From the NCBI GenBank assembly GCA_016788295.1, contig JAEUSY010000041.1, positions 124,001 through 188,000 of the forward strand: 64,000 nucleotides of DNA. The letters run 5' to 3'. Made by a program: the position numbers and the translations under genes. This DNA is from Flavobacteriales bacterium (GTDB lineage Bacteria > Bacteroidota > Bacteroidia > Flavobacteriales_F > PHOS-HE28). The notes beneath the pieces are model-generated. The model was given only the letters and a program-made list of their open reading frames with translations. It made no database searches and was not told the DNA's origin. Positions 1 to 64,000 of the stretch are shown in pieces; the first letter of the stretch is position 1; the number at the start of each line of letters is the position of its first letter.

Positions 1-689
1 AATTCAACAAGGAGGAGAACAAACGTCTGGGGGCAGCGCTGGTCTTCATCCTCTTCTCCATCCTGTTCTGGGCCTTCTTCGAGCAGAGCGGTGGTTCGCT
101 GAGCCTGTTCGCGCTGAACAACCTGAAGCACACGCTGCTGGGCATTCCGATGGACCCCAACGTGGTGAACAACAGTTCCAACTCGCTCTTTGTCATCCTG
201 TTCGCTGCACCCATCGGTATCCTTTGGGTATGGCTGAGCAAACGCGGCATGGAACCCAACAGCGTAGTGAAGTTCGGTCTTGGCTTCCTGTTGCTGGCAC
301 TGGCCTTCTATGTATTCTACGCCACCGTCTTCTTTGCCGATGCCGATGGTGTGACCTCGTTGGACGTGTTTACGCTGGGCTACTTCGTGATCACCTTCGG
401 CGAACTATGCCTGAGCCCGATCGGCCTGTCGCTAATGACCAAGCTCTCACCACAAAGTGTGCAGGGCCTGATGATGGGCATGTGGTTCCTGGCCAGCGCC
501 TATGGGCAGTATGTGGCCGGTCTGCTGGGCGCAGGCATGAGCATTGCCGACGAGAACGCCACCAACATGGCCAAGCTCGAGAGCTACACAACGGGATACC
601 TGCAACTGGGCATGTACGCGCTGATCGCCGGCTTGGTGCTGGTCGCCATCTCCCCCTTCGTTCGTCGCCTCATGCGCGGCATTCACTAA
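1..689 (+). CDS. POT/PTR-family peptide transporter, C-terminal part (5' truncated by window edge)
   Basis: Open frame from base 3 without a start, so the N-terminal half lies outside the window. The translation begins with a membrane helix containing FWAFFEQSGGSL, a close match to the FWAFFEQ signature of proton-coupled oligopeptide transporters (POT/PTR2, major facilitator superfamily). Further hydrophobic helices follow, then a loop ending in GELCLSPIGLSLMTKLSP, also typical of POT proteins. Expected role: proton-driven import of di- and tripeptides across the inner membrane. The next gene starts 52 bases downstream on the same strand and need not be related. Family assignment is firm; substrate is inferred. 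Confidence 0.93.
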   Translation, partial: FNKEENKRLGAALVFILFSILFWAFFEQSGGSLSLFALNNLKHTLLGIPMDPNVVNNSSNSLFVILFAAPIGILWVWLSKRGMEPNSVVKFGLGFLLLALAFYVFYATVFFADADGVTSLDVFTLGYFVITFGELCLSPIGLSLMTKLSPQSVQGLMMGMWFLASAYGQYVAGLLGAGMSIADENATNMAKLESYTTGYLQLGMYALIAGLVLVAISPFVRRLMRGIH

Positions 690-741
690 CCTGTCCGTTA
701 CGGCACGGTCTTCGCTGCGCCTGAACCTCATTCCATTTGCG

Positions 742-1338
742 ATGCGCACCCTCTTGTTCGCCCTTACCCTGGCCCCGCTGGGCCTTTTTGCCCAAAGCAC
801 GGCCAAGCCTGCGCAAGCGCCTACACCCGCGCCCGCCACGGCCACCAAGGGCATCAAGTGGATGACCATGGAAGAGGCACAGGCCATGGCCAAGAAAGCC
901 CCCAAGCCCTTGTTCGTGGATGTGTACACCAGCTGGTGTGGTCCATGCAAGATGCTGGACTCCAGGACCTTTAGCGACCCGCGCTTGGCCGAATACGTGA
1001 ACAAGCACTTCTATGCCGTGAAGTTCAATGCAGAGAGCGGCGACCCGGTGATGTTCAAGGGCCAGAAGCTGGAGAACCCGGACTACAACCCCGCCAACAC
1101 GGGCGGTCGCAATGGCACGCACCACCTTACCTACGCCATTGCCAATGTGAACGGTCGCATTGCCTACCCGACGGTGGTCTACCTGGACAGCGACCTGAAC
1201 GTGCTGGCCCCGGTGCAAGGCTACATGACCCCGGACCAGATCGAACCGATCCTGGTGTACTTCGGTGAGGGCCATTACAAGACGATGGACTACCAGGCCT
1301 TCATGACCACCTTCAAGCCCAAATGGGCCGCCCAGTAA
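742..1338 (+). CDS. Exported thioredoxin-like protein
   Basis: 198 residues. An N-terminal signal peptide (about residues 1-18, ending LFAQ) predicts export to the periplasm. An Ala/Pro-rich linker follows, then a thioredoxin fold with the catalytic pair C66-GP-C69 in WCGPCK and the cis-proline region AYPTVVYLD. An insertion of roughly 40 residues lies between the CxxC helix and the cis-Pro strand, longer than in classical thioredoxin. Members of this family reduce or sense disulfides in the envelope; the partner is unknown. A strong hairpin follows the stop codon, so the gene probably ends a transcript. Confidence 0.88.
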   Translation: MRTLLFALTLAPLGLFAQSTAKPAQAPTPAPATATKGIKWMTMEEAQAMAKKAPKPLFVDVYTSWCGPCKMLDSRTFSDPRLAEYVNKHFYAVKFNAESGDPVMFKGQKLENPDYNPANTGGRNGTHHLTYAIANVNGRIAYPTVVYLDSDLNVLAPVQGYMTPDQIEPILVYFGEGHYKTMDYQAFMTTFKPKWAAQ

Positions 1339-1358
1339 GGGCTTCCGAGCATTCAGTG

Positions 1359-1384
1359 AAAGGCCCGCACACGCGGGCCTTTTC
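1359..1384 (+). terminator. Rho-independent terminator after the thioredoxin-like gene
   Basis: Stem AAAGGCCCGC / GCGGGCCTTT with an ACAC loop, continuing into TTTT; it lies 20 bases after the stop codon. Confidence 0.85.
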
Positions 1385-1422
1385 TCATTGATGAACATCA
1401 CGGCGCCCGCATTGTTCTTTGC

Positions 1423-1430
1423 TAACTTCG
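1423..1430 (+). promoter_or_regulatory. Predicted -7 element of the citrate synthase promoter
   Basis: TAACTTCG matches the Bacteroidota -7 pattern TAnnTTTG with one substitution that recurs elsewhere in this window (TAnnTTCG). It lies about 40 bases before the gltA start codon. Confidence 0.45.
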
Positions 1431-1470
1431 CCCCCGATCAAACGAAAAACACCTCAATACGGCAGCTGAG

Positions 1471-2760
1471 ATGAGTGAGAAAGCCCAGGTCATCCTCGAT
1501 GGCAAAACGTACGAGTTCCCCATCATCGTGGGCAGTGAAGGCGAAAAGGCCATTGACATCAGCAAGCTGCGTGATGTGAGCGGGTACATCACCATCGACC
1601 CCGGATACAAGAACACCGGCGCCACCCAGAGCGCTATCACCTTCCTCGATGGTGAGGAGGGCATTCTGCAGTACCGCGGCTACCCTATTGAGCAATTGGC
1701 CGAGAAAGCCTCCTTCATGGAAGTGGCCTACCTGCTCCTGTTCGGCGACCTGCCCAACAAGAAGCAGCTGGACGAGTTCGAGGGGAACATCCGCTACCAC
1801 TCGTTGGTGCACGAGGACATGAAGCACTTCTTCGAGTTCTTCCCGAGCAATGCCCACCCCATGGGCATCCTCTCGGCGATGGTGAACTCGCTGAGCACCT
1901 TCTATCCCAAGAGCCAGGACCCCCACCGTCCGCAGAAGGACGTGGAGCGCACGATCTTCCGCCTGATCGCCAAGATGCCTACGCTGGCCGCGATCAGCTA
2001 TAAGAACAACCTGGGCCACCCCTACATGTACCCCAACAACAAGTTGGGCTACGTGGAGAACTTCCTGCACATGATGTTCGCCCTGCCCACCGAGGAATAC
2101 GAGGTGGACCCAGTGGTAGCCAGCGCCCTGAACACCCTGCTGATCCTGCACGCCGACCACGAGCAGAACTGCAGCACCAGCACGGTGCGTCTGGTGGGCA
2201 GCAGCCAGAGCAACCTTTACAGCGCCGTGAGCGCCGGCATCGCAGCCCTGTGGGGCCCCCTGCACGGAGGCGCCAACCAGGAAGTGATCGAAATGTTGGA
2301 GACCATCCGCAACGACGGTGGCGACATCCAGAAATGGGTGAACAAGGCCAAGGACAAGAACGACCCCTTCCGCCTCTTCGGTTTCGGGCACCGCGTGTAC
2401 AAGAATTTCGACCCACGCGCCAAGATCATCAAGAAGAGCTGCGACGATGTGCTGGGCAAGTTGGGCGTAAAGGATCCCGTGTTGGACATCGCGAAGCAAC
2501 TGGAGGAGATCGCCTTGAAGGACGACTACTTCATCGAGCGCAAGCTGTACCCCAACGTGGACTTCTACAGTGGCATCATCTACCGCGCCATTGGCATCCC
2601 TACCCGTATGTTCACGGTGATGTTCGCCCTTGGCCGCCTGCCGGGCTGGATCGCGCAGTGGAAGGAAATGGTGGAGAACAAGGAACCCATCGGTCGCCCG
2701 CGCCAGATCTACACTGGTGCCACCAAGCGCGATTACGTGAATTTGAAGGACCGCGGCTAA
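1471..2760 (+). CDS. gltA: Citrate synthase
   Basis: 429 residues, the size of the hexameric bacterial type. It condenses oxaloacetate and acetyl-CoA to citrate in the cytosol (TCA cycle entry). Catalytic residues are recognisable: H230 in ILHADHEQN, H265 in WGPLHGGANQ and D364 in NVDFYSG. The CoA/citrate segment FGFGHRVYKNFDPRA is intact. The ATG at 1471 gives the typical N-terminus, in which a short beta domain precedes the helical core. It is a monocistronic unit: a strong terminator lies upstream (1359-1384) and another directly downstream (2782-2811). Nothing unusual was seen. Confidence 0.98.
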   Translation: MSEKAQVILDGKTYEFPIIVGSEGEKAIDISKLRDVSGYITIDPGYKNTGATQSAITFLDGEEGILQYRGYPIEQLAEKASFMEVAYLLLFGDLPNKKQLDEFEGNIRYHSLVHEDMKHFFEFFPSNAHPMGILSAMVNSLSTFYPKSQDPHRPQKDVERTIFRLIAKMPTLAAISYKNNLGHPYMYPNNKLGYVENFLHMMFALPTEEYEVDPVVASALNTLLILHADHEQNCSTSTVRLVGSSQSNLYSAVSAGIAALWGPLHGGANQEVIEMLETIRNDGGDIQKWVNKAKDKNDPFRLFGFGHRVYKNFDPRAKIIKKSCDDVLGKLGVKDPVLDIAKQLEEIALKDDYFIERKLYPNVDFYSGIIYRAIGIPTRMFTVMFALGRLPGWIAQWKEMVENKEPIGRPRQIYTGATKRDYVNLKDRG

Positions 2761-2781
2761 GGCCGATCTCAGATCAATGGA

Positions 2782-2811
2782 ACAAAGGAGGTGCATGCGC
2801 ACCTCCTTTGT
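2782..2811 (+). terminator. Rho-independent terminator after gltA
   Basis: Long perfect stem ACAAAGGAGGTGC / GCACCTCCTTTGT around a 4-base loop, 21 bases after the gltA stop. The sequence is symmetric enough to work on both strands. Confidence 0.85.
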
Positions 2812-2889
2812 TCGTCTAACTGACCATGGTCATGTTCGCACCCTCGTTGATGCCGGAAATTCGTTGCGAACCACAACGCACATCCTACC

Positions 2890-3291
2890 ATGACCATTGC
2901 CACCAAGGACCGCACCACCAAGCACCTCTCGGACCTCCATTTCGAACACAACGTGTGGCTCAATACCCTGCAATTCTGCAAGGAGGAGATCACCATCTTC
3001 GAACGTCGCATGGAAGAACTGGTGGCCCGCAATACGGACAAAACACTGCTGGCCGAGCTTGAGCACTTCCAGAACCAGTACATCCGCGAACGCGAAGTGA
3101 TCGATGAACTGCGCCACGGCATCAAGGAACACGAGAACTTCCTGGAAAAGGAAATGAAGGAACATCCCGTGGCCATTGAGCACCGCGCCTTCGGCGACCA
3201 TACCGAACTGCGCGACCGCATGGTGACCTTCGAGAAACTGTACCGCGAACTGAAGGACGAGTTTCACCGCTGGTTGTCGAAGGTGATGTGA
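2890..3291 (+). CDS. Small cytosolic coiled-coil protein, function unknown
   Basis: 133 residues with no signal peptide or membrane segment. The composition is rich in Glu, Lys, Arg, His and Leu. Heptad-like runs between about residues 20 and 125 (for example EEITIFERRMEELV and VIDELRHGIKEHENFLEKE) predict an all-helical, probably coiled-coil or three-helix-bundle protein. I do not recognise the family. It stands alone between two strong terminators, which supports its being a real independently transcribed gene. Confidence 0.8.
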   Translation: MTIATKDRTTKHLSDLHFEHNVWLNTLQFCKEEITIFERRMEELVARNTDKTLLAELEHFQNQYIREREVIDELRHGIKEHENFLEKEMKEHPVAIEHRAFGDHTELRDRMVTFEKLYRELKDEFHRWLSKVM

Positions 3292-3315
3292 ACCGTGCTT
3301 GGCACTACCAATTGG

Positions 3316-3343
3316 AACAGGGGCTTCGTTGAAGCCCCTGTTC
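3316..3343 (+). terminator. Rho-independent terminator after the coiled-coil gene
   Basis: Perfect stem AACAGGGGCTTC / GAAGCCCCTGTT with a GTT-centred loop, 24 bases after the stop codon. Confidence 0.82.
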
Positions 3344-3350
3344 GCATTCA

Positions 3351-3415
3351 TGACCTGTGTCATCCGAAATGACGACAAAGGTCATGGACACCGGTCCGCG
3401 TTGGGAATAGGTTCG
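3351..3415 (+). promoter_or_regulatory. Predicted promoter with two Crp/Fnr-type dyads
   Basis: Box A at 3351-3362 is TGAC-CTGT-GTCA, the xTGA-N6-TCAx arrangement bound by Crp/Fnr-family dimers. Box B at 3370-3384 has arms TGAC and GTCA with a longer spacer. A -7-like TAGGTTCG lies at 3408-3415. If transcription starts near 3419, the boxes centre at about -62 and -42, the classical class I and class II activator distances. No -33 TTTG is evident, which fits activator dependence. No convincing long gene follows for 430 bases. Confidence 0.4.
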
Positions 3416-3763
3416 CAGCATCCGCCGAGGCAGGGCGTTGCCCTGAGCAGTGAACTGTCCTGAGCAGAGCGGCCCAATTGAACAATACACCCCACGACAT
3501 CAGCAACAGGAACAGTTACCCCTGTCATCGCGAACACGAAGCGCATGAAACCGGCACAATACCTGGTGTTCATAGAAACGGATCTGGACAGTTACGATCA
3601 TGTTCAAACCATCATTCGTTCCAGGGCCGGAAGGGGACTGATCGATCGCGTCTCAGTGGCGCTCGACCATTGTGCCGCTGCAAGGCAAATAGTGCCAACG
3701 CTGGCAACTACTGCTCCAAGTGGATCGTTCAACCCAGCGGTGCGAAAAACCGATATGACCTAC
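3416..3763 (+). other. Gene-poor interval; possible small RNA or short ORF
   Basis: Between the terminator at 3343 and the cupin gene at 3849 there is no ORF of recognisable family. A 73-codon ORF (3545-3766, beginning MKPAQYLVFIETDLDS) is the best coding candidate, but I cannot support it by homology. The first part holds short dyads (GGGC-GTT-GCCC near 3436-3446) and a degenerate direct repeat of CTGAGCAG (about 3442-3470). Since a promoter with Crp/Fnr-type boxes seems to point into it, a regulatory RNA or small protein is possible. Confidence 0.3.
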
Positions 3764-3806
3764 TGACAAATGTCAGTCTTTCATTCTCAAATGGCGCATA
3801 CGTTCG
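3764..3806 (+). promoter_or_regulatory. Crp/Fnr-type box plus -7 element upstream of the cupin gene
   Basis: The dyad CTGACA-AA-TGTCAG (3763-3776) contains TGAC-N4-GTCA, the same spacing as the boxes at 3351 and 22151. A -7-like TACGTTCG lies at 3799-3806. With a start near 3810, the box centres at about -41, the class II position for a Crp/Fnr activator. No -33 element is visible. Confidence 0.45.
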
Positions 3807-3848
3807 CGGCTTGACCACTTTCCCCTTCTTGGCGAAAGCCGTTCGCAC

Positions 3849-4367
3849 ATGAGCAGGACCCCGGGACCGATAACGACCATCGAAGAACTGGTCAACGAGC
3901 TCTGCAAAGGGCCCGGCAGAAAGGGGTATTTGGAGATCCTGGACCGCATTGCCATTCCCGTGGAGGACTTCACCCCTTATTGCCGCTGGCACGACAAACA
4001 CTACACACGCAATTGTATCACACGCACATCGGACTTTGAACTGTTGGTGATCTGCTATGAACCAGGCCAACGCACGAGCATTCACGACTACTCCACCGAA
4101 GAGGCTTGGGTGCATCCCTTGGCGGGTGCAGTTGTTGAAGAGCGCTTCGAGTTCATGCCTGGTCAACCGTTGAAGCAGGTCTCTTCAGCTAAAATGGACC
4201 CAGGGTCATTCTCTTACCTGCATAATGGTCGGGGGATACACCGGTACATCAATTCGGGCCAGTCGCGGGCCATCACCTTGAACCTCTACGCGAAGCCGCT
4301 GATCAAATGGAAAGTGTACGACGAAGGCTCCGGTGAAACACAGGAACGGTTCCCACCCGCGAACTGA
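3849..4367 (+). CDS. Cysteine-dioxygenase-like cupin with an altered metal site
   Basis: 172 residues. It matches the cysteine dioxygenase (CDO) cupin family: substrate Arg in YTRN (R54), first metal motif SIHDY (H79), third ligand GIHRY (H131) and late strand ITLNLYAKP. CDO oxidises cysteine to cysteine sulfinate at a 3-His Fe(II) centre. Here the usual H-D-H pair reads H79-D-Y81, so one His ligand is a Tyr, and the cross-linking Cys position is Ala. It may be a different thiol dioxygenase, a two-His site, or a sensor without catalysis. It precedes the PAS kinase by 36 bases and carries a Crp/Fnr-type box upstream. Fold firm, activity uncertain. Confidence 0.8.
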   Translation: MSRTPGPITTIEELVNELCKGPGRKGYLEILDRIAIPVEDFTPYCRWHDKHYTRNCITRTSDFELLVICYEPGQRTSIHDYSTEEAWVHPLAGAVVEERFEFMPGQPLKQVSSAKMDPGSFSYLHNGRGIHRYINSGQSRAITLNLYAKPLIKWKVYDEGSGETQERFPPAN

Positions 4368-4391
4368 CAAGGGCCTTTCCCCTTCTCAACT

Positions 4392-4399
4392 TATTTTCG
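4392..4399 (+). promoter_or_regulatory. Predicted -7 element directly before the PAS kinase
   Basis: TATTTTCG fits TAnnTTCG and ends four bases before the GTG start at 4404, which would give a nearly leaderless transcript. Confidence 0.35.
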
Positions 4400-4403
4400 G
4401 ACC

Positions 4404-5621
4404 GTGACAGGCTCCATTTTTAATGCAGGACAGGTCGCGGAGATCGCGGCCATGCTCTTCAGTTCTGCTGCTGAAGGGCTGGTAGTAGTGGACGGTAATG
4501 GCGTGATCTGCCTGTTGAATCCGAGAATGACGGAACTGTTCGGATACAGTGGCAACGACCTGCTTGGCAAGCCGATCGAAGCATTGGTCCCCAGTGCCAA
4601 GCGCGGCCATCATACACACCTGCGCGAAGGCTACATCCGAACACCCCACAAGCGGCCGATGGGCATGGGGTTGGACCTGATGGGCGAGCGAAAGGATGGA
4701 AGCACCTTTCCGGTTGAAGTGAGCCTTAACCATTTCGTGATCGGCAAAGATCGCTACGTGATGGGGCTGGTGACCGACGTGACCCAACGGCGGGAGGCTG
4801 AACTTCAATTACAGCGCACGAATGACGAGTTGGAGGACCGCGTTGAACAACGCACAGCGGAACTGAAGGAAGCCGAAAAGAGCGTTCGCGAAGCCTTGGA
4901 AGCGGAGAAGGAGTTGAACGCCCTGAAATCGAGGTTCGTGAGCATGGCTTCGCATGAGTTCCGGACGCCTTTAAGTACCATCATGAGCTCGGTGGACCTC
5001 ATTGCGCGTTACAGTGAAGGACCACAGCACGAGAAGATCGAACGTCACGTGGCCAAGATCCGAAGCAAAGTGCGAGAGCTTACGGCCATGCTGAACGACT
5101 TCCTTTCGCTGGACAAGCTGGAACAAGGCATGGTGCGTTGCAATCCCTGCGAAGTGGACGTGGTACACCTGTGCATTGAACTGGTGGAAGAATTGCGCAG
5201 CCTGACCAAACCCGGACAGGAGGTGGATTACGACCACTTTGGCGATGAACGTACCCTGTTCCAGGACCAACAGATGTTGAACCACGTACTGAGCAATCTG
5301 ATCCAGAACGCCATCAAGTACACGCCCGAGGGAAAGCGTATACACCTGTCAACAACCCTGACCAACGGTATGCTGGAGATCCGTATCGTGGATGAGGGCA
5401 TCGGCATACCGTTGGAGGACCAGCAACATTTGTTCGAGCGCTTCTTCCGCGCCAGCAATGCCTTTACCGTTCAGGGCACCGGACTGGGTCTGAACATCGT
5501 GCGTAAGTACCTGGACCTCATGGGCGGTACGATCGGATTCACCAGCGAACCCGGAAAAGGCAGCACCTTTACGGCCACCTTGCCCCAACACCACCACCAT
5601 GAAGACCATCCTGCTCATTGA
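4404..5621 (+). CDS. Soluble PAS-domain sensor histidine kinase (FixL-like architecture)
   Basis: 405 residues with a GTG start; no membrane helix, so cytosolic. Order: PAS domain (about 12-130), coiled-coil linker (131-175), HisKA with H184 in SMASHEFRTPL, then HATPase with N box (NLIQNAIKYTP), G1 (DEGIGIP) and G2 (GTGLGLNIV). The PAS segment RGHHTHLREGY followed by GERKDGSTFPVEVSL parallels the FixL haem PAS, and H70 aligns with the FixL proximal haem His. However, the FixL Arg that contacts oxygen aligns with Leu here, and many PAS domains share this pattern without haem. Its stop overlaps the next gene by 23 bases, so it is translationally coupled to the REC-Crp regulator, its likely partner. 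Confidence 0.9.
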   Translation: MTGSIFNAGQVAEIAAMLFSSAAEGLVVVDGNGVICLLNPRMTELFGYSGNDLLGKPIEALVPSAKRGHHTHLREGYIRTPHKRPMGMGLDLMGERKDGSTFPVEVSLNHFVIGKDRYVMGLVTDVTQRREAELQLQRTNDELEDRVEQRTAELKEAEKSVREALEAEKELNALKSRFVSMASHEFRTPLSTIMSSVDLIARYSEGPQHEKIERHVAKIRSKVRELTAMLNDFLSLDKLEQGMVRCNPCEVDVVHLCIELVEELRSLTKPGQEVDYDHFGDERTLFQDQQMLNHVLSNLIQNAIKYTPEGKRIHLSTTLTNGMLEIRIVDEGIGIPLEDQQHLFERFFRASNAFTVQGTGLGLNIVRKYLDLMGGTIGFTSEPGKGSTFTATLPQHHHHEDHPAH

Positions 5622-6660
5622 GGATGACAAGGACATGCGGGAGAACACCGCAGAGATCCTTGAACTGGCCAACTACAAGGTCTTCAAGGCCGAGAACGGC
5701 AAGAAAGGCGTGGAATTGGCGCGAAAGAACATGCCTGACCTTGTGCTCTGCGACATCATGATGCCCGAGCTGGACGGCTACGGTGTACTGCACATGCTCG
5801 GAAAGGACCCGGCCACAGCTGAACTCCCGTTCATCTTTCTATCGGCTAAAGCCGAACGCCGTGATGTCCGGAAAGGCATGGAACTTGGGGCGGATGACTA
5901 CCTGACCAAACCGTTCGAGGAGAGCGAACTGCTGAACGCGATCGAAGGCCGTTTGAAACGCAGCGACCTGTTCCGTAAGGGCTTCGACCCGAATGCTGAG
6001 GGCCTGAACGGGCTGCTGGAAAATGCGAGAGGCGTAGGGGCTCTAAAGGAGATGACCATCAACCGCAAGACGCGGTCCATCCCAAAAAAGGAGATGATCT
6101 TCCATGAAGGAGATGAACTTCGGTCGGTATTCTTCGTGCAGCAGGGCAAGGTGCGCACGTTCAAGATGAACAACGACGGTAAGGAACTGGTCACCGGCCT
6201 TTACAGCCAAGGTGACTTCCTGGGCTACATGAGCGTGCTTGAAGGGGGACGCGTGGCCGAAAGCGCGGAAGCCTTGGAAGCGACCGAAGTGGCGTTGATC
6301 CCCCGTGAGGAATTGCTGGCCCTATTGTACCGTGACCGAGATGTGAGCATCCGGTTCATCAAGATGCTGAGCAAAGAGGTGCGAGAGAATGAAGAGCGAC
6401 TGCTACAGCTCGCATATGCCCCGGTCCGTCAACGCGTGGCCCAGGCCTTGGTGCGCCTACACAAGCGCTATGGCGGTGAAACCGACCGCGACCTTGGCGT
6501 TCGCATCAGTCGTGAGGACCTGGCCACCTTGGTGGGCACCGCAACGGAATCACTAATCCGTACCCTTACCGACCTGAAAGAGGACAAGTTGATCGAGGTC
6601 CAAGGCAGGGATATCCGCATCAGTGATATGAATGGACTTGAGCGTCTGGCAAATGCTTGA
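5599..6660 (+). CDS. Response regulator fused to a Crp/Fnr DNA-binding module
   Basis: 353 residues. Residues 1-125 form a receiver: acidic E8/D9/D10, phospho-acceptor D52 in LCDIMMPELDG, S82 and K104 in LTKPF. Residues about 150-265 form a cyclic-nucleotide-binding-type beta roll, and about 285-345 a Crp-type winged helix (ISREDLATLVGTATESLIRTL). The recognition helix keeps the Glu and Arg that Fnr uses (E-x3-R) but not the first Crp Arg. There is no N-terminal Cys cluster, so no Fnr-type 4Fe-4S site. It would let the upstream PAS kinase control a Crp/Fnr regulon by phosphorylation, merging the FixJ and FixK roles in one protein. ATG chosen because it starts the first receiver strand. Confidence 0.92.
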   Translation: MKTILLIEDDKDMRENTAEILELANYKVFKAENGKKGVELARKNMPDLVLCDIMMPELDGYGVLHMLGKDPATAELPFIFLSAKAERRDVRKGMELGADDYLTKPFEESELLNAIEGRLKRSDLFRKGFDPNAEGLNGLLENARGVGALKEMTINRKTRSIPKKEMIFHEGDELRSVFFVQQGKVRTFKMNNDGKELVTGLYSQGDFLGYMSVLEGGRVAESAEALEATEVALIPREELLALLYRDRDVSIRFIKMLSKEVRENEERLLQLAYAPVRQRVAQALVRLHKRYGGETDRDLGVRISREDLATLVGTATESLIRTLTDLKEDKLIEVQGRDIRISDMNGLERLANA

Positions 6661-6700
6661 TGTTCATTGCAGGTGCATCTCACATGGCCCGTTAACTTCG
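6657..6700 (+). promoter_or_regulatory. Predicted promoter with a Fnr-like half-site
   Basis: A -7-like TAACTTCG is at 6693-6700. A half-site TTGAT (6657-6661) with a poor second arm (AT then TGC) centres near -41 relative to the predicted start. Weak on its own; noted because of the regulator encoded just upstream. Confidence 0.25.
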
Positions 6701-6720
6701 CATCCGACAGACACCCTCAC

Positions 6721-6936
6721 ATGAAAAAGCTCATCGGTCTCGCCCTTTGGCTCCTCGCCTTCCTGATCCCCTTCCGTTTTGCATTGCTGGATACCAGCGA
6801 ACTTCAAACCCCGGAGGGGGCAGAGAACGTGAAGGGCCTGATCAGCTTCGTGGCCATGCTGGCCCTGCTATTCATCGGCTACGCCTTGGTGGATGGCAGC
6901 AAGGCCGCTGCACACAGCGACGGGCACGGTCACTGA
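6721..6936 (+). CDS. Small two-helix membrane protein, function unknown
   Basis: 71 residues. Helix 1 spans about residues 4-22, a short polar loop contains TPEGAEN, helix 2 spans about 36-54, and a His-rich tail ends SDGHGH. The ATG at 6721 is chosen over an in-frame ATG 54 bases upstream because the latter would place the predicted promoter inside the coding region and adds an unconvincing N-terminus. It lies between the REC-Crp regulator and the UspA gene (30 bases), suggesting the same stress-response unit. The terminal His cluster could bind a metal, but this is speculative. Family not recognised. Confidence 0.75.
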   Translation: MKKLIGLALWLLAFLIPFRFALLDTSELQTPEGAENVKGLISFVAMLALLFIGYALVDGSKAAAHSDGHGH

Positions 6937-6966
6937 GCCGGTCAACGCTCCACATTCCACCCTCTT

Positions 6967-7791
6967 ATGGCCCATATCCTGCTTCCCACCGACTTCAGCG
7001 CCAACGCTATGAACGCAGCGAACTACGCTGTGCAACTCTTTGGCGTGGAGGGCAACACGTTCACGGTACTGAACAGCTACATGCTGCCCCACGGAGCGGC
7101 AAGCTCGATGTGGAGCATTGATGGACTGCTGGCCAAGGAAGCCCAGGAAGGAACGGATGATTTCGTAGCTCGGTTGAGATCCTCGCTTCCAAGCATGAAG
7201 ATCGATCTTCGGACCGCTGTGGAGCATGGTGACCTGCCCAATGTGGTGGCTCGTTTCAGCCATGATGCCGACAAACCACAGCTGGTGGTGATGGGCACTC
7301 AAGGCGCTTCCGGCCTGAAGGAAGTGCTGCTCGGAAGCAATACCGCCGACGTGATCAAAGGAGGTGGTTTTCCGGTGCTCACTGTTCCAGAGAATACGAA
7401 ATACGAAACCCCCAAGCGCATCGTGGTCGCCGATGATGGCGGTCCCATTGACAAGGGTTCGCTGCAGATACTGATCGACATTGCACGCTGGTCAAAGGCC
7501 GAGGTCCTCATCGTGCGTGTGATCAATGAGGACACGACCGTTGAGCCCGGCGCTCCGGATGCACGGTTCGATGAGCTCTTGGGTGCCATTCCCCGTTCGC
7601 ACCACTACGTAAGTGGCGAGAACGTAATGCAGGCGCTCAACGGCTTCGCCGACCAGAGCGACGCGAACATGGTGGTGGTACTTCACCGCAAGCGCAGCAT
7701 CTTCGAACAGCTGTTCCATACCAGCACTGCCACCAAACTGGCCATGCACACCCACATCCCCATGTTGGTGCTGCAACAACAGGCCGACTGA
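6967..7791 (+). CDS. Tandem universal stress protein (UspA family)
   Basis: 274 residues, two Usp domains in one chain (about 1-142 and 148-272). The first starts MAHILLPTDFS and carries an ATP-type loop VMGTQGASGLKEVLLGSNT followed by GFPVLTVP, the nucleotide-binding form. The second is more diverged (VVLHRKRSIFEQLFHTSTATKLA, then IPMLVLQQ). Usp proteins are often induced by oxygen limitation and growth arrest, and Fnr-type regulators commonly control them. The stop overlaps the start of the M50 gene by one base (TGATG), so the two are translationally coupled. Confidence 0.93.
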   Translation: MAHILLPTDFSANAMNAANYAVQLFGVEGNTFTVLNSYMLPHGAASSMWSIDGLLAKEAQEGTDDFVARLRSSLPSMKIDLRTAVEHGDLPNVVARFSHDADKPQLVVMGTQGASGLKEVLLGSNTADVIKGGGFPVLTVPENTKYETPKRIVVADDGGPIDKGSLQILIDIARWSKAEVLIVRVINEDTTVEPGAPDARFDELLGAIPRSHHYVSGENVMQALNGFADQSDANMVVVLHRKRSIFEQLFHTSTATKLAMHTHIPMLVLQQQAD

Positions 7792-8900
7792 TGGCCTCCC
7801 CCACACTGCGCGGGGGCCTGTCCCTCTTCTCCTTCCGGGGTATCAAGGTGTTGGTGCATTGGTCCTTTCTTCTCCTACCCGCTTGGATCGTTATTTCGGG
7901 CTTGTCTGACGGTGTGCCGTTCACTCAACTACTGGCGCATGTCGGGCTCGTCCTTGTGGTCTTCGTCTGCGTGGTGGTGCATGAGTTCGGGCACGCGCTC
8001 ACAGCTCAGCGTTATGGCATTCGCACGCGCGACATCACCCTTTTGCCCATTGGAGGTGTGGCCAGCTTGGAACGCATGCCCGAGGACCCGAAGCAGGAAT
8101 TCTGGATCACTATTGCCGGCCCGCTCATGAACCTCTTGATCGCGGCATTGGCCTTCCTGATCGTCGCTATCACCGGGGTATCGCTCTTCTTCTCGGACCT
8201 GCTATTGGGCGCCACCACTTGGACGAACGTTTTATCGTTCGTGATCATGGCCAATATCCTTTTGTTCCTTTTCAATCTGCTTCCGGCCTTCCCCATGGAT
8301 GGTGGGCGTATCCTGCGTTCGTTGTTGAGCATGCGTTTGCCCCGTGAACGTGCAACGGACATCGCGGCCATTGTCGGGCGGATGTTCGCGGTTGGTTTCG
8401 TGATCGCAGGAATTTCATGGGGCCAGCCCTTCATGGCCCTCGTAGGCGTGTTCGTGTTCTTTGCCGCTGGCTCCGAAGCGCGCAGCGTTCGGCAGAAGGC
8501 CCGGTTGGAAGGCATAACCGTAGGCCAGGTGATGCGGACACGCTACTGGTCGCTCCAACGGACCGCTACAGTGCAACAGGCGGTGAATGAATTGCTTGCT
8601 GGCGGGGATAGCGTCTTGCTCGTGCTTGACGGCCAGCAGTTGGCAGGGCTGCTTGTTCGAGAGGACCTGATGAGCGCCTTACAGAACGGCCGCGACCAAG
8701 ACCCACTTAGTGACCTTCCCTTTCGCGCAGTGTCGGTCGTGGCGCCGAAGGAAGGAGCCCACAAAGCCTTCCAGCGCATGGTGATCGAAGGTCATCCCGT
8801 TCTGCCCGTACTTTCCGAAGGCCGGATCGTGGGCATCATGGAACCCGAGAACCTGGCGGAATATCTGCAAGTGCAGCAGGCCGCCGGCCGGAAAGGCTGA
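7791..8900 (+). CDS. Site-2-type intramembrane zinc metalloprotease (M50) with CBS pair
   Basis: 369 residues. Multiple membrane helices carry the M50 zinc site: H64-E-x-x-H68 in VVHEFGHAL and the second motif LLPAFPMDGGR with D170. A soluble C-terminus (about 245-365) carries two CBS repeats that usually sense adenosine nucleotides. Such proteins cleave transmembrane substrates within the lipid bilayer; the substrate is unknown. It is coupled to the upstream UspA gene, and the pairing of a nucleotide-binding Usp with a CBS-gated protease suggests an energy-state response. It ends 6 bases from the convergent DUF5777 gene. Confidence 0.92.
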   Translation: MASPTLRGGLSLFSFRGIKVLVHWSFLLLPAWIVISGLSDGVPFTQLLAHVGLVLVVFVCVVVHEFGHALTAQRYGIRTRDITLLPIGGVASLERMPEDPKQEFWITIAGPLMNLLIAALAFLIVAITGVSLFFSDLLLGATTWTNVLSFVIMANILLFLFNLLPAFPMDGGRILRSLLSMRLPRERATDIAAIVGRMFAVGFVIAGISWGQPFMALVGVFVFFAAGSEARSVRQKARLEGITVGQVMRTRYWSLQRTATVQQAVNELLAGGDSVLLVLDGQQLAGLLVREDLMSALQNGRDQDPLSDLPFRAVSVVAPKEGAHKAFQRMVIEGHPVLPVLSEGRIVGIMEPENLAEYLQVQQAAGRKG

Positions 8901-8905
8901 AGCGA

Positions 8906-9847
8906 TCAGCGCTTGGGCTTCGGGTTATGCAGTGTGAACACCCGCGAGATGTTGAACCCGAAGTGGATGCCCCCATCGGACCACTGCTCGGTGGTCTCGG
9001 TGATGTAGCCCCGCTCGAACATGGCCAGCGAGTTGGTGATGTGGAGCTGGAAAACGTGTCCACCCGTCTCGATATCGAAGCCCAACGAGAACGAATTGCG
9101 ATAAGGCAGTTCACCTGCGGCCTGTTCTTCCTCAGAAGGCACCGGGATCTGGCCGGGTAGCACGTAGAAATACTCGGCGTTCAGGGCCACCCGTTTGCTG
9201 AGCTTCACCCGACCTGCACCACTGATGTGGTAGATGTCGTTGGTCTGATCCGCCTTTTCAACGAGGTTGATGTGCACCAGACCGGGATTCAACTGGAACG
9301 ATACCGACTCGCTGAACTTGCGGCCCAGGATCATCTGGAACGAATAGGCCATGCGGTGCGAGAAGTAGAACGGCCGGTCCTCCTCCGGATAAGGCCACAG
9401 GGTTGACTGCGGAATGCCGTTGATGGAGGTGGCGGCAACGAAGGCCAGTGTGACGGGCGTGGTGCAACCCGCATCACATTGACGCAACAGCTTGTATTTC
9501 ACGAAGCCATCGTAGGTCTTCTGGTAACTGTTGCGGCCTATACCGATCATCAAGCGGTCGGTGACGCCGTAGTCCAGACCCAACCTGATGGTGGCCTGAT
9601 CGAGACCCCAGAACTCGTTGGCACCGCTGTTCAGCGCACCGAAACGGTGTCCGATGCGGAAATCGAGCACGCCATGAGCCGTGTTCTCCAAGCTATGCCC
9701 ATTGATCACTCGGGTGGACTTGAAGGCCGCAGTAGTGTACTCCGGTCCGGTCTCCTCCTCGCCCAACAACTTCAACAGATCGTCGTCCTGCGCGCTGGTG
9801 GTATTGAACAGGGCGAAGGCAAGCGGCAACAGCAGATAGCGGGTCAT
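8906..9847 (-). CDS. DUF5777-family outer-membrane beta-barrel protein
   Basis: 313 residues with a signal peptide (MTRYLLLPLAFALFNTTSAQ). The mature part alternates aromatic and polar residues as in an outer-membrane barrel and resembles the DUF5777 family (GVLDFRIGHRFG, GLDQATIRLGLDYGVTDRLMIG). The ATG at 9847 is chosen because it starts the signal peptide; an upstream in-frame ATG would overlap the YceI gene. It is the last gene of a minus-strand run that includes a YceI protein and two cytochrome c lipoproteins, an association I regard as functional. Its substrate or partner is unknown. Confidence 0.82.
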   Translation of the reverse strand: MTRYLLLPLAFALFNTTSAQDDDLLKLLGEEETGPEYTTAAFKSTRVINGHSLENTAHGVLDFRIGHRFGALNSGANEFWGLDQATIRLGLDYGVTDRLMIGIGRNSYQKTYDGFVKYKLLRQCDAGCTTPVTLAFVAATSINGIPQSTLWPYPEEDRPFYFSHRMAYSFQMILGRKFSESVSFQLNPGLVHINLVEKADQTNDIYHISGAGRVKLSKRVALNAEYFYVLPGQIPVPSEEEQAAGELPYRNSFSLGFDIETGGHVFQLHITNSLAMFERGYITETTEQWSDGGIHFGFNISRVFTLHNPKPKR

Positions 9848-9882
9848 CGAGGTCGGTCGGTTAGGAGCTGGATAGGCAACGA

Positions 9883-10437
9883 TCACATGCGGGTGTAATC
9901 CATGCGCACACGCACGGCGATCTGTTCGGCGATGTTCTTGCGCACCATGCCGGGGATCTTGATGCCATGGTCCTCAGGACGCACCATGAAGTCGCTTGAG
10001 GCCTTGATGGTGCCATTGGCCTCCACTGTGAGCGTTCCCTTGGTCTTCACGGGTTTGGTAACACCGTGGATCGTCAGGTCGCCTTCCACCAGGACATCGT
10101 AGGTGCCTGGCTTCTTCAACTGTTCGGCGGTCACACCGGTCATCTTCCCTTTGAACTCGGCCTTGGGGAAGGTGTTGCTCTCCATGTAGTTCTCGTTGAA
10201 GTGCTCCTGCATGAGCGCCTTCTCGAACTCGAAGGCCTTGATGAGCACGGCGAACTGCAAGGCGCCGCTGGTGGCATCCCACACGCTGCTCACTTTGTGG
10301 TTGTTGCCCTCGATGTTCTCCATGGGTGTCTCGGAGAAGAAGGCAATGTGGCCATTGCGTGTGCCGAAGCGGTCCTGTGCCGAAACGGCCACGGGGAGCA
10401 GGAATGCGGCGAGGATGGCGATCTTGAAGGTGTTCAT
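9883..10437 (-). CDS. YceI-family periplasmic lipocalin-like protein
   Basis: 184 residues with a signal peptide (about 1-20, ending VSAQ). The YceI fold is recognised from HFNENYMESNTFPKAEFKG and the later GDLTIHGVTKPV strand. YceI proteins form an extended beta barrel that binds polyisoprenoid molecules such as quinones in the periplasm. The start at 10437 begins the signal peptide; a longer reading adds 17 unlikely residues. It sits 35 bases upstream of the DUF5777 gene. A paralogue lies in the same strand run (16083-16631), sharing HFNENY-x-ES and PKA-x-F-x-G. Confidence 0.9.
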   Translation of the reverse strand: MNTFKIAILAAFLLPVAVSAQDRFGTRNGHIAFFSETPMENIEGNNHKVSSVWDATSGALQFAVLIKAFEFEKALMQEHFNENYMESNTFPKAEFKGKMTGVTAEQLKKPGTYDVLVEGDLTIHGVTKPVKTKGTLTVEANGTIKASSDFMVRPEDHGIKIPGMVRKNIAEQIAVRVRMDYTRM

Positions 10438-10526
10438 GTTGTCCGTTGTTTCGTTGTTGTTCCAATGGGCCGCGCTCATTTGAGCCACAAGCCCTTCAAT
10501 ACAGTTGTTCGTCCGTCAGGCAAGCA

Positions 10527-10952
10527 TCATTCCGAAGCGACACAGCGCACGAGCACCACATCCATGAGAAGGCCGGTGCAAATGCCTTTCACTCGTACCG
10601 AAGCACCAGAGCGCCAGTCGATCGGCAGGTCCGTGTTGGAGAACTCGCACACCACCCCGGCCATGGGGTCACCGGTCTCCAGGATCACGTTGGTCTTGTC
10701 GCTGCCCACAGGTTCCATGGCGCGTATGGTGCCTGTTACTTCGATGGCCTGATCTGCTTCTCCCACGAAGCGCTGGTCCGCTGCGGCCTCATCTGCTGCG
10801 TATGAAGCCAAGAGGTCCTCGGCCGTGACCGTTGCAACTGGTTGCATGGCATCCGCACCTGCAGTACCCCGGTTGTACTCCATATAGGCATAGGTGGCCC
10901 CGCCGATCACGGCAACGGTACCCAGCACAGCGATCATGACCTTCGGCCTCAT
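10527..10952 (-). CDS. Membrane-anchored OB-fold (tRNA_anti-like) protein
   Basis: 141 residues. An N-terminal hydrophobic anchor or uncleaved signal (MRPKVMIAVLGTVAVIGGATY) is followed by about 120 extracytoplasmic residues resembling the tRNA_anti-like OB fold of Bacteroidota exported proteins (AIEVTGTIRAME, then VRVKGICTGLLMDVVLVRC). In this family the OB fold is not thought to bind tRNA. It starts 7 bases after the stop of the upstream cytochrome lipoprotein, so it is co-transcribed with it. Ligand unknown. Confidence 0.75.
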   Translation of the reverse strand: MRPKVMIAVLGTVAVIGGATYAYMEYNRGTAGADAMQPVATVTAEDLLASYAADEAAADQRFVGEADQAIEVTGTIRAMEPVGSDKTNVILETGDPMAGVVCEFSNTDLPIDWRSGASVRVKGICTGLLMDVVLVRCVASE

Positions 10953-10959
10953 CTTCTTC

Positions 10960-11328
10960 TCAATTGTTAAGGGCACCAGCGTTGATCCAGGCCTGGAGCT
11001 GTTGAATGTTACAGTTCGGCATCTTGCCGGAAGGGGGCATGAAGCTGGGTGTGCCCTGTATCGCCCTGGCCTGCACCCTTCCAAGGTCCACTTGCGCCTT
11101 GAAGGCACTATAGGTGGAAAGGTCCGGCGATTGCCCACCGACCACATGGCAACCCGGAGTGGCGCAGCGTGATTGCACCAAGGGTTGAATGGTACCGCTC
11201 CAGGTCACGTTGGTCACATCGCAGAAGCTATTGGGGTAGAGCACCTCCTCCTTGTCGTAATAGCAGCCTACAAGCCCCAAGGCCAGCATCATCAGTATCG
11301 TGGAACGCATCTTCATCCTCTGTTCCAT
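10960..11328 (-). CDS. Single-domain cytochrome-c-like lipoprotein with a CX4CH motif
   Basis: About 122 residues. A lipoprotein signal ends LGLVGC, predicting lipidation in the envelope. The mature part has one haem-type motif C-ATPG-CH (four residues between the cysteines rather than two) and a distal Met region FMPPSGKMP, followed by LQAWINAGA as in c-type cytochrome domains of exported Bacteroidota and Planctomycete proteins. The ATG at 11328 overlaps the stop of the upstream cytochrome gene (TGATG); an in-frame ATG at 11316 is an alternative. Likely an electron carrier, or a stabilised loop if no haem is attached. Confidence 0.78.
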   Translation of the reverse strand: MEQRMKMRSTILMMLALGLVGCYYDKEEVLYPNSFCDVTNVTWSGTIQPLVQSRCATPGCHVVGGQSPDLSTYSAFKAQVDLGRVQARAIQGTPSFMPPSGKMPNCNIQQLQAWINAGALNN

Positions 11329-12047
11329 CAGTTGTTGGGTGCTCCGGCATCGATCCAGATCATGAAGGTGCGCACCTCGCAGGTGGGCATGATCGGGCTG
11401 CTCGGGGGCATCGGAATACCCGTCGGATCGTGGGTCACCGAACGACCCAATCGACCATCCGCGGCCACCGCGTTCACCGCAGACCATGTGCTGAGGTTGA
11501 TGCCACCTTGCGGCGAACCACCACTGTGGCAACCCAGGCAACGCTGTTGAATGAGCGGCACGATGGAACCGGAATAGGTGACGTTAAGTGTATCACAGAC
11601 AGAGGAAGCACAGCTGTTGTTTTGCGCGCCCTGTTGGATCCATGTGTTGATCAGCGCGATCTGCGAAGCGGTCAGCGGCGCTTGGGGAGGCGGAGGCATC
11701 AGATCGTTGGGGTTGCTCTCCGTGATCGCTTCCATCAGGTCACCGTTCTGCACGATGCCACTGTTCATCAGCGAATTGTAGTTCGTGATCTGGATCCAAT
11801 CGTTGTCGTCCGTGGCCGTGTTATGGCAACCAGGAACGGCGCAATTGCTGATGAGGATCGGCAGCACCTGTTGCTGGAAATACACCGTGTTCGGGTCGCA
11901 GTTCGTACCACCACCCCCACCACCATTGCCCCCACCGGGGTCCACGGGGCCAACAATGGGCTCGTGCTGGCAAGCTGCCAGCCCAAAGGTGAGCGAGAGG
12001 GATATCGCGCCACCAGTGATCAGGCTCTGAAAGGAGATCGTTCGCAT
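11328..12047 (-). CDS. Di-domain cytochrome-c-like lipoprotein (CX4CH plus CX2CH)
   Basis: 239 residues. A lipoprotein signal ends FGLAAC. A Gly-rich linker (about 37-46) leads to two cytochrome c domains. Domain 1 has C-AVPG-CH and the Met-containing MPPPPQAPLTASQ; domain 2 has the canonical C-LG-CH and MPPSSPIMPTCE. Each ends with an INTWIQQGA/MIWIDAGA helix. The two domains therefore differ in haem-motif spacing. It probably carries electrons at the outer face of the inner membrane or on the outer membrane. It is coupled by overlap to the single-domain homologue downstream, which suggests tandem duplication. The ccm genes at 30-33 kb could supply haem attachment. Confidence 0.82.
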   Translation of the reverse strand: MRTISFQSLITGGAISLSLTFGLAACQHEPIVGPVDPGGGNGGGGGGTNCDPNTVYFQQQVLPILISNCAVPGCHNTATDDNDWIQITNYNSLMNSGIVQNGDLMEAITESNPNDLMPPPPQAPLTASQIALINTWIQQGAQNNSCASSVCDTLNVTYSGSIVPLIQQRCLGCHSGGSPQGGINLSTWSAVNAVAADGRLGRSVTHDPTGIPMPPSSPIMPTCEVRTFMIWIDAGAPNN

Positions 12048-12071
12048 GCTGTGTGACCTTGGGCTCCCGGT

Positions 12072-12377
12072 TCAGTCTTGGGAACGCTCAAAGATCGGTC
12101 CACTGGAATGCTCGTTCCCCGGGTTTTCGGACGAACCGGGATTACGGGGCGACGAATCGGACAGGTTCCAGAACATCGGCCTGGTCCGCACATGGGCGGC
12201 ATCGCGGTCCAGCAGATCCGCCAGCAATACGAACACGTTCAGCCTGCGGTAGTAGCGCTTGGCCTGGTTCAGCCGGATGATGGCCCCAAGAAGCCGTTCA
12301 CGGCCTAGTGAAAGGAGGTCGCGCTGGTCGGCGAGATCCAGGTCCTCGAGGCGCTCAAAGGTGTGCAGGTCGTTCAT
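12072..12377 (-). CDS. Small helical protein of unknown function
   Basis: 101 residues (a longer reading upstream is unlikely). The first two thirds are amphipathic helix (FERLEDLDLADQRDLLSLGRE, with LLGAIIRLNQAKRYYRRLNV), and the tail is disordered and rich in Ser, Pro and Asn. No signal peptide, no membrane segment, family not recognised. It lies 24 bases upstream of the cytochrome genes and 134 bases downstream of the LytTR regulator on the same strand. The intervening stretch holds an inverted repeat AATGCTGG/CCAGCATT (about 12420-12465) that might be a regulatory element. Confidence 0.6.
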   Translation of the reverse strand: MNDLHTFERLEDLDLADQRDLLSLGRERLLGAIIRLNQAKRYYRRLNVFVLLADLLDRDAAHVRTRPMFWNLSDSSPRNPGSSENPGNEHSSGPIFERSQD

Positions 12378-12511
12378 GGCTCCGTGGGCATCAGGACCTT
12401 TGCCTTCTTGGGCAGATTCCAATGCTGGTGCCAATTTGTGGCCACGTGAGCTGTCGTTCCCAGCATTTGTGGACAGAACAGGAAAACAAACCGACGGAGC
12501 GGGAATGCCGG

Positions 12512-13261
12512 TCAACGGCCAGCGAGCCAGCGCTTGAATTCCGCGGATCGTTCGCTGCTTACGATGGCATCGTCCTCGTAAGGCGGGTCCAACACCACTT
12601 TCACCCGGCTTTTACTGTAGGCGAGCAGCTCTCGAATGCTGTGCAGGTTCACGATCAATTGGCGGTTGAGGCGGATGAACATCCCCGGATCGAGCTGCTT
12701 CTCCAGCTTGTCCAGGCTCTCCTCCAAGGGAAGGTCACGGCCCTCCCGCGTTCGCAGGAAGGTGTTCTTCATTAGGGAATGGATGTACGCGATCTGGTCG
12801 GGCTCCACCACCTTGAAATGTTCGCCATAACGAATGAGGAAGCGGCGCACTGGGGCCGAAGGGCGATCGGCATCCGCACGCGCGAGGGCCGAATGATCGC
12901 GCACCACCATACCCTTGCGCGCGCGTTCCAAGGCCTGTTGCAGGTCCTCGCGGCGTATCGGTTTCAGCAAATAATCAAGTGCGTTCACGCGGAAGGCCCG
13001 TAACGCATGCTCATCGTAGGCGGTGATGAACACCACCGGAAAATCAACCTGGGCACGTTCGAATATGGCGAAGCTCTCCCCATCCTCCAGTTGCACATCC
13101 ATCAACGCCAGGTCAGGGGCCTCGTTCCCCTTGATCCATTCCACGGCACCAGCGATGGAAGGCACATCGGCCAACACATCCACATCGGGCGCCAGTTCCG
13201 CAAGTAGCTTGCGCAGCCGCTTCACTGCGGCCTGCTCGTCCTCAATGATCAGTATTCTCAT
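12512..13261 (-). CDS. LytTR-family response regulator
   Basis: 249 residues. Receiver domain at 1-120 with acidic E7/D8, acceptor D55 in LALMDVQLEDG and Lys in DYLLKPIRRED. A LytTR DNA-binding domain lies at about 145-245 (FLIRYGEHFKVVEPDQIAYI, then RLNRQLIVNLHSIREL). LytTR regulators usually bind paired direct repeats near promoters. The start overlaps the stop of the upstream kinase gene by four bases, so the two form a cognate pair. Likely targets are the flanking YceI and cytochrome genes on the same strand. Confidence 0.95.
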   Translation of the reverse strand: MRILIIEDEQAAVKRLRKLLAELAPDVDVLADVPSIAGAVEWIKGNEAPDLALMDVQLEDGESFAIFERAQVDFPVVFITAYDEHALRAFRVNALDYLLKPIRREDLQQALERARKGMVVRDHSALARADADRPSAPVRRFLIRYGEHFKVVEPDQIAYIHSLMKNTFLRTREGRDLPLEESLDKLEKQLDPGMFIRLNRQLIVNLHSIRELLAYSKSRVKVVLDPPYEDDAIVSSERSAEFKRWLAGR

Positions 13262-16086
13262 GCGTTCGGATCGATCAAAGGTATACGCACAGTGAACCGA
13301 CCATTGGCCTTATCGATCACGATCGGCCGGTCGGTCAGGGCCTGGTAGCGCCGTTGGATGCTGTGCAATCCGAATCCGGTGGAACGTGGCGCCGTGGTGC
13401 GCGGCCGGACCACGTTTCCTACCTCAAGTGCATCCTCGGAGGAACGGACCACCACGACCACGGGATGTTCCGCGCTCACCACGTTATGCTTAAGCGCGTT
13501 CTCCACCAGGAGCTGGAGGGTCATGGGCACGATGTACCGATGCATGGCGGCATCATCCACATCAACTTGGAGCGCTATGGCACTACCGAACCGCTGCTGC
13601 TCCAGTTCGAAGTAGGAGCGCATAAGGCGAAGGTCCTCGGCCACCGTGATCAATTCCTTGTCGCGCAGTTGAAGCAGGCTGCGGAACAGGTCGCTGAGCT
13701 GTTCCACATGAATTACGGCCTTGGAAGGTTCGGATTCGATGAGGTCCACCAGCGTGTTGAAACTGTTGAACATGAAATGCGGATCCACCTGGCTTCGCAA
13801 TGCTTCCAGCTGAAAGCGCACTTTCTCCTGCTCGTGCAGCGCCTTCACGCGGGCACGTTGTTCGCGCATGCGTACCACCACGAACGCACCGCCTACCACC
13901 AGTACGACCCATGCCACCATGGCCCAACTGGTTCGCCACCAGGGCTGAAGGACCACCAGTTCGAACTGCACCCATCCCTCATCGGGGACATCGTCGCCAA
14001 CGAACGCGATCAACCGGAACCGGTAGTTCCCTGGGGGCAGCGCCGAATAGGTGATCTCCCGATCGCGAGTGACCAAGGGATGCTCGTCCAAGCCTACCAG
14101 TTGATAGGCGAACCTTAATTCGGAAGGGTCGGCATAGTGGATGCCGGTGAAGCTCACCACAAGGTCATTGCGGTCGTGCGGAGTGGTGATGTGTTGGTCC
14201 GCTGCGCGTGTCTCGCTACCCACACGAACACCAGTGATCACGGCGGGGACCCTACGCAGGTAGTGGCGTTCCTGGGGTTGTATGCGGTAGAGCCCCTTGT
14301 TGCAAGCGAACCAGAGGTCCCCATCAACGCCGGTGCATACGCTGTTCAGCTCAGCGCGCGCACCTTCCAATCCGAAGCGGCGTGTGACATCCACCCAGAC
14401 ATTGGTTGCTGGCTCATAGGCCATGGTCCCCCGGCCACCGAAAGCCAACAGATGTGTGCCGGACAAGCCCAACGCAAAGAGATCCCCGGAGAACGGAGCA
14501 AGCCCCTGCCCTACACATAACACGCTATCCGAAGCGGAGCGGCAAAGCCCTGTGCCTGGTCCCGCCGCCCAGATACTTCCTTTAGCATCGCTGACCAACG
14601 AGAAGTACGTGTGTGGGCCGCTGGCCGCACCGTGCATGGTACCGGTGGCATTGCCATACAGGAGCCCGGCACCATCGCTTACCGCCCAAATGCCGCCTTT
14701 TCTGTCGGGCAGAATGTCGTAGATGAACTCGCTTCCCGGTCCTCTTTGTGGATGGAAGCGATCGGCCCAGTAGCCGACCACGCCACCCAGCGTGCCGAAC
14801 CACAAGGTGTCGCCCGCACTGCGCACGGACAGTACGTTCTCGTTGATCAACCCATCCTTACCCGTGAAATGGCGAATTCGCCCTTCACGGTCCAGCGCAT
14901 AAACGCCATCGCCGAACGTGGCGGCCCAAACGGTGCCTTGAGCATCGGCTGCGAGCGAGACAACGGGTGCGCGGCGATCATCGCCAATTCGAACGTGATG
15001 GAACACATGCGTATCGGTCAGTGTATTCGAGTGTCGGAAAAGCCCGCGTTCGGTGGCGAACCAGATGTTGCCCTGATCATCGCTGCAAAGCGCCTTGATG
15101 CCGCGCAGGTCGGTATTCTCATGCTCTGGGATGAACAACACCGTCGGATCCGATCGATACAACAGTTCCTGTCCCGTGCACCACCATGCTACTCCATCCG
15201 CATCGAGCATAAGGTCCTTCACCGGCAACAATGCAGGGTCCATCGGTGATCGATACGAATAGTGCCCTTGACGTACGCCGAGATCGAACATGCATAGACC
15301 GCGGTCCCTGGTCCCGATCCACACAAGGTCATCGCGCACTGCAAGCTGAATGACCGGGCCGTATCCACTGGAATGGGCCAATGGTGTTGGAGCCGCCGGA
15401 CCGGGCGTCCAACTGAACACACCGCCGCGATCGGTACCCGCCCAGACCAAGCCGTCGTTGTCTGCCGCGAGACTGAGCACCAGATTGTCCGGTGCGCCGT
15501 TGGACTCATCACACCGGGCTTGCACCCCCTTTGCTGTGCACAGCACCAGACCTTGGTCCGTTGCGGCCACCACCCCATCGCCCCATGCAACCAGGTCGTT
15601 CACGTGGTCATCGGGCATGCCACTGGCCAGGTCGAACCGGGCCAGCTCACCCCCCTTCGCTCGCCAGAGCCCTGCACCGTGCGTGCCCAACCAAAGGCTC
15701 CCGTCCTGGGCTGGTCGCATGACGTTAACGCGGTGTTCGGCAAGGCTTGGATCCACGTATAGCGTATCGCAACCAAGTGTATTGCAGCGCATGATCACCC
15801 CATTGGACCACGCAGCAACGATCGCCTCTTCCATACGGACCAATGCGGTGACCTGCGTGGTGCTTGAGCGCGAGGCACGCTCGGTACGCTCGCCATCGGT
15901 CCAGAAAAGCCCCTTGTCCGTGCCAGCCCAGATCAACCCATGCTCATCCTGCGCCATACAGGTCACCTCGGGGCGCTGTTGCCCGAACCGCAGTTCCAGC
16001 GCACGCGTGAGCGGGAACTGAGCCCATGCCGGAACATGGGCGAGAAAGACCAACAAGAACAACAGAACGTTGAGTCTCACGATCAA
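13258..16086 (-). CDS. Two-component-propeller sensor histidine kinase (LytS type)
   Basis: 942 residues. Signal peptide (about 1-22, ending AWAQ), then two seven-bladed propellers built of Reg_prop-like repeats (for example GLIWAGTDKGLF, GSLWLGTHGAGLW, GTVWAATFGDGVY), a Y_Y_Y beta-sandwich domain (about 640-715), one membrane helix (WWRTSWAMVAWVVLVV), and a cytosolic His_kinase domain with the H-box LRSQVDPHFMFNSFN (His near 768) and a degenerate ATPase. It senses an envelope ligand that cannot be read from sequence. It is coupled by 4-base overlaps both to the YceI gene upstream and the LytTR regulator downstream, tying YceI to the sensor. Confidence 0.95.
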   Translation of the reverse strand: MIVRLNVLLFLLVFLAHVPAWAQFPLTRALELRFGQQRPEVTCMAQDEHGLIWAGTDKGLFWTDGERTERASRSSTTQVTALVRMEEAIVAAWSNGVIMRCNTLGCDTLYVDPSLAEHRVNVMRPAQDGSLWLGTHGAGLWRAKGGELARFDLASGMPDDHVNDLVAWGDGVVAATDQGLVLCTAKGVQARCDESNGAPDNLVLSLAADNDGLVWAGTDRGGVFSWTPGPAAPTPLAHSSGYGPVIQLAVRDDLVWIGTRDRGLCMFDLGVRQGHYSYRSPMDPALLPVKDLMLDADGVAWWCTGQELLYRSDPTVLFIPEHENTDLRGIKALCSDDQGNIWFATERGLFRHSNTLTDTHVFHHVRIGDDRRAPVVSLAADAQGTVWAATFGDGVYALDREGRIRHFTGKDGLINENVLSVRSAGDTLWFGTLGGVVGYWADRFHPQRGPGSEFIYDILPDRKGGIWAVSDGAGLLYGNATGTMHGAASGPHTYFSLVSDAKGSIWAAGPGTGLCRSASDSVLCVGQGLAPFSGDLFALGLSGTHLLAFGGRGTMAYEPATNVWVDVTRRFGLEGARAELNSVCTGVDGDLWFACNKGLYRIQPQERHYLRRVPAVITGVRVGSETRAADQHITTPHDRNDLVVSFTGIHYADPSELRFAYQLVGLDEHPLVTRDREITYSALPPGNYRFRLIAFVGDDVPDEGWVQFELVVLQPWWRTSWAMVAWVVLVVGGAFVVVRMREQRARVKALHEQEKVRFQLEALRSQVDPHFMFNSFNTLVDLIESEPSKAVIHVEQLSDLFRSLLQLRDKELITVAEDLRLMRSYFELEQQRFGSAIALQVDVDDAAMHRYIVPMTLQLLVENALKHNVVSAEHPVVVVVRSSEDALEVGNVVRPRTTAPRSTGFGLHSIQRRYQALTDRPIVIDKANGRFTVRIPLIDPNA

Positions 16087-16631
16087 GGCTTGCGGGTGAA
16101 GAGGACGTCGACCTTGACCTGTACCACTGGAGCGATCTTCTGTTGTACCACCCGTGGCACACGGATATCATGCTCGTCCAATGCCACATCGAAGCTGGTG
16201 GTGATGCGCACCCCGGTCGGGCCCACCACAAGGTCGCACGGCACGATGCGTTCCCGGGTAACGCCTTTGACGGTGAGCTCACCCTTGGCCCTGACCGAAT
16301 GTGTACCTGGAGCCAAGAGATCGATGGTCTCTATGATGCGGCCTGTGAACGTTGCTTTCGGATGGGTCGAGGATTCGAGGTAGTTCTCGTTGAAATGCTC
16401 CCGTTGAAGTGGTGAGTTAAAGCCTTGGAACTCGGTGATGGGAACCTGCACGGCGAAAGTCCGGGCGGTGGCATCGAGCACACCGGTGCTCTTGGTATTG
16501 GTTGCCGTTATGGTCTCCAAGGGGGCCTCGCTCTTGAAGGAGACCGAAGACCTTTCCAACCGGTACAGCGTCCGCTCGCCTTGGCCAAAGGCCGAAAGCA
16601 GCGTTGCCAAAAGGATCATTGCACGGATCAT
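16083..16631 (-). CDS. YceI-family periplasmic protein (second copy)
   Basis: 182 residues with a short signal peptide (MIRAMILLATLLSAFGQG). YceI fold with HFNENYLESSTHPKATFTG and GELTVKGVTRERIV. It is diverged from the copy at 9883-10437 but keeps the same core motif. It is the first gene of the coupled YceI-kinase-regulator unit, its stop overlapping the kinase start by four bases. In other bacteria YceI proteins bind isoprenoid lipids; here the tight coupling to a propeller sensor suggests it delivers or buffers the sensed ligand. Confidence 0.9.
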   Translation of the reverse strand: MIRAMILLATLLSAFGQGERTLYRLERSSVSFKSEAPLETITATNTKSTGVLDATARTFAVQVPITEFQGFNSPLQREHFNENYLESSTHPKATFTGRIIETIDLLAPGTHSVRAKGELTVKGVTRERIVPCDLVVGPTGVRITTSFDVALDEHDIRVPRVVQQKIAPVVQVKVDVLFTRKP

Positions 16632-16671
16632 GGCCTTGCTGTTTACCGATCACGTGCCGCACTGTTCACGA

Positions 16672-17814
16672 TCATGGGGCAACAAGGAAAGACACCGTCT
16701 CCGAGCCTGCTTCACTCCTGATCACCAAATGGTATCGCCCGGCCGGAAGACCTTGCAGGTCCATACGACCATCCTGATCCAATGGCCTGATGGATACCAG
16801 CTCCCTGCCCGTAAGGTCGAACACCTGCACCATGGCGGGACCAACAACACCCGTTATGTTCAATTCCCCTTTGGTGGGCACTGGGAATACCCTGATCGTT
16901 CCCTTTGAAGAAGTTGCATTCAACCCAGTGCTGATGCAGTTCAATTCTGCGGCCACCCTTGTGCTGCTCGCCACACTGTCCTGGAACGCTGTGAACGCAT
17001 CGGCATTACCCTTCAAATAATGATCCAACCACAGGCTGGCAAAGTCGTTCACCACAGCGTGCTGGGCGGCCCTGGAAATGGTCGCGGAACCACAGGTGAG
17101 CTCCCCGAAACTGCAATTGAAATTGTTATTGGCAAAGTGGCAATGGCCACCGCCCTGTATGTTCACGAAAGCCTTGCAGGGTGCTGCCGTGGCCGCATAC
17201 ATGGGTGCCTGGTGCTGTGGAATGGGCGTTATGCAATCGACACTGCCAGCGAACACCAATGTTGGCACCGTTACTGAGGCAGCTGCAGCGATGGCCGAAG
17301 GGTTCGTTTCGGCGGCTGCGAAGTTCACTAAGGTCTGAATGCTGTTATTGTTGGCGGCACCAAGGAAACTTGCTCCACCACCCATGCTGTGCCCCATGAG
17401 CGCGGTGGCGGCGGCCACATGCCCGAAGAACGGCGATGACGCATTGGCATTCTCTGCCTGCATGGCCTGGGCCAGGAACGCGAGGTCAAGACCGAATGCC
17501 GAATGCGAGGGGGAAAATCCTCCCTCGGTGGTGGGAAGCACAAGTATGTAACCTCGAGGCACAAAGTGATCGCGTAGGTTCATGTAGGCATCAACGGTCA
17601 TCACGAAGCCATGGCCCATGACAAGCACCGGAAAAGCCCCTTCCGCCAATGGCACGTTCGCGCCACCGGTACTGCCCGGATAGTAGATATCCACAGGAAT
17701 GGACCTGTTGCGGGCCGGGTCATTGAACGAGGTGGACCTGTTCCCGATCGGGAACGACTGTGCCCAAAGCAGGCTGGGCAGAACACTGAACGCGAGGATG
17801 AACGCACGAAGCAT
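16672..17814 (-). CDS. Secreted alpha/beta hydrolase with T9SS sorting domain
   Basis: 380 residues. Signal peptide (1-18, ending LLWAQ), alpha/beta-hydrolase domain (about 20-290) with nucleophile elbow GHSMGGG, acid in FAGSVDCITP and His in GGGHCHF, resembling chlorophyllase/dienelactone-hydrolase-like esterases. The C-terminal 75 residues are a type A T9SS sorting domain (FPVPTKGELNITG ... LPAGRYHLVI), so it should be secreted across the outer membrane and released or anchored. Extra cysteines near CNCSFGELTC may form disulfides. The substrate is unknown. It is probably the head of, or separate from, the YceI operon 40 bases downstream. Confidence 0.88.
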   Translation of the reverse strand: MLRAFILAFSVLPSLLWAQSFPIGNRSTSFNDPARNRSIPVDIYYPGSTGGANVPLAEGAFPVLVMGHGFVMTVDAYMNLRDHFVPRGYILVLPTTEGGFSPSHSAFGLDLAFLAQAMQAENANASSPFFGHVAAATALMGHSMGGGASFLGAANNNSIQTLVNFAAAETNPSAIAAAASVTVPTLVFAGSVDCITPIPQHQAPMYAATAAPCKAFVNIQGGGHCHFANNNFNCSFGELTCGSATISRAAQHAVVNDFASLWLDHYLKGNADAFTAFQDSVASSTRVAAELNCISTGLNATSSKGTIRVFPVPTKGELNITGVVGPAMVQVFDLTGRELVSIRPLDQDGRMDLQGLPAGRYHLVIRSEAGSETVSFLVAP

Positions 17815-17881
17815 GACGCCAAATTAGCGCAGAACGGTTCATGGTGCGATCGCAAACCAAGTGCGCCATACCTGCTTCCGC

Positions 17882-17889
17882 TATATTTG
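17882..17889 (+). promoter_or_regulatory. -7 element of the tRNA-Ser promoter
   Basis: TATATTTG is an exact match to TAnnTTTG, 11 bases upstream of the mature tRNA 5' end. Confidence 0.6.
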
Positions 17890-17900
17890 CCGCCCCGTTC

Positions 17901-17990
17901 GGAGAGGTGCCAGAGTGGTCGATCGGGTCTGTCTCGAAAACAGATGTGCCCGCAAGGGTACCGGGGGTTCGAATCCCTCCCTCTCCGCCA
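17901..17990 (+). tRNA. tRNA-Ser (anticodon CGA)
   Basis: 90 bases including an encoded CCA. Acceptor stem GGAGAGG/CCTCTCC, anticodon stem TCTGT/ACAGA with loop CTCGAAA (anticodon CGA, reads UCG), a long variable arm as expected for class II serine tRNA, and T loop TTCGAAT. A terminator follows directly. Confidence 0.97.
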
Positions 17991-17994
17991 AGTG

Positions 17995-18026
17995 AAGCCC
18001 GTGCCACGAAGTGGCCGGGCTTTTTT
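17995..18026 (+). terminator. Terminator after tRNA-Ser
   Basis: Stem AAGCCCG-TG-CCAC / GTGG-C-CGGGCTT with a GAA loop, running into TTTTTT. It starts 5 bases after the tRNA. Confidence 0.8.
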
Positions 18027-18290
18027 GTTCTCTGACCGACCCAAGCTCGCTTGGGTGAGGGAAGAGAGCAAAAAAAGCCCGCGAAAGCGCAGCTTGAGCA
18101 GGGCTTCAATTGAAACCTCTCAAAAACAGGATGGACCGACCGAAGGGAGGTCGATCCCGTTCTCTGACCGACCCAAGCTCGCTTGGGTGAGGGAAGCGAG
18201 CGAAAAAGCCCCCGAAAGCGACGCTTCAGCAGGGCTACAATTGAAGCCTCTCAAAAACGGGATGGACCGACCAAAGGGAGGTCGATCCCT
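18027..18290. repeat. Two tandem copies of a 132-bp repeat
   Basis: Copy 1 is 18027-18158 and copy 2 is 18159-18290, very similar. Each contains the inverted repeat ACCCAAGC-TC-GCTTGGGT, a segment AAAGCCC..GAAAGCG, a shared CAATTGAA-x-CCTCTCAAAAAC block, and a near-palindrome around GGACCGACC/GGGAGGTCGATCC. Copy 1 is also enclosed by GGGCTTTTTTG and CAAAAAAAGCCC, so it can fold into a long hairpin with the tRNA terminator. The 132-bp period keeps a reading frame open, but no start, signal or family supports a protein. No nucleotide spacers, so not CRISPR. The rest of 18291-18431 shows nothing recognisable. Confidence 0.8.
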
Positions 18291-18431
18291 TTCGGCTCAA
18301 GTCAAGTTCCCTTAGCCTGCGATGTTAAAGCCCACGAAAGCGAAGCTGGAGCTGGACCTGACGCCGGAACTTCCACCGCAAATAATGACCTATCCTTTCA
18401 CGATCACTTTCTGCCAACCCAGAGGTCCAGA

Positions 18432-18962
18432 ATGATCATCCCGAAGGACCCCGACAGCTTTCTTTGCCCCATGAACCAAGCCGCACTGCTCGCCGAACTG
18501 ATGGACCACACCCATGCGTTCACGCTGCAACACATGGAACGCCTGGATGGAAAAGACCTTCACCAACGGTTCTCCGTCGGCGGTACCCAATTGAACAGCC
18601 CGTTCTGGATCCTGGCCCATTTAGCCGTATCGGAGAACTGGCTGGTGCTGCGAGGCACCGGAGGCCCGTTCCAGAAATTCAGTTGGGCCAAGCAATTCAC
18701 GCTGGGATCCACCCCGCCATTACCGGCGGAATGCCCATCCCTTGAGGAGGTCATGGACACTTACGCCCAGGTGCATTCCTTGGCTATAGAGCACGTTCGC
18801 GATTTAAGCGATGAAGCACTGAAAAGCCCTCACCTTGCCCTGATGAACCTCGATGGTGGCACGGACATGAAAGCGGTGATCAAGCACCACATCCGCCATG
18901 AAAGCTCGCACAACGGGCACCTCGGCTGGTTGTGCAAGTTGCACGGGCTTCCGACGATCTAA
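18432..18962 (+). CDS. DinB-superfamily four-helix-bundle protein
   Basis: 176 residues (or 163 from the ATG at 18471). It resembles DinB/YfiT-like putative metalloenzymes: His in WILAHLAVSENW about a quarter of the way in and the terminal motif HHIRHESSHNGHLGWL, together giving the usual three-His metal site. Bacillithiol- or mycothiol-dependent transferases belong to this superfamily, and a bacillithiol deacetylase gene (28128-28871) is nearby, so a thiol transferase is plausible. A longer in-frame reading would run through the 132-bp repeats and is rejected. Confidence 0.8.
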   Translation: MIIPKDPDSFLCPMNQAALLAELMDHTHAFTLQHMERLDGKDLHQRFSVGGTQLNSPFWILAHLAVSENWLVLRGTGGPFQKFSWAKQFTLGSTPPLPAECPSLEEVMDTYAQVHSLAIEHVRDLSDEALKSPHLALMNLDGGTDMKAVIKHHIRHESSHNGHLGWLCKLHGLPTI

Positions 18963-18967
18963 AGGTC

Positions 18968-20287
18968 TCAGTGGACGTTGTGCCACATGAGCCAGAAGGT
19001 GATGATGCCACCGAAGTATCCCAGCGCAGCGGGAAAGGCCATCCGCCTGAGGTACCAGACGAAATCGATGCCGAGGATGCCCATGGTGGCCACCCCGGCC
19101 GCCGATCCGATAATGAGGATACTTCCACCTGTTCCTGCGCAATAGGCAAGAAGTTCCCAGAACGGATGGTCCACATGGAACTGGGTCATGGGGTACATGC
19201 CCATGGCGGCGGCAACCAAGGGCACGTTGTCCACCACTGAGCTCAATACGCCGATAACCGTGTTCACGGCATACATGCTGCCCAGCTTCTCATCCAACAA
19301 ATGGGCCGTGTCGGTAAGATGGCCAGCCACTTGCAACCCTGCCACGGCGGTAAGTATGCCCAGGAAGAACAGTACGCTAGGCACATCGATCCGGCGCAAT
19401 ACCGAGGTCACCATCAAATGGCCCTTGTCCGTTTCAATGGAGTTCTTGTGCATAAGCTCCGTTACGATCCACAGGATGCCCAAACCCAAAAGGATCCCCA
19501 TGTAGGGAGGCAGATGCGTGTACGTTTTGAAAAGGGGCACACCCAGCAAGGCAAGCAGCCCCAATAACAACACCATCTTCTGCTGACCGGGCGAGACCGA
19601 CTTGTGCCCTTCATTCTGTTCCGAAGCAAGTTCAGGACGTTGGATGGTGCCTTTGAAGGTGAAGGAGAACCAGATCAGCGGCAGCACAAGGCACACCAGG
19701 CTGGGCACGATCAATTTGGCGATGATATTGGCCGCGGTCACCTGTCCGCCGATCCAAAGCATGATGGTTGTAACATCACCGATGGGGCTCCAGGCACCTC
19801 CCGCGTTCGCAGCAATAATGACCATGCCAGCGAAGGTCCATAGGTCATTGCGGTCCTTGATGAGCTTGCGCAGCAGGGCACACACCACAATGGCCGTGGT
19901 CATGTTGTCCAGGGCGGCGCTGAGGAAAAAGGTGATCACGCTCAAGACCCACATCAGGGTGACCTTGTTCGTACCTGTGATGCGGTCGGTGATGACCCGG
20001 AAACCTTCGTGGGCATCGACAAGTTCTACGATGGTCATGGCGCCCATCAGGAAGAACAGGATGCTGGCAATGTCGCCCAGGTGGTGTAGTAGTTGTTCGG
20101 TGATCACCTCCGGGCCTGCCTCAGCGGAAGTGGGCAGCAATTCATGCTGACCGACCATCAGCAGTACCCAGATCAGCACACCGGTAACAAGCGCCGATGC
20201 CGCCTTATTGATGTGGAGCGGATGTTCCAGCGCGATGGCCAGGTATCCGATAACAAAGACCAGCGCGATGGCGAGGTACATGACCAT
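18968..20287 (-). CDS. nhaD: NhaD-type Na+/H+ antiporter (copy 1)
   Basis: 439 residues, 11-13 membrane helices, of the ion-transporter superfamily. NhaD hallmarks include FFLMGAMTIVELVDAHEGF, FFLSAALDNMTTAIV, IIAANAGGAWSPIGDVTTIMLW and SSVVDNVPLVAAAMGMYP. It exchanges cytosolic Na+ or Li+ for protons at the inner membrane. It is followed by nothing on its strand (the DinB gene converges 5 bases away) and preceded 82 bases upstream by a second nhaD. The start region carries a Crp-like palindrome (20288-20303) touching the start codon. Confidence 0.93.
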   Translation of the reverse strand: MVMYLAIALVFVIGYLAIALEHPLHINKAASALVTGVLIWVLLMVGQHELLPTSAEAGPEVITEQLLHHLGDIASILFFLMGAMTIVELVDAHEGFRVITDRITGTNKVTLMWVLSVITFFLSAALDNMTTAIVVCALLRKLIKDRNDLWTFAGMVIIAANAGGAWSPIGDVTTIMLWIGGQVTAANIIAKLIVPSLVCLVLPLIWFSFTFKGTIQRPELASEQNEGHKSVSPGQQKMVLLLGLLALLGVPLFKTYTHLPPYMGILLGLGILWIVTELMHKNSIETDKGHLMVTSVLRRIDVPSVLFFLGILTAVAGLQVAGHLTDTAHLLDEKLGSMYAVNTVIGVLSSVVDNVPLVAAAMGMYPMTQFHVDHPFWELLAYCAGTGGSILIIGSAAGVATMGILGIDFVWYLRRMAFPAALGYFGGIITFWLMWHNVH

Positions 20288-20303
20288 GTGTGATTATGGT
20301 CAC
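20288..20303 (-). promoter_or_regulatory. Crp-type palindrome at the nhaD copy 1 start
   Basis: TGTGA-TTATGG-TCACA, a full match to the Crp consensus arms with 6-base spacing. A -7-like GACATTTG (20303-20310, minus strand) overlaps its upstream edge, so a bound protein would cover the start site, a repressor position. The Crp/Fnr regulator at 22160 keeps the Arg-Glu-x3-Arg contacts that read this core. Confidence 0.5.
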
Positions 20304-20369
20304 AAATGTCCGATACGGAATTGCGGCAAGATTAGATCCGCATGAGATCAGGTCCGGACGTGGGTCTTA

Positions 20370-21674
20370 TCAATGCCACATCAGCCAGAAGGTGATCATG
20401 CCGCCGAAATAGCCCAAAGCGGCAGGCAACGTCATCTTCTTCATGTACCAGATGAAGTCGATATGCATGATACCCATCGCCGCAACACCCGCTGCGGACC
20501 CGATGATGAGCAAGCTACCACCCGTACCAGCGCAAAAAGCGAGCAGTTCCCAGAAGACGTGGTCGGAGGGGAACTGGGTCATGGGGTACATGCCCATGGC
20601 AGCGGCCACCAAGGGGACGTTATCCACTATCGAGGATAGCACGCCGATGGCACCGTTGATCAGGTAGATATCCCCGAAGGTCTTGTCGAGACCCTGTGCA
20701 AGCAGCGTGAGGTGGCCGGCCACTTGCAGGCCCGCAACGGCGACCAGGATACCGAGGAAGAACAACACACTGGGCAGGTCGATACGGCGCAACACGGCGG
20801 TCACCATCAGGTCACCCCGCTCATCAACGCCGTGTTTCATGTGGATCACCTCGGTAACCACCCAAAGCACACCCAGGCCCAACATAACGCCCATGAACGG
20901 GGGCAAATGGGTGACTGCTTTGAAGACCGGCACGAACAACAGAGCACCAACACCAAGCCCGAACACCAGGTTGCGCTCACCCGGGGTGATGTTGCCTCCG
21001 TGATGACCACCTTGGCGCACATTCTCCGGCCGCTCCACATTGCCCTTCATGGTGAAGCTGAACCACACCAAAGGCAGGATGAGGCAAACCAGGCTGGGCA
21101 GGATCAACTTCGCGATGATGTTCACCGTGGTGACCTGACCTCCAACCCAGAGCATGATGGTGGTGACATCGCCGATGGGGCTCCAAGCACCACCCGCGTT
21201 CGCCGAAATGACCACCACGCCAGCGAACATCCACAGGGTCTCCTTGTCCTTGATGAGCTTCCGGAGCAGGGCACACATCACGATCGCAGTGGTGAGGTTG
21301 TCCAGCGCGGCGCTGAGAAAGAACGTGATCAGACCCACCACCCAGAGCAAGGTGGTCTTCTTGGTGGAAGTAATGCGGTCGGTGATCACCCGGAAGCCCT
21401 CGTGCACATCGATGAGTTCCACGATCGTCATGGCACCCATAAGGAAGAATAGGATGCTGGCGATGTCGCCCAAATGCTCCAACAGGTGATGGATCAGCCC
21501 TTCGTGACCATGGGCCTCGGCATCGGGGAAGATGCTGTGCTGACCAAGCATGAGGATGGTCCACACGATGGCGCCGGTAAGGATGGCCGAGGCCGCCTTA
21601 TTGATGCGCAGGGGGTGTTCCAAGGCGATCGCGAGGTAACCCACGACGAAAACGATGGCCATCAAAGAAAACAT
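20370..21674 (-). CDS. nhaD: NhaD-type Na+/H+ antiporter (copy 2)
   Basis: 434 residues, closely similar to copy 1 along its whole length (shared GYLAIALEHPL-x-INKAASA, ANAGGAWSPIGDVTTIMLW and DNVPLVAAAMGMYPMTQF). The periplasmic or cytosolic loops differ most: copy 2 has His-rich segments (HGHEGLIHHLLEHLG and GGHHGGN) that copy 1 lacks or has reduced. Tandem duplication with divergence in loops suggests different pH or ion set-points. It lies upstream of copy 1 on the same strand and could be co-transcribed with it. Confidence 0.93.
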   Translation of the reverse strand: MFSLMAIVFVVGYLAIALEHPLRINKAASAILTGAIVWTILMLGQHSIFPDAEAHGHEGLIHHLLEHLGDIASILFFLMGAMTIVELIDVHEGFRVITDRITSTKKTTLLWVVGLITFFLSAALDNLTTAIVMCALLRKLIKDKETLWMFAGVVVISANAGGAWSPIGDVTTIMLWVGGQVTTVNIIAKLILPSLVCLILPLVWFSFTMKGNVERPENVRQGGHHGGNITPGERNLVFGLGVGALLFVPVFKAVTHLPPFMGVMLGLGVLWVVTEVIHMKHGVDERGDLMVTAVLRRIDLPSVLFFLGILVAVAGLQVAGHLTLLAQGLDKTFGDIYLINGAIGVLSSIVDNVPLVAAAMGMYPMTQFPSDHVFWELLAFCAGTGGSLLIIGSAAGVAAMGIMHIDFIWYMKKMTLPAALGYFGGMITFWLMWH

Positions 21675-21740
21675 GCGGTAGTGGTCTTAGTGAAAAAGCG
21701 GCGCAAGGATACGCACTCCGTCCGGAAGACCGCGCACGGA

Positions 21741-21769
21741 AAAGCCGCCACTTTCAACAGAGGCGGCCT
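21741..21769 (-). terminator. Terminator after the DUF2892 gene
   Basis: On the minus strand GCCGCC / GGCGGC arms (extended by flanking G/C) are followed by CTTTTCC. It separates the DUF2892 gene from nhaD copy 2. Confidence 0.55.
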
Positions 21770-21793
21770 CACCGGATATGTACCGGAGCAGTA

Positions 21794-22000
21794 CTACTTC
21801 TTCACTGGGCAGGTGCTGAGGCCCACCATGGCATACAGCGGGCAGAATCCCAGCAGTGAAGTGACCAGGAACACACCGCCCAGAATGACCAGCACAAGGC
21901 CTAAGGTACCGGGCACTGTTCCTGTAAAGTAGAGGCCTGCGAAAATGAGGGCGAGCACGATGCGGATCACCTTATCCATACTTCCAACGTTGGTCTTCAT
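21794..22000 (-). CDS. DUF2892 (YgaP-like) small membrane protein
   Basis: 68 residues. MKTNVGSMDKVIRIVLALIFAGL is the characteristic start of DUF2892 proteins, followed by a second hydrophobic hairpin and the terminal GFCPLYAMVGLSTCPVKK with two conserved Cys. Related domains form the membrane anchor of YgaP-type rhodanese. Function is not established; a sulfur or thiol-related role is suggested by family context. It lies 18 bases downstream of the 31-residue peptide gene and probably shares its Crp/Fnr-type promoter. Confidence 0.88.
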   Translation of the reverse strand: MKTNVGSMDKVIRIVLALIFAGLYFTGTVPGTLGLVLVILGGVFLVTSLLGFCPLYAMVGLSTCPVKK

Positions 22001-22018
22001 GTCTTGGCTTGTTTGAGG

Positions 22019-22114
22019 TTAGTTCACGTGTTCAAAGAGAACGGCGACAAGCGTGACCAGCGAAATGCACAGGATGCACACGATCGCGAGCTTGGTCCAC
22101 TTACCGAACTTCAT
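22019..22114 (-). CDS. 31-residue single-helix membrane peptide
   Basis: The short ORF starts MKFGKWTKLAIVCILCISLV and ends LFEHVN: three basic residues, then one hydrophobic helix of about 19 residues, then a short acidic tail, the normal layout of bacterial membrane micropeptides. Two Cys lie in the helix. Evidence that it is real: a -7-like element and a Crp/Fnr-type dyad sit at proper distances immediately upstream, and a DUF2892 gene follows 18 bases later. Function unknown; such peptides often regulate a membrane enzyme or transporter. Could be an uncounted part of the DUF2892 mRNA leader instead. Confidence 0.55.
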   Translation of the reverse strand: MKFGKWTKLAIVCILCISLVTLVAVLFEHVN

Positions 22115-22118
22115 GGCA

Positions 22119-22162
22119 CAAAACTGACCCCATGGTGCCACATATGGTGGTGACCGCGGTCA
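22119..22162 (-). promoter_or_regulatory. Crp/Fnr-type box and -7 element for the micropeptide/DUF2892 unit
   Basis: Perfect 16-base palindrome GGTGACCGCGGTCACC (22149-22164) containing TGAC-N4-GTCA. On the minus strand a -7-like CAGTTTTG lies at 22119-22126, predicting a start near 22115. The dyad then centres at about -41.5, the class II activator position. It overlaps the stop codon of the Crp/Fnr gene, so the regulator may control the gene just downstream of it. Confidence 0.55.
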
Positions 22163-22789
22163 CCGCCTTACGCGCATGCCCATGGGGCCGACCTCCAGAC
22201 GTCCATCGCGCTCCAATTTGCGCAGTGTCCTGGTGATCACTTCACGGGCCGAACCAAGCTCCTGTGCCAGACGGGAGTGGCGGATATCGAGCCACTCGGT
22301 CCCGTTCACGGCCATCAGCCGTTCCAGGTGCTCCACCAAGCGTGTGGGCAGATCACCGAAGGCCACCTGCTCCACGGTATGCAGCATATCCTCGTACCGC
22401 TCATGGTAAAGGCGGAACATGAGCTCGGCGAACGACGGATGATCGCGGAGCCAGCCCCGCACCTCACTTTCGGGCAACAGCAACAACCGGGTCTCTCGTT
22501 CGGTGACCGCATTGATGCGACTGGGCGAGCGACCGAGAACTGCGGAAAAGCTCATCACACAGCTCTCGGCGGGCTGTATGTAGTAGAGCAACAACTCCTT
22601 CTCCTCGTGGCCGATGTACACACGCACCAGGCCATCAAGTACGATCGGTAGTTCCTTTACATAGGCGCCCTCACTGAGCAGTTCCGCGCCACCTGGCACG
22701 CTCACTTGGCGACCTCTCTCGAGCATGGCTCCGATAAGCTGACCATCCAAGGCCCCGAGTGCACGACGAGCGAGTGTTTGATCCCCCAT
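22160..22789 (-). CDS. Crp/Fnr-family transcription regulator
   Basis: 209 residues: N-terminal cyclic-nucleotide-binding-type domain (about 15-125), dimer helix (125-145) and a Crp-type winged helix ending in SRLAQELGSAREVITRTLRKLE. The recognition helix keeps Arg-Glu-x3-Arg as in Crp, predicting a TGTGA-like half-site. There is only one Cys in the sensor domain, so no Fnr-type iron-sulfur cluster; the ligand is unknown. The ATG at 22789 follows the -7-like TACTTTCG (22794-22801) by only four bases. It is divergent from the CDF exporter with a 39-base shared promoter region. The longer upstream reading, antisense to the exporter, is rejected. Confidence 0.92.
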   Translation of the reverse strand: MGDQTLARRALGALDGQLIGAMLERGRQVSVPGGAELLSEGAYVKELPIVLDGLVRVYIGHEEKELLLYYIQPAESCVMSFSAVLGRSPSRINAVTERETRLLLLPESEVRGWLRDHPSFAELMFRLYHERYEDMLHTVEQVAFGDLPTRLVEHLERLMAVNGTEWLDIRHSRLAQELGSAREVITRTLRKLERDGRLEVGPMGMRVRR

Positions 22790-22828
22790 GGCCCGAAAGT
22801 AATCTTCCCTTCGCCCTATACTTGATGC

Positions 22829-23839
22829 ATGAACGCGGCCCGATCGAATATCGGTTTCCAAGCACAGGTACTGGCCATTGGCGCCGTATTGATGGCGATC
22901 AAGTTCGTGGCCTGGCGGATCACGCACAGCAACACCATCCTCAGCGATGCACTGGAGAGCATTGTGAACGTGGTGGCCGGCGCCTTCGCGCTGTATAGCC
23001 TGGTGCTTGCGGCCAAACCCCGGGACCGCGAGCATCCGTACGGCCACGGCAAGGTGGAGTTCATCAGTGCGGGTATCGAAGGGATCCTTGTTGTGCTGGC
23101 AGGTGTGCTCATCATTTGGCGTGCCGTGAAAGCCCTGCTGGAGCATCAGCATCTGCATGACCTCGACACGGGCATCCTCCTAACCGGTGCGGCCGGTGCC
23201 ATCAACCTCATCATGGGCCTTTCGCTACAGCGCAGGGGGAAGAAGGCCCGTTCGATCACCATGGAGGCATCCGGGGCCCACCTCCTTAGCGACGCGTGGA
23301 GCACCGTAGCCATGCTCGTAGGACTTGTGCTTATACGCCTCACCGGGCTACTGTGGCTGGACCAGCTGTTCGCCATCCTTTTCGCGATCTACATCATCGT
23401 AACCGGCCTGCGCATCTTCCGGCGTTCCGTGGCCGGGATCATGGATGAGGCGGACGTTGAGGCGGCTTCCACCGTGATCGAATTGCTGGAGGCCCACCGG
23501 AAGCCACAATGGGTGGACATCCACAATTTCCGTATCATCAAATACGGCAGCGTGCTCCATATCGACTGCCATGCCACTTTGCCTTGGTATTACTCGCTGG
23601 AGGATGCGCATGCGGAGATCAGCGCCATGGAGCGATTGGTGAACGAGCGGCACGAGCAGGACCTTGAACTGTTCATCCACATGGACCCGTGCATCCCCAG
23701 TTCCTGCGGGATCTGCCAAGTGGAAAGCTGCCCCCAGCGTAACGCCCCGTTCCGGGAGCGGATCACATGGGATCCGGGTACCGTTCTGGCCAACGCCAAG
23801 CACGGCAGCCAGCCTTCGGAAGCGAATTCACCCTCTTAA
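22829..23839 (+). CDS. Cation diffusion facilitator (CDF) metal exporter
   Basis: 336 residues, six membrane helices. Metal-site motifs of the CDF family are visible: SNTILSDALESIVNV in helix 2 and SGAHLLSDAWSTVAM in helix 5, with EHPYGHGKVE in the loop. The cytosolic domain (about 205-300) ends in a Cys cluster C-IPSS-C-GI-C-QVES-C (near 291-303), an addition that could bind or sense metal. It exports Zn2+, Fe2+ or a similar ion in exchange for protons. It shares its promoter region with the divergent Crp/Fnr gene. Confidence 0.93.
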   Translation: MNAARSNIGFQAQVLAIGAVLMAIKFVAWRITHSNTILSDALESIVNVVAGAFALYSLVLAAKPRDREHPYGHGKVEFISAGIEGILVVLAGVLIIWRAVKALLEHQHLHDLDTGILLTGAAGAINLIMGLSLQRRGKKARSITMEASGAHLLSDAWSTVAMLVGLVLIRLTGLLWLDQLFAILFAIYIIVTGLRIFRRSVAGIMDEADVEAASTVIELLEAHRKPQWVDIHNFRIIKYGSVLHIDCHATLPWYYSLEDAHAEISAMERLVNERHEQDLELFIHMDPCIPSSCGICQVESCPQRNAPFRERITWDPGTVLANAKHGSQPSEANSPS

Positions 23840-23874
23840 GGAGCTGGTACCATTATCGGTCCGGCCCCAAATGA

Positions 23875-23898
23875 CGAACGCCCCTTGCGGGGCGTTCG
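23875..23898. terminator. Perfect hairpin between the CDF gene and tRNA-His
   Basis: CGAACGCCCC-TTGC-GGGGCGTTCG, a 10-base perfect stem between convergent transcripts; it can serve both strands although T runs are short. Confidence 0.65.
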
Positions 23899-23907
23899 AT
23901 CTTTGAG

Positions 23908-23982
23908 GGTGGTAGACCGGGCTTGAACCGGCGACCTCCGGAACCACAATCCGGCGCTCTAACCAACTGAGCTACAACCACC
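23908..23982 (-). tRNA. tRNA-His (anticodon GTG)
   Basis: About 75 bases on the minus strand with an anticodon loop TTGTGGT (anticodon GTG), the extra 5' G of histidine tRNA paired with C73, D arm TAGCTCAGTTGGTTAGAGC and T loop TTCAAGC. One T-T mismatch in the acceptor stem. CCA is not encoded. Confidence 0.93.
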
Positions 23983-24012
23983 ATTTCCGTTCACCAGTGG
24001 CGAACAGGGCCG

Positions 24013-24020
24013 CAAATATA
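24013..24020 (-). promoter_or_regulatory. -7 element of the tRNA-His promoter
   Basis: TATATTTG on the minus strand, identical to the element before tRNA-Ser, 30 bases upstream of the tRNA. The remainder of the gap up to 24138 shows nothing else. Confidence 0.55.
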
Positions 24021-24138
24021 GGCTTGGGGGAACGACTTCGCCAAGGTGGCCATCAGGAGGGCCGGAAGTAGCCGCAACATCATTGCCTGAGCCAATCGAG
24101 CCAAAGGGCCCTGCACCCTGTGTATTTTGCGCCCTTCC

Positions 24139-25299
24139 ATGCATGTACTGATCATCCCAAAGTGGTATCCCGGTCGAAAAGACCCCCAACTGGGTGATTT
24201 CCTGCGCAAACAGGCTCTGGCCACTGCGCAACACATGCAGGTGAGCGTGCTGTACATCGCGCCAGACCCGGCACAGGAAGCGGCCCACGAACAAGAGCTT
24301 CACACAGCCGACGGCGCTTGGGAACTGCGTTGCTACTATCGCTCTAGCACACATGCCTGGGGGCCATGGCGAAAGGCCGCCAACCTGCTCTCCTACCTGC
24401 ACGCTGCGCGTAAAGGATGGGAACGATCATGCAAGGATCAGGGCCGGCCACAAGTGATACAGGCATACATACTGGCGCGTCCTGCCTTGATCTCCCTGTG
24501 GGCACGGTGGCGACATGGTATCCCCTACCTGGTGAGCGAACAAAGCAGCGAATTCCTGGATGGGTCCTATGCTGCCAAGAGCACGCTCTACAAGGCCCTT
24601 TGCCGCTACCTGTGCGGCAAAGCGAGCACTGTTACGGCCGTTAGCGCGTGGCTGGGCGATGCGCTCGTTGGCCATGGCCTGTGCAGCAACTACGAAGTGG
24701 TGCCCAATGTGGTGCCCGGCCTGGACCGGCCTTTGCCTCCCGCAGGTGAGCCCGGTAACCTGTTGATGGTGGCCGACCTGGTGGACAAAACGAAGAACGT
24801 GAGCGGAGTGCTACGCGCGTTGGCCCAAGCGCGGCAGGAGGAGCCTCGCCTGAAGCTGGACATCGTTGGCGACGGGCCGGACCGGAACGTCCTGGAGGGA
24901 CTGGTGATCACCTTGGGGCTTGAACAGGTGGTACGCTTCCATGGCAGACTGCCGAACAGTGTGGTGCTGGATCACGTGAGCCGTTGCTTTGCCATGGTGA
25001 TCAACAGCAATGTGGAGACCTTCAGCGTGGTGACCGGCGAAGCCTTGGCACAAGGCAGACCAGTGATCGCTACTCGTTGTGGTGGACCTGTTGCGTTCGT
25101 GACCCCGGATAATGGCATCCTTATCGAGCCCCGGGACGACCAAGCTTTGGCCCAGGCCATGATCCAACTGACGCGCAACGCCGCCAACTACGACCCGGCC
25201 ACCATTCGTAACGGCGTTAGTGACCGTTTCAGTCCTGCCGCTGTTGGTGCCAGATTCGCTGCCATCCACGAACGCATTGCCAGCAACGACCATGACTAA
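24139..25299 (+). CDS. GT4-type glycosyltransferase
   Basis: 386 residues. It starts MHVLIIPKWYPGRKDPQLGDF, the N-terminal beta-alpha motif and nucleotide-sugar pocket typical of GT4 (GT-B fold) enzymes. The C-terminal domain carries LMVADLVDKTKNVSGVLRAL, LDIVGDGPDRN and the E-x7-E region (VVTGEALAQGRPVIATRCGGP). It transfers a sugar to a cytosolic-side acceptor, probably a lipid-linked glycan. The ATG at 24139 is preferred to an upstream TTG. It overlaps the next gene by 8 bases, and together with it and the flippase forms a three-gene glycan locus. Confidence 0.92.
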   Translation: MHVLIIPKWYPGRKDPQLGDFLRKQALATAQHMQVSVLYIAPDPAQEAAHEQELHTADGAWELRCYYRSSTHAWGPWRKAANLLSYLHAARKGWERSCKDQGRPQVIQAYILARPALISLWARWRHGIPYLVSEQSSEFLDGSYAAKSTLYKALCRYLCGKASTVTAVSAWLGDALVGHGLCSNYEVVPNVVPGLDRPLPPAGEPGNLLMVADLVDKTKNVSGVLRALAQARQEEPRLKLDIVGDGPDRNVLEGLVITLGLEQVVRFHGRLPNSVVLDHVSRCFAMVINSNVETFSVVTGEALAQGRPVIATRCGGPVAFVTPDNGILIEPRDDQALAQAMIQLTRNAANYDPATIRNGVSDRFSPAAVGARFAAIHERIASNDHD

Positions 25300-26863
25300 G
25301 GGGACCACGACCAAGGTGGCGGTCATCATCAGTGGTGATCCGGCTCCCCGTTGGCAGGTGGAGGCACTTGAGCAACTAGGCGAACTGCGGAACGTGGAGG
25401 TCTCCACGATCGTGGCAGTGCCTCCTCCAGAACGGAGATCAACATTGGCGACCGCCTTGCGCGATCGCTGGGTGAAACGTCAACCGGACCTTGAGACCAC
25501 CCGGCCCACCGCCCTTCCTGCCACGTTACAACGGTTGGTGATGCGCACGAACGACCCGCATGCGCAGGTGGCCTCATTGAGCGCTGACGTCATCATTTGC
25601 CTTGCTCCGCAGATCGTCCGGTCCGCGCGCAACGGACAGGAGGTCTGGCGGATCGTAGGGAACACTGTGGAACCCTGTGCTGATGAGGTGCTTGACCGTA
25701 GCCATGTGGCCTGCTTGGCCCTTGTCCGGCACGACGATAAGGTGCTGATGCAGGGCTGTTTACAAGCCATGGCTTCAACGCACACCGCCAGTTCTGAACG
25801 CCTATTGAAGGCTGCTGCCACTTGGCCGGCCCGGGTTCTTTTCGAATGGGGCAGATCAGGCGGACCGGAACCCGCAACGGACATTGGAACAGCGCCGAAA
25901 GCAAAGCCATCAGCCGGCAATCTTGCCGTGCTTCGTTTCCTCTTCAGCAACCCCTTCCAACGGACGGAACGGCAGCATGCCGTGGCGAACGGGGAGGAAT
26001 GGAACATCGGTGTGCTGTACCAACCCATCAGTACCCTGCTTTCCGATGGCAATAGCGTGAACGTGCGCTGGTTGCCGGCCCCGGCGGAAGGAAGCCAGCG
26101 CATGGAGCCCTTTGGGTACATGGACCAGGAGGACAGGCTAACGGCCTTGTATGTCAAGCTCGATGGCCGGGATGGGAAATGGTCGATCGCCCGTGTTCGG
26201 CCCAAGGGCGATAACGTGTTGAAACGGTCGCGGTTGTTGATGGCACTGGGACAAGGAAGTGGCTATCCTTTCGTTGTGCGTGGTCAGGAAGGCCCTTTGG
26301 TGGTGTTTGGTTCGCATGAGGATCGTGCCACCGCATTGTACCGTTTTGATGGAACGGGTGAAGCGCTGGAGCCGTTCCGCGTCATTTTGGAAAGAACGCT
26401 GTGCTCCCCTACCATGTTCCAGCACAATGGAAAATGGTGGCTGATGGGCACCAGTCCTGAGCAGCCTGATGCAGAGCTTTTGGCCTTTCATGCAGAACAC
26501 TTGGAAGGACCGTTCATTCCCCACCAGTGCATGCCGTTGAAGCTGGACCTCCGCTCGGCACGCCCCGCTGGAACACCATTCGTGGTGGACGGCCAATTGT
26601 ACCGGCCCGCGATCGATGCCACGGTTCCCGGCCAGCCCAGGATCGTGATCCAAGCCATTGACGAACTAAGCCCGGAGCGTTTCGTGGAGCATACGTTCCG
26701 CCAAGTACCGTTGTACCATGGCACGGCCTATCCGCACGGCACCCGGACACTTTGCGCCATGGGCGATGTGACCTTGGTTGATGGCCTACGCCTCAGCGGC
26801 AACAAGGCGCCACAGAAGCCCTCTTTGAAACGGCAACGTTCCTCACGCAAGAAGCGTTCATGA
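25292..26863 (+). CDS. GINT1-like (GIPC sugar transferase N-domain-like) glycan protein
   Basis: 523 residues from the ATG at 25292 (a longer reading is unlikely). Residues 1-190 look like a diverged nucleotide/formyl-binding Rossmann-like domain (KVAVIISGDPAPRWQVEALE). Residues about 225-500 form a five-bladed-propeller domain like the N-domain of plant GINT1 and of GH43/GH32-type proteins: GSGYPFVV, SPTMFQHNGKWWLMGTS, then RPAGTPFVVDGQLYRPAID. The basic tail (SLKRQRSSRKKRS) is unusual. It probably modifies or binds a glycan intermediate made by the preceding glycosyltransferase. It overlaps the flippase gene by four bases. Confidence 0.75.
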   Translation: MTKGTTTKVAVIISGDPAPRWQVEALEQLGELRNVEVSTIVAVPPPERRSTLATALRDRWVKRQPDLETTRPTALPATLQRLVMRTNDPHAQVASLSADVIICLAPQIVRSARNGQEVWRIVGNTVEPCADEVLDRSHVACLALVRHDDKVLMQGCLQAMASTHTASSERLLKAAATWPARVLFEWGRSGGPEPATDIGTAPKAKPSAGNLAVLRFLFSNPFQRTERQHAVANGEEWNIGVLYQPISTLLSDGNSVNVRWLPAPAEGSQRMEPFGYMDQEDRLTALYVKLDGRDGKWSIARVRPKGDNVLKRSRLLMALGQGSGYPFVVRGQEGPLVVFGSHEDRATALYRFDGTGEALEPFRVILERTLCSPTMFQHNGKWWLMGTSPEQPDAELLAFHAEHLEGPFIPHQCMPLKLDLRSARPAGTPFVVDGQLYRPAIDATVPGQPRIVIQAIDELSPERFVEHTFRQVPLYHGTAYPHGTRTLCAMGDVTLVDGLRLSGNKAPQKPSLKRQRSSRKKRS

Positions 26864-28122
26864 TCCGCCCCGTTATCGGCACCATCGGTACCCGCGTGGC
26901 GTTGGCGCTGCTCAACCTGGCCATGGTGGTGGTGGCCAGCCATCGGCTTGGGGCCCAAGGGGTGGGCGTGATCAGCCTGATCATTCTCGGCATCACGTTC
27001 ATTCTGCTCATGAACAACGTGGTGGGCGGCGGCGGCTTGGTCTACCTGACACCCCGGCATGGGACCGGTACGCTACGCTGGCCCTCTTACGCTTGGGCGC
27101 TGGTGACCGCTTTGGCGGCCAGTGTTCTTGTGCATGTGGTCCCCTTGGTACCCAGTGAATACGCCATGCACTTGGTGGGACTGGCCTTTCTCCAATCCTT
27201 GTGCACCATCCATTTGGGTTTGTTGCTGGGCCGCGAGCGCATTGCCGCGCAGAACGCCATGCTGGTGTTCCAGGCAGTCACTTTGCTCGCCAGCTTCATG
27301 TGGTTCCTGGACCAAGGCACTGCCGAGGTCATGGACCATGTTCGGGCAGGCTACCTCGCCCACGGATCAACCGCCTTGCTCTCGGGTGTGCTCAGTCGCA
27401 GCAAGGCCTCCTCACATCAATGCGATGACAAATGGACGGCCGTGCGAGACCTGTTCCGGCAAGGGAGCTTCGCCCAGGCCGCCAACGGCCTTCAACTGCT
27501 GAACTACCGGTTCACCTACCTGCTGATCCAACGGTGGTTCGGGGCTACTTCCCTGGGCCTTTTCGCCATTACCACACAACTTTCGGAGAGCGCATGGCTC
27601 GTACCCAAGAGCCTTGGCCAGGTGCTGTACGCACGTATCAGCAACACACACGAGGCCGATGAACAGCGGGCCCAAACACTCGCCGCACTGAAAGCCTCCG
27701 TGGCCTTTACCACGATGGTGGTGGGTTTGCTGTTGCTATTGCCTGACCTTGTTTACCGCAAGGTGTTCGGTCCAGAGATAACCGGTCTGTCCCCGCTGGT
27801 GATCCTGCTCTCCCCTGGATTGCTCGCCATGGCGGCATCACAGGCCATCAGCCATTACCTCAGTGGTACGGGGCGCGTTCGGCACAATACGATCGGGTCG
27901 GGGCTCGGCACAGTGTTGACCCTTGCACTTGGCACTTACCTGGTGCCTAATTACGGGCTGATGGGAGCTGCCATCACCGCGAGCTTAGCCTATAGCGCCG
28001 CCACCTTTTACCAGTGGGTCGTGTTCAGCCGTTTGACGCATGTACGGCTCCACCACCTGCTACCTGATGCGCGGGATGCCCAACGCCTGCGCACCCTGTG
28101 GCGACGAGCGCTGGGCCGCTGA
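26860..28122 (+). CDS. Polysaccharide flippase (Wzx/MATE-like)
   Basis: 420 residues with about 12 membrane helices, beginning IRPVIGTIGTRVALALLNLAMVVVASHRLGAQGVGVISL, the typical start of oligosaccharide flippases of the MOP superfamily. It would move a lipid-linked glycan across the inner membrane. Translationally coupled (ATGA overlap) to the GINT1-like gene. The three genes lack a polymerase or ligase here, so a short, unpolymerised glycan is likely. It converges on bshB1, 5 bases away. Confidence 0.9.
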   Translation: MIRPVIGTIGTRVALALLNLAMVVVASHRLGAQGVGVISLIILGITFILLMNNVVGGGGLVYLTPRHGTGTLRWPSYAWALVTALAASVLVHVVPLVPSEYAMHLVGLAFLQSLCTIHLGLLLGRERIAAQNAMLVFQAVTLLASFMWFLDQGTAEVMDHVRAGYLAHGSTALLSGVLSRSKASSHQCDDKWTAVRDLFRQGSFAQAANGLQLLNYRFTYLLIQRWFGATSLGLFAITTQLSESAWLVPKSLGQVLYARISNTHEADEQRAQTLAALKASVAFTTMVVGLLLLLPDLVYRKVFGPEITGLSPLVILLSPGLLAMAASQAISHYLSGTGRVRHNTIGSGLGTVLTLALGTYLVPNYGLMGAAITASLAYSAATFYQWVVFSRLTHVRLHHLLPDARDAQRLRTLWRRALGR

Positions 28123-28127
28123 GCGGT

Positions 28128-28871
28128 TCAATCCAATACAGTAAGATCACGAACACCCGGAGGCCTTGCGCTGGTGAAGCCCTCGCCGAACGTGGTGCCG
28201 ATCAGTCGGCCCATTTCGCGGGCACGACCTTCAAGGAAGGGCAGGAAATCCGGTCGGGAAATGGGGCTCACCGGCTCGGTGCTGGCGGGATCGTGGAACT
28301 GTGAACGGAAACAGCGCAGGGCTTCCTCCTTTTTGCTCCAGAACGGAGTGATATCGACGACCACATCGGGATCGATCCAGCGGTCCTGCACTGCATGCCA
28401 CACTGCGGTTGGGCGCCAGGCTTCCTGCCGTTCACCATCAATACTTGTCTCGATGCGTCGGAGGCCGCTCAGGAATGCCGCTCTGGCCACCAATTCGGCC
28501 CCGCGTCCATGGTCGGGATGTCGGTCGCTAACGGCATTCGTGAGCACTACACGTGGGCGATGAGCCCTGATGGCCTGCAGCACCTTCAACAAATGCGTTT
28601 CATCCACACTGAAGAACCCATCGGCCATGCCCAATTGGTAGCGAAAGCGCACGCCGAGCACCGTTGCCGCGGCCTCGGCCTCCTTCTCCCTGATCTCGGG
28701 CGTGCCCCGGGTGCCCAGTTCGCCGGCAGTCAGGTCCACCAGACCTACCGTGCGGCCCATGGCAACGTGGTGCAGGACCGTGCCGGCCATGCTGATCTCT
28801 ACATCATCGGGATGTGCGGTGATGCAGAGGATGTCCACCTGTTCGCGGGACACGATGCTCATGGCTTCCAT
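28128..28871 (-). CDS. bshB1: Bacillithiol biosynthesis deacetylase BshB1
   Basis: 247 residues (or 244 from the ATG at 28862). LmbE/PIG-L-type zinc deacetylase: metal motif AHPDDVEIS near the N-terminus, the second metal-site region SDRHPDHGRGAEL and the TAGELGTRGTPEIRE block specific for the BshB1 group. It removes the acetyl group from GlcNAc-malate in bacillithiol synthesis. A bacillithiol-type thiol in this organism would be consistent with the DinB-fold and glutathione-peroxidase-like genes nearby. Confidence 0.95.
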   Translation of the reverse strand: MEAMSIVSREQVDILCITAHPDDVEISMAGTVLHHVAMGRTVGLVDLTAGELGTRGTPEIREKEAEAAATVLGVRFRYQLGMADGFFSVDETHLLKVLQAIRAHRPRVVLTNAVSDRHPDHGRGAELVARAAFLSGLRRIETSIDGERQEAWRPTAVWHAVQDRWIDPDVVVDITPFWSKKEEALRCFRSQFHDPASTEPVSPISRPDFLPFLEGRAREMGRLIGTTFGEGFTSARPPGVRDLTVLD

Positions 28872-28911
28872 ACTGCAAAGGTGCGCAGCGCGCGCAAGAC
28901 CAAGTGGCGCG

Positions 28912-29487
28912 TCACTTCAACCAGCTGATCACTTCATCATCGAAAGGCCCCACACCCGAACCCAATGACTTCACCAACCGACCATCGGCGTCGATCAGGA
29001 ACTTGTGGAAGTTCCATTTCACGGCGCTGTCCATCACCCCGTTCTGTGCCTTGCTGGTAAGCCACTTATATACGGGATGTTGCGCATCCCCTTTTGTATG
29101 CACCTTGCTCATCATGGGGAAGGTGACCCCGTAATTCTTCTCGCAGAACTGGGCGATCTCCGCCTCGCTGCCAGGCTCCTGGCCACCGAAATCGTTGCAG
29201 GGGAAACCAATGATCACCAGTCCCTTGTCCTTGTAAGCATCATAAAGCTCCTGCAACTGTTTGTACTGCGGGGTGTATCCGCACTCACTCGCCGTGTTCA
29301 CCACCATCACCTTTTTGCCCTTCAATTGCGACATGGCGAACGGTTTTCCGTTGATATCGGTGGCGGTAAGTTCATGGAAGGACATGGCCGGTGCGGATGT
29401 TGATGCGTTTGAGGGAGCGACTTGAACGCTGTTGAAGCATCCCAGGCTGAGGGCTGCTGCAATTGAAATGTACAGGAGGTGGTTCAT
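28912..29487 (-). CDS. Exported glutathione-peroxidase-like thiol peroxidase
   Basis: 191 residues. An N-terminal lipoprotein-like signal (MNHLLYISIAAALSLGC) is followed by a thioredoxin-fold peroxidase: catalytic Cys (instead of selenocysteine) in NTASECGYTPQY, Gln in the FPCNDFGGQEPGS loop and Trp in SAVKWNFHKFL. It reduces hydrogen or lipid peroxides using a thioredoxin-type reductant. The lipoprotein cysteine in LSLGC places it in the envelope, not the cytosol. The ATG at 29487 begins the signal; the longer reading is antisense to the next gene. Confidence 0.93.
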   Translation of the reverse strand: MNHLLYISIAAALSLGCFNSVQVAPSNASTSAPAMSFHELTATDINGKPFAMSQLKGKKVMVVNTASECGYTPQYKQLQELYDAYKDKGLVIIGFPCNDFGGQEPGSEAEIAQFCEKNYGVTFPMMSKVHTKGDAQHPVYKWLTSKAQNGVMDSAVKWNFHKFLIDADGRLVKSLGSGVGPFDDEVISWLK

Positions 29488-29616
29488 GGTGCAAGTAACA
29501 CCCAAAGGTCGTGATCGTTCGCCTTTCCGGAATGGCCGGGGAACCAACCATCCCGCGGAACCGGAACCGCCTATGGGGGATATATCTTTCCCCGGATACT
29601 TACGTATGAAGCGCCC

Positions 29617-30447
29617 ATGAAGCACTGGCCTCTCCTGCTGACCTCCTTGTTGCTTAGCATGACCTGTGATGCACAGGACATGATGCGCATCGTAGACCCG
29701 ACGGCTATCGTGAACCACGCCGAACTGGCCAAGGACAACGTAGCAAAGGCCGGATTACAGGCTGCCGGTCTTGACGATGCAGCGATAACTGAAGTGCTGA
29801 CGCTGAGCGATGAAAAGAACTGGCCCGCAGGCTTGCGTACCGACAGTGCCCGTGCGGCCAATACTGGCGCCATCCGCAACTACACTGTTCGCCAGGTGTG
29901 TACCTATTCCACGGACGAGGGCCTGCTGACCATTGTGGCCGTACGCGCCGTGGAGAACCTGCACATGCCCGAGGAACTTCGAAGCCGTAACGACATCTAC
30001 CTCGTAATGCGCAATGGCGGCCTTCAGCCGTTGGAGAAGAACGCCCAGAGACCCGCACCAAGTCGCGGCCCCGTTTGGCGCGCGCTTCCAGCAGCGGTCA
30101 TTGTGAAGCCCGACGACCTGTTCGCCACCTACGACCTGGCCTCGGACAGCTTGGCCCTTTCCGCTTTGGAGGGACAGGGATTAAGCCGCCCGGAGATCGA
30201 CGCGGTGATCTTCCGCAGCCACGAACGCAACTGGCCCGACGGCATCGACAGCTTCGATGAGCGGTACCCGAGGTTGGTGGAGATGAAGAAGTACAAGGCC
30301 CGCCTGCTTTCCCGCTGGGGCGACAAGGTGATCTTGGTCGTTCCTGCCGAACTGAACCGCAAAGCCCCGGTAGGCCTGCGCCCCTTCATGGACATCTACC
30401 TGGTGTACAGCGCCACGGCCGTGCAGGTGAAGACCAAGCGCAAGTGA
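29617..30447 (+). CDS. Exported protein with an internal duplication, function unknown
   Basis: 276 residues with a signal peptide (MKHWPLLLTSLLLSMTCDAQ). Two copies of an about 105-residue unit follow (about 25-140 and 150-265): each has a helix ending NWPAGL/NWPDGI, a Y-x-VR/Y-KARL strand, L-TIVAV/VILVV, a P-x-LR/P-x-GLR turn and the final DIYLV. I do not recognise a family. It lies 22 bases upstream of ccmB, so it might be part of the cytochrome maturation transcript, although a -7-like element (30457) suggests a separate start. Confidence 0.8.
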   Translation: MKHWPLLLTSLLLSMTCDAQDMMRIVDPTAIVNHAELAKDNVAKAGLQAAGLDDAAITEVLTLSDEKNWPAGLRTDSARAANTGAIRNYTVRQVCTYSTDEGLLTIVAVRAVENLHMPEELRSRNDIYLVMRNGGLQPLEKNAQRPAPSRGPVWRALPAAVIVKPDDLFATYDLASDSLALSALEGQGLSRPEIDAVIFRSHERNWPDGIDSFDERYPRLVEMKKYKARLLSRWGDKVILVVPAELNRKAPVGLRPFMDIYLVYSATAVQVKTKRK

Positions 30448-30456
30448 GCGTGCGGC

Positions 30457-30464
30457 TACCTTTG
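30457..30464 (+). promoter_or_regulatory. Predicted -7 element before ccmB
   Basis: TACCTTTG, an exact TAnnTTTG match, five bases before the GTG at 30470, implying a nearly leaderless mRNA. The same 12-mer TACCTTTGGCGC recurs at 31121, 13 bases before ccmC. Confidence 0.4.
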
Positions 30465-30469
30465 GCGCC

Positions 30470-31138
30470 GTGAAAACGGCGGAGATCGCGCAATTGTTAC
30501 GATTGGAAGTGGCCCTCGACCTGCGCCAGCGCGCAGCGTGGGGAGGCATGCTGCTCTATGTGGTAAGCGCTGTTTACGTATGCTTTCTGGCCGTGAAAGG
30601 CGGACTTGGCACAGCGACCTGGAACGCCCTCTACTGGATCATCCTGCTGTTCGCCGCTTTCAATGCGTTGGCACGCTCTTTCCAGCGGGAAGAAGGAGGA
30701 AGACAACTCTACCTCTACACCCTCGCCGACCCGCGCAGTGTGGTTCTGGCGCGCACGGTCTACAACGCCATCACCATGATGGTGCTGAGCCTGTTGAGCC
30801 TGATGTTCTATGCCTTGTTCCTCGGGAGCGAGGTGCTGGCCTCTGCCGATCTGCCACAATTCCTATTGGCCGTGGTGTTGGGCGGTCTCGGTTTCGCAAC
30901 AGTGCTCACCTTGATCTCGGCCATTGCCGCGCGGGCGGGAAACGGACTGGGGCTGATGGCCATCCTGGGCTTTCCATTGGTACTACCCATGCTGTTGGCC
31001 GTCATGCGAGCCAGCAAACTGGCATTGGATGGTGTAGCCTGGAGCGTGACCAGCACCTATTTCGGTGGATTGCTCCTGTTGGATGTGATCACCGTTACGC
31101 TGGCCTGGGTGCTGTTCCCGTACCTTTGGCGCGACTGA
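30470..31138 (+). CDS. ccmB: Haem exporter subunit CcmB
   Basis: 222 residues, GTG start, six membrane helices. It resembles CcmB of the type I cytochrome c maturation system (EVALDLRQRAAWGGMLLYV, FQREEGGRQLYLYTLADPRSVVLARTVYN, GFPLVLPMLL). With the ATPase CcmA (not in the window) it supports release of haem-loaded CcmE. First gene of ccmBCDE, with tight spacing (3 bases to ccmC). Confidence 0.93.
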   Translation: MKTAEIAQLLRLEVALDLRQRAAWGGMLLYVVSAVYVCFLAVKGGLGTATWNALYWIILLFAAFNALARSFQREEGGRQLYLYTLADPRSVVLARTVYNAITMMVLSLLSLMFYALFLGSEVLASADLPQFLLAVVLGGLGFATVLTLISAIAARAGNGLGLMAILGFPLVLPMLLAVMRASKLALDGVAWSVTSTYFGGLLLLDVITVTLAWVLFPYLWRD

Positions 31139-31141
31139 GCA

Positions 31142-32146
31142 ATGAAGCATTGGTGGTGGAAATCCCTGGCGGTCGCACTGCTGCTGGTCGCGTCAATTGC
31201 AGCCTTTTGGGTGCCGCTCTCACCCGCGTTGGTGCATGTGTCCCCGAGCCGGATCGCGCCGGGTGAAGTGGTGATCCACGTTACCGGCTACAACACGCAT
31301 TTCACACCCGAAATGCGCGTCTTCATTGAGAACGACGGACAGCAGGTGTGTGCCTCAATGATCGAAACGATCGATGCCACCCATGCCCGCATCGTGATGA
31401 ACGTGCCCCAAGGCCTTCGAGCCTCAATGTCCGACCTATCCGTTCAAGGCCTGCTCTATCCCGGTGCTTTCTACAGCGACGCCTTGGGCGATGGTATTGA
31501 GAACGATGGCTGTGGGAATGTGAACAAGATCGAACTGCAAACGCCGGGCTTCACCTTTCCCAACCGCAGCATTCTCTACGAGAGCATCCGCAACCTTCAC
31601 TTCCATGTGCCCATGTGGTTCACCATGATCGTGCTGATGGGCATATCAGTATGGCACAGTATCAAAGGCTTGGGCGACAATTCGCTTGACCGGGACCGCA
31701 AGGCCGTTAGCGCGGTGCATGTCGGTCTGCTCTTCTGCGGACTTGGCCTCACCACCGGTGCGTTCTGGGCACGGGCCACCTGGGGCGCCTTCTGGACCAA
31801 TGATGTGAAACTGAACGGAGCGGCCGTCACCGCGCTCATCTACCTCGCCTATCTGGTCCTGCGCGGGTCCATACCCGATGCCCACAAACGAGCACGCCTC
31901 TCGGCCATCTACAACGTCTTCGCGTTCATGCTGCTGGTGCTATTCCTCTTCGTGGTACCGCGCCTCAACGCCATCGACAGCCTTCACCCCGGGAACGGCG
32001 GCAACAGCGGCTTCAACGACCTGGACCTTGACAACCGCCTTCGGGTGATCTTCTATCCTGCTGTGGCCGGGTGGATCCTACTGGGCACATGGATGTATGA
32101 CCTGCGCGAACGCTCGGCACGTTTGCGCGAACTGACCGAACAATGA
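31142..32146 (+). CDS. ccmC: Haem-handling protein CcmC with an extracytoplasmic insertion
   Basis: 334 residues, longer than the usual about 240. After helix 1 there is an extracytoplasmic insertion (about residues 28-150, VHVSPSRIAPGEVVIHVTGYN and onward) resembling an Ig/TIG-like beta sandwich. The remaining helices carry the tryptophan-rich WWD-type motif WARATWGAFWTND and conserved His near LHFHVPMW and SAVHVG that handle haem. It loads haem onto CcmE. The stop overlaps ccmD by four bases. Confidence 0.9.
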   Translation: MKHWWWKSLAVALLLVASIAAFWVPLSPALVHVSPSRIAPGEVVIHVTGYNTHFTPEMRVFIENDGQQVCASMIETIDATHARIVMNVPQGLRASMSDLSVQGLLYPGAFYSDALGDGIENDGCGNVNKIELQTPGFTFPNRSILYESIRNLHFHVPMWFTMIVLMGISVWHSIKGLGDNSLDRDRKAVSAVHVGLLFCGLGLTTGAFWARATWGAFWTNDVKLNGAAVTALIYLAYLVLRGSIPDAHKRARLSAIYNVFAFMLLVLFLFVVPRLNAIDSLHPGNGGNSGFNDLDLDNRLRVIFYPAVAGWILLGTWMYDLRERSARLRELTEQ

Positions 32147-32358
32147 GGAACTTCTCCTTGCTCACCCTATTGCTATTGACCTCTGTATCAGCACTTGGCC
32201 AGGATGCTGCGCCCGGCTGGTTGGAAAGCACCCTTTATGGCAATGGCAAGATCAATGTGGTCATCCTTGTCGTGGCGGTCATCATCAGCGGTATCGGACT
32301 GTGGATGTTCTCCATGGACCGCCGTTTGCGCCGCATGGAAAAGAACCTGAAGAAGTAG
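32143..32358 (+). CDS. ccmD: CcmD-like small membrane protein
   Basis: 71 residues with a cleavable-like N-terminus (ending VSALGQ), then one membrane helix (about 39-58: INVVILVVAVIISGIGLWMF) and a basic tail RRLRRMEKNLKK, the arrangement of CcmD in Bacteroidota. It forms a complex with CcmC and CcmE to aid release of holo-CcmE. Identified mainly by position between ccmC and ccmE. Confidence 0.8.
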   Translation: MRNFSLLTLLLLTSVSALGQDAAPGWLESTLYGNGKINVVILVVAVIISGIGLWMFSMDRRLRRMEKNLKK

Positions 32359-32380
32359 GACCGAAGCACAACGAACGACC

Positions 32381-32770
32381 ATGAAACGCAGCCACATCAT
32401 TGCCATCGTGATCATTGCCGTGGCCGTTGCCGCCTTGGTGGGATCACTTTACGACAGCAGTACTTACGCCGACCTTGACAAGGCACTGGCCAACCCGGGC
32501 AAGGAGTACCACGTGGTGGGTGTTCTGGACCGCACCCAGGAGATCGTGTACGAGCCGAGCATGAACGCAAGCCTCACCAGCTTCACGCTACAGGACCTTA
32601 ACGGGAAGACCTGCAAAGTGTACCTGGCCAAGGCAAAACCTCAGGACTTTGAGCGCAGCGAGCGCTTGGTACTGATCGGCGAGGCCACGGAGAATGGCGA
32701 GTTCCATGCAAGGGACATGCTGATGAAGTGCCCCAGCAAGTACAACGAGGACAACAAGGTGAACGGTTGA
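32381..32770 (+). CDS. ccmE: Haem chaperone CcmE of the CxxxY type
   Basis: 129 residues: N-terminal anchor helix (MKRSHIIAIVIIAVAVAALV), then an OB-fold beta barrel (YHVVGVLDRT, TSFTLQDLNG, LVLIGEATENGEFHARDMLMKCPSKY). The haem-attachment loop reads C-PSK-Y, the CxxxY variant, instead of the HxxxY of E. coli CcmE; the variant is known from Desulfovibrio and archaea, where CcmG and CcmH are absent. It carries haem from CcmC to the lyase. No ccmF follows: the next feature is a tRNA gene. Confidence 0.92.
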   Translation: MKRSHIIAIVIIAVAVAALVGSLYDSSTYADLDKALANPGKEYHVVGVLDRTQEIVYEPSMNASLTSFTLQDLNGKTCKVYLAKAKPQDFERSERLVLIGEATENGEFHARDMLMKCPSKYNEDNKVNG

Positions 32771-32804
32771 TCATCGGTTTGCTCCGATGATTTTTTCGAA
32801 CTAC

Positions 32805-32834
32805 TTGCAGATCTGCGTTCGACCCTTACATTTG
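32805..32834 (+). promoter_or_regulatory. Promoter of tRNA-Asp (TTG-N19-TACATTTG)
   Basis: -33-like TTG at 32805-32807 and -7 TACATTTG at 32827-32834, 19 bases apart, the Bacteroidota primary-sigma arrangement. The tRNA starts 31 bases downstream. Confidence 0.6.
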
Positions 32835-32864
32835 CAGCCGCTTCGTTGAAAAACGAGGTTAGTC

Positions 32865-32938
32865 GGACCGGTAGTTCAGCTGGTTAGAATGCCGCCCTGT
32901 CACGGCGGAGGTCGCGGGTTCGAGTCCCGTCCGGTCCG
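32865..32938 (+). tRNA. tRNA-Asp (anticodon GTC)
   Basis: 74 bases. Acceptor GGACCGG/CCGGTCC, anticodon loop CTGTCAC (anticodon GTC), T loop TTCGAGT, discriminator G. CCA not encoded; a terminator follows. Confidence 0.97.
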
Positions 32939-32940
32939 CA

Positions 32941-32970
32941 AAAAAGGTCATCTTCGGATGGCCTTTTCTG
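32941..32970 (+). terminator. Terminator after tRNA-Asp
   Basis: AAAAGGTCATC-TTCG-GATGGCCTTTT, a stable tetraloop hairpin with one G-T pair, directly behind the tRNA. It argues that the kinase gene starts downstream at 32982. Confidence 0.75.
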
Positions 32971-32981
32971 TTTTACCCCCG

Positions 32982-34979
32982 ATGCGTGCCCTGTGTACCG
33001 CCGTTGTGCTTGCCCTGACCGTCCTTGCCGTTGGCCAGGACGCATTCCTCGTTCCCGGCATCCGGGCCGAGCTGGCCGCCGCCACCAACGACACCCTCAG
33101 CGCCGATGCCCTCGCACGGCTCTGCTTCAACCTGATCAACTCCGACCCTGACAGTGCCCGGCTCTGCGGTGAGCAGGCTCTGGCCCTGGCCACCCGCATC
33201 GGTAACCCCAGAGCCATCGCAGATGCCCATAACAACCTGGGCTGGCTGGAGACCCAGCAGGGGCACATCCCCGAGGCCACCAGCCACTTGAATGCCGCAT
33301 TGGAGGGCTTCCGCCGCATCGGCAACCCGGCATTCACCTCAATCGCACTCAGCAACCTGGGCTGGCTGGCAGACAAGCAGGGCGACCGTACGTCCGCCCT
33401 GAAGCACTTCGATGAAGCCTTGGACCAGGCCACCCTCGCGGCGGACAGCGCCAGCATGGCCGTACTGCTCTATTCCATCGGTAGTACCTACAACAAGATG
33501 CAGGACTATGGCCGGGCGCGGAGCCACTTGGAGCGCTCGCTGTCCATTGAGGAGAAGCTCGGACGCCCGAACAAACAGGGCAATTGCCTGGTGGCCATCG
33601 GCAACGCGTGGCGCAGTGAGGGGGATGCCATCAAAGCCATGGTGCACTACGCCCGCGCTGCCCAGTTGTACAACGGGACCGGTAACCATTACGGCGCCGG
33701 CATGGTTGAGGAGAACAGCGGTGACCTCTTTCTGGAGGTCGACCCGAAGAAGGCCCTGCCCTACTACCAGCGTGCCCTTGCGCACTACGACACCCTGCAC
33801 AGCAATGCCGACAAGGCCTACATCCTTCAGCGTCTTGGACTCGCTTACCAAGGCATGAAGCGCTACGCCGATGCGGAAGCGAGCTTCACCGAGGGCCTGG
33901 CCATGGCCGCCAATAGCGGCAGCACCGAACTGGTGATGGACCTGCACCTAAGCTTGGCCGAGCTGGCCGTGAAGCAGGGCAAGAGCGATGTGGCGATCGG
34001 TCACTTTCAACGCCACATGGCATTGAAGGACAGCCTGCGCAGCGAATCTTCCGAACTGGAGTTGATGCGCCTACGGGCCGAGTTCGAGACCGAACAGGCC
34101 GAACGGGAGAATACCCTGCTGAAGACCGAGAACGCCCTGAGCCGCGCCAATGAGGCGAAAATGAAAGCACGCTGGACAGCTGCTGCGGCGATCTCCGTGG
34201 GCCTGGTGCTACTGCTGGGCTTGCTCTATCGCAACTACCGTCAACGTGGCAGGCACACACGTGAAGTGGAGCGCTTCAATACCGAACTGCAGGCCCAACG
34301 TGACCAGGTGCAACACATGAACGACCTGTTGGAACTGAAGATCCTACGCTCCCAGCTCAACCCCCACTTCATCCACAACTGCCAGAACAGCGCCGTGGCC
34401 ATGGTGAAGGAAGGCCGCAACGTGGAGGCGCTCGCATACCTGCAGGGCCTCAGCAAGCTCATGCGCATGGTGCTGGAGCACTCGGTGAACGACCGCATCA
34501 CCGTGGAGGAGGAGATGGCCTTCCTGCGGCTCTACGTGAAGCTGGAATCGCTCCGGCTGCCTGGGCTTCAGTTCGAGGTGGACGCTGACCGCGAACTGTT
34601 GGACGACGAAGCCGAGCTACCCGCCTTGCTGGTGCAGCCCTTCGTGGAGAACGCCCTATGGCACGGGATTGCGGAGAAAGAAGGCCCGCGTCAATTGAGC
34701 ATCCGCTTCAGCGCCACGGACAAGGGCTTGCGTTGCGTGGTACGGGACAATGGTGTAGGGCGTCGGTCACGTAACAACCCTTCAACTCCGCTCCCTTCGA
34801 CTCCGCTCAGGGAGGGTGTTGCGGATAGGCACCGCTCCCTGGGCACCGAGCTCACCAACGAGCGCCTGCAACTGCTCACGCACCGTCTGCAACAGAAGGG
34901 CCGCTTCACCATCCACGACCTGAAGGATGATGCAGGGAGCGCATTGGGGACCGAGGTGATCATTGACCTCGAAGGATAG
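32982..34979 (+). CDS. TPR-containing LytS-type sensor histidine kinase
   Basis: 665 residues. Signal peptide (MRALCTAVVLALTVLAVGQ), about seven tetratricopeptide repeats in the envelope (35-380, e.g. ADAHNNLGWLETQQGHIPEA), a coiled coil, one membrane helix (about 405-425), a second coiled coil, then a His_kinase domain with LRSQLNPHFIHNCQNS (His 462) and HATPase with NALWHGI and DNGVG. A dyad repeat encoding PSTPLPSTPLREG is inserted in the ATP-lid loop between DNGVG and SLGTELTNERL (see separate entry), without breaking the frame. The start at 32982 is chosen because upstream sequence is a tRNA and terminator. Partner: the LytTR regulator at 35133. Confidence 0.93.
   Translation: MRALCTAVVLALTVLAVGQDAFLVPGIRAELAAATNDTLSADALARLCFNLINSDPDSARLCGEQALALATRIGNPRAIADAHNNLGWLETQQGHIPEATSHLNAALEGFRRIGNPAFTSIALSNLGWLADKQGDRTSALKHFDEALDQATLAADSASMAVLLYSIGSTYNKMQDYGRARSHLERSLSIEEKLGRPNKQGNCLVAIGNAWRSEGDAIKAMVHYARAAQLYNGTGNHYGAGMVEENSGDLFLEVDPKKALPYYQRALAHYDTLHSNADKAYILQRLGLAYQGMKRYADAEASFTEGLAMAANSGSTELVMDLHLSLAELAVKQGKSDVAIGHFQRHMALKDSLRSESSELELMRLRAEFETEQAERENTLLKTENALSRANEAKMKARWTAAAAISVGLVLLLGLLYRNYRQRGRHTREVERFNTELQAQRDQVQHMNDLLELKILRSQLNPHFIHNCQNSAVAMVKEGRNVEALAYLQGLSKLMRMVLEHSVNDRITVEEEMAFLRLYVKLESLRLPGLQFEVDADRELLDDEAELPALLVQPFVENALWHGIAEKEGPRQLSIRFSATDKGLRCVVRDNGVGRRSRNNPSTPLPSTPLREGVADRHRSLGTELTNERLQLLTHRLQQKGRFTIHDLKDDAGSALGTEVIIDLEG
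34778..34812. repeat. Short dyad-repeat insertion inside a histidine kinase gene
   Basis: Unit CCCTTCAACTCCGCT (34778-34792) is repeated with one change as CCCTTCGACTCCGCT (34793-34807) and closed by CAGGG. The last 20 bases read CCCTTCGACTCCGCTCAGGG, a form of the imperfect palindrome often seen between genes in Bacteroidota genomes. The 15-base unit is five codons, so the kinase frame is kept (PSTPL twice). Confidence 0.75.
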
Positions 34980-35020
34980 GTCACGGATCCCCGCAGGTTT
35001 GGATCGAAGCACCTGTAGCG

Positions 35021-35078
35021 CCTGCCTGGCCGGCAGGCAGGTCGACCCGTCCCGAGCGTAGTCGAGGGAGGTCGACCT
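35021..35078. repeat. Compound palindromic repeat between kinase and regulator genes
   Basis: First part CCTGCCTG-GCCGG-CAGGCAGG (35021-35041), an 8-base perfect stem. Second part flanks TCCCGAGCGTAGTCGAGGGA (about 35050-35069) with GGTCGACC on each side. The centre is a variant of the dyad inserted at 34793. It occupies most of the 153-base gap between the kinase and regulator genes. Confidence 0.75.
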
Positions 35079-35132
35079 ACGGTGCGTTACCTGTGCTGTT
35101 CCCATACAGATCCATTTCACGATCTTTCCACC

Positions 35133-35873
35133 ATGATCCGCACGCTGATCGTGGACGATGAGGTCGAGGCCAGGGGCTACCTGCGCGGCCTGCTCGCGGA
35201 GGCCCATCCGGAGGTGGAGGTGGTCGGCGAGGCGGGCAACATCAGCGAGGCGCAGCGGCTGATCGGCGAGTTGAAGCCAGCGCTGGTGTTCCTGGACGTG
35301 GAGATGCCCGGCGGCAGCGGCTTCGACCTGCTGCGCGAGCTGAAGCGCTGGGACTTCGAGGTCATCTTCGTCACCGGCTTCCAGCGCTACGCCATCCAGG
35401 CCATCCGCTTCAGCGCGCTTGACTACCTGCCCAAGCCCGCACAGCCCGATGAGCTGGCCTATGCCCTGGAGCGCTACAGGGAACGCCACGCCGCTGAGCT
35501 GGACCGCGCCGCCGTCCAGGAGCAGTTCCTCGCCAACATCGCCCAGCCCAAGGTGGAGGCCTTCCGCCTCACCATCCCCCACGGCGACCGCACCTTCTTC
35601 GTGGCCCCCACCGAGGTGGAGCGCTGCATGGCCGACCGCAACTACACCTGGGTGCACCTGGTGCACGACCGCCGCTACCTGCTGGCCCGTACCCTGAAGG
35701 AGTTCGAGGACATGCTCACGCCCTTTGGCTTCCTGCGCTTGAACCGTAGCGCCCTGGTGCGTAAGGACACCATCGTTCGCCTGCATGATGGCCACGCGGA
35801 ACTGAAGGATGGGGAACGGCTGGAGGTCAGCCGCCGACGCTGGCCTGAGCTGAAGCGGATCTGGGCGGCCTAG
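35133..35873 (+). CDS. LytTR-family response regulator
   Basis: 246 residues. Receiver with D8/D9, acceptor D55 in LVFLDVEMPGGSG and Lys in DYLPKPAQP, then a LytTR domain (about 145-244: DRTFFVAPTEVERCMADRNYTWVHL, LRLNRSALVRKDTI). Its start (ATG at 35133) is supported by the first receiver strand MIRTLIVDDE. It is the expected partner of the TPR kinase upstream, although a palindromic repeat separates the two genes. It lies upstream of two T9SS cargo genes that it may control. Confidence 0.95.
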   Translation: MIRTLIVDDEVEARGYLRGLLAEAHPEVEVVGEAGNISEAQRLIGELKPALVFLDVEMPGGSGFDLLRELKRWDFEVIFVTGFQRYAIQAIRFSALDYLPKPAQPDELAYALERYRERHAAELDRAAVQEQFLANIAQPKVEAFRLTIPHGDRTFFVAPTEVERCMADRNYTWVHLVHDRRYLLARTLKEFEDMLTPFGFLRLNRSALVRKDTIVRLHDGHAELKDGERLEVSRRRWPELKRIWAA

Positions 35874-35966
35874 CCCACCGCTGGATCACCCGTACCTCCA
35901 CCGGATAGATAGCCTTGTGAACAGGACCTTGTGCGCATGCACCTTGGTGCGTGAAAAGCCAACCCC

Positions 35967-37643
35967 ATGCGCGCACTCTACACCCTTACCGCCTCCCTCC
36001 TGCTCCTTACCGCACAGGCCCAATGGCCGACCGACCCCAATACCCCGCTGGTGATCTGCAACGACGCCAGCGACCAGAAGGACATGCGCCTGGTGGCCGA
36101 TGGTACCGGCGGGTGGTACGTGCTGTGGCGCGACAACAGACTCGGCGGCAACCGCTATGGTGTGTTCGGCCAACGCCTAGATGCCCAGGGCAACCTGCTC
36201 TGGGAACCCAACGGCCGCTTGATCCAAGAGGTGCCGGGGCGCAGCATCAACTTCATCGGGGCTTCCCGCTTCGCGAACAACAACCTCTTCCTCGCGTACA
36301 TCTCCGGCGCGGATCCCACCTCGGGCGATACCGTGCGGGCCATGGCCTATGACGATGAGGGCGCACCAGTCTGGACCGAACCCACCCTGCTGGCCTATCC
36401 GGGTCCTCTGCCAGGTGGCGGAACATCAGGCGCCAACTACTTTCCGCGGGTGGCAGCGGTGCTTGGTGGCATCTACGTGGGCTGGGGAACGAACCCCATG
36501 GGTGCAGCGGATTACATCCACATAGCCCGCGTGAAGCCCGATGGCACCACGGACATGCCCGAGCAAGGCGTGCCTGTGACCACCATGAACAACCCGATCA
36601 CCGCCGGGCCATGGACCTTCCGCCACGACCTGGTGGGCGGCTTGATGATCGAACGGCGCTGGAGCAATGGCGCCGGTGCACCGTTGCGCGCCATGCGGGT
36701 GGACAGCATGGGCACACAGCTATGGCCCACCTTCATGGAGGTCAGCGCCAACAGCAGCGGGCTGGGCTATGAATGGAGCACGGCGATGGCACCCAACGGG
36801 CGCTTGAATTCCGTTTGGGGCTATGGCTACGACCTGCGCATGGCCATCTACGACACCACCGGCGTGCTGTTCAACCCCAGTGCACCGATACCGGTGTGCC
36901 TGCAGGCCGATGCGCAGGAGAATCCCTTCGTGGTGCAATCGGCCACGGAGACCACCGTGTTCTGGGCCGACAACCGCAGCTCTGCGGGTAATGGTAGGCA
37001 GGTGTTCATGCAGCGCTTCGATGCGGATGGCAACCCGTTGTTGGCTGCGGATGGCGTATTGGCCATGCAGTGCAACGGCAACCTGAACGGTTTCCCGCGT
37101 GCGATCACGGCGGAGGACAACAGCCACATCGTGGCCATGGTCATAGGGGCGAACCTAGCGGGTGGCACGGCGGGCTTCCGCGTGGGGCGCGTGACCAATA
37201 CCGGCAGCAACCTATGGAGCGACACCACCCGGTTCTGCACGCCACAGCTGGGGCCCAACGCCGGAACGGACTTTGCCATGACCAGCGACGGTGAAGGCGG
37301 CGTTATGGCCACCTGGTTCAATTGGCAGAACAACGCGATCTACGCTGCGCGGCTGGACCGCTGGGGGCGCATGGGTGATTTCACAGGTGTGGAGGAACTG
37401 GAGCGTAGCACGCTGAGCCTCTTCCCGAACCCGGCTGCGGACCACATCACCTTGCAAAGCCGCGATGGAAGCGCCCTGGGGATGGTCCGCATCATTTCCG
37501 CTGAAGGTCGCACGGTACAGGAACTCGGGATGCAATGGACCGATCGCGCAGAACTGGATGTCCAGAGCCTGGCTCCCGGGATGTACACCGTCATCGCATC
37601 CACGCGCAACATCAGCAGCCACCTGCGCTTTGTGAAACAGTGA
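35967..37643 (+). CDS. Secreted T9SS cargo, propeller-like, function unknown
   Basis: 558 residues. Signal peptide (about 1-18, ending TAQA), then repeats with W/Y-x-WRDNR-like blades (WYVLWRDNRLGGNRYGVF, TTVFWADNRSSAGNGRQVF and VFMQRFDADGNPLL), suggesting a beta propeller, and a type A T9SS sorting domain at the end (SLFPNPAADHITLQS ... LAPGMYTVIAS). It should be secreted to the cell surface or medium. No catalytic motif recognised. It is separated by 11 bases from the next T9SS protein. Confidence 0.88.
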   Translation: MRALYTLTASLLLLTAQAQWPTDPNTPLVICNDASDQKDMRLVADGTGGWYVLWRDNRLGGNRYGVFGQRLDAQGNLLWEPNGRLIQEVPGRSINFIGASRFANNNLFLAYISGADPTSGDTVRAMAYDDEGAPVWTEPTLLAYPGPLPGGGTSGANYFPRVAAVLGGIYVGWGTNPMGAADYIHIARVKPDGTTDMPEQGVPVTTMNNPITAGPWTFRHDLVGGLMIERRWSNGAGAPLRAMRVDSMGTQLWPTFMEVSANSSGLGYEWSTAMAPNGRLNSVWGYGYDLRMAIYDTTGVLFNPSAPIPVCLQADAQENPFVVQSATETTVFWADNRSSAGNGRQVFMQRFDADGNPLLAADGVLAMQCNGNLNGFPRAITAEDNSHIVAMVIGANLAGGTAGFRVGRVTNTGSNLWSDTTRFCTPQLGPNAGTDFAMTSDGEGGVMATWFNWQNNAIYAARLDRWGRMGDFTGVEELERSTLSLFPNPAADHITLQSRDGSALGMVRIISAEGRTVQELGMQWTDRAELDVQSLAPGMYTVIASTRNISSHLRFVKQ

Positions 37644-37654
37644 CCCATACCACC

Positions 37655-38635
37655 ATGATCCGTACGACCACTACCCTTGCCTGCATCCTTGGTCTCGCAG
37701 CCATAACACAGGCTCAGACCATCACCCAGGCCAATGCCGTGCCACCCTTCGGACCATTGCTCGGTGACCGCTACTACGCTGAGGACGTACCCTGGAACCT
37801 GCTGGATACCGTTGGCAGCGATCTGCTCTGGGACCTATCCGGCCTCAGCTTCACCCCCGATGGCATGGTTGACCTGAACCTTTTGGAGGTGGCCAATTCC
37901 TCCTACGCGTTCTCGGTGCCTGATGCCTCCATCGTCCTGGAAGAGATCGTCGGCGAGTTCACCTACCTGCGCTTCTACAACAACCTGCCCGGTTCGCTGG
38001 AACTGATCGCCACTGGGATCAGCGATCCGGACAACACCGACATCTGGGATGCCTGCCCCACCCTTCAAATGACCTATCCCGGGGTTCTGGGCACCACGGT
38101 GAGTCCGTCACTCGCGGGCTGCGACCTTGAACTGGTGGACTACGAGCGGCGCATCCTGGCGACCGGCAGCATCGCCACGTCGTTCGGCAACATCGGCAAC
38201 GTGGTGCTCATCCGCACGCGGCGTTGCGAAACGTACGAGGACGATGGTCAGTGGTTCACCGACTGCTACAACTCCTATGAGTGGTTCCAGACCGGGAACA
38301 TCCTGGTCCCGGTCATCAGTGTCGATCTCTCTGAGGGCAATGCCTTTGTGGTGCTCGACGTGCTCGAAGGCACCACCGGTGTGGATGAACAAGCCACTCC
38401 AGATTTGCTCCTCGCGCCCAATCCGGCTCGTGAACAGGTCACCATCCAACATCGCCATGGCCTGCCCGTGGAAAGGGTGAGCGTGTATGCCGCCGATGGT
38501 CGCTTGGTGCAAGCGCCCGGAGTGGCCGTTGGAAACCGCCTGCTAATCGATGTGCAAGCACTCACCCCGGGAGTTTACGTCCTGCAATGCCTCAGCCAAG
38601 GCCGCATGGAAACGTTGCGCTTCGTGAAGGAGTAA
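37655..38635 (+). CDS. Secreted T9SS cargo protein, function unknown
   Basis: 326 residues. Signal peptide (MIRTTTTLACILGLAAITQAQ), a beta-rich middle (about 22-250) with several Cys (CPTLQMTYPG, RRCETYEDDG) and a type A T9SS sorting domain (LLLAPNPAREQVTIQHR ... LTPGVYVLQC). Family of the middle part not recognised. The start at 37655 begins the signal peptide, 11 bases after the previous stop, so the two cargo genes form an operon. A strong hairpin terminator follows. Confidence 0.86.
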   Translation: MIRTTTTLACILGLAAITQAQTITQANAVPPFGPLLGDRYYAEDVPWNLLDTVGSDLLWDLSGLSFTPDGMVDLNLLEVANSSYAFSVPDASIVLEEIVGEFTYLRFYNNLPGSLELIATGISDPDNTDIWDACPTLQMTYPGVLGTTVSPSLAGCDLELVDYERRILATGSIATSFGNIGNVVLIRTRRCETYEDDGQWFTDCYNSYEWFQTGNILVPVISVDLSEGNAFVVLDVLEGTTGVDEQATPDLLLAPNPAREQVTIQHRHGLPVERVSVYAADGRLVQAPGVAVGNRLLIDVQALTPGVYVLQCLSQGRMETLRFVKE

Positions 38636-38655
38636 GCAAGCATGGTCCTTGAGGC

Positions 38656-38689
38656 GAAGCGCGGCTCGCAAGGGCCGCGCTTCTTCTTT
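38656..38689 (+). terminator. Terminator after the T9SS cargo operon
   Basis: Perfect stem GAAGCGCGGC / GCCGCGCTTC followed by TTCTTTG, 20 bases after the stop. Confidence 0.75.
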
Positions 38690-38714
38690 GGGAGCAGAAT
38701 CCAACGGACGGCAA

Positions 38715-38760
38715 ATGGACGGGGATGGACGCTCGCCCGGCGGCGCTCATCCCCGTCCAT
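38715..38760. repeat. Long inverted repeat between convergent genes
   Basis: ATGGACGGGGAT (38715-38726) and its exact complement ATCCCCGTCCAT (38749-38760) with a GC-rich 22-base loop. It lies between the terminator of the cargo operon and the stop of the fibronectin gene; it could terminate the minus-strand transcript or be a dispersed repeat. Confidence 0.75.
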
Positions 38761-38786
38761 AGGTATCCATCCGAAAAGGAATGGCC

Positions 38787-40757
38787 TCACAAGCCCACCC
38801 CCACCTCCCGGCTCGGGCCGCTCTCGGCCCCTGTGGCGGCCACGCTGCGCACGAAGTAGAAGTTGAGCGCACCGCGTGCCGGGCTCGCATCCTCGAAGCG
38901 CGCGGGCTTGCCGCTGGCCACGCTGCCTAGTTTCACCGGCTCGTTGCCACGGGTGTAGCGGTACACGTCGAAACGCTGCACGGGCTCGCTCGCTGGTGCT
39001 TGCCAGGTGAGTTCCACCTTGCCGTTGATGGCGTTCGCAACCACGGCGCTGGGGCACGACGGCGCAGGCACGTGGGCCTTGGCCGTAACCGCTGGCGATG
39101 GCGCGCTGCGCATGCCGAACGCATTGCTGCTGAGCACGCGGTAGCTGCTGGACTTGCCGCCGGCATCGAGGCTGTCGTTCAGGAAATTCGTGCTGCGGTA
39201 GAGCGTATCCACCTTGTTGCCGGGACGCGTGCGCAGCACCGCATAACCCATCCACAGCGGGTCGTGGCTCTGGTCCTCCCAGCTGAGCAGGAGCGCTTCG
39301 CCATCCACGCGGGCCACCAGGTCGCGCGGTGGATGCGGTGCGGTGGCATTGGTCATGGGCATCACGGCCACGGTGTCGCTGGCGCGGCCTTCGATGTGGC
39401 TGGTGCTGATGGCCTTCACCAGGTAGCGGTACACCTGCCCCGCCTGCAGCGTGCTGCTGCTGTCCAGGTAGGTCTTCAACACCTCCTCACCGGGCGACAG
39501 GCGCGTGCTCGCCAGCATCATCGGCCCTTCGCCATCGGCGCGGTACACGTGGAAGCCGAGCAACTCGCGCGAAGGGTGCAACCAGGTGAGCCTCACGCCA
39601 TCGGTGGTGGCCTCGGCGTTGAGCTCCTCCGGGGCTGATGGCGGCTCCGGGTCATAGGCCACGGCCGCGAAGCTCACCCCGCGCATGGGTACGTGCGTGG
39701 CCTTGTACTCCAGCACGAAGCGGTAGAAGTACGACGTGGCCGGCCGGATGTCCTCATCCACGTAGCTCGTGCGGTCGCCGCTGAGCTCCGCCACCGTCTC
39801 GAAGCCCGTCTCGCTGTTGGTGCTACGCTGAATACTGATCTGCTTCACCACCGGTGCATTGTTCAGCTTCCAGCGCACGTTGATCTTCCGGCCGCTGCTG
39901 TCACCCACCGCGTACAGGTCGTAGGGCATTGGCATCTGGGTGACATCGAGGCTGGCGGCATAGAGCGTATCGCTCACGGGCATGGCGTTGCCGAAGTGGT
40001 CCCAACCCTTGGCAACGTAGCGGAACACGCGGTGGCGCGGCGTGGTGGTATCGGCGAACTGGTAAAGCACCGTGTCCTGTCCGAGCCGTTCGATGCGCAC
40101 CTTGGGTTTCACGATGGCGAAGGGCTCTTCATCCACGCTACGGTGCAATTCCACCACGGCCGGACGGTGATCGCCCACCACGGCCCACCAGGTGTTCAAC
40201 TCGCGTTGGTGCTCGTAGTAGCTGCTGTTGAAGGCCTTCAGTCGGTCCACACTGTGCTGTGCGGCAGGGTTCACGAGCGTAGAGAGGAACTGATTGCCGT
40301 TGCCCTGGGTGGTGACGCGGTACTGGTAGAGCGTGCCGGGCTTCACATCGGCATCGTACCAGACGGCATGCACGGCGAGCAGCACGGCCACGTTGTTGCT
40401 GGCCGAGCCCAGTTGCTCGCGCGTGCCATGGCGCTGGATGCGCGCCCAGATGCTATCCGTTCGCAGGCCGCCCAGTTCGATCGGATACGGCAGTACATCC
40501 ACCGCCTTCTCAATGCCTTTCTGCACATCCTTCGCCGAGGTCACCGGCTTCAATTCGGCCACCCGCTTGAACTCGCCCAGCTCACCGGTCTTGCGCTCGA
40601 TGAGGATCCCGTTGACCGGTCCGCCCTCACGCGCCAGCAAAGGCCCGGTGAACACGAACACGCCTTTCGGCCCCACCTGGACGAGTTCGGCGTTGGGCTT
40701 CTGTGCGAGTGCCATTTGGGCAAGGGCGAGGATGAGGAGGAATATGGTGGAGCGCAT
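38787..40757 (-). CDS. Secreted multi-domain fibronectin type III protein
   Basis: 656 residues. Signal peptide (MRSTIFLLILALAQMALAQ) and at least three to four fibronectin type III domains in the C-terminal half (PPSAPEELNAEATTDGVRLTW; PPRDLVARVDGEALLLSWED; CPSAVVANAINGKVELTWQ), preceded by a less clear N-terminal region. It ends within a fibronectin strand (SREVGVGL) and has no T9SS sorting domain, so it probably stays in the periplasm or attaches to the outer membrane. It is the last gene of a minus-strand unit with the giant protein and the barrel. Confidence 0.85.
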   Translation of the reverse strand: MRSTIFLLILALAQMALAQKPNAELVQVGPKGVFVFTGPLLAREGGPVNGILIERKTGELGEFKRVAELKPVTSAKDVQKGIEKAVDVLPYPIELGGLRTDSIWARIQRHGTREQLGSASNNVAVLLAVHAVWYDADVKPGTLYQYRVTTQGNGNQFLSTLVNPAAQHSVDRLKAFNSSYYEHQRELNTWWAVVGDHRPAVVELHRSVDEEPFAIVKPKVRIERLGQDTVLYQFADTTTPRHRVFRYVAKGWDHFGNAMPVSDTLYAASLDVTQMPMPYDLYAVGDSSGRKINVRWKLNNAPVVKQISIQRSTNSETGFETVAELSGDRTSYVDEDIRPATSYFYRFVLEYKATHVPMRGVSFAAVAYDPEPPSAPEELNAEATTDGVRLTWLHPSRELLGFHVYRADGEGPMMLASTRLSPGEEVLKTYLDSSSTLQAGQVYRYLVKAISTSHIEGRASDTVAVMPMTNATAPHPPRDLVARVDGEALLLSWEDQSHDPLWMGYAVLRTRPGNKVDTLYRSTNFLNDSLDAGGKSSSYRVLSSNAFGMRSAPSPAVTAKAHVPAPSCPSAVVANAINGKVELTWQAPASEPVQRFDVYRYTRGNEPVKLGSVASGKPARFEDASPARGALNFYFVRSVAATGAESGPSREVGVGL

Positions 40758-40769
40758 GGTGGTGATGGT

Positions 40770-40850
40770 GCGAGAGTGAGAGGGTGAGAGGGCGAGAGCG
40801 TGAGTGGACGAGCGCATTCCTCTCTCGCTCTCTCACCCTCTCACCCTCAA
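40770..40850. repeat. Simple-sequence inverted repeat between giant gene and fibronectin gene
   Basis: The left arm is built of GAGAGGGT/GAGAGGGC units (about 40770-40803) and the right arm of CTCTCACCCT units (about 40819-40850), giving a long imperfect hairpin. It fills most of the 104-base gap downstream of the giant gene stop. It could act as an attenuator or arise by slippage. Confidence 0.7.
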
Positions 40851-40861
40851 ACTCGATCTGA

Positions 40862-43800
40862 TCAATTCTCCTGCGGCGGTGGATCATTACGTTGGCTGCC
40901 GGTGCCGTTGCTTCCCATGGTGAACGTGAAATCGGAACCGCTGTTGGTGATCAGTGCCTGCATCCCCAGATCGATGGTACCGCCGACATTGAAGTGCAGG
41001 CAGGTGATATCGTTGCACGGCACGGAGCACATGCCACCACCTATCGTGACGTTTCCTGCGAGCTGCACGCCTCCGTTGCCGGTGATGGTGTAATTGCCGT
41101 TGGTGCTGAACACGCCATCCAAGCCCACGGTGAGGTAGAGTCCGATGCGGCCGTACGCGCAGATCACGCCCGCACTTGCGCCACCGGCCATATAGATGTC
41201 CACGTAGGTATCGAAGCCCACACCGAAAGTGCCGCTGCCGAAGTTGGCCCCGAAGCGCACGTCGATGCCGCCATCACAACCCATCTCCAACGTGGCCACC
41301 GGGCTGCAATCGATGCTGAAGTTGGGGATCACCGGCAGCGGGATCTGCGCACCGGCATTGAAGTAGAAGCCGTTGAAGCGGCCGCTGCCGAAAAGCCCGA
41401 GGTAGGTGGGCGGAAGGAGGTTGCCGCTGGGATACAGGCCTTGCGCGAAGGGGACGCCAGCCTCCGGGTTCTGCGCGAGCATCTGCAGGGTGGGTTGGAT
41501 GAGGAAGGCCGGGAACTCACGCTCCATCTTCTTCTGCACGTGCAGGCTGTACTGCATCAGCAGCGCATCCATCTCCGGTGTGCGTTGGGCGTAATCACCC
41601 AGCAGGATGAAGGCCATGCCGGTGATCTTCGGGTCGGGCAGGTTCACGTTCAAGCCGCTCATGAAGTAGAAACCCTCCTTGTCGATCACGATGGCCGCTG
41701 CGCCGTTCATGCTGGGGCCGCCGCTCACACCGTGTGACACGTTCAGTTGACCGCTGAGGCGGTGGTGCTGCATGTCGTACACCATGTTGATGTTGCCGAA
41801 GGGCGTCTCGATGTCCTTCAGTTTCACCTGCTGGTTCTCCACGGCCAGGTCGCCATGTACCTCGAAGCGCATACGCTGCGGCTGGCCGTTCTGCCGCTCG
41901 AAGCCCATCTCTTCGGGCATGTTGCCTTTGATGTAGAAGGTGTTCCACTCGGGACCGTCATTGCCTTGTACCACCCACATCTCCCCTTCCACATCGGTCA
42001 TGAGGATGCGGCTGCCGGGGTTGTCGCCACCCAGGCGTACGCTCTGCTGCGGGTCGCGATCCACCGTGAGTTTGGTCTGTTGGTTGGTCTTCACCAGCGT
42101 GTAGGCCAGGTTCTTGAACACGTTCGGGTCCTGGTCGCTGATGACGCCCTTGATGGTGAGCTGCCCCTGCGCGAGCGTGATGCAGTTCTGGTTTCCGGGC
42201 ACGCCGAAGCTGCCGCGTTGTGCGCCCTTGTTGAAGGCGAGCTGCACGCCGTTCACCCCCACGGGTGGCATGGCGAAGTCCTGGAGCGTGAAGCCAGAGA
42301 TGCCGTTCGGCGTCTTGTTGTAGAGCAGCGCTGTTGTGAAGGTGGGGATGCCTGGCACACCCAGATCAAGTTCGCCGGTGAGCGTAAGCATGGTGGGACC
42401 GATGAGCATGCTCTGCAAGTGGAACTGCGTGATGTCGAAGAAGCTGTAGCCGGGGATGCCGCTGCGCAACGCGACTTCCTGCGCGCCGTTACTGTACAGC
42501 CAAACAGAGGTGATCGGCACATCGCGGTGATCGGGAATGCCATCGAGGTGCTGGCCGCTGATCGTTGCGGCGGCCTCGTTCTCGTTGCGGCTGGTCACCA
42601 CCACGTACCACGCTGGTTGCGGACGCACGGCATCGTAGCCGAACTCGGCCGGGCGCTTGGCGTTCACCGGGATGCTGCCCATGAGCGTCATGTTGGTGGC
42701 GTTCATCTCGCCCAACAGGAAACGGTGCGGCTCCAGGGTACCATTCTCCACTTGCAGCTCCATGCCGCTGGCGTTCAGCACGCCCTTGAAGCCGAAGCCG
42801 CTGTTGTTCATGCTCAACTCAGTTCCCTGCAAACTGAACTGACCTAGAGGCACGGTGAAGCTGCGCGCACCATTGAAGGGCTGCAACTGACCACCTGTGA
42901 TGCGGATACGGCCGATCGCAAGGCTCAGGTCGTTGTCCGGTTCAGTGATGTGCTCCAATGCCGTGTGGATGCGCGTATCGAGCACGAGCGAATCCCGGTA
43001 CAGGTAGCTGTTGCTTGTGACGCTGTTCGCCTGGAAGCCGTGCAGCACGTAGTTGAAGGGCTGGCCTTCCGCATTGGCCACGTTGAGCGGTTCACCGGCG
43101 GAGTACCAACTGCGCGCATCACTGGCGAAGGCCGCGAGCCGCATGCCGCCCTGTGGCGCCACCAAGCTGATGGTGGCATCATCCAAAGCGAAGTTGTTGT
43201 CCGTGAAGGAGGCCGCAGCCACGCGCACGCCGCCCATTACCGCGCCGCGCGAATCGCTGCCCGCCGGTCGATCCAACGCGATGCCGGTCTGCGTATCGCG
43301 CAAGCTACCGTGATAGGCGAAGGGCTGCTGACCGCTGGCCGGATACAGGCCGATGGCGACCTCGTTCACGCCGAGCGACATGGGCAGGTTCACCGGCTTG
43401 GTGGGCGAAACGGTCTCGTTGCCGATGGTATAGGCGGTGGCTTCATCCTTCTCCACCAGGGTATTCAGGAAACGCACGCAGCGGAGGTCCGTCCCATCGG
43501 CGGAAAGCTGCGTGATGCGGAACACGCCGTTGGCGGAATCGGGCACGGTGATCCACCCGCTGATCTGCGCACGATCCGCTGGCTGCTCCTGGAAGGCCGT
43601 CACCTCCAAGGGGAATCCGAGGATGCTGCTGAAGTCCATGCCGGCATACACGCGTAACTGGAAATCCAAGGTGACGACCATGTTCACGACATCACTGAAC
43701 GTAAGGCCCGAAGCCGTACCATACGAGCTTGCACTCGGCTGGCTCTCGTCCAGTTCCATTCCGATGTAGGGCGACTTGGTCGCGTAGAATCTGCAATGCC

Positions 43801-46800
43801 CCTGTGGCACGTTGGTGAGCTCGTATTCACCCTGCGCGTTCGTCGTGGCCTCGGCGATCAAGCCACCGCGCTCCCAGCGCACCTTCGCGCCTGCCACCAC
43901 GGCGCTGTCGATCAGCACCCTGCCGCGCACGGTGCGGCCGCGCTCCAGCTGCACGTTCTTCACCTGCCAGCGCTTGCCCGGTTGAGATGTGACGTTCTCG
44001 ACATGCGTCACATACGGTCCACCTTGGGGCGGCATGATGCGGAACTCGAAGGTCTCCCCTGCCGATGCCTTGAATGCGAAGTCCACACGCCCCTGGCTGT
44101 CGGTGATGCGCTCATACACGTTGCCCGGCACCGATGCGGAAGCGCCACCGGGACTGGTACTTGGATGCTTCTCATTGGGGAACATCTGCGCATTCGTGCC
44201 CACCAACAGCACGCGGGCGTTCGCGATGCGCGTGCCAACCGTCGCAGGGTCCTGCCCAGGCAGGATGGCCACCGTGCCATCCGGCTTCTCGCGCACCACG
44301 AAATGGATGCGATGCAGGCGATAGGGCACCGTCACCGAATGGCTCACCGTTGCACCCACCGGCACGTTCACCAGGATGGTGTCGCGCTGGTACAGATCGC
44401 TGTTGTTGGGGATCACCACCACCCGCAGTTGCGTTAGTGGCGATCCGGGCACTTGCATCACACGACGCTCACGGCGTGGGTTCAGCAGTGTTTGCGACTC
44501 TGCCATCACACCTTCCACGCCCAGGGTCTGGTCCCAGTAATAGCTGTTGCACTTCACCGGTTGGCCGGCGGGGTCGATGAAGGTGAGCGTGAGCGTGGAG
44601 GACGGGCTCATCCACAACTCGTTCTGGTGGTACTGGTATCCCTTGCGCAGCATGGCCACATCACCCACGGGAGGTGGCGCGCTGTTCGTGCTTCCGGAGC
44701 TGTTGCCGCCACCGCCGCTTGTGGTCCCACCGATCAGTCCGCTCACGTTCGGCATGGATCCGAGCTGCCCGGTGTTCACTTGAGTGCCGGAGGAGAGCTG
44801 GAGGCGGTTCACCACATGGATCTTGCGGTGGAAGCCGGGCTTCTGCAGGTCGAGCACGTAGAAGTTGCCGATCTGCTCGTTGCTGCTGTTCATCTGCACC
44901 GGCAGGAAACCGCTGTGGATGCGCCCATCGCTGCCGGTGGCGCCCATCTCCTGCAACACCATCGGCTTGCCCACGCCGGTGAGCGCGTTCTGCGCCATGA
45001 TGAAGCCATCGGGCTGGTATCCTTCCAGCATGGCACCCCAGTTGGTGGTGCCATTCCGCAGGTGGTCCGCCGCGGCGCGGTTCAAGCGCCACAAGCGCCA
45101 GGTCACCCCCGGCTCGTTCAGGGCCATGCCCGACTGTGTGCCGGACGCGCTGTTCTTCACGATAGCGGTCACGCGCGGGTTCTGCGCCACCACGCGGTTC
45201 ACGTTGTAGAGCCACTCGTCCTGCCCTTTGTAAGCACGCGGGTGCGACCTTGAGATGGTGCTGAAGCCATCACGGTTGGCGAGGTTGCACTTCATGCACG
45301 CCGCCGCGATGCTCCCCATGGCCGGGTTGTAGCACGCCGTGTTGCTCCAGTCGCTCTGGTACATGTAGTTCACCGGCTGCGGCGTGTTGTGCACGCTGTG
45401 CTGGGTGAAGAACTCGTCCACCGGCTTCGACCAGAGGTAGTAGAGGTTATTGTTGCTCGTGCTGCTGCAATCGAAGCGCACCAGGTCGCGGAACTCGGCC
45501 ATGCCCTGCGCGTCGGTGATCGTGGAATCGAGCACTTCGTATTGCACCAGGTTCACGGTGATGATGCGGTTCGCGCCCAAGTCCCCGCGCTTGCCCTCAT
45601 CCTTGGGCACCAGGGTGGGCTTGGTGTTGGTCTTGCGCAACAGGTACACGCGCAGTCCGGCCTTCTTGATGCTGAGGTCCTGCCGCTCGGCCACCAGCAC
45701 CTTGGTATCGTAGCTCTTCACCTGCGCATAGAAGAGGCCCAGGTCGCTGTTCGCTGGCAAGGCGGCATTGAACTGCACCGGCTGTGCGTAATAGGTGCGG
45801 GCCGGGTTGCCTACGCGCACCATCAACACGCGGCGGAAGGTGCCGGTGTAGCTGCCCTCCAGGTTGCCGGTGAAGTCGCCGCTGAGGGTGACCGTGCCCT
45901 GCTTCCAGGCGAAATCGAGCTGCTGCACATGAGGCACGTTGAAGACGAAGTTGCCCTGCGCATCGGTGGTGGCGGTGGCCAGCACAGGCACGCTGATCGC
46001 AGGTTGGCCTTGCACGTGAATGCTGGTCCCTTCCGGCTGGAGGATCAGCCCTGGCAGCAAGGGGGAAGCGATCGGGCCTTGCGATGGTGTGCTCTGGAAC
46101 TGGATCGCCTGAACCAGTTGCACGGTCACACCGGCGAGCGGTGACTGCGTGAAGCCACTGAATCCGCTGCGGTTGCCATCGTTCAGCGTGATCGCGCTCA
46201 CCGTTCCGGGATCGATCGCACCGATCACTCCCGGATTCAGCATGCCACCGCTGCCACTGGAAGAGGTTGCTCCGTGGTTGCTCGGGTTGTGCCAGAAGTA
46301 GTGCAGCTTGCCAGTGAGCGTATTGCTCAGGAACGCGGGCGAGATGCCCGGATCGGTGATGGGGCCTGTACCGCCGGGCGCGGCGCCGCCATAGGGGACT
46401 ACCGGCGTCGTCACAGTGCCGATGGTGAACACGCTGATCTCACTGCGACCGAGGTTGGCCACGGCCACCTGCCCGTTCACATCGCGTGCGGTCACCTGCA
46501 TGGCGTACTGCTTGCCCTGCTCGAACGCGAGGTCGTTCACCTGGCGCACGTACACATTGCTCGGAAGGCCCTCCTTCACTAGCACAGGTTGGCCCTGCTG
46601 GTAGGTGCGTGCGGCGATGATCGCGTCGTTCGGGTCCTGGCCTTCATACACCGGGGTCACCACGAGGTCATACTGGATCACTGCGCCCGAGAGATTGCCG
46701 AGCGGAGGTGTCCAGGTAAAGACCGGGTTCGTCATGTAGGCACTGATCTCGGTGCCATGCAGCGGCTGGGTAATGATGGGAGGCTGCGCGTAGTACAGAC

Positions 46801-47341
46801 CGAAGGTGAAGCAGCCACCCCCCGGCTGGCTGAGCAGCTGCGTGCTGTTGTAGGCATACGCCTCCACGCACAGCGTATACATCCCTTCCGGCAGCTGCCC
46901 CGTCTGCACGATGGCCTGCTGTACGCTCTGATCGGCATTGGTGGTGATGTACTCCGGCGCGAGGAAGTCCATGACGCCCGGCTGTGTGCTCAGCACGACC
47001 GAGCCGCCCGGAGGCAGGATGATCGGTGATGGACCTTGATGTCCTGGTTCGGTGCGGACAAAGAGACCGGCTGTGCTGTTGGTCAGACTGCCTTCCAAGC
47101 GTACCTGACGGACCTCCGTGGTGGTGTTGGTGAGGGTGATCACCGCCTGCCCGGTGAGGTCGGCGTAGTCGTATACATAGGCCGAATAGGGCGGGATGAT
47201 GTTGAGGGTGACGATGACCTCCTGGGCCCGAAGGAGCGCGGGGAGGAGTAGTAGAACTACGAGGGTGAGCGGTTGGAGGAGCGGTTGAACCCTCGCACGC
47301 TTGCACGCCTTCATCCTTGCACCTTGCATTTCGTTGCTCAT
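40862..47341 (-). CDS. Giant secreted surface protein (TANFOR-like start, many carboxypeptidase-regulatory-like domains)
   Basis: 2159 residues. Signal peptide (hydrophobic core about 24-38, ending LLRAQ). The first 300 residues resemble the N-terminal module of large TANFOR-type Bacteroidota surface proteins (LNIIPPYSAYVYDYADLTG, EGMYTLCVEAYAYN, TNPVFTWTPP). Residues about 400-1250 hold several carboxypeptidase-regulatory-like domains (ATTDAQGNFVFNVP, EATTNAQGEYELTNVPQGH). The C-terminal 800 residues are beta-rich and finish with a Gly-rich barrel-like stretch (RFGANFGSGTFGVGFDTY). No typical T9SS sorting domain at the end. It starts 3 bases after the stop of the upstream barrel gene; the barrel is its probable membrane partner. 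Role: adhesion, gliding or secretion, not resolved. Confidence 0.82.
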   Translation of the reverse strand: MSNEMQGARMKACKRARVQPLLQPLTLVVLLLLPALLRAQEVIVTLNIIPPYSAYVYDYADLTGQAVITLTNTTTEVRQVRLEGSLTNSTAGLFVRTEPGHQGPSPIILPPGGSVVLSTQPGVMDFLAPEYITTNADQSVQQAIVQTGQLPEGMYTLCVEAYAYNSTQLLSQPGGGCFTFGLYYAQPPIITQPLHGTEISAYMTNPVFTWTPPLGNLSGAVIQYDLVVTPVYEGQDPNDAIIAARTYQQGQPVLVKEGLPSNVYVRQVNDLAFEQGKQYAMQVTARDVNGQVAVANLGRSEISVFTIGTVTTPVVPYGGAAPGGTGPITDPGISPAFLSNTLTGKLHYFWHNPSNHGATSSSGSGGMLNPGVIGAIDPGTVSAITLNDGNRSGFSGFTQSPLAGVTVQLVQAIQFQSTPSQGPIASPLLPGLILQPEGTSIHVQGQPAISVPVLATATTDAQGNFVFNVPHVQQLDFAWKQGTVTLSGDFTGNLEGSYTGTFRRVLMVRVGNPARTYYAQPVQFNAALPANSDLGLFYAQVKSYDTKVLVAERQDLSIKKAGLRVYLLRKTNTKPTLVPKDEGKRGDLGANRIITVNLVQYEVLDSTITDAQGMAEFRDLVRFDCSSTSNNNLYYLWSKPVDEFFTQHSVHNTPQPVNYMYQSDWSNTACYNPAMGSIAAACMKCNLANRDGFSTISRSHPRAYKGQDEWLYNVNRVVAQNPRVTAIVKNSASGTQSGMALNEPGVTWRLWRLNRAAADHLRNGTTNWGAMLEGYQPDGFIMAQNALTGVGKPMVLQEMGATGSDGRIHSGFLPVQMNSSNEQIGNFYVLDLQKPGFHRKIHVVNRLQLSSGTQVNTGQLGSMPNVSGLIGGTTSGGGGNSSGSTNSAPPPVGDVAMLRKGYQYHQNELWMSPSSTLTLTFIDPAGQPVKCNSYYWDQTLGVEGVMAESQTLLNPRRERRVMQVPGSPLTQLRVVVIPNNSDLYQRDTILVNVPVGATVSHSVTVPYRLHRIHFVVREKPDGTVAILPGQDPATVGTRIANARVLLVGTNAQMFPNEKHPSTSPGGASASVPGNVYERITDSQGRVDFAFKASAGETFEFRIMPPQGGPYVTHVENVTSQPGKRWQVKNVQLERGRTVRGRVLIDSAVVAGAKVRWERGGLIAEATTNAQGEYELTNVPQGHCRFYATKSPYIGMELDESQPSASSYGTASGLTFSDVVNMVVTLDFQLRVYAGMDFSSILGFPLEVTAFQEQPADRAQISGWITVPDSANGVFRITQLSADGTDLRCVRFLNTLVEKDEATAYTIGNETVSPTKPVNLPMSLGVNEVAIGLYPASGQQPFAYHGSLRDTQTGIALDRPAGSDSRGAVMGGVRVAAASFTDNNFALDDATISLVAPQGGMRLAAFASDARSWYSAGEPLNVANAEGQPFNYVLHGFQANSVTSNSYLYRDSLVLDTRIHTALEHITEPDNDLSLAIGRIRITGGQLQPFNGARSFTVPLGQFSLQGTELSMNNSGFGFKGVLNASGMELQVENGTLEPHRFLLGEMNATNMTLMGSIPVNAKRPAEFGYDAVRPQPAWYVVVTSRNENEAAATISGQHLDGIPDHRDVPITSVWLYSNGAQEVALRSGIPGYSFFDITQFHLQSMLIGPTMLTLTGELDLGVPGIPTFTTALLYNKTPNGISGFTLQDFAMPPVGVNGVQLAFNKGAQRGSFGVPGNQNCITLAQGQLTIKGVISDQDPNVFKNLAYTLVKTNQQTKLTVDRDPQQSVRLGGDNPGSRILMTDVEGEMWVVQGNDGPEWNTFYIKGNMPEEMGFERQNGQPQRMRFEVHGDLAVENQQVKLKDIETPFGNINMVYDMQHHRLSGQLNVSHGVSGGPSMNGAAAIVIDKEGFYFMSGLNVNLPDPKITGMAFILLGDYAQRTPEMDALLMQYSLHVQKKMEREFPAFLIQPTLQMLAQNPEAGVPFAQGLYPSGNLLPPTYLGLFGSGRFNGFYFNAGAQIPLPVIPNFSIDCSPVATLEMGCDGGIDVRFGANFGSGTFGVGFDTYVDIYMAGGASAGVICAYGRIGLYLTVGLDGVFSTNGNYTITGNGGVQLAGNVTIGGGMCSVPCNDITCLHFNVGGTIDLGMQALITNSGSDFTFTMGSNGTGSQRNDPPPQEN

Positions 47342-47344
47342 GGC

Positions 47345-49090
47345 TCAGAAATTCAGACCGTAAGTGACCCGTGTGATGACCTCCTCGAAGGACCGGAACA
47401 CGGTCTCGTCAGCCGCCTCGTTGCGCATCAGGATGCCCTGCAGGGATAGGCGCCCCTTCTTATGTACGGCGAAGCTCAGGTCCGCCACGCCGCTCACCGT
47501 GAACCCGTTCTCCTCGCCGTTGAAGTGATTGCGGTTGTACATGCCGTTCACCCCGATCTGCAGCTTACGCTTCAGCACCGGGAAGCCGACCCCGACCCCG
47601 CCCCCCAGCGACCCCACATCGCCCTGCGGCAGCACGGTGTTGTTGTAGTTGAGCGAACCGGTGGTGGTGAGGCCCCGCGCCACCCAGGTGCGGCTGTACA
47701 CGAAGGCTCCCACCAGGGTGTGCTGGTCGGCCGGTGCATTGATCGTGCTCACCGGACTGTTCAACTTCTGGTACACCCCCACGAGCTGGATGGTACGCAC
47801 GATCTTTTCGCCCACCTTGTTGAAGTAAGGGACGAGCGTGTAGCTGTTGCTCACCTGCTTGAACAGCTCCGCATCGGGAGATACGCGCGTGGGGTTCTGG
47901 GTCACGCCGAAGTTGCTCCAACTGGCGTTCACGCCGAAGGCCCGCGTGGGGTTCCAGTTCAGGTTCACGTTGCCGATGAGCCGTTCGCTGGTCACCGTGC
48001 GTTGACCAAGCAGGTTGTCGCGCTGCAACCCGAAGCTGGTGTTGATCGCCACACGGCCGCTGTCCAACCGCAGGTGTGGCGTTACGGTGAACTGCTCGAT
48101 GTCGTTCTGGAAGAAGTACGCGCCCATGCTGCGGTACTCGGGGTCCACGCGCTTGTAGCTCACGCCCATGCCACCGCCGGCTCCTTCGTAGTTAAGGCTG
48201 GTCTCCCCCGCGCTCAGGTATTGAGTGCTGATCTTCGCACCCAACCAACCGCCCACCACGTCCTGCACCACGTTGCTCTCCCCGCTCACCTCCCTTGCGG
48301 GCTGCCGGTCGTCGAGGGTGTACGCGCTGAAGCCGAGGTCAGCTTTCCAGAACAGCCTGCGCTTGTTCTTGCGGTACAGGTCCTTGCGCCAGGAAAGGCC
48401 TACGGCCGTGTTGCGTTGCGGGGCCACACTGTCGCGTTGGGCACTGGTGAGCGATCCTTCCACATCCCAGCCGTACAGGTAGCTCACATCGAAGTAGCCT
48501 TGGTCGTTGCCCACGCCGATCTTGGCCGCATAGGCCATGCGCGTGTAGCTGGGCAGCGGACGGAAGGCGAGGGGATTGGCGAACTGCGCGCTGTCCAAGG
48601 CCGTGCTGCGGTTCAGGCGGCCATACATGAACCCGAAGCGAAGACCGGTCCGCGGTCCATCGGCCTTGTAGGCCGTGTTGATCTCCACCCCGCCCCCCAG
48701 CATGCGGTAACCAGCCAGCGTGAAGGGCTGGAAGTTGACATTGCGGTAGCCCGCATGCACGGTGAGCCACTTGTAGCGTGGGCTTACGCCGAACTGGTTG
48801 AAGGGCTGGTAGAAGCGGTTCTCGAAGTTGCCCAGGAGGAGTTGGAAGGGCATGCTCACACCCAGTACGGTGAGCGTGGGCGCACCGCTCAATGTCCAGG
48901 TGAAGGGCTGGCGGCGTGGCGGTATGCCGTTCACCGAGTAGCTCTCCATAGAGAAGCTCAAGTTGCCGCTGAGGGTCACCGGTTTCTTCAGGTTCACCTG
49001 CTGGATGTCCTGGGCTTTTAGCACTGATGGACCAAGCAGCGACCAAAGGATGACCGCGCGTGTACAACTCGCCCAAGGCATGGTATTCAT
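47345..49090 (-). CDS. Outer-membrane beta-barrel protein
   Basis: 581 residues. Signal peptide (about 1-26, ending VLKAQ). The rest is a run of amphipathic strands with aromatic ends (RNVNFQPFTLAGYRMLGGGVEI, GYFDVSYLYGWDVEG, TVTPHLRLDSGRVAI) and a terminal strand ITRVTYGLNF ending in an aromatic residue, as in outer-membrane barrels. It is the first gene of a minus-strand unit with the 2159-residue protein, a pairing seen in Bacteroidota between a barrel and a very long surface protein. The upstream region is 385 bases to recQ, holding a 16-base palindrome. Confidence 0.85.
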   Translation of the reverse strand: MNTMPWASCTRAVILWSLLGPSVLKAQDIQQVNLKKPVTLSGNLSFSMESYSVNGIPPRRQPFTWTLSGAPTLTVLGVSMPFQLLLGNFENRFYQPFNQFGVSPRYKWLTVHAGYRNVNFQPFTLAGYRMLGGGVEINTAYKADGPRTGLRFGFMYGRLNRSTALDSAQFANPLAFRPLPSYTRMAYAAKIGVGNDQGYFDVSYLYGWDVEGSLTSAQRDSVAPQRNTAVGLSWRKDLYRKNKRRLFWKADLGFSAYTLDDRQPAREVSGESNVVQDVVGGWLGAKISTQYLSAGETSLNYEGAGGGMGVSYKRVDPEYRSMGAYFFQNDIEQFTVTPHLRLDSGRVAINTSFGLQRDNLLGQRTVTSERLIGNVNLNWNPTRAFGVNASWSNFGVTQNPTRVSPDAELFKQVSNSYTLVPYFNKVGEKIVRTIQLVGVYQKLNSPVSTINAPADQHTLVGAFVYSRTWVARGLTTTGSLNYNNTVLPQGDVGSLGGGVGVGFPVLKRKLQIGVNGMYNRNHFNGEENGFTVSGVADLSFAVHKKGRLSLQGILMRNEAADETVFRSFEEVITRVTYGLNF

Positions 49091-49225
49091 GAGCTACAAG
49101 ACTATTCAGCCCTGTACCTTGGGACCAGCACGATCGATCCAGTGGTGCCTTCGCCGATCCGGTGGTAACACGCAAACCTGACATTGCACATGATCAGCGG
49201 TATATCCAGGAACTACCTTCAGTGC

Positions 49226-49552
49226 ATGACATACCTACAAGACCGGATCACTAGTGATCCAAACAATTGTCTGCGCCGCCGTGATCTTGCCGGCCATTCA
49301 GTCATATATGATACACCAAGGCATCCCGACATCCCCGCCCCTGAAAGACCGACCACGGTACCTCATGAACCGCCAACACGCCCCGTACCGGACCGTCCGA
49401 TCACAAGACCACAACCTCCTAATGCCCCACCGAGCGAACCACCAACGCGACCACAACCGGGTTCCATGAGCGAGGTTCAGTTCACTGCCCTGCGCCCCCG
49501 CCAAGCGGCGATGGCTTCCAAGAATGCAGCACCGAACTGCGAGGCCTTGTGA
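49226..49552 (+). CDS. Possible short proline-rich protein (low confidence)
   Basis: About 108 residues (MTYLQDRITSDPNNCLRRRD...), with a middle run of PxxP-type repeats (PAPERPTTVPHEPPTRPVPD, PNAPPSEPPTRPQPG). Short Pro/Glu-rich proteins of this kind occur in Bacteroidota. Against it: the last 75 bases overlap the 3' end of recQ on the other strand, and the start is uncertain. It is the only coding candidate in the 386-base gap between the barrel gene and recQ. Confidence 0.3.
   Translation: MTYLQDRITSDPNNCLRRRDLAGHSVIYDTPRHPDIPAPERPTTVPHEPPTRPVPDRPITRPQPPNAPPSEPPTRPQPGSMSEVQFTALRPRQAAMASKNAAPNCEAL
49245..49260. promoter_or_regulatory. 16-base perfect palindrome between the barrel gene and recQ
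   Basis: GGATCACT-AGTGATCC, about 155 bases upstream of the barrel gene start. Possible operator for the giant-protein unit; about one such perfect 16-mer is expected by chance in a window of this size. Confidence 0.3.
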
Positions 49553-51345
49553 TCACCCACCCCGTTCACCAAACGGAACTCGTAGATGTTGCCCGGTCGC
49601 TTCTCCGCCATATCCAACAAAGTGGCATCGCTGAACACGATGTAGGCGGGTTTCTTCAGGTCCGCTGCGATGGTGCGCCGCAATGCCTTCAACTCGGCCA
49701 GCAGGTCCTCGGCCGCAGCTGAAGGGCCTGCCACCAGCACATCCTTGCGCTGCTTGGGCCGTTCCTGGCGTTCCTTGATGGTCGCTGGCGACACCAACCG
49801 CACAGGGCGTTCGCCCTGCAGCACGGCCTCACCGGCCCGCGTGATGCGGAGGTGGTAGTGGTCCGCGTAGGCGATCTCCAACAGTCCCAGTTGCAGGAAC
49901 TGCTGAATGAACATGATCCAAGCGAAGGCGCTCACATCGTTCCCTGCACCGAAGGTCTTGATGCGCTCCCATCCATTCTCCTGCACAACAGGGCTGCGGG
50001 TGCCTTTCAGCACATCCACCAGCACGCTCATGGGCAATTGCTGTCGACTGCGGACCACAGCGCTCAGTGCTTTCTGGGCCAGAACGGTGCCATCGAAATA
50101 CTTCGGCGGGTCTTTGCAGACATCGCAGTTGCCGCAGGGCTCAACGGTCTCCTCACTGAAGTAGCTCAGCAGGATGGTTCGGCGGCATACCTGCGCTTCG
50201 GCATACTCCTTCATCCTGTCCAGCTTCGCGATGACGACCTCCTTGTAGCGCGGGTCTTGGATCTCCTCGGCGAAGTGCATGTGCGTTTGCACATCGGCAT
50301 AACTGTAGAAGAGAATGGTCTCGGCAGGCTTGCCATCACGACCGGCCCGGCCGATCTCCTGGTAGTAGCCTTCCACCGTGCCGGGCATGTTATAGTGTAC
50401 CACGAACCGCACATCGGCCTTGTCGATGCCCATACCGAACGCGATGGTGGCGCAGATCACATGCAGCTTGCCTTGTATGAAATCGTCCTGGACGCGGCTG
50501 CGCTCCAAGGCATCGAGCTTCGCGTGGTAGAAGTCGGCGTTCACTCCGATGGCTTGCAACTTGGCCGCCAGTTTCTCGGAGCCTGCCCGGCTGTTGCAAT
50601 AGATGATCCCGCTGCGACCAGCATGACGGCCAACGATGCGCTCGATGGCGCGCCAACGGTCCTGGCCCGGAAGCACGGCCAGTGAAAGGTTCGGGCGGTC
50701 GAAACTGCTGATGAACACCTGCGGTTCGCGAAGGCCAAGACTGTGCGCGATATCCCCTCGCACGGTGCGGTCGGCCGTGGCGGTCAGGGCGATCACCGGC
50801 ACGGTCGGAAAGCGCTGCTTCAGCACATGCAGTTGTTTGTACTCCGGCCGGAACGAATGGCCCCAACTGCTGATGCAATGGGCTTCGTCCACCGCGAAGA
50901 GGCTCACGTTCAGTTCGGTCAGGCGGTCCAGAAAGCCCAACTGGAACAGCCGCTCGGGGGAGACATACAGCAGCTTCAGTTCGCCATTGCGCAGTTGCTG
51001 GTGGATGAGCCGCTCCTCGTTGAACTCCAGTGTGCTATTGAGGAATGCAGCAGGGATGCCGTTCCCCTGCAGCGACTGCACCTGGTCCTTCATCAACGCG
51101 ATGAGCGGCGAGATGACCACCGTGAGACCCGGGAAAGCGAGTGCGGGTAGCTGGTAACAGATGCTCTTCCCGCCGCCCGTAGGCATCAGCACCACCGCAT
51201 CGCGGCCATGGAGCACGTGCTCGATCACTTCCAACTGCTGTGGACGGAACGACTTGTAGCCGAAGTGGCGTTCAAGCAGCTCCAGCAATGAAGGATCTGA
51301 ATTACCGTAGGAGGCGGGCGGTTCAGAGAGGATGACGGATTCCAT
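49477..51345 (-). CDS. recQ: ATP-dependent DNA helicase RecQ
   Basis: 622 residues. Helicase core with Walker A MPTGGGKS, DExH-type DEAH in LFAVDEAHCISSWGHSF (specific for RecQ) and motif VI GRAGRDG; RQC zinc-binding region with Cys in CRRTILLSYF and CGNCDVC; winged helix (PMSVLVDVLKG) and a C-terminal HRDC domain (about 545-620). It unwinds DNA 3' to 5' in recombination and fork repair. The ATG at 51345 is preferred to a longer reading; a -35-like region with the GbsR-type dyad lies upstream. Confidence 0.96.
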   Translation of the reverse strand: MESVILSEPPASYGNSDPSLLELLERHFGYKSFRPQQLEVIEHVLHGRDAVVLMPTGGGKSICYQLPALAFPGLTVVISPLIALMKDQVQSLQGNGIPAAFLNSTLEFNEERLIHQQLRNGELKLLYVSPERLFQLGFLDRLTELNVSLFAVDEAHCISSWGHSFRPEYKQLHVLKQRFPTVPVIALTATADRTVRGDIAHSLGLREPQVFISSFDRPNLSLAVLPGQDRWRAIERIVGRHAGRSGIIYCNSRAGSEKLAAKLQAIGVNADFYHAKLDALERSRVQDDFIQGKLHVICATIAFGMGIDKADVRFVVHYNMPGTVEGYYQEIGRAGRDGKPAETILFYSYADVQTHMHFAEEIQDPRYKEVVIAKLDRMKEYAEAQVCRRTILLSYFSEETVEPCGNCDVCKDPPKYFDGTVLAQKALSAVVRSRQQLPMSVLVDVLKGTRSPVVQENGWERIKTFGAGNDVSAFAWIMFIQQFLQLGLLEIAYADHYHLRITRAGEAVLQGERPVRLVSPATIKERQERPKQRKDVLVAGPSAAAEDLLAELKALRRTIAADLKKPAYIVFSDATLLDMAEKRPGNIYEFRLVNGVGDHKASQFGAAFLEAIAAWRGRRAVN

Positions 51346-51435
51346 GGCGATCGGGAACCGGCAAGCTATCAGCCACGGCCCTTCCGGAAGCGAACGCGCC
51401 GGTCCAAGTTGTTCACACCCACTGTCCATGCACAT

Positions 51436-51457
51436 ACTTTCAAAACTATTTGGAAGT
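51436..51457. promoter_or_regulatory. Dyad operator candidate upstream of the GbsR-type gene
   Basis: ACTT-x-CAAA ... TTTG-x-AAGT, nearly perfect inverted arms around ACTA. It resembles the dyad at 52023-52042 (TTTCA ... GAAA core). It lies between recQ and the regulator, so it could control either or both; autoregulation of the GbsR-type gene is the simplest reading. Confidence 0.5.
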
Positions 51458-51500
51458 ACCGCTATTATGATCATACCTTTGGGCCATCATCACGCCAACC

Positions 51501-52001
51501 ATGGAACTCCACGAAGCCAAGGACAAGTTCATACAGGCCTGGGGCGCTTTCGGAAGCCAGTGGGGCATCAACCGCAGCATGGCGCAAGTGCATGCACTGT
51601 TGCTGATCAGTCCCGAGCCGTTGAGCACCGAGGATGTAATGGAGCAGTTGAACATCAGCCGGGGCAACGCCAATATGAACCTGCGCGCGCTGATCGACTG
51701 GCACCTGGTGGACCGCGTGTTGAAGACCGGCGAGCGCCGCGAATTCTTTCAAGCGGAGAAGGACGTGTGGAAGATCGCCACGAACATCACCCGCGAACGC
51801 AAGAAGCGCGAACTGGAGCCCATGGTACGCCTGCTGGGCGAACTGAAACAGACCAGCGGCACCAACAACGAGAGCAAGGCCTTCAAGCAAATGGCCCACG
51901 ACCTGCATGACCTCACCAGCCGGATCGATGCTGTCCTCGAGCGTAGCACCCGCAGCGATGTACAGTGGTTCCTGAAGGCCGCTTCCACCCTGCTTCGATA
52001 G
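51501..52001 (+). CDS. GbsR/MarR-type transcription regulator
   Basis: 166 residues: MELHEAKDKFIQAWGAFGSQWGINRSMAQVHALLLI is the characteristic start of GbsR-like regulators of Bacteroidota, followed by a winged helix (SPEPLSTEDVMEQLNISRGNANMNLRALIDWHLV) and a helical C-terminal dimerisation part. It usually controls adjacent membrane-lipid or osmolyte genes. Downstream are a methyltransferase and an epimerase on the same strand, likely targets; both gaps carry similar dyads. Confidence 0.9.
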   Translation: MELHEAKDKFIQAWGAFGSQWGINRSMAQVHALLLISPEPLSTEDVMEQLNISRGNANMNLRALIDWHLVDRVLKTGERREFFQAEKDVWKIATNITRERKKRELEPMVRLLGELKQTSGTNNESKAFKQMAHDLHDLTSRIDAVLERSTRSDVQWFLKAASTLLR

Positions 52002-52022
52002 CCGTTTCTCTTTTGCCACAAT

Positions 52023-52042
52023 GTTTCATTATTTCCTGAAAC
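52023..52042. promoter_or_regulatory. Second GbsR-type dyad upstream of the methyltransferase gene
   Basis: GTTTCA (52023-52028) and TGAAAC (52037-52042), perfect 6-base arms with an 8-base AT-rich spacer, 17 bases before the methyltransferase ATG. Confidence 0.5.
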
Positions 52043-52058
52043 TTCAACACACTAGCAG

Positions 52059-52928
52059 ATGACAACCGCCGAACTCCTCGCCCCGTCCGCTGCCGCCATC
52101 GACCCACGTGTTGTGGACCACTTCCACGCCAGCGCCGCGCTCTACAAGCTGTGGAGCCGGGAAGGTCACCTGCACTTCGGCTATTGGCAATGGCCTACCG
52201 CCCCCTGGGACCGGCGTGCCATGCTCGAAGCCCTGACACAACGGGTGATCAGGGAATTGCGACCACGCGCTGACCATCACCTTGCCGACCTGGGCTGTGG
52301 CTATGGAAGTTCCGCACGCTTGGTGGCCCGCACTTACGGTTGTGCCGTACAGGCCTTCACGGTCGTGAAGGAACAGGTTAAGGAAGGCCAGACCAAGGCA
52401 GCACAAGAGGACCTGCCCGTGACCATGCACCTCCGCGATTTCCGTGACACAGGCCTGACGACAGGTACGATGGACGGCGTGTATGCCTTGGAGAGCCTGT
52501 GCTACGGCAGCGGACAAGGCAAGGCTGATGTATTGGCCGAGGCTGCACGGATACTCCGTCCCGGTGGGCGCATCGCGCTTGTGGACGGCTTCATTGTAAA
52601 ACCACCTACAGGACTTCGCAAGCGCATGGTGCGTACGGTGGAAGACGGCTGGGCCGTACCCTGTTTTCCGCGTCTGCAGGCCTTCGTGCGGGCGATGGAG
52701 CACGTGGGCTTCACGGATATCCGCATCACCGACCTCAGTTACCGCGTGGCACCCAGCGCCGCACATGGCCTGCCGCTGATGGCGTGGACCAAATTGCGCT
52801 ACCTCTTCACCGGAAAACGACTGGATCCGCTGGAGAGCGCCCACCTAAAAAGCTGCCTGTACGGCATTGCCATGGGCACCCAGCGCGATCTGTTCCGCTA
52901 CCTGCTCATCACCGCCCATAAACACTGA
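52059..52928 (+). CDS. Class I SAM-dependent methyltransferase
   Basis: 289 residues with motif I LADLGCGYGSS, a conserved region YALESLCYG and motif LRPGGRIALVDGF, like the cyclopropane/gamma-tocopherol-type small-molecule methyltransferases. N-terminal HFGYWQWP is typical of the phytol/isoprenoid methyltransferase group. It transfers a methyl group to a small hydrophobic substrate; the true substrate is unknown. Preceded by a GbsR-type dyad and followed after 11 bases by an epimerase gene in the same direction, so the three form one regulon. Confidence 0.87.
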   Translation: MTTAELLAPSAAAIDPRVVDHFHASAALYKLWSREGHLHFGYWQWPTAPWDRRAMLEALTQRVIRELRPRADHHLADLGCGYGSSARLVARTYGCAVQAFTVVKEQVKEGQTKAAQEDLPVTMHLRDFRDTGLTTGTMDGVYALESLCYGSGQGKADVLAEAARILRPGGRIALVDGFIVKPPTGLRKRMVRTVEDGWAVPCFPRLQAFVRAMEHVGFTDIRITDLSYRVAPSAAHGLPLMAWTKLRYLFTGKRLDPLESAHLKSCLYGIAMGTQRDLFRYLLITAHKH

Positions 52929-52939
52929 AACCTACCTGC

Positions 52940-53896
52940 ATGAACACCCCGAAGCACATTGTACTGGCCGGTGGCACCGGTCTTATGGGCCGTTTGCTAA
53001 CCCGTCATTTCAGCGAACGCAACATACCGGTTATCGTGCTGACACGCGGTAAGAGCGAGGAACGCAACGGGACCACCCACATCCACTGGGACCCTGAACA
53101 TCCGCGCGACCTGGAGCAGCATCTGAACGGTGCTCAGGCCGTGATCGGTCTTGCAGGTGCCACCGTTGACCGGCGCTACAACGCCAAGGGCAAATGGACC
53201 ATCATGCACAGTCGCCTCAGCAGCACGCTTGCTCTGGGTGATGCACTGGGCCGCTGCACAGACCCACCCGAAGCCTGGCTGCAACTGAGCACCGCCACCA
53301 TCTACCGCCATGCGCAGGACCGACCCATGGACCAATACACCGGTGAACTGGGCGAAGGCTTCAGTGTGGAGGTGGCGCGCAGCTGGGAGGCCGCGGCCAA
53401 CAGTTTCGACCTGCCCCGCACGCGCATGGCCTTGCTGCGCAGCGCCATGGTGCTGAGCCCTAATGGCGGAGTGCTTCCCCGTTTGGTGCAACTGACACGT
53501 GCGGGGCTGGGTGGCAGGCACGGCAGTGGCGAGCAGTTCGTGAGCTGGATCCACGCTCAGGACCTGTGCCGCGCCATTGACCACCTGCTTGACAGGCCCG
53601 ATGCCAGAGGGGTGTATGATATTGCCGCACCGGAGCCCACCCGCGATGGCTACCTGATGGAACTGTTGCGCGCACGCTACCGCCCGTTGATCGCGCTGCC
53701 GCAACCGCGATGGCTTCTGGAACTGGGCGCCTGTGTGCTGGGCACGGAGACCGAGTTGATACTCAAGAGCCGTCGGGTGGTACCCAAACGATTGTTACGC
53801 GAAGGCTTCCAGTTCGCGCACCCCGGCATCACCGAGGCCTTGGTGGACCTGCTGGGCAATGCACGAGGTGAATGGAAGGTGGCACCGGCACCATGA
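52940..53896 (+). CDS. TIGR01777-family epimerase (SDR, DUF1731)
   Basis: 318 residues. NAD(P)-binding start VLAGGTGLMGRLLTRHF, second strand VIVLTRGK, then VIGLAGATVDRRYNAKGK typical of the YfcH/TIGR01777 group, and a C-terminal DUF1731 tail (LKSRRVVPKRLLREGFQFAHP). Members are epimerase-like oxidoreductases of unknown substrate. Grouped with the methyltransferase and GbsR-type regulator; likely the same small-molecule pathway. Confidence 0.92.
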   Translation: MNTPKHIVLAGGTGLMGRLLTRHFSERNIPVIVLTRGKSEERNGTTHIHWDPEHPRDLEQHLNGAQAVIGLAGATVDRRYNAKGKWTIMHSRLSSTLALGDALGRCTDPPEAWLQLSTATIYRHAQDRPMDQYTGELGEGFSVEVARSWEAAANSFDLPRTRMALLRSAMVLSPNGGVLPRLVQLTRAGLGGRHGSGEQFVSWIHAQDLCRAIDHLLDRPDARGVYDIAAPEPTRDGYLMELLRARYRPLIALPQPRWLLELGACVLGTETELILKSRRVVPKRLLREGFQFAHPGITEALVDLLGNARGEWKVAPAP

Positions 53897-54023
53897 GCGC
53901 CTTCAACCGACACAGCTCACCATTCCTCCCAGTTCCACACCGTTCGTGTAGTGGATCCCTTGCCGAACGGACCACCGGGTACTTTCGTAGCGTTCCGGCA
54001 CACTGTACCGGCCGCGCCCACGC

Positions 54024-54767
54024 ATGATCCAGATCTCCGGCATCCGCAAATCGTACCGCACCGGTGCCAACATCCTACAGGTGCTCAAGGGCATCGACCT
54101 GCACATTGGTGCGGGTGAGCTGGTGAGCATCATGGGCAGCAGCGGCTCAGGCAAGAGCACGCTGTTGAACATCATCGGCATACTGGACAACTACGACAGT
54201 GGCGAGTACCTGTTGGACAACATGCTTATCCGCAGCCAGAGCGAGACGGAGAACGCCGTTTTGCGCAGCAAGTACATCGGCTTCGTGTTCCAGAGCTTCA
54301 ACCTGATCTCGTTCAAGAACGCCCAGGAGAACGTGGCGCTCCCCCTCTACTATCAAGGTGTACCGCGCCGCAAGCGCAACGAACTCGCCCTGGAGATGCT
54401 GGGTCGCGTGGGGTTGCGTGATTGGGCACACCACATGCCCAACGAGATGAGCGGTGGCCAGAAACAACGCGTGGCCATTGCCCGTGCACTGATCAGCGAC
54501 CCCAAGATCATCCTGGCCGACGAACCCACCGGTGCGTTGGACAGCAAGACCAGTCACGAGGTGATGGAGCTCCTCACCAGTGTGAACCGCGACCTGGGAA
54601 AGACCGTGGTGATCGTGACCCACGAACGCGAAGTGGCCGCTGCGACCGAGCGTGTGATATACCTGCGCGATGGCCTGATCGAGAACGCCCATATGGACCC
54701 CAAGAGCCTCAGCACCAATATGGATGGTGTGCGCGAGGTGAACAAACCCGCAGGCGATGTTCGATAG
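54024..54767 (+). CDS. ABC transporter ATPase, MacB/LolD type
   Basis: 247 residues. Walker [10 protein letters not shown] (39-47), Q-loop [11 protein letters not shown], signature [15 protein letters not shown], Walker [16 protein letters not shown] and the switch His in VIVTHE. It powers the two MacB-type permeases downstream, its stop overlapping the first of them by 11 bases. No fused permease, so it is the split form of the MacB system. Confidence 0.94.
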
Positions 54768-56001
54768 GGAGAAATGGGGCGAGGTGTTCGAGAGCATCGG
54801 CAAGAACAAGCTGAGGGCGGTGCTCACAGGCTTCGCCGTGTTCTGGGGCATCTTCATGCTCATCATTCTCTTGGGCGCCGGGGCGGGCCTGCGCAACGGC
54901 TTCAGCTACAACTTCCGCAACACGGCAACCAACAGCATCCGCATTTGGGGCAACGAGACCAGCAAACCGTGGAAGGGCCTCCCGCCCAACCGCCGAATAG
55001 ACCTGGAGGATAGCGATATCGAAGCCCTGCGGAACGCCGTTCCCGGCATTGAACACATCAGCGGACAATACAGTGTTTGGCGCGGCCAGAGCAAGTTGCA
55101 GTACGGCATGAACTCGGGCAGCTACAGCATACGCGGGATACAGCCTGAGCATCGCCATTTGCAGCACCAGACCATCATTGAAGGGCGCTTCATCAACGAA
55201 GTGGACCAAGTACAGGACCGCAAGGTGATCGTGATCGCGGAAGACTGCCGCACCGAACTGTTCAAGAAGGAGGACCCGTTGCACAAGTGGATCAACGTGA
55301 ACGGCATCCCCTTCGAAGTAGTGGGACTTTATGCCTATGAGACCGGCGGGCCCGAGCGTGGGCAGCGCAGTCCGGTGTACATCCCTTTGAGCGCGGCCCA
55401 GAAGGTCTTCAATGCCAAAGGCATCGTGGACGACATCACCTTCAGCTTTGCCGATGCAAGCCTGGCGGGTGCCAAACGCGCCCAGGAACGTGCCGTGCAT
55501 ACGCTGGCCCGTCGCCACGATTTCGACCCCACCGACGAACGTGCCTTGTGGGTGAACAACAACGTGGAGAACGTGGGCACCATGAACAACATCTTCAATG
55601 GCATCTCGGCCTTCCTGTGGTTCGTGGGGATCGGATCGCTGATCGCAGGCATCGTGGGTGTGAGCAACATAATGCTCATCGTGGTGAAGGAGCGTACACG
55701 CGAGATCGGCATTCGCAAAGCGCTGGGTGCCACACCGGCCAACGTGGTGGGCCAGGTGCTGCTGGAAGCCGTGTTCATAACGGGCATGGCCGGATGGCTA
55801 GGATTGGTGCTGGGCGTTTTCCTCATGGAAGGCATCGCCAGCGTGGTGCCCGGTAGCGAGTTCTTCCGCGACCCCACGATCCAGATCAACGTGGCCATCT
55901 ATGCCCTGTTGGCATTGATCGTGGCCGGTGCATTGGCCGGATTCATCCCTGCCCGTCGCGCTGCGGCCATCCGTCCCATTGAAGCCCTACGAGACGAATA
56001 A
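54757..56001 (+). CDS. MacB-type ABC permease (first of two)
   Basis: 414 residues, with an N-terminal helix (RAVLTGFAVFWGIFMLIILLGAGAG), a large periplasmic MacB_PCD domain (about 50-270) and three C-terminal helices with the coupling segment VVKERTREIGIRKALGATPANVV. It has the FtsX fold of mechanotransmission transporters that move substrates in the periplasm by conformational coupling. 414 residues, the normal length. Spaced 4 bases from the second permease, which is its presumed heterodimer partner. Confidence 0.93.
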   Translation: MFDREKWGEVFESIGKNKLRAVLTGFAVFWGIFMLIILLGAGAGLRNGFSYNFRNTATNSIRIWGNETSKPWKGLPPNRRIDLEDSDIEALRNAVPGIEHISGQYSVWRGQSKLQYGMNSGSYSIRGIQPEHRHLQHQTIIEGRFINEVDQVQDRKVIVIAEDCRTELFKKEDPLHKWINVNGIPFEVVGLYAYETGGPERGQRSPVYIPLSAAQKVFNAKGIVDDITFSFADASLAGAKRAQERAVHTLARRHDFDPTDERALWVNNNVENVGTMNNIFNGISAFLWFVGIGSLIAGIVGVSNIMLIVVKERTREIGIRKALGATPANVVGQVLLEAVFITGMAGWLGLVLGVFLMEGIASVVPGSEFFRDPTIQINVAIYALLALIVAGALAGFIPARRAAAIRPIEALRDE

Positions 56002-56005
56002 CACC

Positions 56006-57253
56006 ATGTTCGACAACGACCGTTGGGGAGAGATCTGGAACACGCTGAGCCGCAACAAGCTGCGCAGCTTCCTCACCATGTTCGGTGTGGGCTGGGGCAT
56101 CTTCATGCTGGTGGTGATGCTGGGCATGGGCAATGGGTTGAAGAACGCCGTGCTCGGTGGTTTCGAGGGCTTTGCGACCAACAGCGCCTTCCTGTGGACC
56201 ATGCCCACTACCAAGCCTTATGCGGGTTTCCAGAAGGGGCGAAACTTCAACTTCGACAACGAGGACGTCGGCATCATCCGTCGCAACGTCCCAGGCATCG
56301 AGATCTGTTCGCCACAACTGCAATTGGGCGGCTGGCAGGGGGGCAACAACGTGAGCTACAACGGCAAGATCGGTGCCTTTTCCATCTACGGCTGCGAGCC
56401 GGAAGTGATCCAAGTGGAGGCCATCCGTCTGCCACAAGGCCGGTTCCTGAACAGTGCCGATCTATCGCAGGAACGCAAGGTGGCCGTTATCGGTGTGGAT
56501 GTGGTGAAGCAGCTCTTCGGAGCGCAGGACCCGATCGGCGAGCACATCAAGATCAACGGTGTGTACTTCCAGGTGGTGGGGGTGAGCAAGAAGAAGAGCA
56601 GCGCCGAAATGGGCGACAATCCCGACGCCAAGATCTATGTACCCTTCACCACCTTCCAGAAGGCCTTCAATAGTCTGAACGAGGTACACTGGTTCACCTT
56701 GGTGGCAAAGCCGGGCGTTGATGTGGCCGAAATGGAGAAACAGGTGCGGGCGCTCATGGCCCGCAAGCACCGCGTGGACCCCACGGACGAGAGCGCCTTC
56801 GGGAGCTGGAACATGCAGGAGTTCTATGGCATGATGAACGGCTTGTTCATCGGCATCGGAGGCCTAAGTTGGTTCGTGGGCATCTGCACCCTGCTGGCCG
56901 GTGTGATCGGCATTGGCAACATCATGCTCGTGAGCATCCAGGAGCGCACCAAGGAGATCGGCATCCGCCGAAGCCTGGGTGCCACACCCGCCAACATCAC
57001 CGGACAGATCGTTCAGGAAGCGCTCACGCTCACCTTCATCGCAGGCTATTTCGGCCTGCTGGCGGGTGTGGGCGTGCTCGAGCTCATCCGCAGTTTGGCG
57101 GGCGAGGCCGACTTTTTCAAGAACCCCGGCGTGGACCTCTTCGTGGCGCTGGTAGCATTTGGCGTACTGATCACCAGCGGGCTCCTGGCCGGCCTTCTGC
57201 CCGCACGTCGCGCACTACGCATCAAAGCCGTTGATGCGCTCCGGGCCGAATAG
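56006..57253 (+). CDS. MacB-type ABC permease (second of two)
   Basis: 415 residues, same layout as the previous permease: N-terminal helix (RSFLTMFGVGWGIFMLVVMLGMGNG), MacB_PCD domain and three C-terminal helices with IQERTKEIGIRRSLGATPANIT. Similar but clearly diverged, so the transporter is likely a heterodimer. The ATG at 56006 matches the paralogue start; the longer reading from 55928 overlaps the previous gene. The adaptor follows after 50 bases. Confidence 0.93.
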   Translation: MFDNDRWGEIWNTLSRNKLRSFLTMFGVGWGIFMLVVMLGMGNGLKNAVLGGFEGFATNSAFLWTMPTTKPYAGFQKGRNFNFDNEDVGIIRRNVPGIEICSPQLQLGGWQGGNNVSYNGKIGAFSIYGCEPEVIQVEAIRLPQGRFLNSADLSQERKVAVIGVDVVKQLFGAQDPIGEHIKINGVYFQVVGVSKKKSSAEMGDNPDAKIYVPFTTFQKAFNSLNEVHWFTLVAKPGVDVAEMEKQVRALMARKHRVDPTDESAFGSWNMQEFYGMMNGLFIGIGGLSWFVGICTLLAGVIGIGNIMLVSIQERTKEIGIRRSLGATPANITGQIVQEALTLTFIAGYFGLLAGVGVLELIRSLAGEADFFKNPGVDLFVALVAFGVLITSGLLAGLLPARRALRIKAVDALRAE

Positions 57254-57303
57254 CACACAGAACATCCACCGAACACCTCCTCACCTCCAATCGCACTTCG
57301 GGT

Positions 57304-58419
57304 ATGAAACGCATCCTCAAATACCTCCTCTTCATCGGTCTCGGCGCACTCTTCATCTGGACCATGTACTTCCTGTACGAGAAGAGCGCCAGCAAACCCG
57401 ACGAGTTCAACGTGGAAACGCTGAAGCGCAACAACGTGGTGAAGAAGACCGTGGCCAACGGCAAGATCGTGCCACGCAAGGAGATCCTGATCAAACCCGT
57501 TGTGAGCGGTATCATCGCCGAACTTTATGTGGAGGCCGGCGACATCGTGAAGAAGGACCAGCCGCTGGCCAAGATCAAGATCGTGCCCGACATGCTCTCA
57601 CTGAGCAATGCCGAGAACCGATTGCGCAATGCGGAGATCGGGCAGCAGAACGCACAGCTCAACTTCGACCGCAACAAGCCGCTTGCAGACAAGGGCGTGA
57701 TCAGCGCGGCTGAGATGCAGACCTTCGACATGGCGCTTAAGAACGCCAAGCAGGAAGTGGCCGCAGCGCAGGAGGCCCTGCAGGTGGTGCGTGATGGCAT
57801 CAGCCGCAGCAGTGCAGGTAACACCATCGTACGCAGCACCATCAACGGTATGGTACTGGATGTGCCTGTGAAGGAAGGAAACAGCGTGATCGAGCGCAAC
57901 AACTTCAACGAGGGCACCACCATTGCCGCCATTGCCGACATGAACGACCTGATCTTCCAAGGCAAGGTGGACGAGAGCGAGGTGGGCAAGGTGAAGCTGG
58001 GCATGCCCGTGGTGCTCACCGTAGGTGCCATTGACAATGCCAAGTGGGACGCCGAGCTGGAGTACATCGCCCCGAAGGGTGTGGAGGAGAACGGCGCCAT
58101 CCAGTTCGAGATCCGCGCGGCCGTGAAACTGAAGGAAGGACAGACCCTGCGCAGTGGATACAGTGCGAATGCGGATATCGTGCTGCAACAGCGGGACAGC
58201 GTGCTCACCGTGCCCGAGAGCATTGTGGAGTTCAACACCAAAGGCGACAGCGCCTTCGTGCACGTGCAGAATGGTGAGGACTGGAAAAGGACCTACATCA
58301 AGACCGGTCTTAGCGATGGCATCAACCTGGAAGTGCTCGATGGCGTGACCGCAGAGACCAAACTGAAAGGTGCCAAGAAGGTGGCACCGGAAGTGCAAGT
58401 GAGCGTTGGCTCGGAATAA
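57304..58419 (+). CDS. MacA-like periplasmic adaptor (HlyD/RND family)
   Basis: 371 residues. N-terminal anchor helix (LKYLLFIGLGALFIWTMYFLYE), barrel-hybrid strands VKKTVANGKIVPRKEILIKPV, coiled-coil hairpin (about 95-165), lipoyl-type half GNTIVRSTINGMVLDVPVKEGNSV and beta barrel/membrane-proximal domains. It links the MacB-type pump to an outer-membrane channel. No TolC-type gene lies in the window. Substrate unknown (lipid, peptide or macrolide are typical of the family). Confidence 0.93.
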   Translation: MKRILKYLLFIGLGALFIWTMYFLYEKSASKPDEFNVETLKRNNVVKKTVANGKIVPRKEILIKPVVSGIIAELYVEAGDIVKKDQPLAKIKIVPDMLSLSNAENRLRNAEIGQQNAQLNFDRNKPLADKGVISAAEMQTFDMALKNAKQEVAAAQEALQVVRDGISRSSAGNTIVRSTINGMVLDVPVKEGNSVIERNNFNEGTTIAAIADMNDLIFQGKVDESEVGKVKLGMPVVLTVGAIDNAKWDAELEYIAPKGVEENGAIQFEIRAAVKLKEGQTLRSGYSANADIVLQQRDSVLTVPESIVEFNTKGDSAFVHVQNGEDWKRTYIKTGLSDGINLEVLDGVTAETKLKGAKKVAPEVQVSVGSE

Positions 58420-58534
58420 GCCCGAGCCGCTCGATCCTGGCTAATTCAAAGATCGTTCTGTTCTGTAGCGACCAGGTACCATGCGACCTGGCCAGTGACG
58501 ATCCCGAGCACGAACGAATACCCATCTTCGCACC

Positions 58535-60040
58535 ATGAGTCTCCGTCCCCTCCTCTCCTGCCTGGCGTTCGTGTTTGCGCACGGCGTTTCCGCACAACAA
58601 CCGGACCTGAACGCGCTTGACGCCTACATCGCCGACGCCGTTGTGAAGTTCGACCAACCCGGACTGGCCGTAGGCATTGTGAAGGATGGCCAGTTGGTAT
58701 GGAGCAAGGGCTACGGCAAGCTCGACCTGGCCAAGGCCGACCCGGTCACGCCGAACTCCATTTTCTTCATCGCCAGCATGAGCAAGGCCTTCACCGCATG
58801 CGCCGTGGGCCTTTTGGTCGATGAGGGCAAACTGGGCTGGAACGACCCCGTGGTAAAACACATGCCTTGGTTCAAGACCCCTGACCCGTATGTGACCGAG
58901 CACATGATGGTGAAGGACCTGCTCTGCCACCGCAGCGGCTGGATCACCTTCGACGGCGACCTGCTCTGGTATGGCACCGACTACGACCAGCGCAGCATTC
59001 TGGGGCGCCACGCCAATGAGCCTTTTACCCACGCGTTCCGCGATGAGTTCGGCTACAGCAACCTGATGTACATCGCCGCCGCACAGCTCATTGAGGCCGT
59101 GAGCGGCAAGACCTGGGACGCCTTCGTAACAGATCGCATCCTGAAACCACTGGGCATGACGCGCACTACGGTGGAGACCTCGGACCTTGCAGGCTTCACC
59201 GATGTGGCCCTTCCCCATGTGCGCAAAGGACAAGATCCCGCCGCGCCGCAAAAGAGCATGCCCTACCAAGCCTTGAAAGGCGCAGATGGAGCGACAGGCA
59301 TCAACAGCTGCATCACCGACCTGGCCAAGTGGGATGCCATGTGGGCCAATGAAGGCAAGGTGGATGGCAAGCCCTTCCTCAGCCCGACCACCTACGGAAT
59401 CATCACCAGTAACCACTTGGCCATGGGCGGGCGGCGCGATGGTGCCGCGCTCGGTTGGTTCCTGGAGGAGAACAATGGCAATACCGTGATCACGCACAGC
59501 GGCGGCATGCCCGGCTTCATTCTCAACCACGCTGTGGTGCCCGACAAGGACCTCGCGGTGATCTGCCTGGGTAATGGCGAGAGCTACAGCGTGTTCGCCA
59601 TCACCAACAAGATCCTGGACCTCTACCTCGGCGAAGGCAAGGCCGACCCCGTTGCCGACATGCTGCCCCGTCTGAAGAAACGCGATGAACGAGAGGCCAA
59701 GCGCCGTGCGGACCGCCTCGCTGCGCGTGTACCCAAGACCAAGCCTTCGCTCGCACTGAGCAGCTACGCCGGCACCTACACCGACAAGATCTACGGCTCG
59801 GCCACCATCATCGAGGTGAACGGCTCCTTGCAGCTCACCTTCCAGCCTGCGAAGGACCTGCTCACCGGCACGCTCGGCCACTGGCACTTCGATACCTTCC
59901 AGTGGCAGCACGCCGACCCCTTTCTGGAACCGGGCTACATCACCTTTCAGTTCGATGGGAATCACCAGGTCATCGGCTTCAAGGTGGAGCTCCACAGCCC
60001 CGATTTCCACTTTTACAAGTTGGACTTCAGGAAGCAGTAG
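58535..60040 (+). CDS. Exported serine hydrolase of the class C beta-lactamase family
   Basis: 501 residues. Signal peptide (ending HGVSAQ). Catalytic motif S81-M-S-K84 (SxxK), second motif YSN in FGYSNLMYIAAAQL, and third-motif equivalent HSGGMPGF in place of KTG. The C-terminal domain (about 405-501) matches the DUF3471-type extension. Family members are esterases, DD-peptidases or peptidases; a true beta-lactamase is unlikely because of HSGG. It is monocistronic, in the open region between the efflux operon and the phosphate transporter. Confidence 0.92.
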   Translation: MSLRPLLSCLAFVFAHGVSAQQPDLNALDAYIADAVVKFDQPGLAVGIVKDGQLVWSKGYGKLDLAKADPVTPNSIFFIASMSKAFTACAVGLLVDEGKLGWNDPVVKHMPWFKTPDPYVTEHMMVKDLLCHRSGWITFDGDLLWYGTDYDQRSILGRHANEPFTHAFRDEFGYSNLMYIAAAQLIEAVSGKTWDAFVTDRILKPLGMTRTTVETSDLAGFTDVALPHVRKGQDPAAPQKSMPYQALKGADGATGINSCITDLAKWDAMWANEGKVDGKPFLSPTTYGIITSNHLAMGGRRDGAALGWFLEENNGNTVITHSGGMPGFILNHAVVPDKDLAVICLGNGESYSVFAITNKILDLYLGEGKADPVADMLPRLKKRDEREAKRRADRLAARVPKTKPSLALSSYAGTYTDKIYGSATIIEVNGSLQLTFQPAKDLLTGTLGHWHFDTFQWQHADPFLEPGYITFQFDGNHQVIGFKVELHSPDFHFYKLDFRKQ

Positions 60041-60188
60041 CCTACAATTGTCGAGCATTGGCCTTGGCGATCTGACGAGCATCAGGTCGCGCACCGGAAG
60101 TGCATAACTGTTCCGGCCGACTTCACATTGCCTTAACACAGGATTCACGCTTTGGAAAAGCGGCTACGGGACCTTTACACCGTCGCCC

Positions 60189-61778
60189 ATGGACAGCTTC
60201 CTCGCCATCGTGATCGTGCTGCTGATACTGGCGGTTGCCGACCTTATCGTCGGGGTCAGTAACGACGCAGCCAACTTCCTCAACTCCGCCATCGGCTCAA
60301 AAGTGGCCTCCCGCAAGGTGATCCTTACGGTGGCTTCCGTGGGTATTGTGCTGGGTGCGCTTGCTTCCTCAGGCATGATGGAGATCGCACGCAAAGGCAT
60401 CTTCAACCCTGCCTATTTCAGCTTTGCGGACGTGATGGTGATCTTCCTGGCGGTGATGCTGGCCGACATCATCCTGCTGGATATCTACAATTCGCTTGGC
60501 CTTCCCACGAGCACTACGGTTTCCATCGTGTTCGAACTGTTGGGCGCCGCAGTAATGGTGGCCTGGCTGAAGCTCCAGTTCGGCACCACCGATGCCACCT
60601 CTGTTTGGCAGATGATCAACACCTCGAAACTGGGCGAGATCGTCAGTGGGATATTCCTTTCCGTACTGATCGCCTTCAGCGTGGGTGCTTTGGTCATGTG
60701 GCTGGCCCGGTTCGCGCTCACCTTCCATTTCCAGCGCGCAGTGGATCGTTCCGGCTCGCTCATCGCGGGTATGGCGATCACGTTCATTGTGTATTTCATG
60801 CTGGTGAAAGGCCTGAAAGGCACCGACCTGATGAAAGGCCCGACAGGCACGTGGATACAAAAGAACATTGTTGGTGTGATGGCAGGCACCTTCACTTTGA
60901 TGACGGTGGTCGCCCTTTTCGCACAGCGTGTGCTGAAGGTGGACCCCTTGCGCCTCGTCGTGCTGGCAGGGACCTTCTCGCTGGCCATGGCCTTCGCAGG
61001 TAACGACCTGGTGAACTTCATCGGCGTGCCCATCACGGGGCTGCAGTCCTTCCAGATGTGGCTGGCCAGCGGACTTTCCGCGGACCAGTTCATGATGGGT
61101 GGCATGGCCGACGCGGCCCAAACTCCCACTTATCTGCTCTATGTTTCCGGCGCGGTCATGGTGCTTACGCTCTGGTTCAGCGCCAAGGCCCGCAAGGTGA
61201 GCAGCACGGAAGTGAACCTGGCCCGCAAGGGAGAGGGCGAAGAGCGTTTCCGCTCGCACCTGCTGGCCCGAGTGATCGTGCGCAGCGCCCAACGCACGGG
61301 CGACCTGTTCACCTCCATTCTCGGCCGTCGCAACAATGTCATCATCAACAGGCGGTTCAGCCATCATGGTGCAAAGGAGCGTGAAGGTGCCGCCTTTGAC
61401 CTGCTCCGCGCCGCCATGAACCTGATGGTGAGCAGCCTGCTGATCGCAGCGGCCACCAAGCTGAAATTACCACTAAGCACCACCTACGTCACCTTCATGG
61501 TGGCCATGGGCACTTCCCTGAGCGACCGCGCCTGGGGTGCCGAAAGTGCAGCACAACGTGTGGCCGGTGTGCTCAATGTGATCGGCGGTTGGTTGCTTAC
61601 CGCACTGGTCGCCTTTATCGCCGCCGCCCTCATGGCCCTGCTCATTCATTTCGGCGGCAACTGGACGGGTGTAGCGCTCTTCGTACTCGTTGGCGCCTTC
61701 CTTGTGCGCAGCCACCTACCGCGCAAAGCGCGCCTGTTGGACGATGCTTCCGCCCCCGAGGCTCCGGTGGGCGCATAG
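60189..61778 (+). CDS. PiT-family inorganic phosphate transporter
   Basis: 529 residues, about 11 membrane helices, with two PHO4 signatures: GVSNDAANFLNSAIGSKVA near residue 20 and AFAGNDLVNFIGVPITG near residue 273. It imports phosphate with H+ or Na+ (PIT type). A cytosolic hydrophilic segment (about 330-400) includes basic and Glu-rich residues. Longer than E. coli PitA (499). Spaced 33 bases from the next gene. Confidence 0.95.
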   Translation: MDSFLAIVIVLLILAVADLIVGVSNDAANFLNSAIGSKVASRKVILTVASVGIVLGALASSGMMEIARKGIFNPAYFSFADVMVIFLAVMLADIILLDIYNSLGLPTSTTVSIVFELLGAAVMVAWLKLQFGTTDATSVWQMINTSKLGEIVSGIFLSVLIAFSVGALVMWLARFALTFHFQRAVDRSGSLIAGMAITFIVYFMLVKGLKGTDLMKGPTGTWIQKNIVGVMAGTFTLMTVVALFAQRVLKVDPLRLVVLAGTFSLAMAFAGNDLVNFIGVPITGLQSFQMWLASGLSADQFMMGGMADAAQTPTYLLYVSGAVMVLTLWFSAKARKVSSTEVNLARKGEGEERFRSHLLARVIVRSAQRTGDLFTSILGRRNNVIINRRFSHHGAKEREGAAFDLLRAAMNLMVSSLLIAAATKLKLPLSTTYVTFMVAMGTSLSDRAWGAESAAQRVAGVLNVIGGWLLTALVAFIAAALMALLIHFGGNWTGVALFVLVGAFLVRSHLPRKARLLDDASAPEAPVGA

Positions 61779-61811
61779 TGCACTGCTTCCCCTTTGTGCA
61801 TCTTTACGGCC

Positions 61812-63140
61812 ATGCCGCCGCGCCTGCGTTCCTTGGTCTTTTTCCTACTGGCCCTGCTCCTGTGCAGCTGGCACCTTGACCGCGGACACAACGCCAACAC
61901 TGTGAGCCGCGCCGCCATGGTGGCCGCATTGGTTGAACACGGCACCCTGCGCATTGATGCCTACCATACGCTAACGGAGGACAAGGCCCTGGTGAACGGC
62001 CATTACTACTCCGAAAAGGCCCCGCTCCCAGCCCTGCTGGTGGTGCCGTTCTGGTGGGTCGCTCACCAACTGCAACTCATCACGCCTGGCGAACATGGGC
62101 TGCTCACCGAAGGCTTGCTTCGATTAGGCGGTTTCCTCTGCGGCAGCCTTCCCCTCGCACTGATCGTCACCCTCACGTGGCTACGCTTGCGCGATCGAGA
62201 GACCGCTCTGCCTGCCGAGTGGATGGCGCTGCTCCCCTTCCTTGGCTCGTTCCTTTTTGTGTATAGCGGCAGCTTTCACGGCCATTTGTTGGCGGCACTG
62301 TTCCTGTTGTTGGCCTGGCGGGCGCGCGCGAACGAGCGGAACATTCTCGGTGGGGCCTTTGCCAGCGCGGCCGTGCTCAGCGAATACAGCCTCTTCGTGT
62401 TCCCGCTGGCATGGGTGCTACAGGACCTGTTCCGCAAACGACACCAAGCGTTGGTGCGCCTGGCCCTGGGCGGTGTACCGGGCATCCTGCTGCTCCTCTT
62501 CGCCAACTGGAAGGTCAGCGGATCACCGCTCACCTTACCCTACAGCCATGTGGCCGCACATGTGGATACGGCCAGTGTGTTCGGGATGTCGGCGCCCACA
62601 TTGTCCGCACTTTGGGGCCTGCTCTTCTCCTTCTACCGGGGCCTCTTTACGCATGCTCCAGTGGCATTGCTCTGCCTCGTTGTCTTCCTTGTGCTGAGGC
62701 CACGTACCGGATGGCGGGAATGGCTCACACATCCGCTCGCTTTGCCTGCGGTGGTGCTGGTGCTGATGATGAGCGCGCACAGCATGTGGTGGGGCGGCTG
62801 GGCATTCGGACCGAGACACCTGACGGCTGTTGCGGTGCTGCTGTTGGCCGGCGGTATTCCCTTATTGCCAGCACGCGCTTGGGTGAAATGGTCTTTCCTT
62901 GCGCTCTCGGTATGGGGTCTCTTGTTGGCCTTTGCGGCAAAGAGCACCACGTGGTACGGTCTGCCCACCGAAGTTCGCCATCCGTTTACGGAGATGATAC
63001 TGCCAGCCGTGTATCACAAGCAGTTCACCGATATGCAATGGCCCTTGGCCGCAGGTTTCTCCGCCACCATGGGCAGCTTCCTGTTCGTGCTCACCTTTAT
63101 CGCGGTGCTGTATGCTAGGCGCCGCAGGACCACCGAGTAA
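61812..63140 (+). CDS. Polytopic GT-C-like membrane glycosyltransferase candidate
   Basis: 442 residues with about 11 helices. The first extracytoplasmic loop has SRAAMVAALVEHGTLRIDAY and NGHYYSEKAPLPALL, resembling the acidic first loop of GT-C transferases (dolichyl- or undecaprenyl-phosphate mannose type). No DxD motif is obvious, so family assignment is tentative. The ATG at 61812 is preferred to an upstream TTG at 61794. It is translationally coupled by one base to rsmE. Confidence 0.7.
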   Translation: MPPRLRSLVFFLLALLLCSWHLDRGHNANTVSRAAMVAALVEHGTLRIDAYHTLTEDKALVNGHYYSEKAPLPALLVVPFWWVAHQLQLITPGEHGLLTEGLLRLGGFLCGSLPLALIVTLTWLRLRDRETALPAEWMALLPFLGSFLFVYSGSFHGHLLAALFLLLAWRARANERNILGGAFASAAVLSEYSLFVFPLAWVLQDLFRKRHQALVRLALGGVPGILLLLFANWKVSGSPLTLPYSHVAAHVDTASVFGMSAPTLSALWGLLFSFYRGLFTHAPVALLCLVVFLVLRPRTGWREWLTHPLALPAVVLVLMMSAHSMWWGGWAFGPRHLTAVAVLLLAGGIPLLPARAWVKWSFLALSVWGLLLAFAAKSTTWYGLPTEVRHPFTEMILPAVYHKQFTDMQWPLAAGFSATMGSFLFVLTFIAVLYARRRRTTE

Positions 63141-63841
63141 TGCATCTGTTCCACTGCCCCGACCTTGACACCGACCTGGTGCAATTGCCTGAAGAAGAGG
63201 CCCACCACGCAACCAGCGTATTGCGCTTGGGGCAAGGTGTGCGTGTGGGCTTGCTGAACGGGCGGGGGATGCGCGTGGAGGCCGAACTGGAACATGTGGG
63301 CCGTCGCGAGGTGACCGCCCGTGTGGTGGAACGGATATCGGTACCGCTGGAACGAAAGCACCGCATCCACCTGGCCGTGGCACCGACCAAGCAGATGGAA
63401 CGCTACGAATGGTTCGTGGAGAAGGCCGTGGAGATCGGGGTGGACCGGATAACGCCACTGGTGACCGCCCGTACCGAACGCGCCAAGCTGCGCATAGACC
63501 GGCTGGACCGTGTGGCGATCAGTGCCATGAAACAGAGCCAGCGCGCATGGCTGCCCACCATTGATGAACTGACACCACTGGCCGATCTGCTGAAGCGCGA
63601 ATTGCCCGCTCAGCGCTACTTCGGTTGGTGCGAGGGTGAGCACACATCCCTGATGCAATACTACTCCGGCAATGCGGATGTGCTGGTGCTCGTAGGCCCG
63701 GAAGGTGACTTCACCAACACCGAGGCAGACCTGCTGCGCGAGCACCGATCCGCAGCCGTGAGCTTGGGCGCTGCCCGTTTGCGTACCGAGACCGCTGCAC
63801 TGGCCGCCTGCACGTGGATGAGCCTCGCGCAGCAACGGTAA
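63140..63841 (+). CDS. rsmE: 16S rRNA m3U1498 methyltransferase RsmE
   Basis: 233 residues. N-terminal PUA-like part (HHATSVLRLGQGVRVGLLNGRG) and a SPOUT-type C-terminus with the knotted SAM site VLVGPEGDFTNTEADLL and SLGAARLRTETAALAAC. It methylates N3 of U1498 in 16S rRNA. Start overlaps the stop of the upstream GT-C-like gene by one base (TAATG). The next gene begins 11 bases later. Confidence 0.95.
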   Translation: MHLFHCPDLDTDLVQLPEEEAHHATSVLRLGQGVRVGLLNGRGMRVEAELEHVGRREVTARVVERISVPLERKHRIHLAVAPTKQMERYEWFVEKAVEIGVDRITPLVTARTERAKLRIDRLDRVAISAMKQSQRAWLPTIDELTPLADLLKRELPAQRYFGWCEGEHTSLMQYYSGNADVLVLVGPEGDFTNTEADLLREHRSAAVSLGAARLRTETAALAACTWMSLAQQR

Positions 63842-63851
63842 CTTCGTCCCC

Positions 63852-64000
63852 ATGCTGAACCGCTTCCTCTTACTGCTCGCCTTTGGCGCCTTTGCTGCTG
63901 CGGACACCTCGGCACAAGCGCAAGGCACCTATCAACTTGCAGTGCTCAAATACAACGGTGGTGGCGACTGGTACTCCAATCCCACAGCGGTGCCCAACCT
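63852..64000 (+). CDS. DUF4159 domain protein, N-terminal fragment (runs off window)
   Basis: Signal peptide MLNRFLLLLAFGAFAAADTSAQ followed by LAVLKYNGGGDWYSNPTAVPNL, which matches the start of DUF4159 proteins (LKY-x-GGGDWY). The product is truncated at the window end. Function of DUF4159 is unknown; these proteins are exported and often sit near moxR-type or rRNA-processing genes. Confidence 0.8.
   Translation, partial: MLNRFLLLLAFGAFAAADTSAQAQGTYQLAVLKYNGGGDWYSNPTAVPN

Follow-up and report, generated by a model that had tools for sequence, protein, structure and literature searches.

A haem-type PAS kinase and a REC-Crp/Fnr regulator as a probable low-oxygen two-component switch in Bacteroidota

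Results

Gene layout of the kinase–regulator locus

The 64 kb stretch of DNA analysed here, hereafter the window, contains a same-strand run of six genes (3849–8900) encoding a cysteine-dioxygenase (CDO)-like protein, a histidine kinase, a response regulator, a 70-aa protein, a UspA, and an M50/CBS protein (Table 1). Since the gaps in this run are short or the genes overlap, it is probably one operon. An initial reading of the DNA without database searches (the sequence-only reading) had named UspA, cupin, and M50/CBS genes as neighbours of the kinase and the regulator. UspA and M50/CBS were recovered under these names, and the cupin turned out to be the CDO-like protein, which lacks one metal-ligand His. 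When it was aligned with 11 relatives, 11 of 12 rows had Tyr or Phe (IHDY or IHDF) where the second His of the metal-binding H-x-H pair would stand, and only L016 keeps the His. The protein may be a cupin of non-standard type or without catalytic activity that is expressed together with the kinase.

The kinase and regulator ORFs share 23 nt, as the sequence-only reading had stated. The identical overlap was seen in many relatives, and 4-nt overlaps are also common. The overlap is a mechanical effect and no signal, because the kinase stop codon TGA falls within the ATT-GAG codons of the conserved N-terminus "ILLIED" of the regulator.

Elsewhere in the window, a separate two-component pair, consisting of a LytTR-like response regulator and a propeller-type sensor kinase, is encoded on the reverse strand (12512–16086). 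The same strand also encodes two small proteins (10960–12047) whose CxxCH-like motifs mark them as possible cytochromes c.

Table 1 Genes, boxes, and promoter element at the locus (positions in the window).
Feature	Position	Strand	Remarks
Box CTGACCATGGTCAT	2820–2833		Upstream of the 133-aa gene
133-aa protein	2890–3291	+	No Pfam/NCBIfam match; in other Bacteroidota, relatives adjoin the kinase–regulator pair and often have a box in front
Box ATGACCTGTGTCAT	3350–3363		In the intergenic gap ahead of the operon; no called gene follows it in the window
Box CTGACAAATGTCAG	3763–3776		Perfect palindrome; predicted operon operator; ends 72 bp before the ATG of the CDO-like gene
TACGTTCG	3799–3806	+	-7-like promoter element (consensus TAnnTTTG), 29 nt from the centre of box CTGACAAATGTCAG
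CDO-like cupin (PF05995)	3849–4367	+	One of three metal-ligand His absent (IHDY, not IHDH)
PAS-HisKA-HATPase_c histidine kinase	4404–5621	+	405 aa; GTG start; soluble; predicted haem PAS
Kinase codon H70	4611–4613	+	
Kinase codon R84	4653–4655	+	
Kinase codon M86	4659–4661	+	
REC-Crp/Fnr response regulator	5599–6660	+	353 aa
Small membrane protein	6723–6936	+	70 aa; found only among close relatives
UspA	6967–7791	+	Tandem universal stress protein
M50 metalloprotease with CBS domain	7791–8900	+	Last gene of the apparent operon

PAS domain of the kinase

The kinase consists of a PAS domain (residues 19–126), HisKA with the phospho-acceptor H184, and HATPase_c. Its maximum Kyte-Doolittle value over 19 residues was 1.77, which is below membrane strength and bears out the earlier statement that the kinase has no membrane helix. 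In a comparison of the single PAS domain with the PDB, BjFixL was the closest match (E 5e-18). A profile built from 58 orthologous PAS domains was also run against the PDB: SmFixL, BjFixL, EcDosP, and FG214 scored approximately 70–83 bits, and the best flavin PAS came next at 42 bits. The haem PAS domains were thus the nearest, and H70 aligned with H200 of BjFixL. Both results agree with the sequence-only reading, which had likened the domain to the FixL haem PAS and placed H70 at the position of the haem ligand. Among the relatives listed, H70 was kept in 72 of 73 orthologues, and R84 and M86 in all 73.

The AlphaFold model of the PAS domain had a pLDDT of 91, and its best 26 Foldseek rows were all haem PAS. 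With a second structural aligner, LOV and other PAS domains scored nearly as high as haem PAS (Z 15.8 vs 17.5). Structure alone was hence rejected as a separator of haem and flavin PAS, and the argument for a haem PAS is carried by the sequence evidence. The near-equal scores would suit a domain that binds no haem, whose His would be structural in a common cytosolic PAS subtype and whose kinase would sense another cytosolic signal. We regard this as quite improbable for three reasons: haem PAS domains outscore all others by about 30 bits in the profile search; FG214, whose solved PAS shares the H...RxMG pattern, binds haem; and the one PAS paralogue read in the window genome is without the His.

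The distal Arg220 of FixL, which contacts bound O2, corresponds to Leu90 in the window kinase, at a position occupied by M, L, R, or G across the family. In the family alignment, neither R220 nor R206 of FixL was kept, so the ligand and the sign of the response may differ from those of FixL. FG214 aligned with the kinase PAS as RFREVH-QEH-...-RTMG, with His156 and Met172 as the counterparts of H70 and M86. In FG214, which has been described as redox-responsive, the proximal ligand is His156, and the iron is ligated by Met172 in reduced crystals (PMC13060918). As M86 aligns with Met172, our best guess is a haem with His/Met ligation (H70/M86), whose distal side would be nearer to that of FG214 than to that of FixL.

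The REC-Crp/Fnr regulator

Response_reg, cNMP_binding (74.2 bits, cut-off 27.5), and HTH_Crp_2 (63.0 bits, cut-off 27) were all identified in the regulator. The receiver residues E8, D9, D52, S82, and K104 are conserved, with D9, D52, and K104 invariant, and D52 is the phosphorylation site. A search of the regulator for Fe-S ligand cysteines gave none: the only Cys, C51, sits in the receiver, so the protein has no Fe-S cluster. The earlier description of a receiver (D52) joined to a Crp/Fnr domain without a cluster therefore holds. The recognition helix GTATESLIRTL is also the commonest in the family, and its residues E317 and R321 are invariant. AlphaFold gave the domain arrangement of the regulator without confidence (pTM 0.45), with pLDDT below 50 in the linker 127–146.

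FNR-like proteins encoded beside ccoI in other Bacteroidia have the helix GTATESxIRxL or close variants together with N-terminal cysteines. In the window genome, seven cNMP-binding matches were obtained; among those read, none had the FNR cysteines, and the GTATES helix occurred only in the regulator. Another Crp protein of this genome, L003, has a similar helix and adjoins nitrous-oxide-reductase genes.

Distribution of the pair

At least 80 relatives of the regulator, complete or almost so, were obtained in the genome scan (48–86% identity). Among the relatives listed, mostly from Bacteroidota, the kinase gene lay directly upstream of the regulator gene in 79 of 80. A search across Bacteroidota, proposed in the sequence-only reading, found the fused architecture to be widespread, and this genome is no special case. 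Of 247 genomes sampled evenly across the phylum, 38 carried the fused regulator, all of them from the class of the window (this count excludes G017, matched to the Crp domain only). A few relatives came from outside Bacteroidota, from Bdellovibrionota and a bin labelled Deltaproteobacteria. They formed a single supported clade within the Bacteroidota sequences, a pattern that suggests transfer. A relative labelled Azovibrio fell within Chitinophagaceae, perhaps through a binning error. On viral contigs, no relative was confirmed.

Box and promoter geometry

In a motif-free dyad scan of intergenic DNA, TGAC-N4-GTCA and TGAT-N4-ATCA ranked first. Of 74 loci, 38 had the box MTGAYNNNNRTCAK (CTGAC-N4-GTCAG type) between -300 and +60 relative to the operon start, compared with 0.33 in dinucleotide shuffles. 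Because whole-genome box counts were close to the expectation from base composition (63 sites), only positioned or intergenic boxes were considered. The sequence TAnnTTTG is the known -7 element of Bacteroidetes promoters. Downstream of the box centre, it stood 29 nt away in 34 cases and 51 nt away in 22, compared with 0.44 cases per other offset. The 29-nt spacing fits class II Crp/FNR activation, which would place the box near -41.5, and the second spacing fits tandem promoters in which another site lies 22 bp farther upstream. This geometry was seen at cbb3 operons as well as at the operon of the pair. The same arrangement is seen in the window, where CTGACAAATGTCAG is followed at exactly 29 nt by TACGTTCG and then by the operon. 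Upstream of this operon, a stretch of about 960 bp contains three boxes, whereas approximately one would be expected in the whole 64 kb.

Boxes were also observed elsewhere. UspA genes near the pair carry one in several other loci, and several Bdellovibrionota loci carry one near the pair or UspA. A small family of 120–145 aa without a Pfam match is found beside the pair in many Bacteroidota, often with its own box (window 2890–3291; L038 7212–7646; L036 7084–7515). In genome G000, boxes precede genes for a tryptophan 2,3-dioxygenase (C55:214086; L207), a PaaA/PaaC-family phenylacetate protein (C31:40016; L212), and a rhodanese/metallo-beta-lactamase protein (C28:33117; L199); these oxygen-using or sulfur-related enzymes are possible further targets. 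A nitrous oxide reductase region of G000 (C38:134000–150000; L095) contains an Rrf2-like regulator and a second Crp/Fnr-type protein, with a box in the divergent intergenic gap.

Linkage to cbb3 oxidase genes

Clustering of neighbouring genes showed that approximately 20 of the 80 loci listed have cbb3 oxidase genes next to the pair, and Pfam searches of the checked loci confirmed FixS, COX1 with FixO, FixP, FixG, and FixH. Locus L024 joins both contexts: its cbb3 genes are followed by the gene order of the window. The regulator gene lay at most 25 kb from ccoN in 13 of 33 sampled genomes with both genes, compared with 0.42 expected. The window genome has its cbb3 cluster on a different contig, with a box before ccoS. 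Hsp20 and bacterial globin genes were also identified by Pfam near the pair in other Bacteroidota (L035 3510–4070; L086 3331–3747). The presence of the regulator did not track that of cbb3, which occurred in 33 of 38 genomes with the regulator and about 18 of 24 without it; profiles of its presence and absence against cbb3 or cytochrome bd were uninformative and were set aside.

The box preceded ccoNO in 22 of 33 genomes with the regulator, compared with 0.23 in shuffles. It also preceded cbb3 genes in 14 of 18 Bacteroidia genomes without the regulator, which ruled out a box specific to the REC-Crp regulator. The box is common to FNR-like proteins with the same recognition helix, and because such proteins occur in those genomes, its presence is no proof of binding by the regulator. 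Both observations would be expected if the box belonged to another Crp/Fnr protein, either a cysteine-bearing FNR or an NO-type protein such as L003, with the operon of the pair as one target and different sites for REC-Crp. We give this explanation a distinctly small chance. The regulator has the same helix with invariant E317 and R321, and the Crp-type proteins read in the window genome lack the FNR-type cysteines and, apart from the regulator, the GTATES helix. Moreover, the proximity of regulator and ccoN was seen in 13 of 21 genomes without an FNR-like gene at ccoI and in 0 of 12 with one, although the lineages are not independent, and the pair retains the box after its apparent transfer to Bdellovibrionota.

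The sequence-only reading had judged the neighbouring genes to suit an oxygen or redox regulon. Linkage to cbb3 genes and the boxes of cbb3 operons support a role in oxygen respiration; that oxygen is the signal, we infer. The kinase could instead use its haem to sense something other than oxygen, be it nitric oxide, carbon monoxide, the redox state of the haem, or the supply of haem, the remaining pathway being unchanged. The replacement of the O2-contacting Arg220 by Leu90, the match of the invariant M86 to a Met ligand of the redox-responsive FG214, and the box at a nitrous-oxide-reductase region of the window genome would be in keeping with this. We nevertheless consider another cue unlikely, since the conserved partners of the pair are oxygen-respiration genes, above all the cbb3 oxidase and its maturation factors, and since Met ligation is compatible with O2 sensing: Met can be the distal haem ligand of DosP, which senses O2 through its Met-ligated haem.

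Proposed low-oxygen pathway

Here, we propose a two-component low-oxygen switch of Bacteroidota in which the haem kinase acts through the REC-Crp regulator on its own operon and on cbb3, a reading that we favour on balance. The cytosolic PAS domain would hold a haem with H70 as the proximal and M86 as the likely sixth ligand. A drop in oxygen would alter the haem and increase autophosphorylation at H184, the sign being assumed as in FixL, and the phosphate would then pass to D52 of the adjacently encoded regulator. Phosphorylation of the receiver would let the attached Crp domain bind CTGAC-N4-GTCAG boxes centred near -41.5. The bound regulator would activate its own operon, the cbb3 oxidase genes, and probably several oxygen-related genes.

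The wider proposition is that Bacteroidota independently evolved a FixLJ-FixK-like oxygen switch, composed of a His/Met haem kinase and a phosphorylation-gated Crp protein reading the box of FNR, and that this switch replaced Fe-S sensing at the cbb3 regulon in whole lineages. It is plausible, and our confidence falls just short of accepting it. If true, the FixLJ-FixK logic arose separately and in a shorter form. The control of cbb3 in Bacteroidota outside the well-studied gut genera appears undescribed in the literature searched, and the pair provides, for many environmental species, a regulator, an operator sequence, and a promoter geometry that can be tested. It would also be an example of a Crp/Fnr DNA-binding domain controlled by phosphorylation, not by a cluster or a cyclic nucleotide.

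Comparison with known systems

The sequence-only reading had called the pair a compressed FixL-FixJ-FixK cascade. The haem-type PAS, the linkage to cbb3, and the Crp/Fnr-type operator support the likeness, but membership of the FixL, FixJ, and FixK families was not borne out. The kinase scored 106.7 bits with the FixL model (NCBIfam NF041777 equivalog, cut-off 850), and the regulator, which is also receiver-fused, scored 79.2 bits with the FixK model (NCBIfam NF050806, cut-off 300). FixJ has a NarL/LuxR-type HTH output, whereas the output of the regulator is cNMP_binding with HTH_Crp_2. These scores and the Crp output ruled out the pair as a fused FixL/FixJ/FixK. The kinase shares with FixL the proximal His, by alignment, and lacks its distal Arg; its PAS profile is closest to solved haem PAS domains. 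The regulator belongs to the Crp/Fnr superfamily by the Pfam cut-offs, carries the response regulator residue set, and lacks the N-terminal cluster cysteines of FNR.

Like the rhizobial FixL-FixJ-FixK cascade, the system combines a haem-type PAS kinase, a receiver, a Crp/Fnr-type activator, and a cbb3 (fixNOQP) target; it differs in having receiver and Crp in one protein, no FixK step, and another phylum as host. A related rhizobial cascade is hFixL-FxkR-FixK, and the anaerobox-controlled genes of R. leguminosarum are targets of both FixK and FnrN (PMC7888657). This sharing parallels what REC-Crp and FNR-like proteins seem to do in Bacteroidota. The Bacteroidota FNR-like Crp proteins have the helix GTATESxIRxL, and the class of box found with them at cbb3 genes is the same. 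In FNR, O2 is sensed by an Fe-S cluster bound to N-terminal cysteines, in place of which the window regulator has a receiver as input.

FG214 of Fimbriimonas (PDB 10jx, PMC13060918) shares the PAS pattern H..H...RxMG. It is a one-component, single-chain HTH-PAS protein with no phosphorelay, and its distal His175 is not conserved in the kinase family. E. coli DosP (EcDos) was the second group in the PAS profile search, with its proximal His aligned, but it is a cyclic-di-GMP phosphodiesterase whose Met95 aligns with the variable position 88 and not with the invariant M86. NmpRSTU of Myxococcus xanthus is a haem-based kinase system controlling cbb3 oxidase (PMC11841059) and differs in its globin-coupled kinase, phosphorelay, and NtrC-type regulator. 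In the literature searched, outside which several classic surveys lie, neither a REC-Crp regulator of this kind nor such a system in Bacteroidota was described. The pair is apparently an undescribed, separately built counterpart of FixL-FixJ-FixK.
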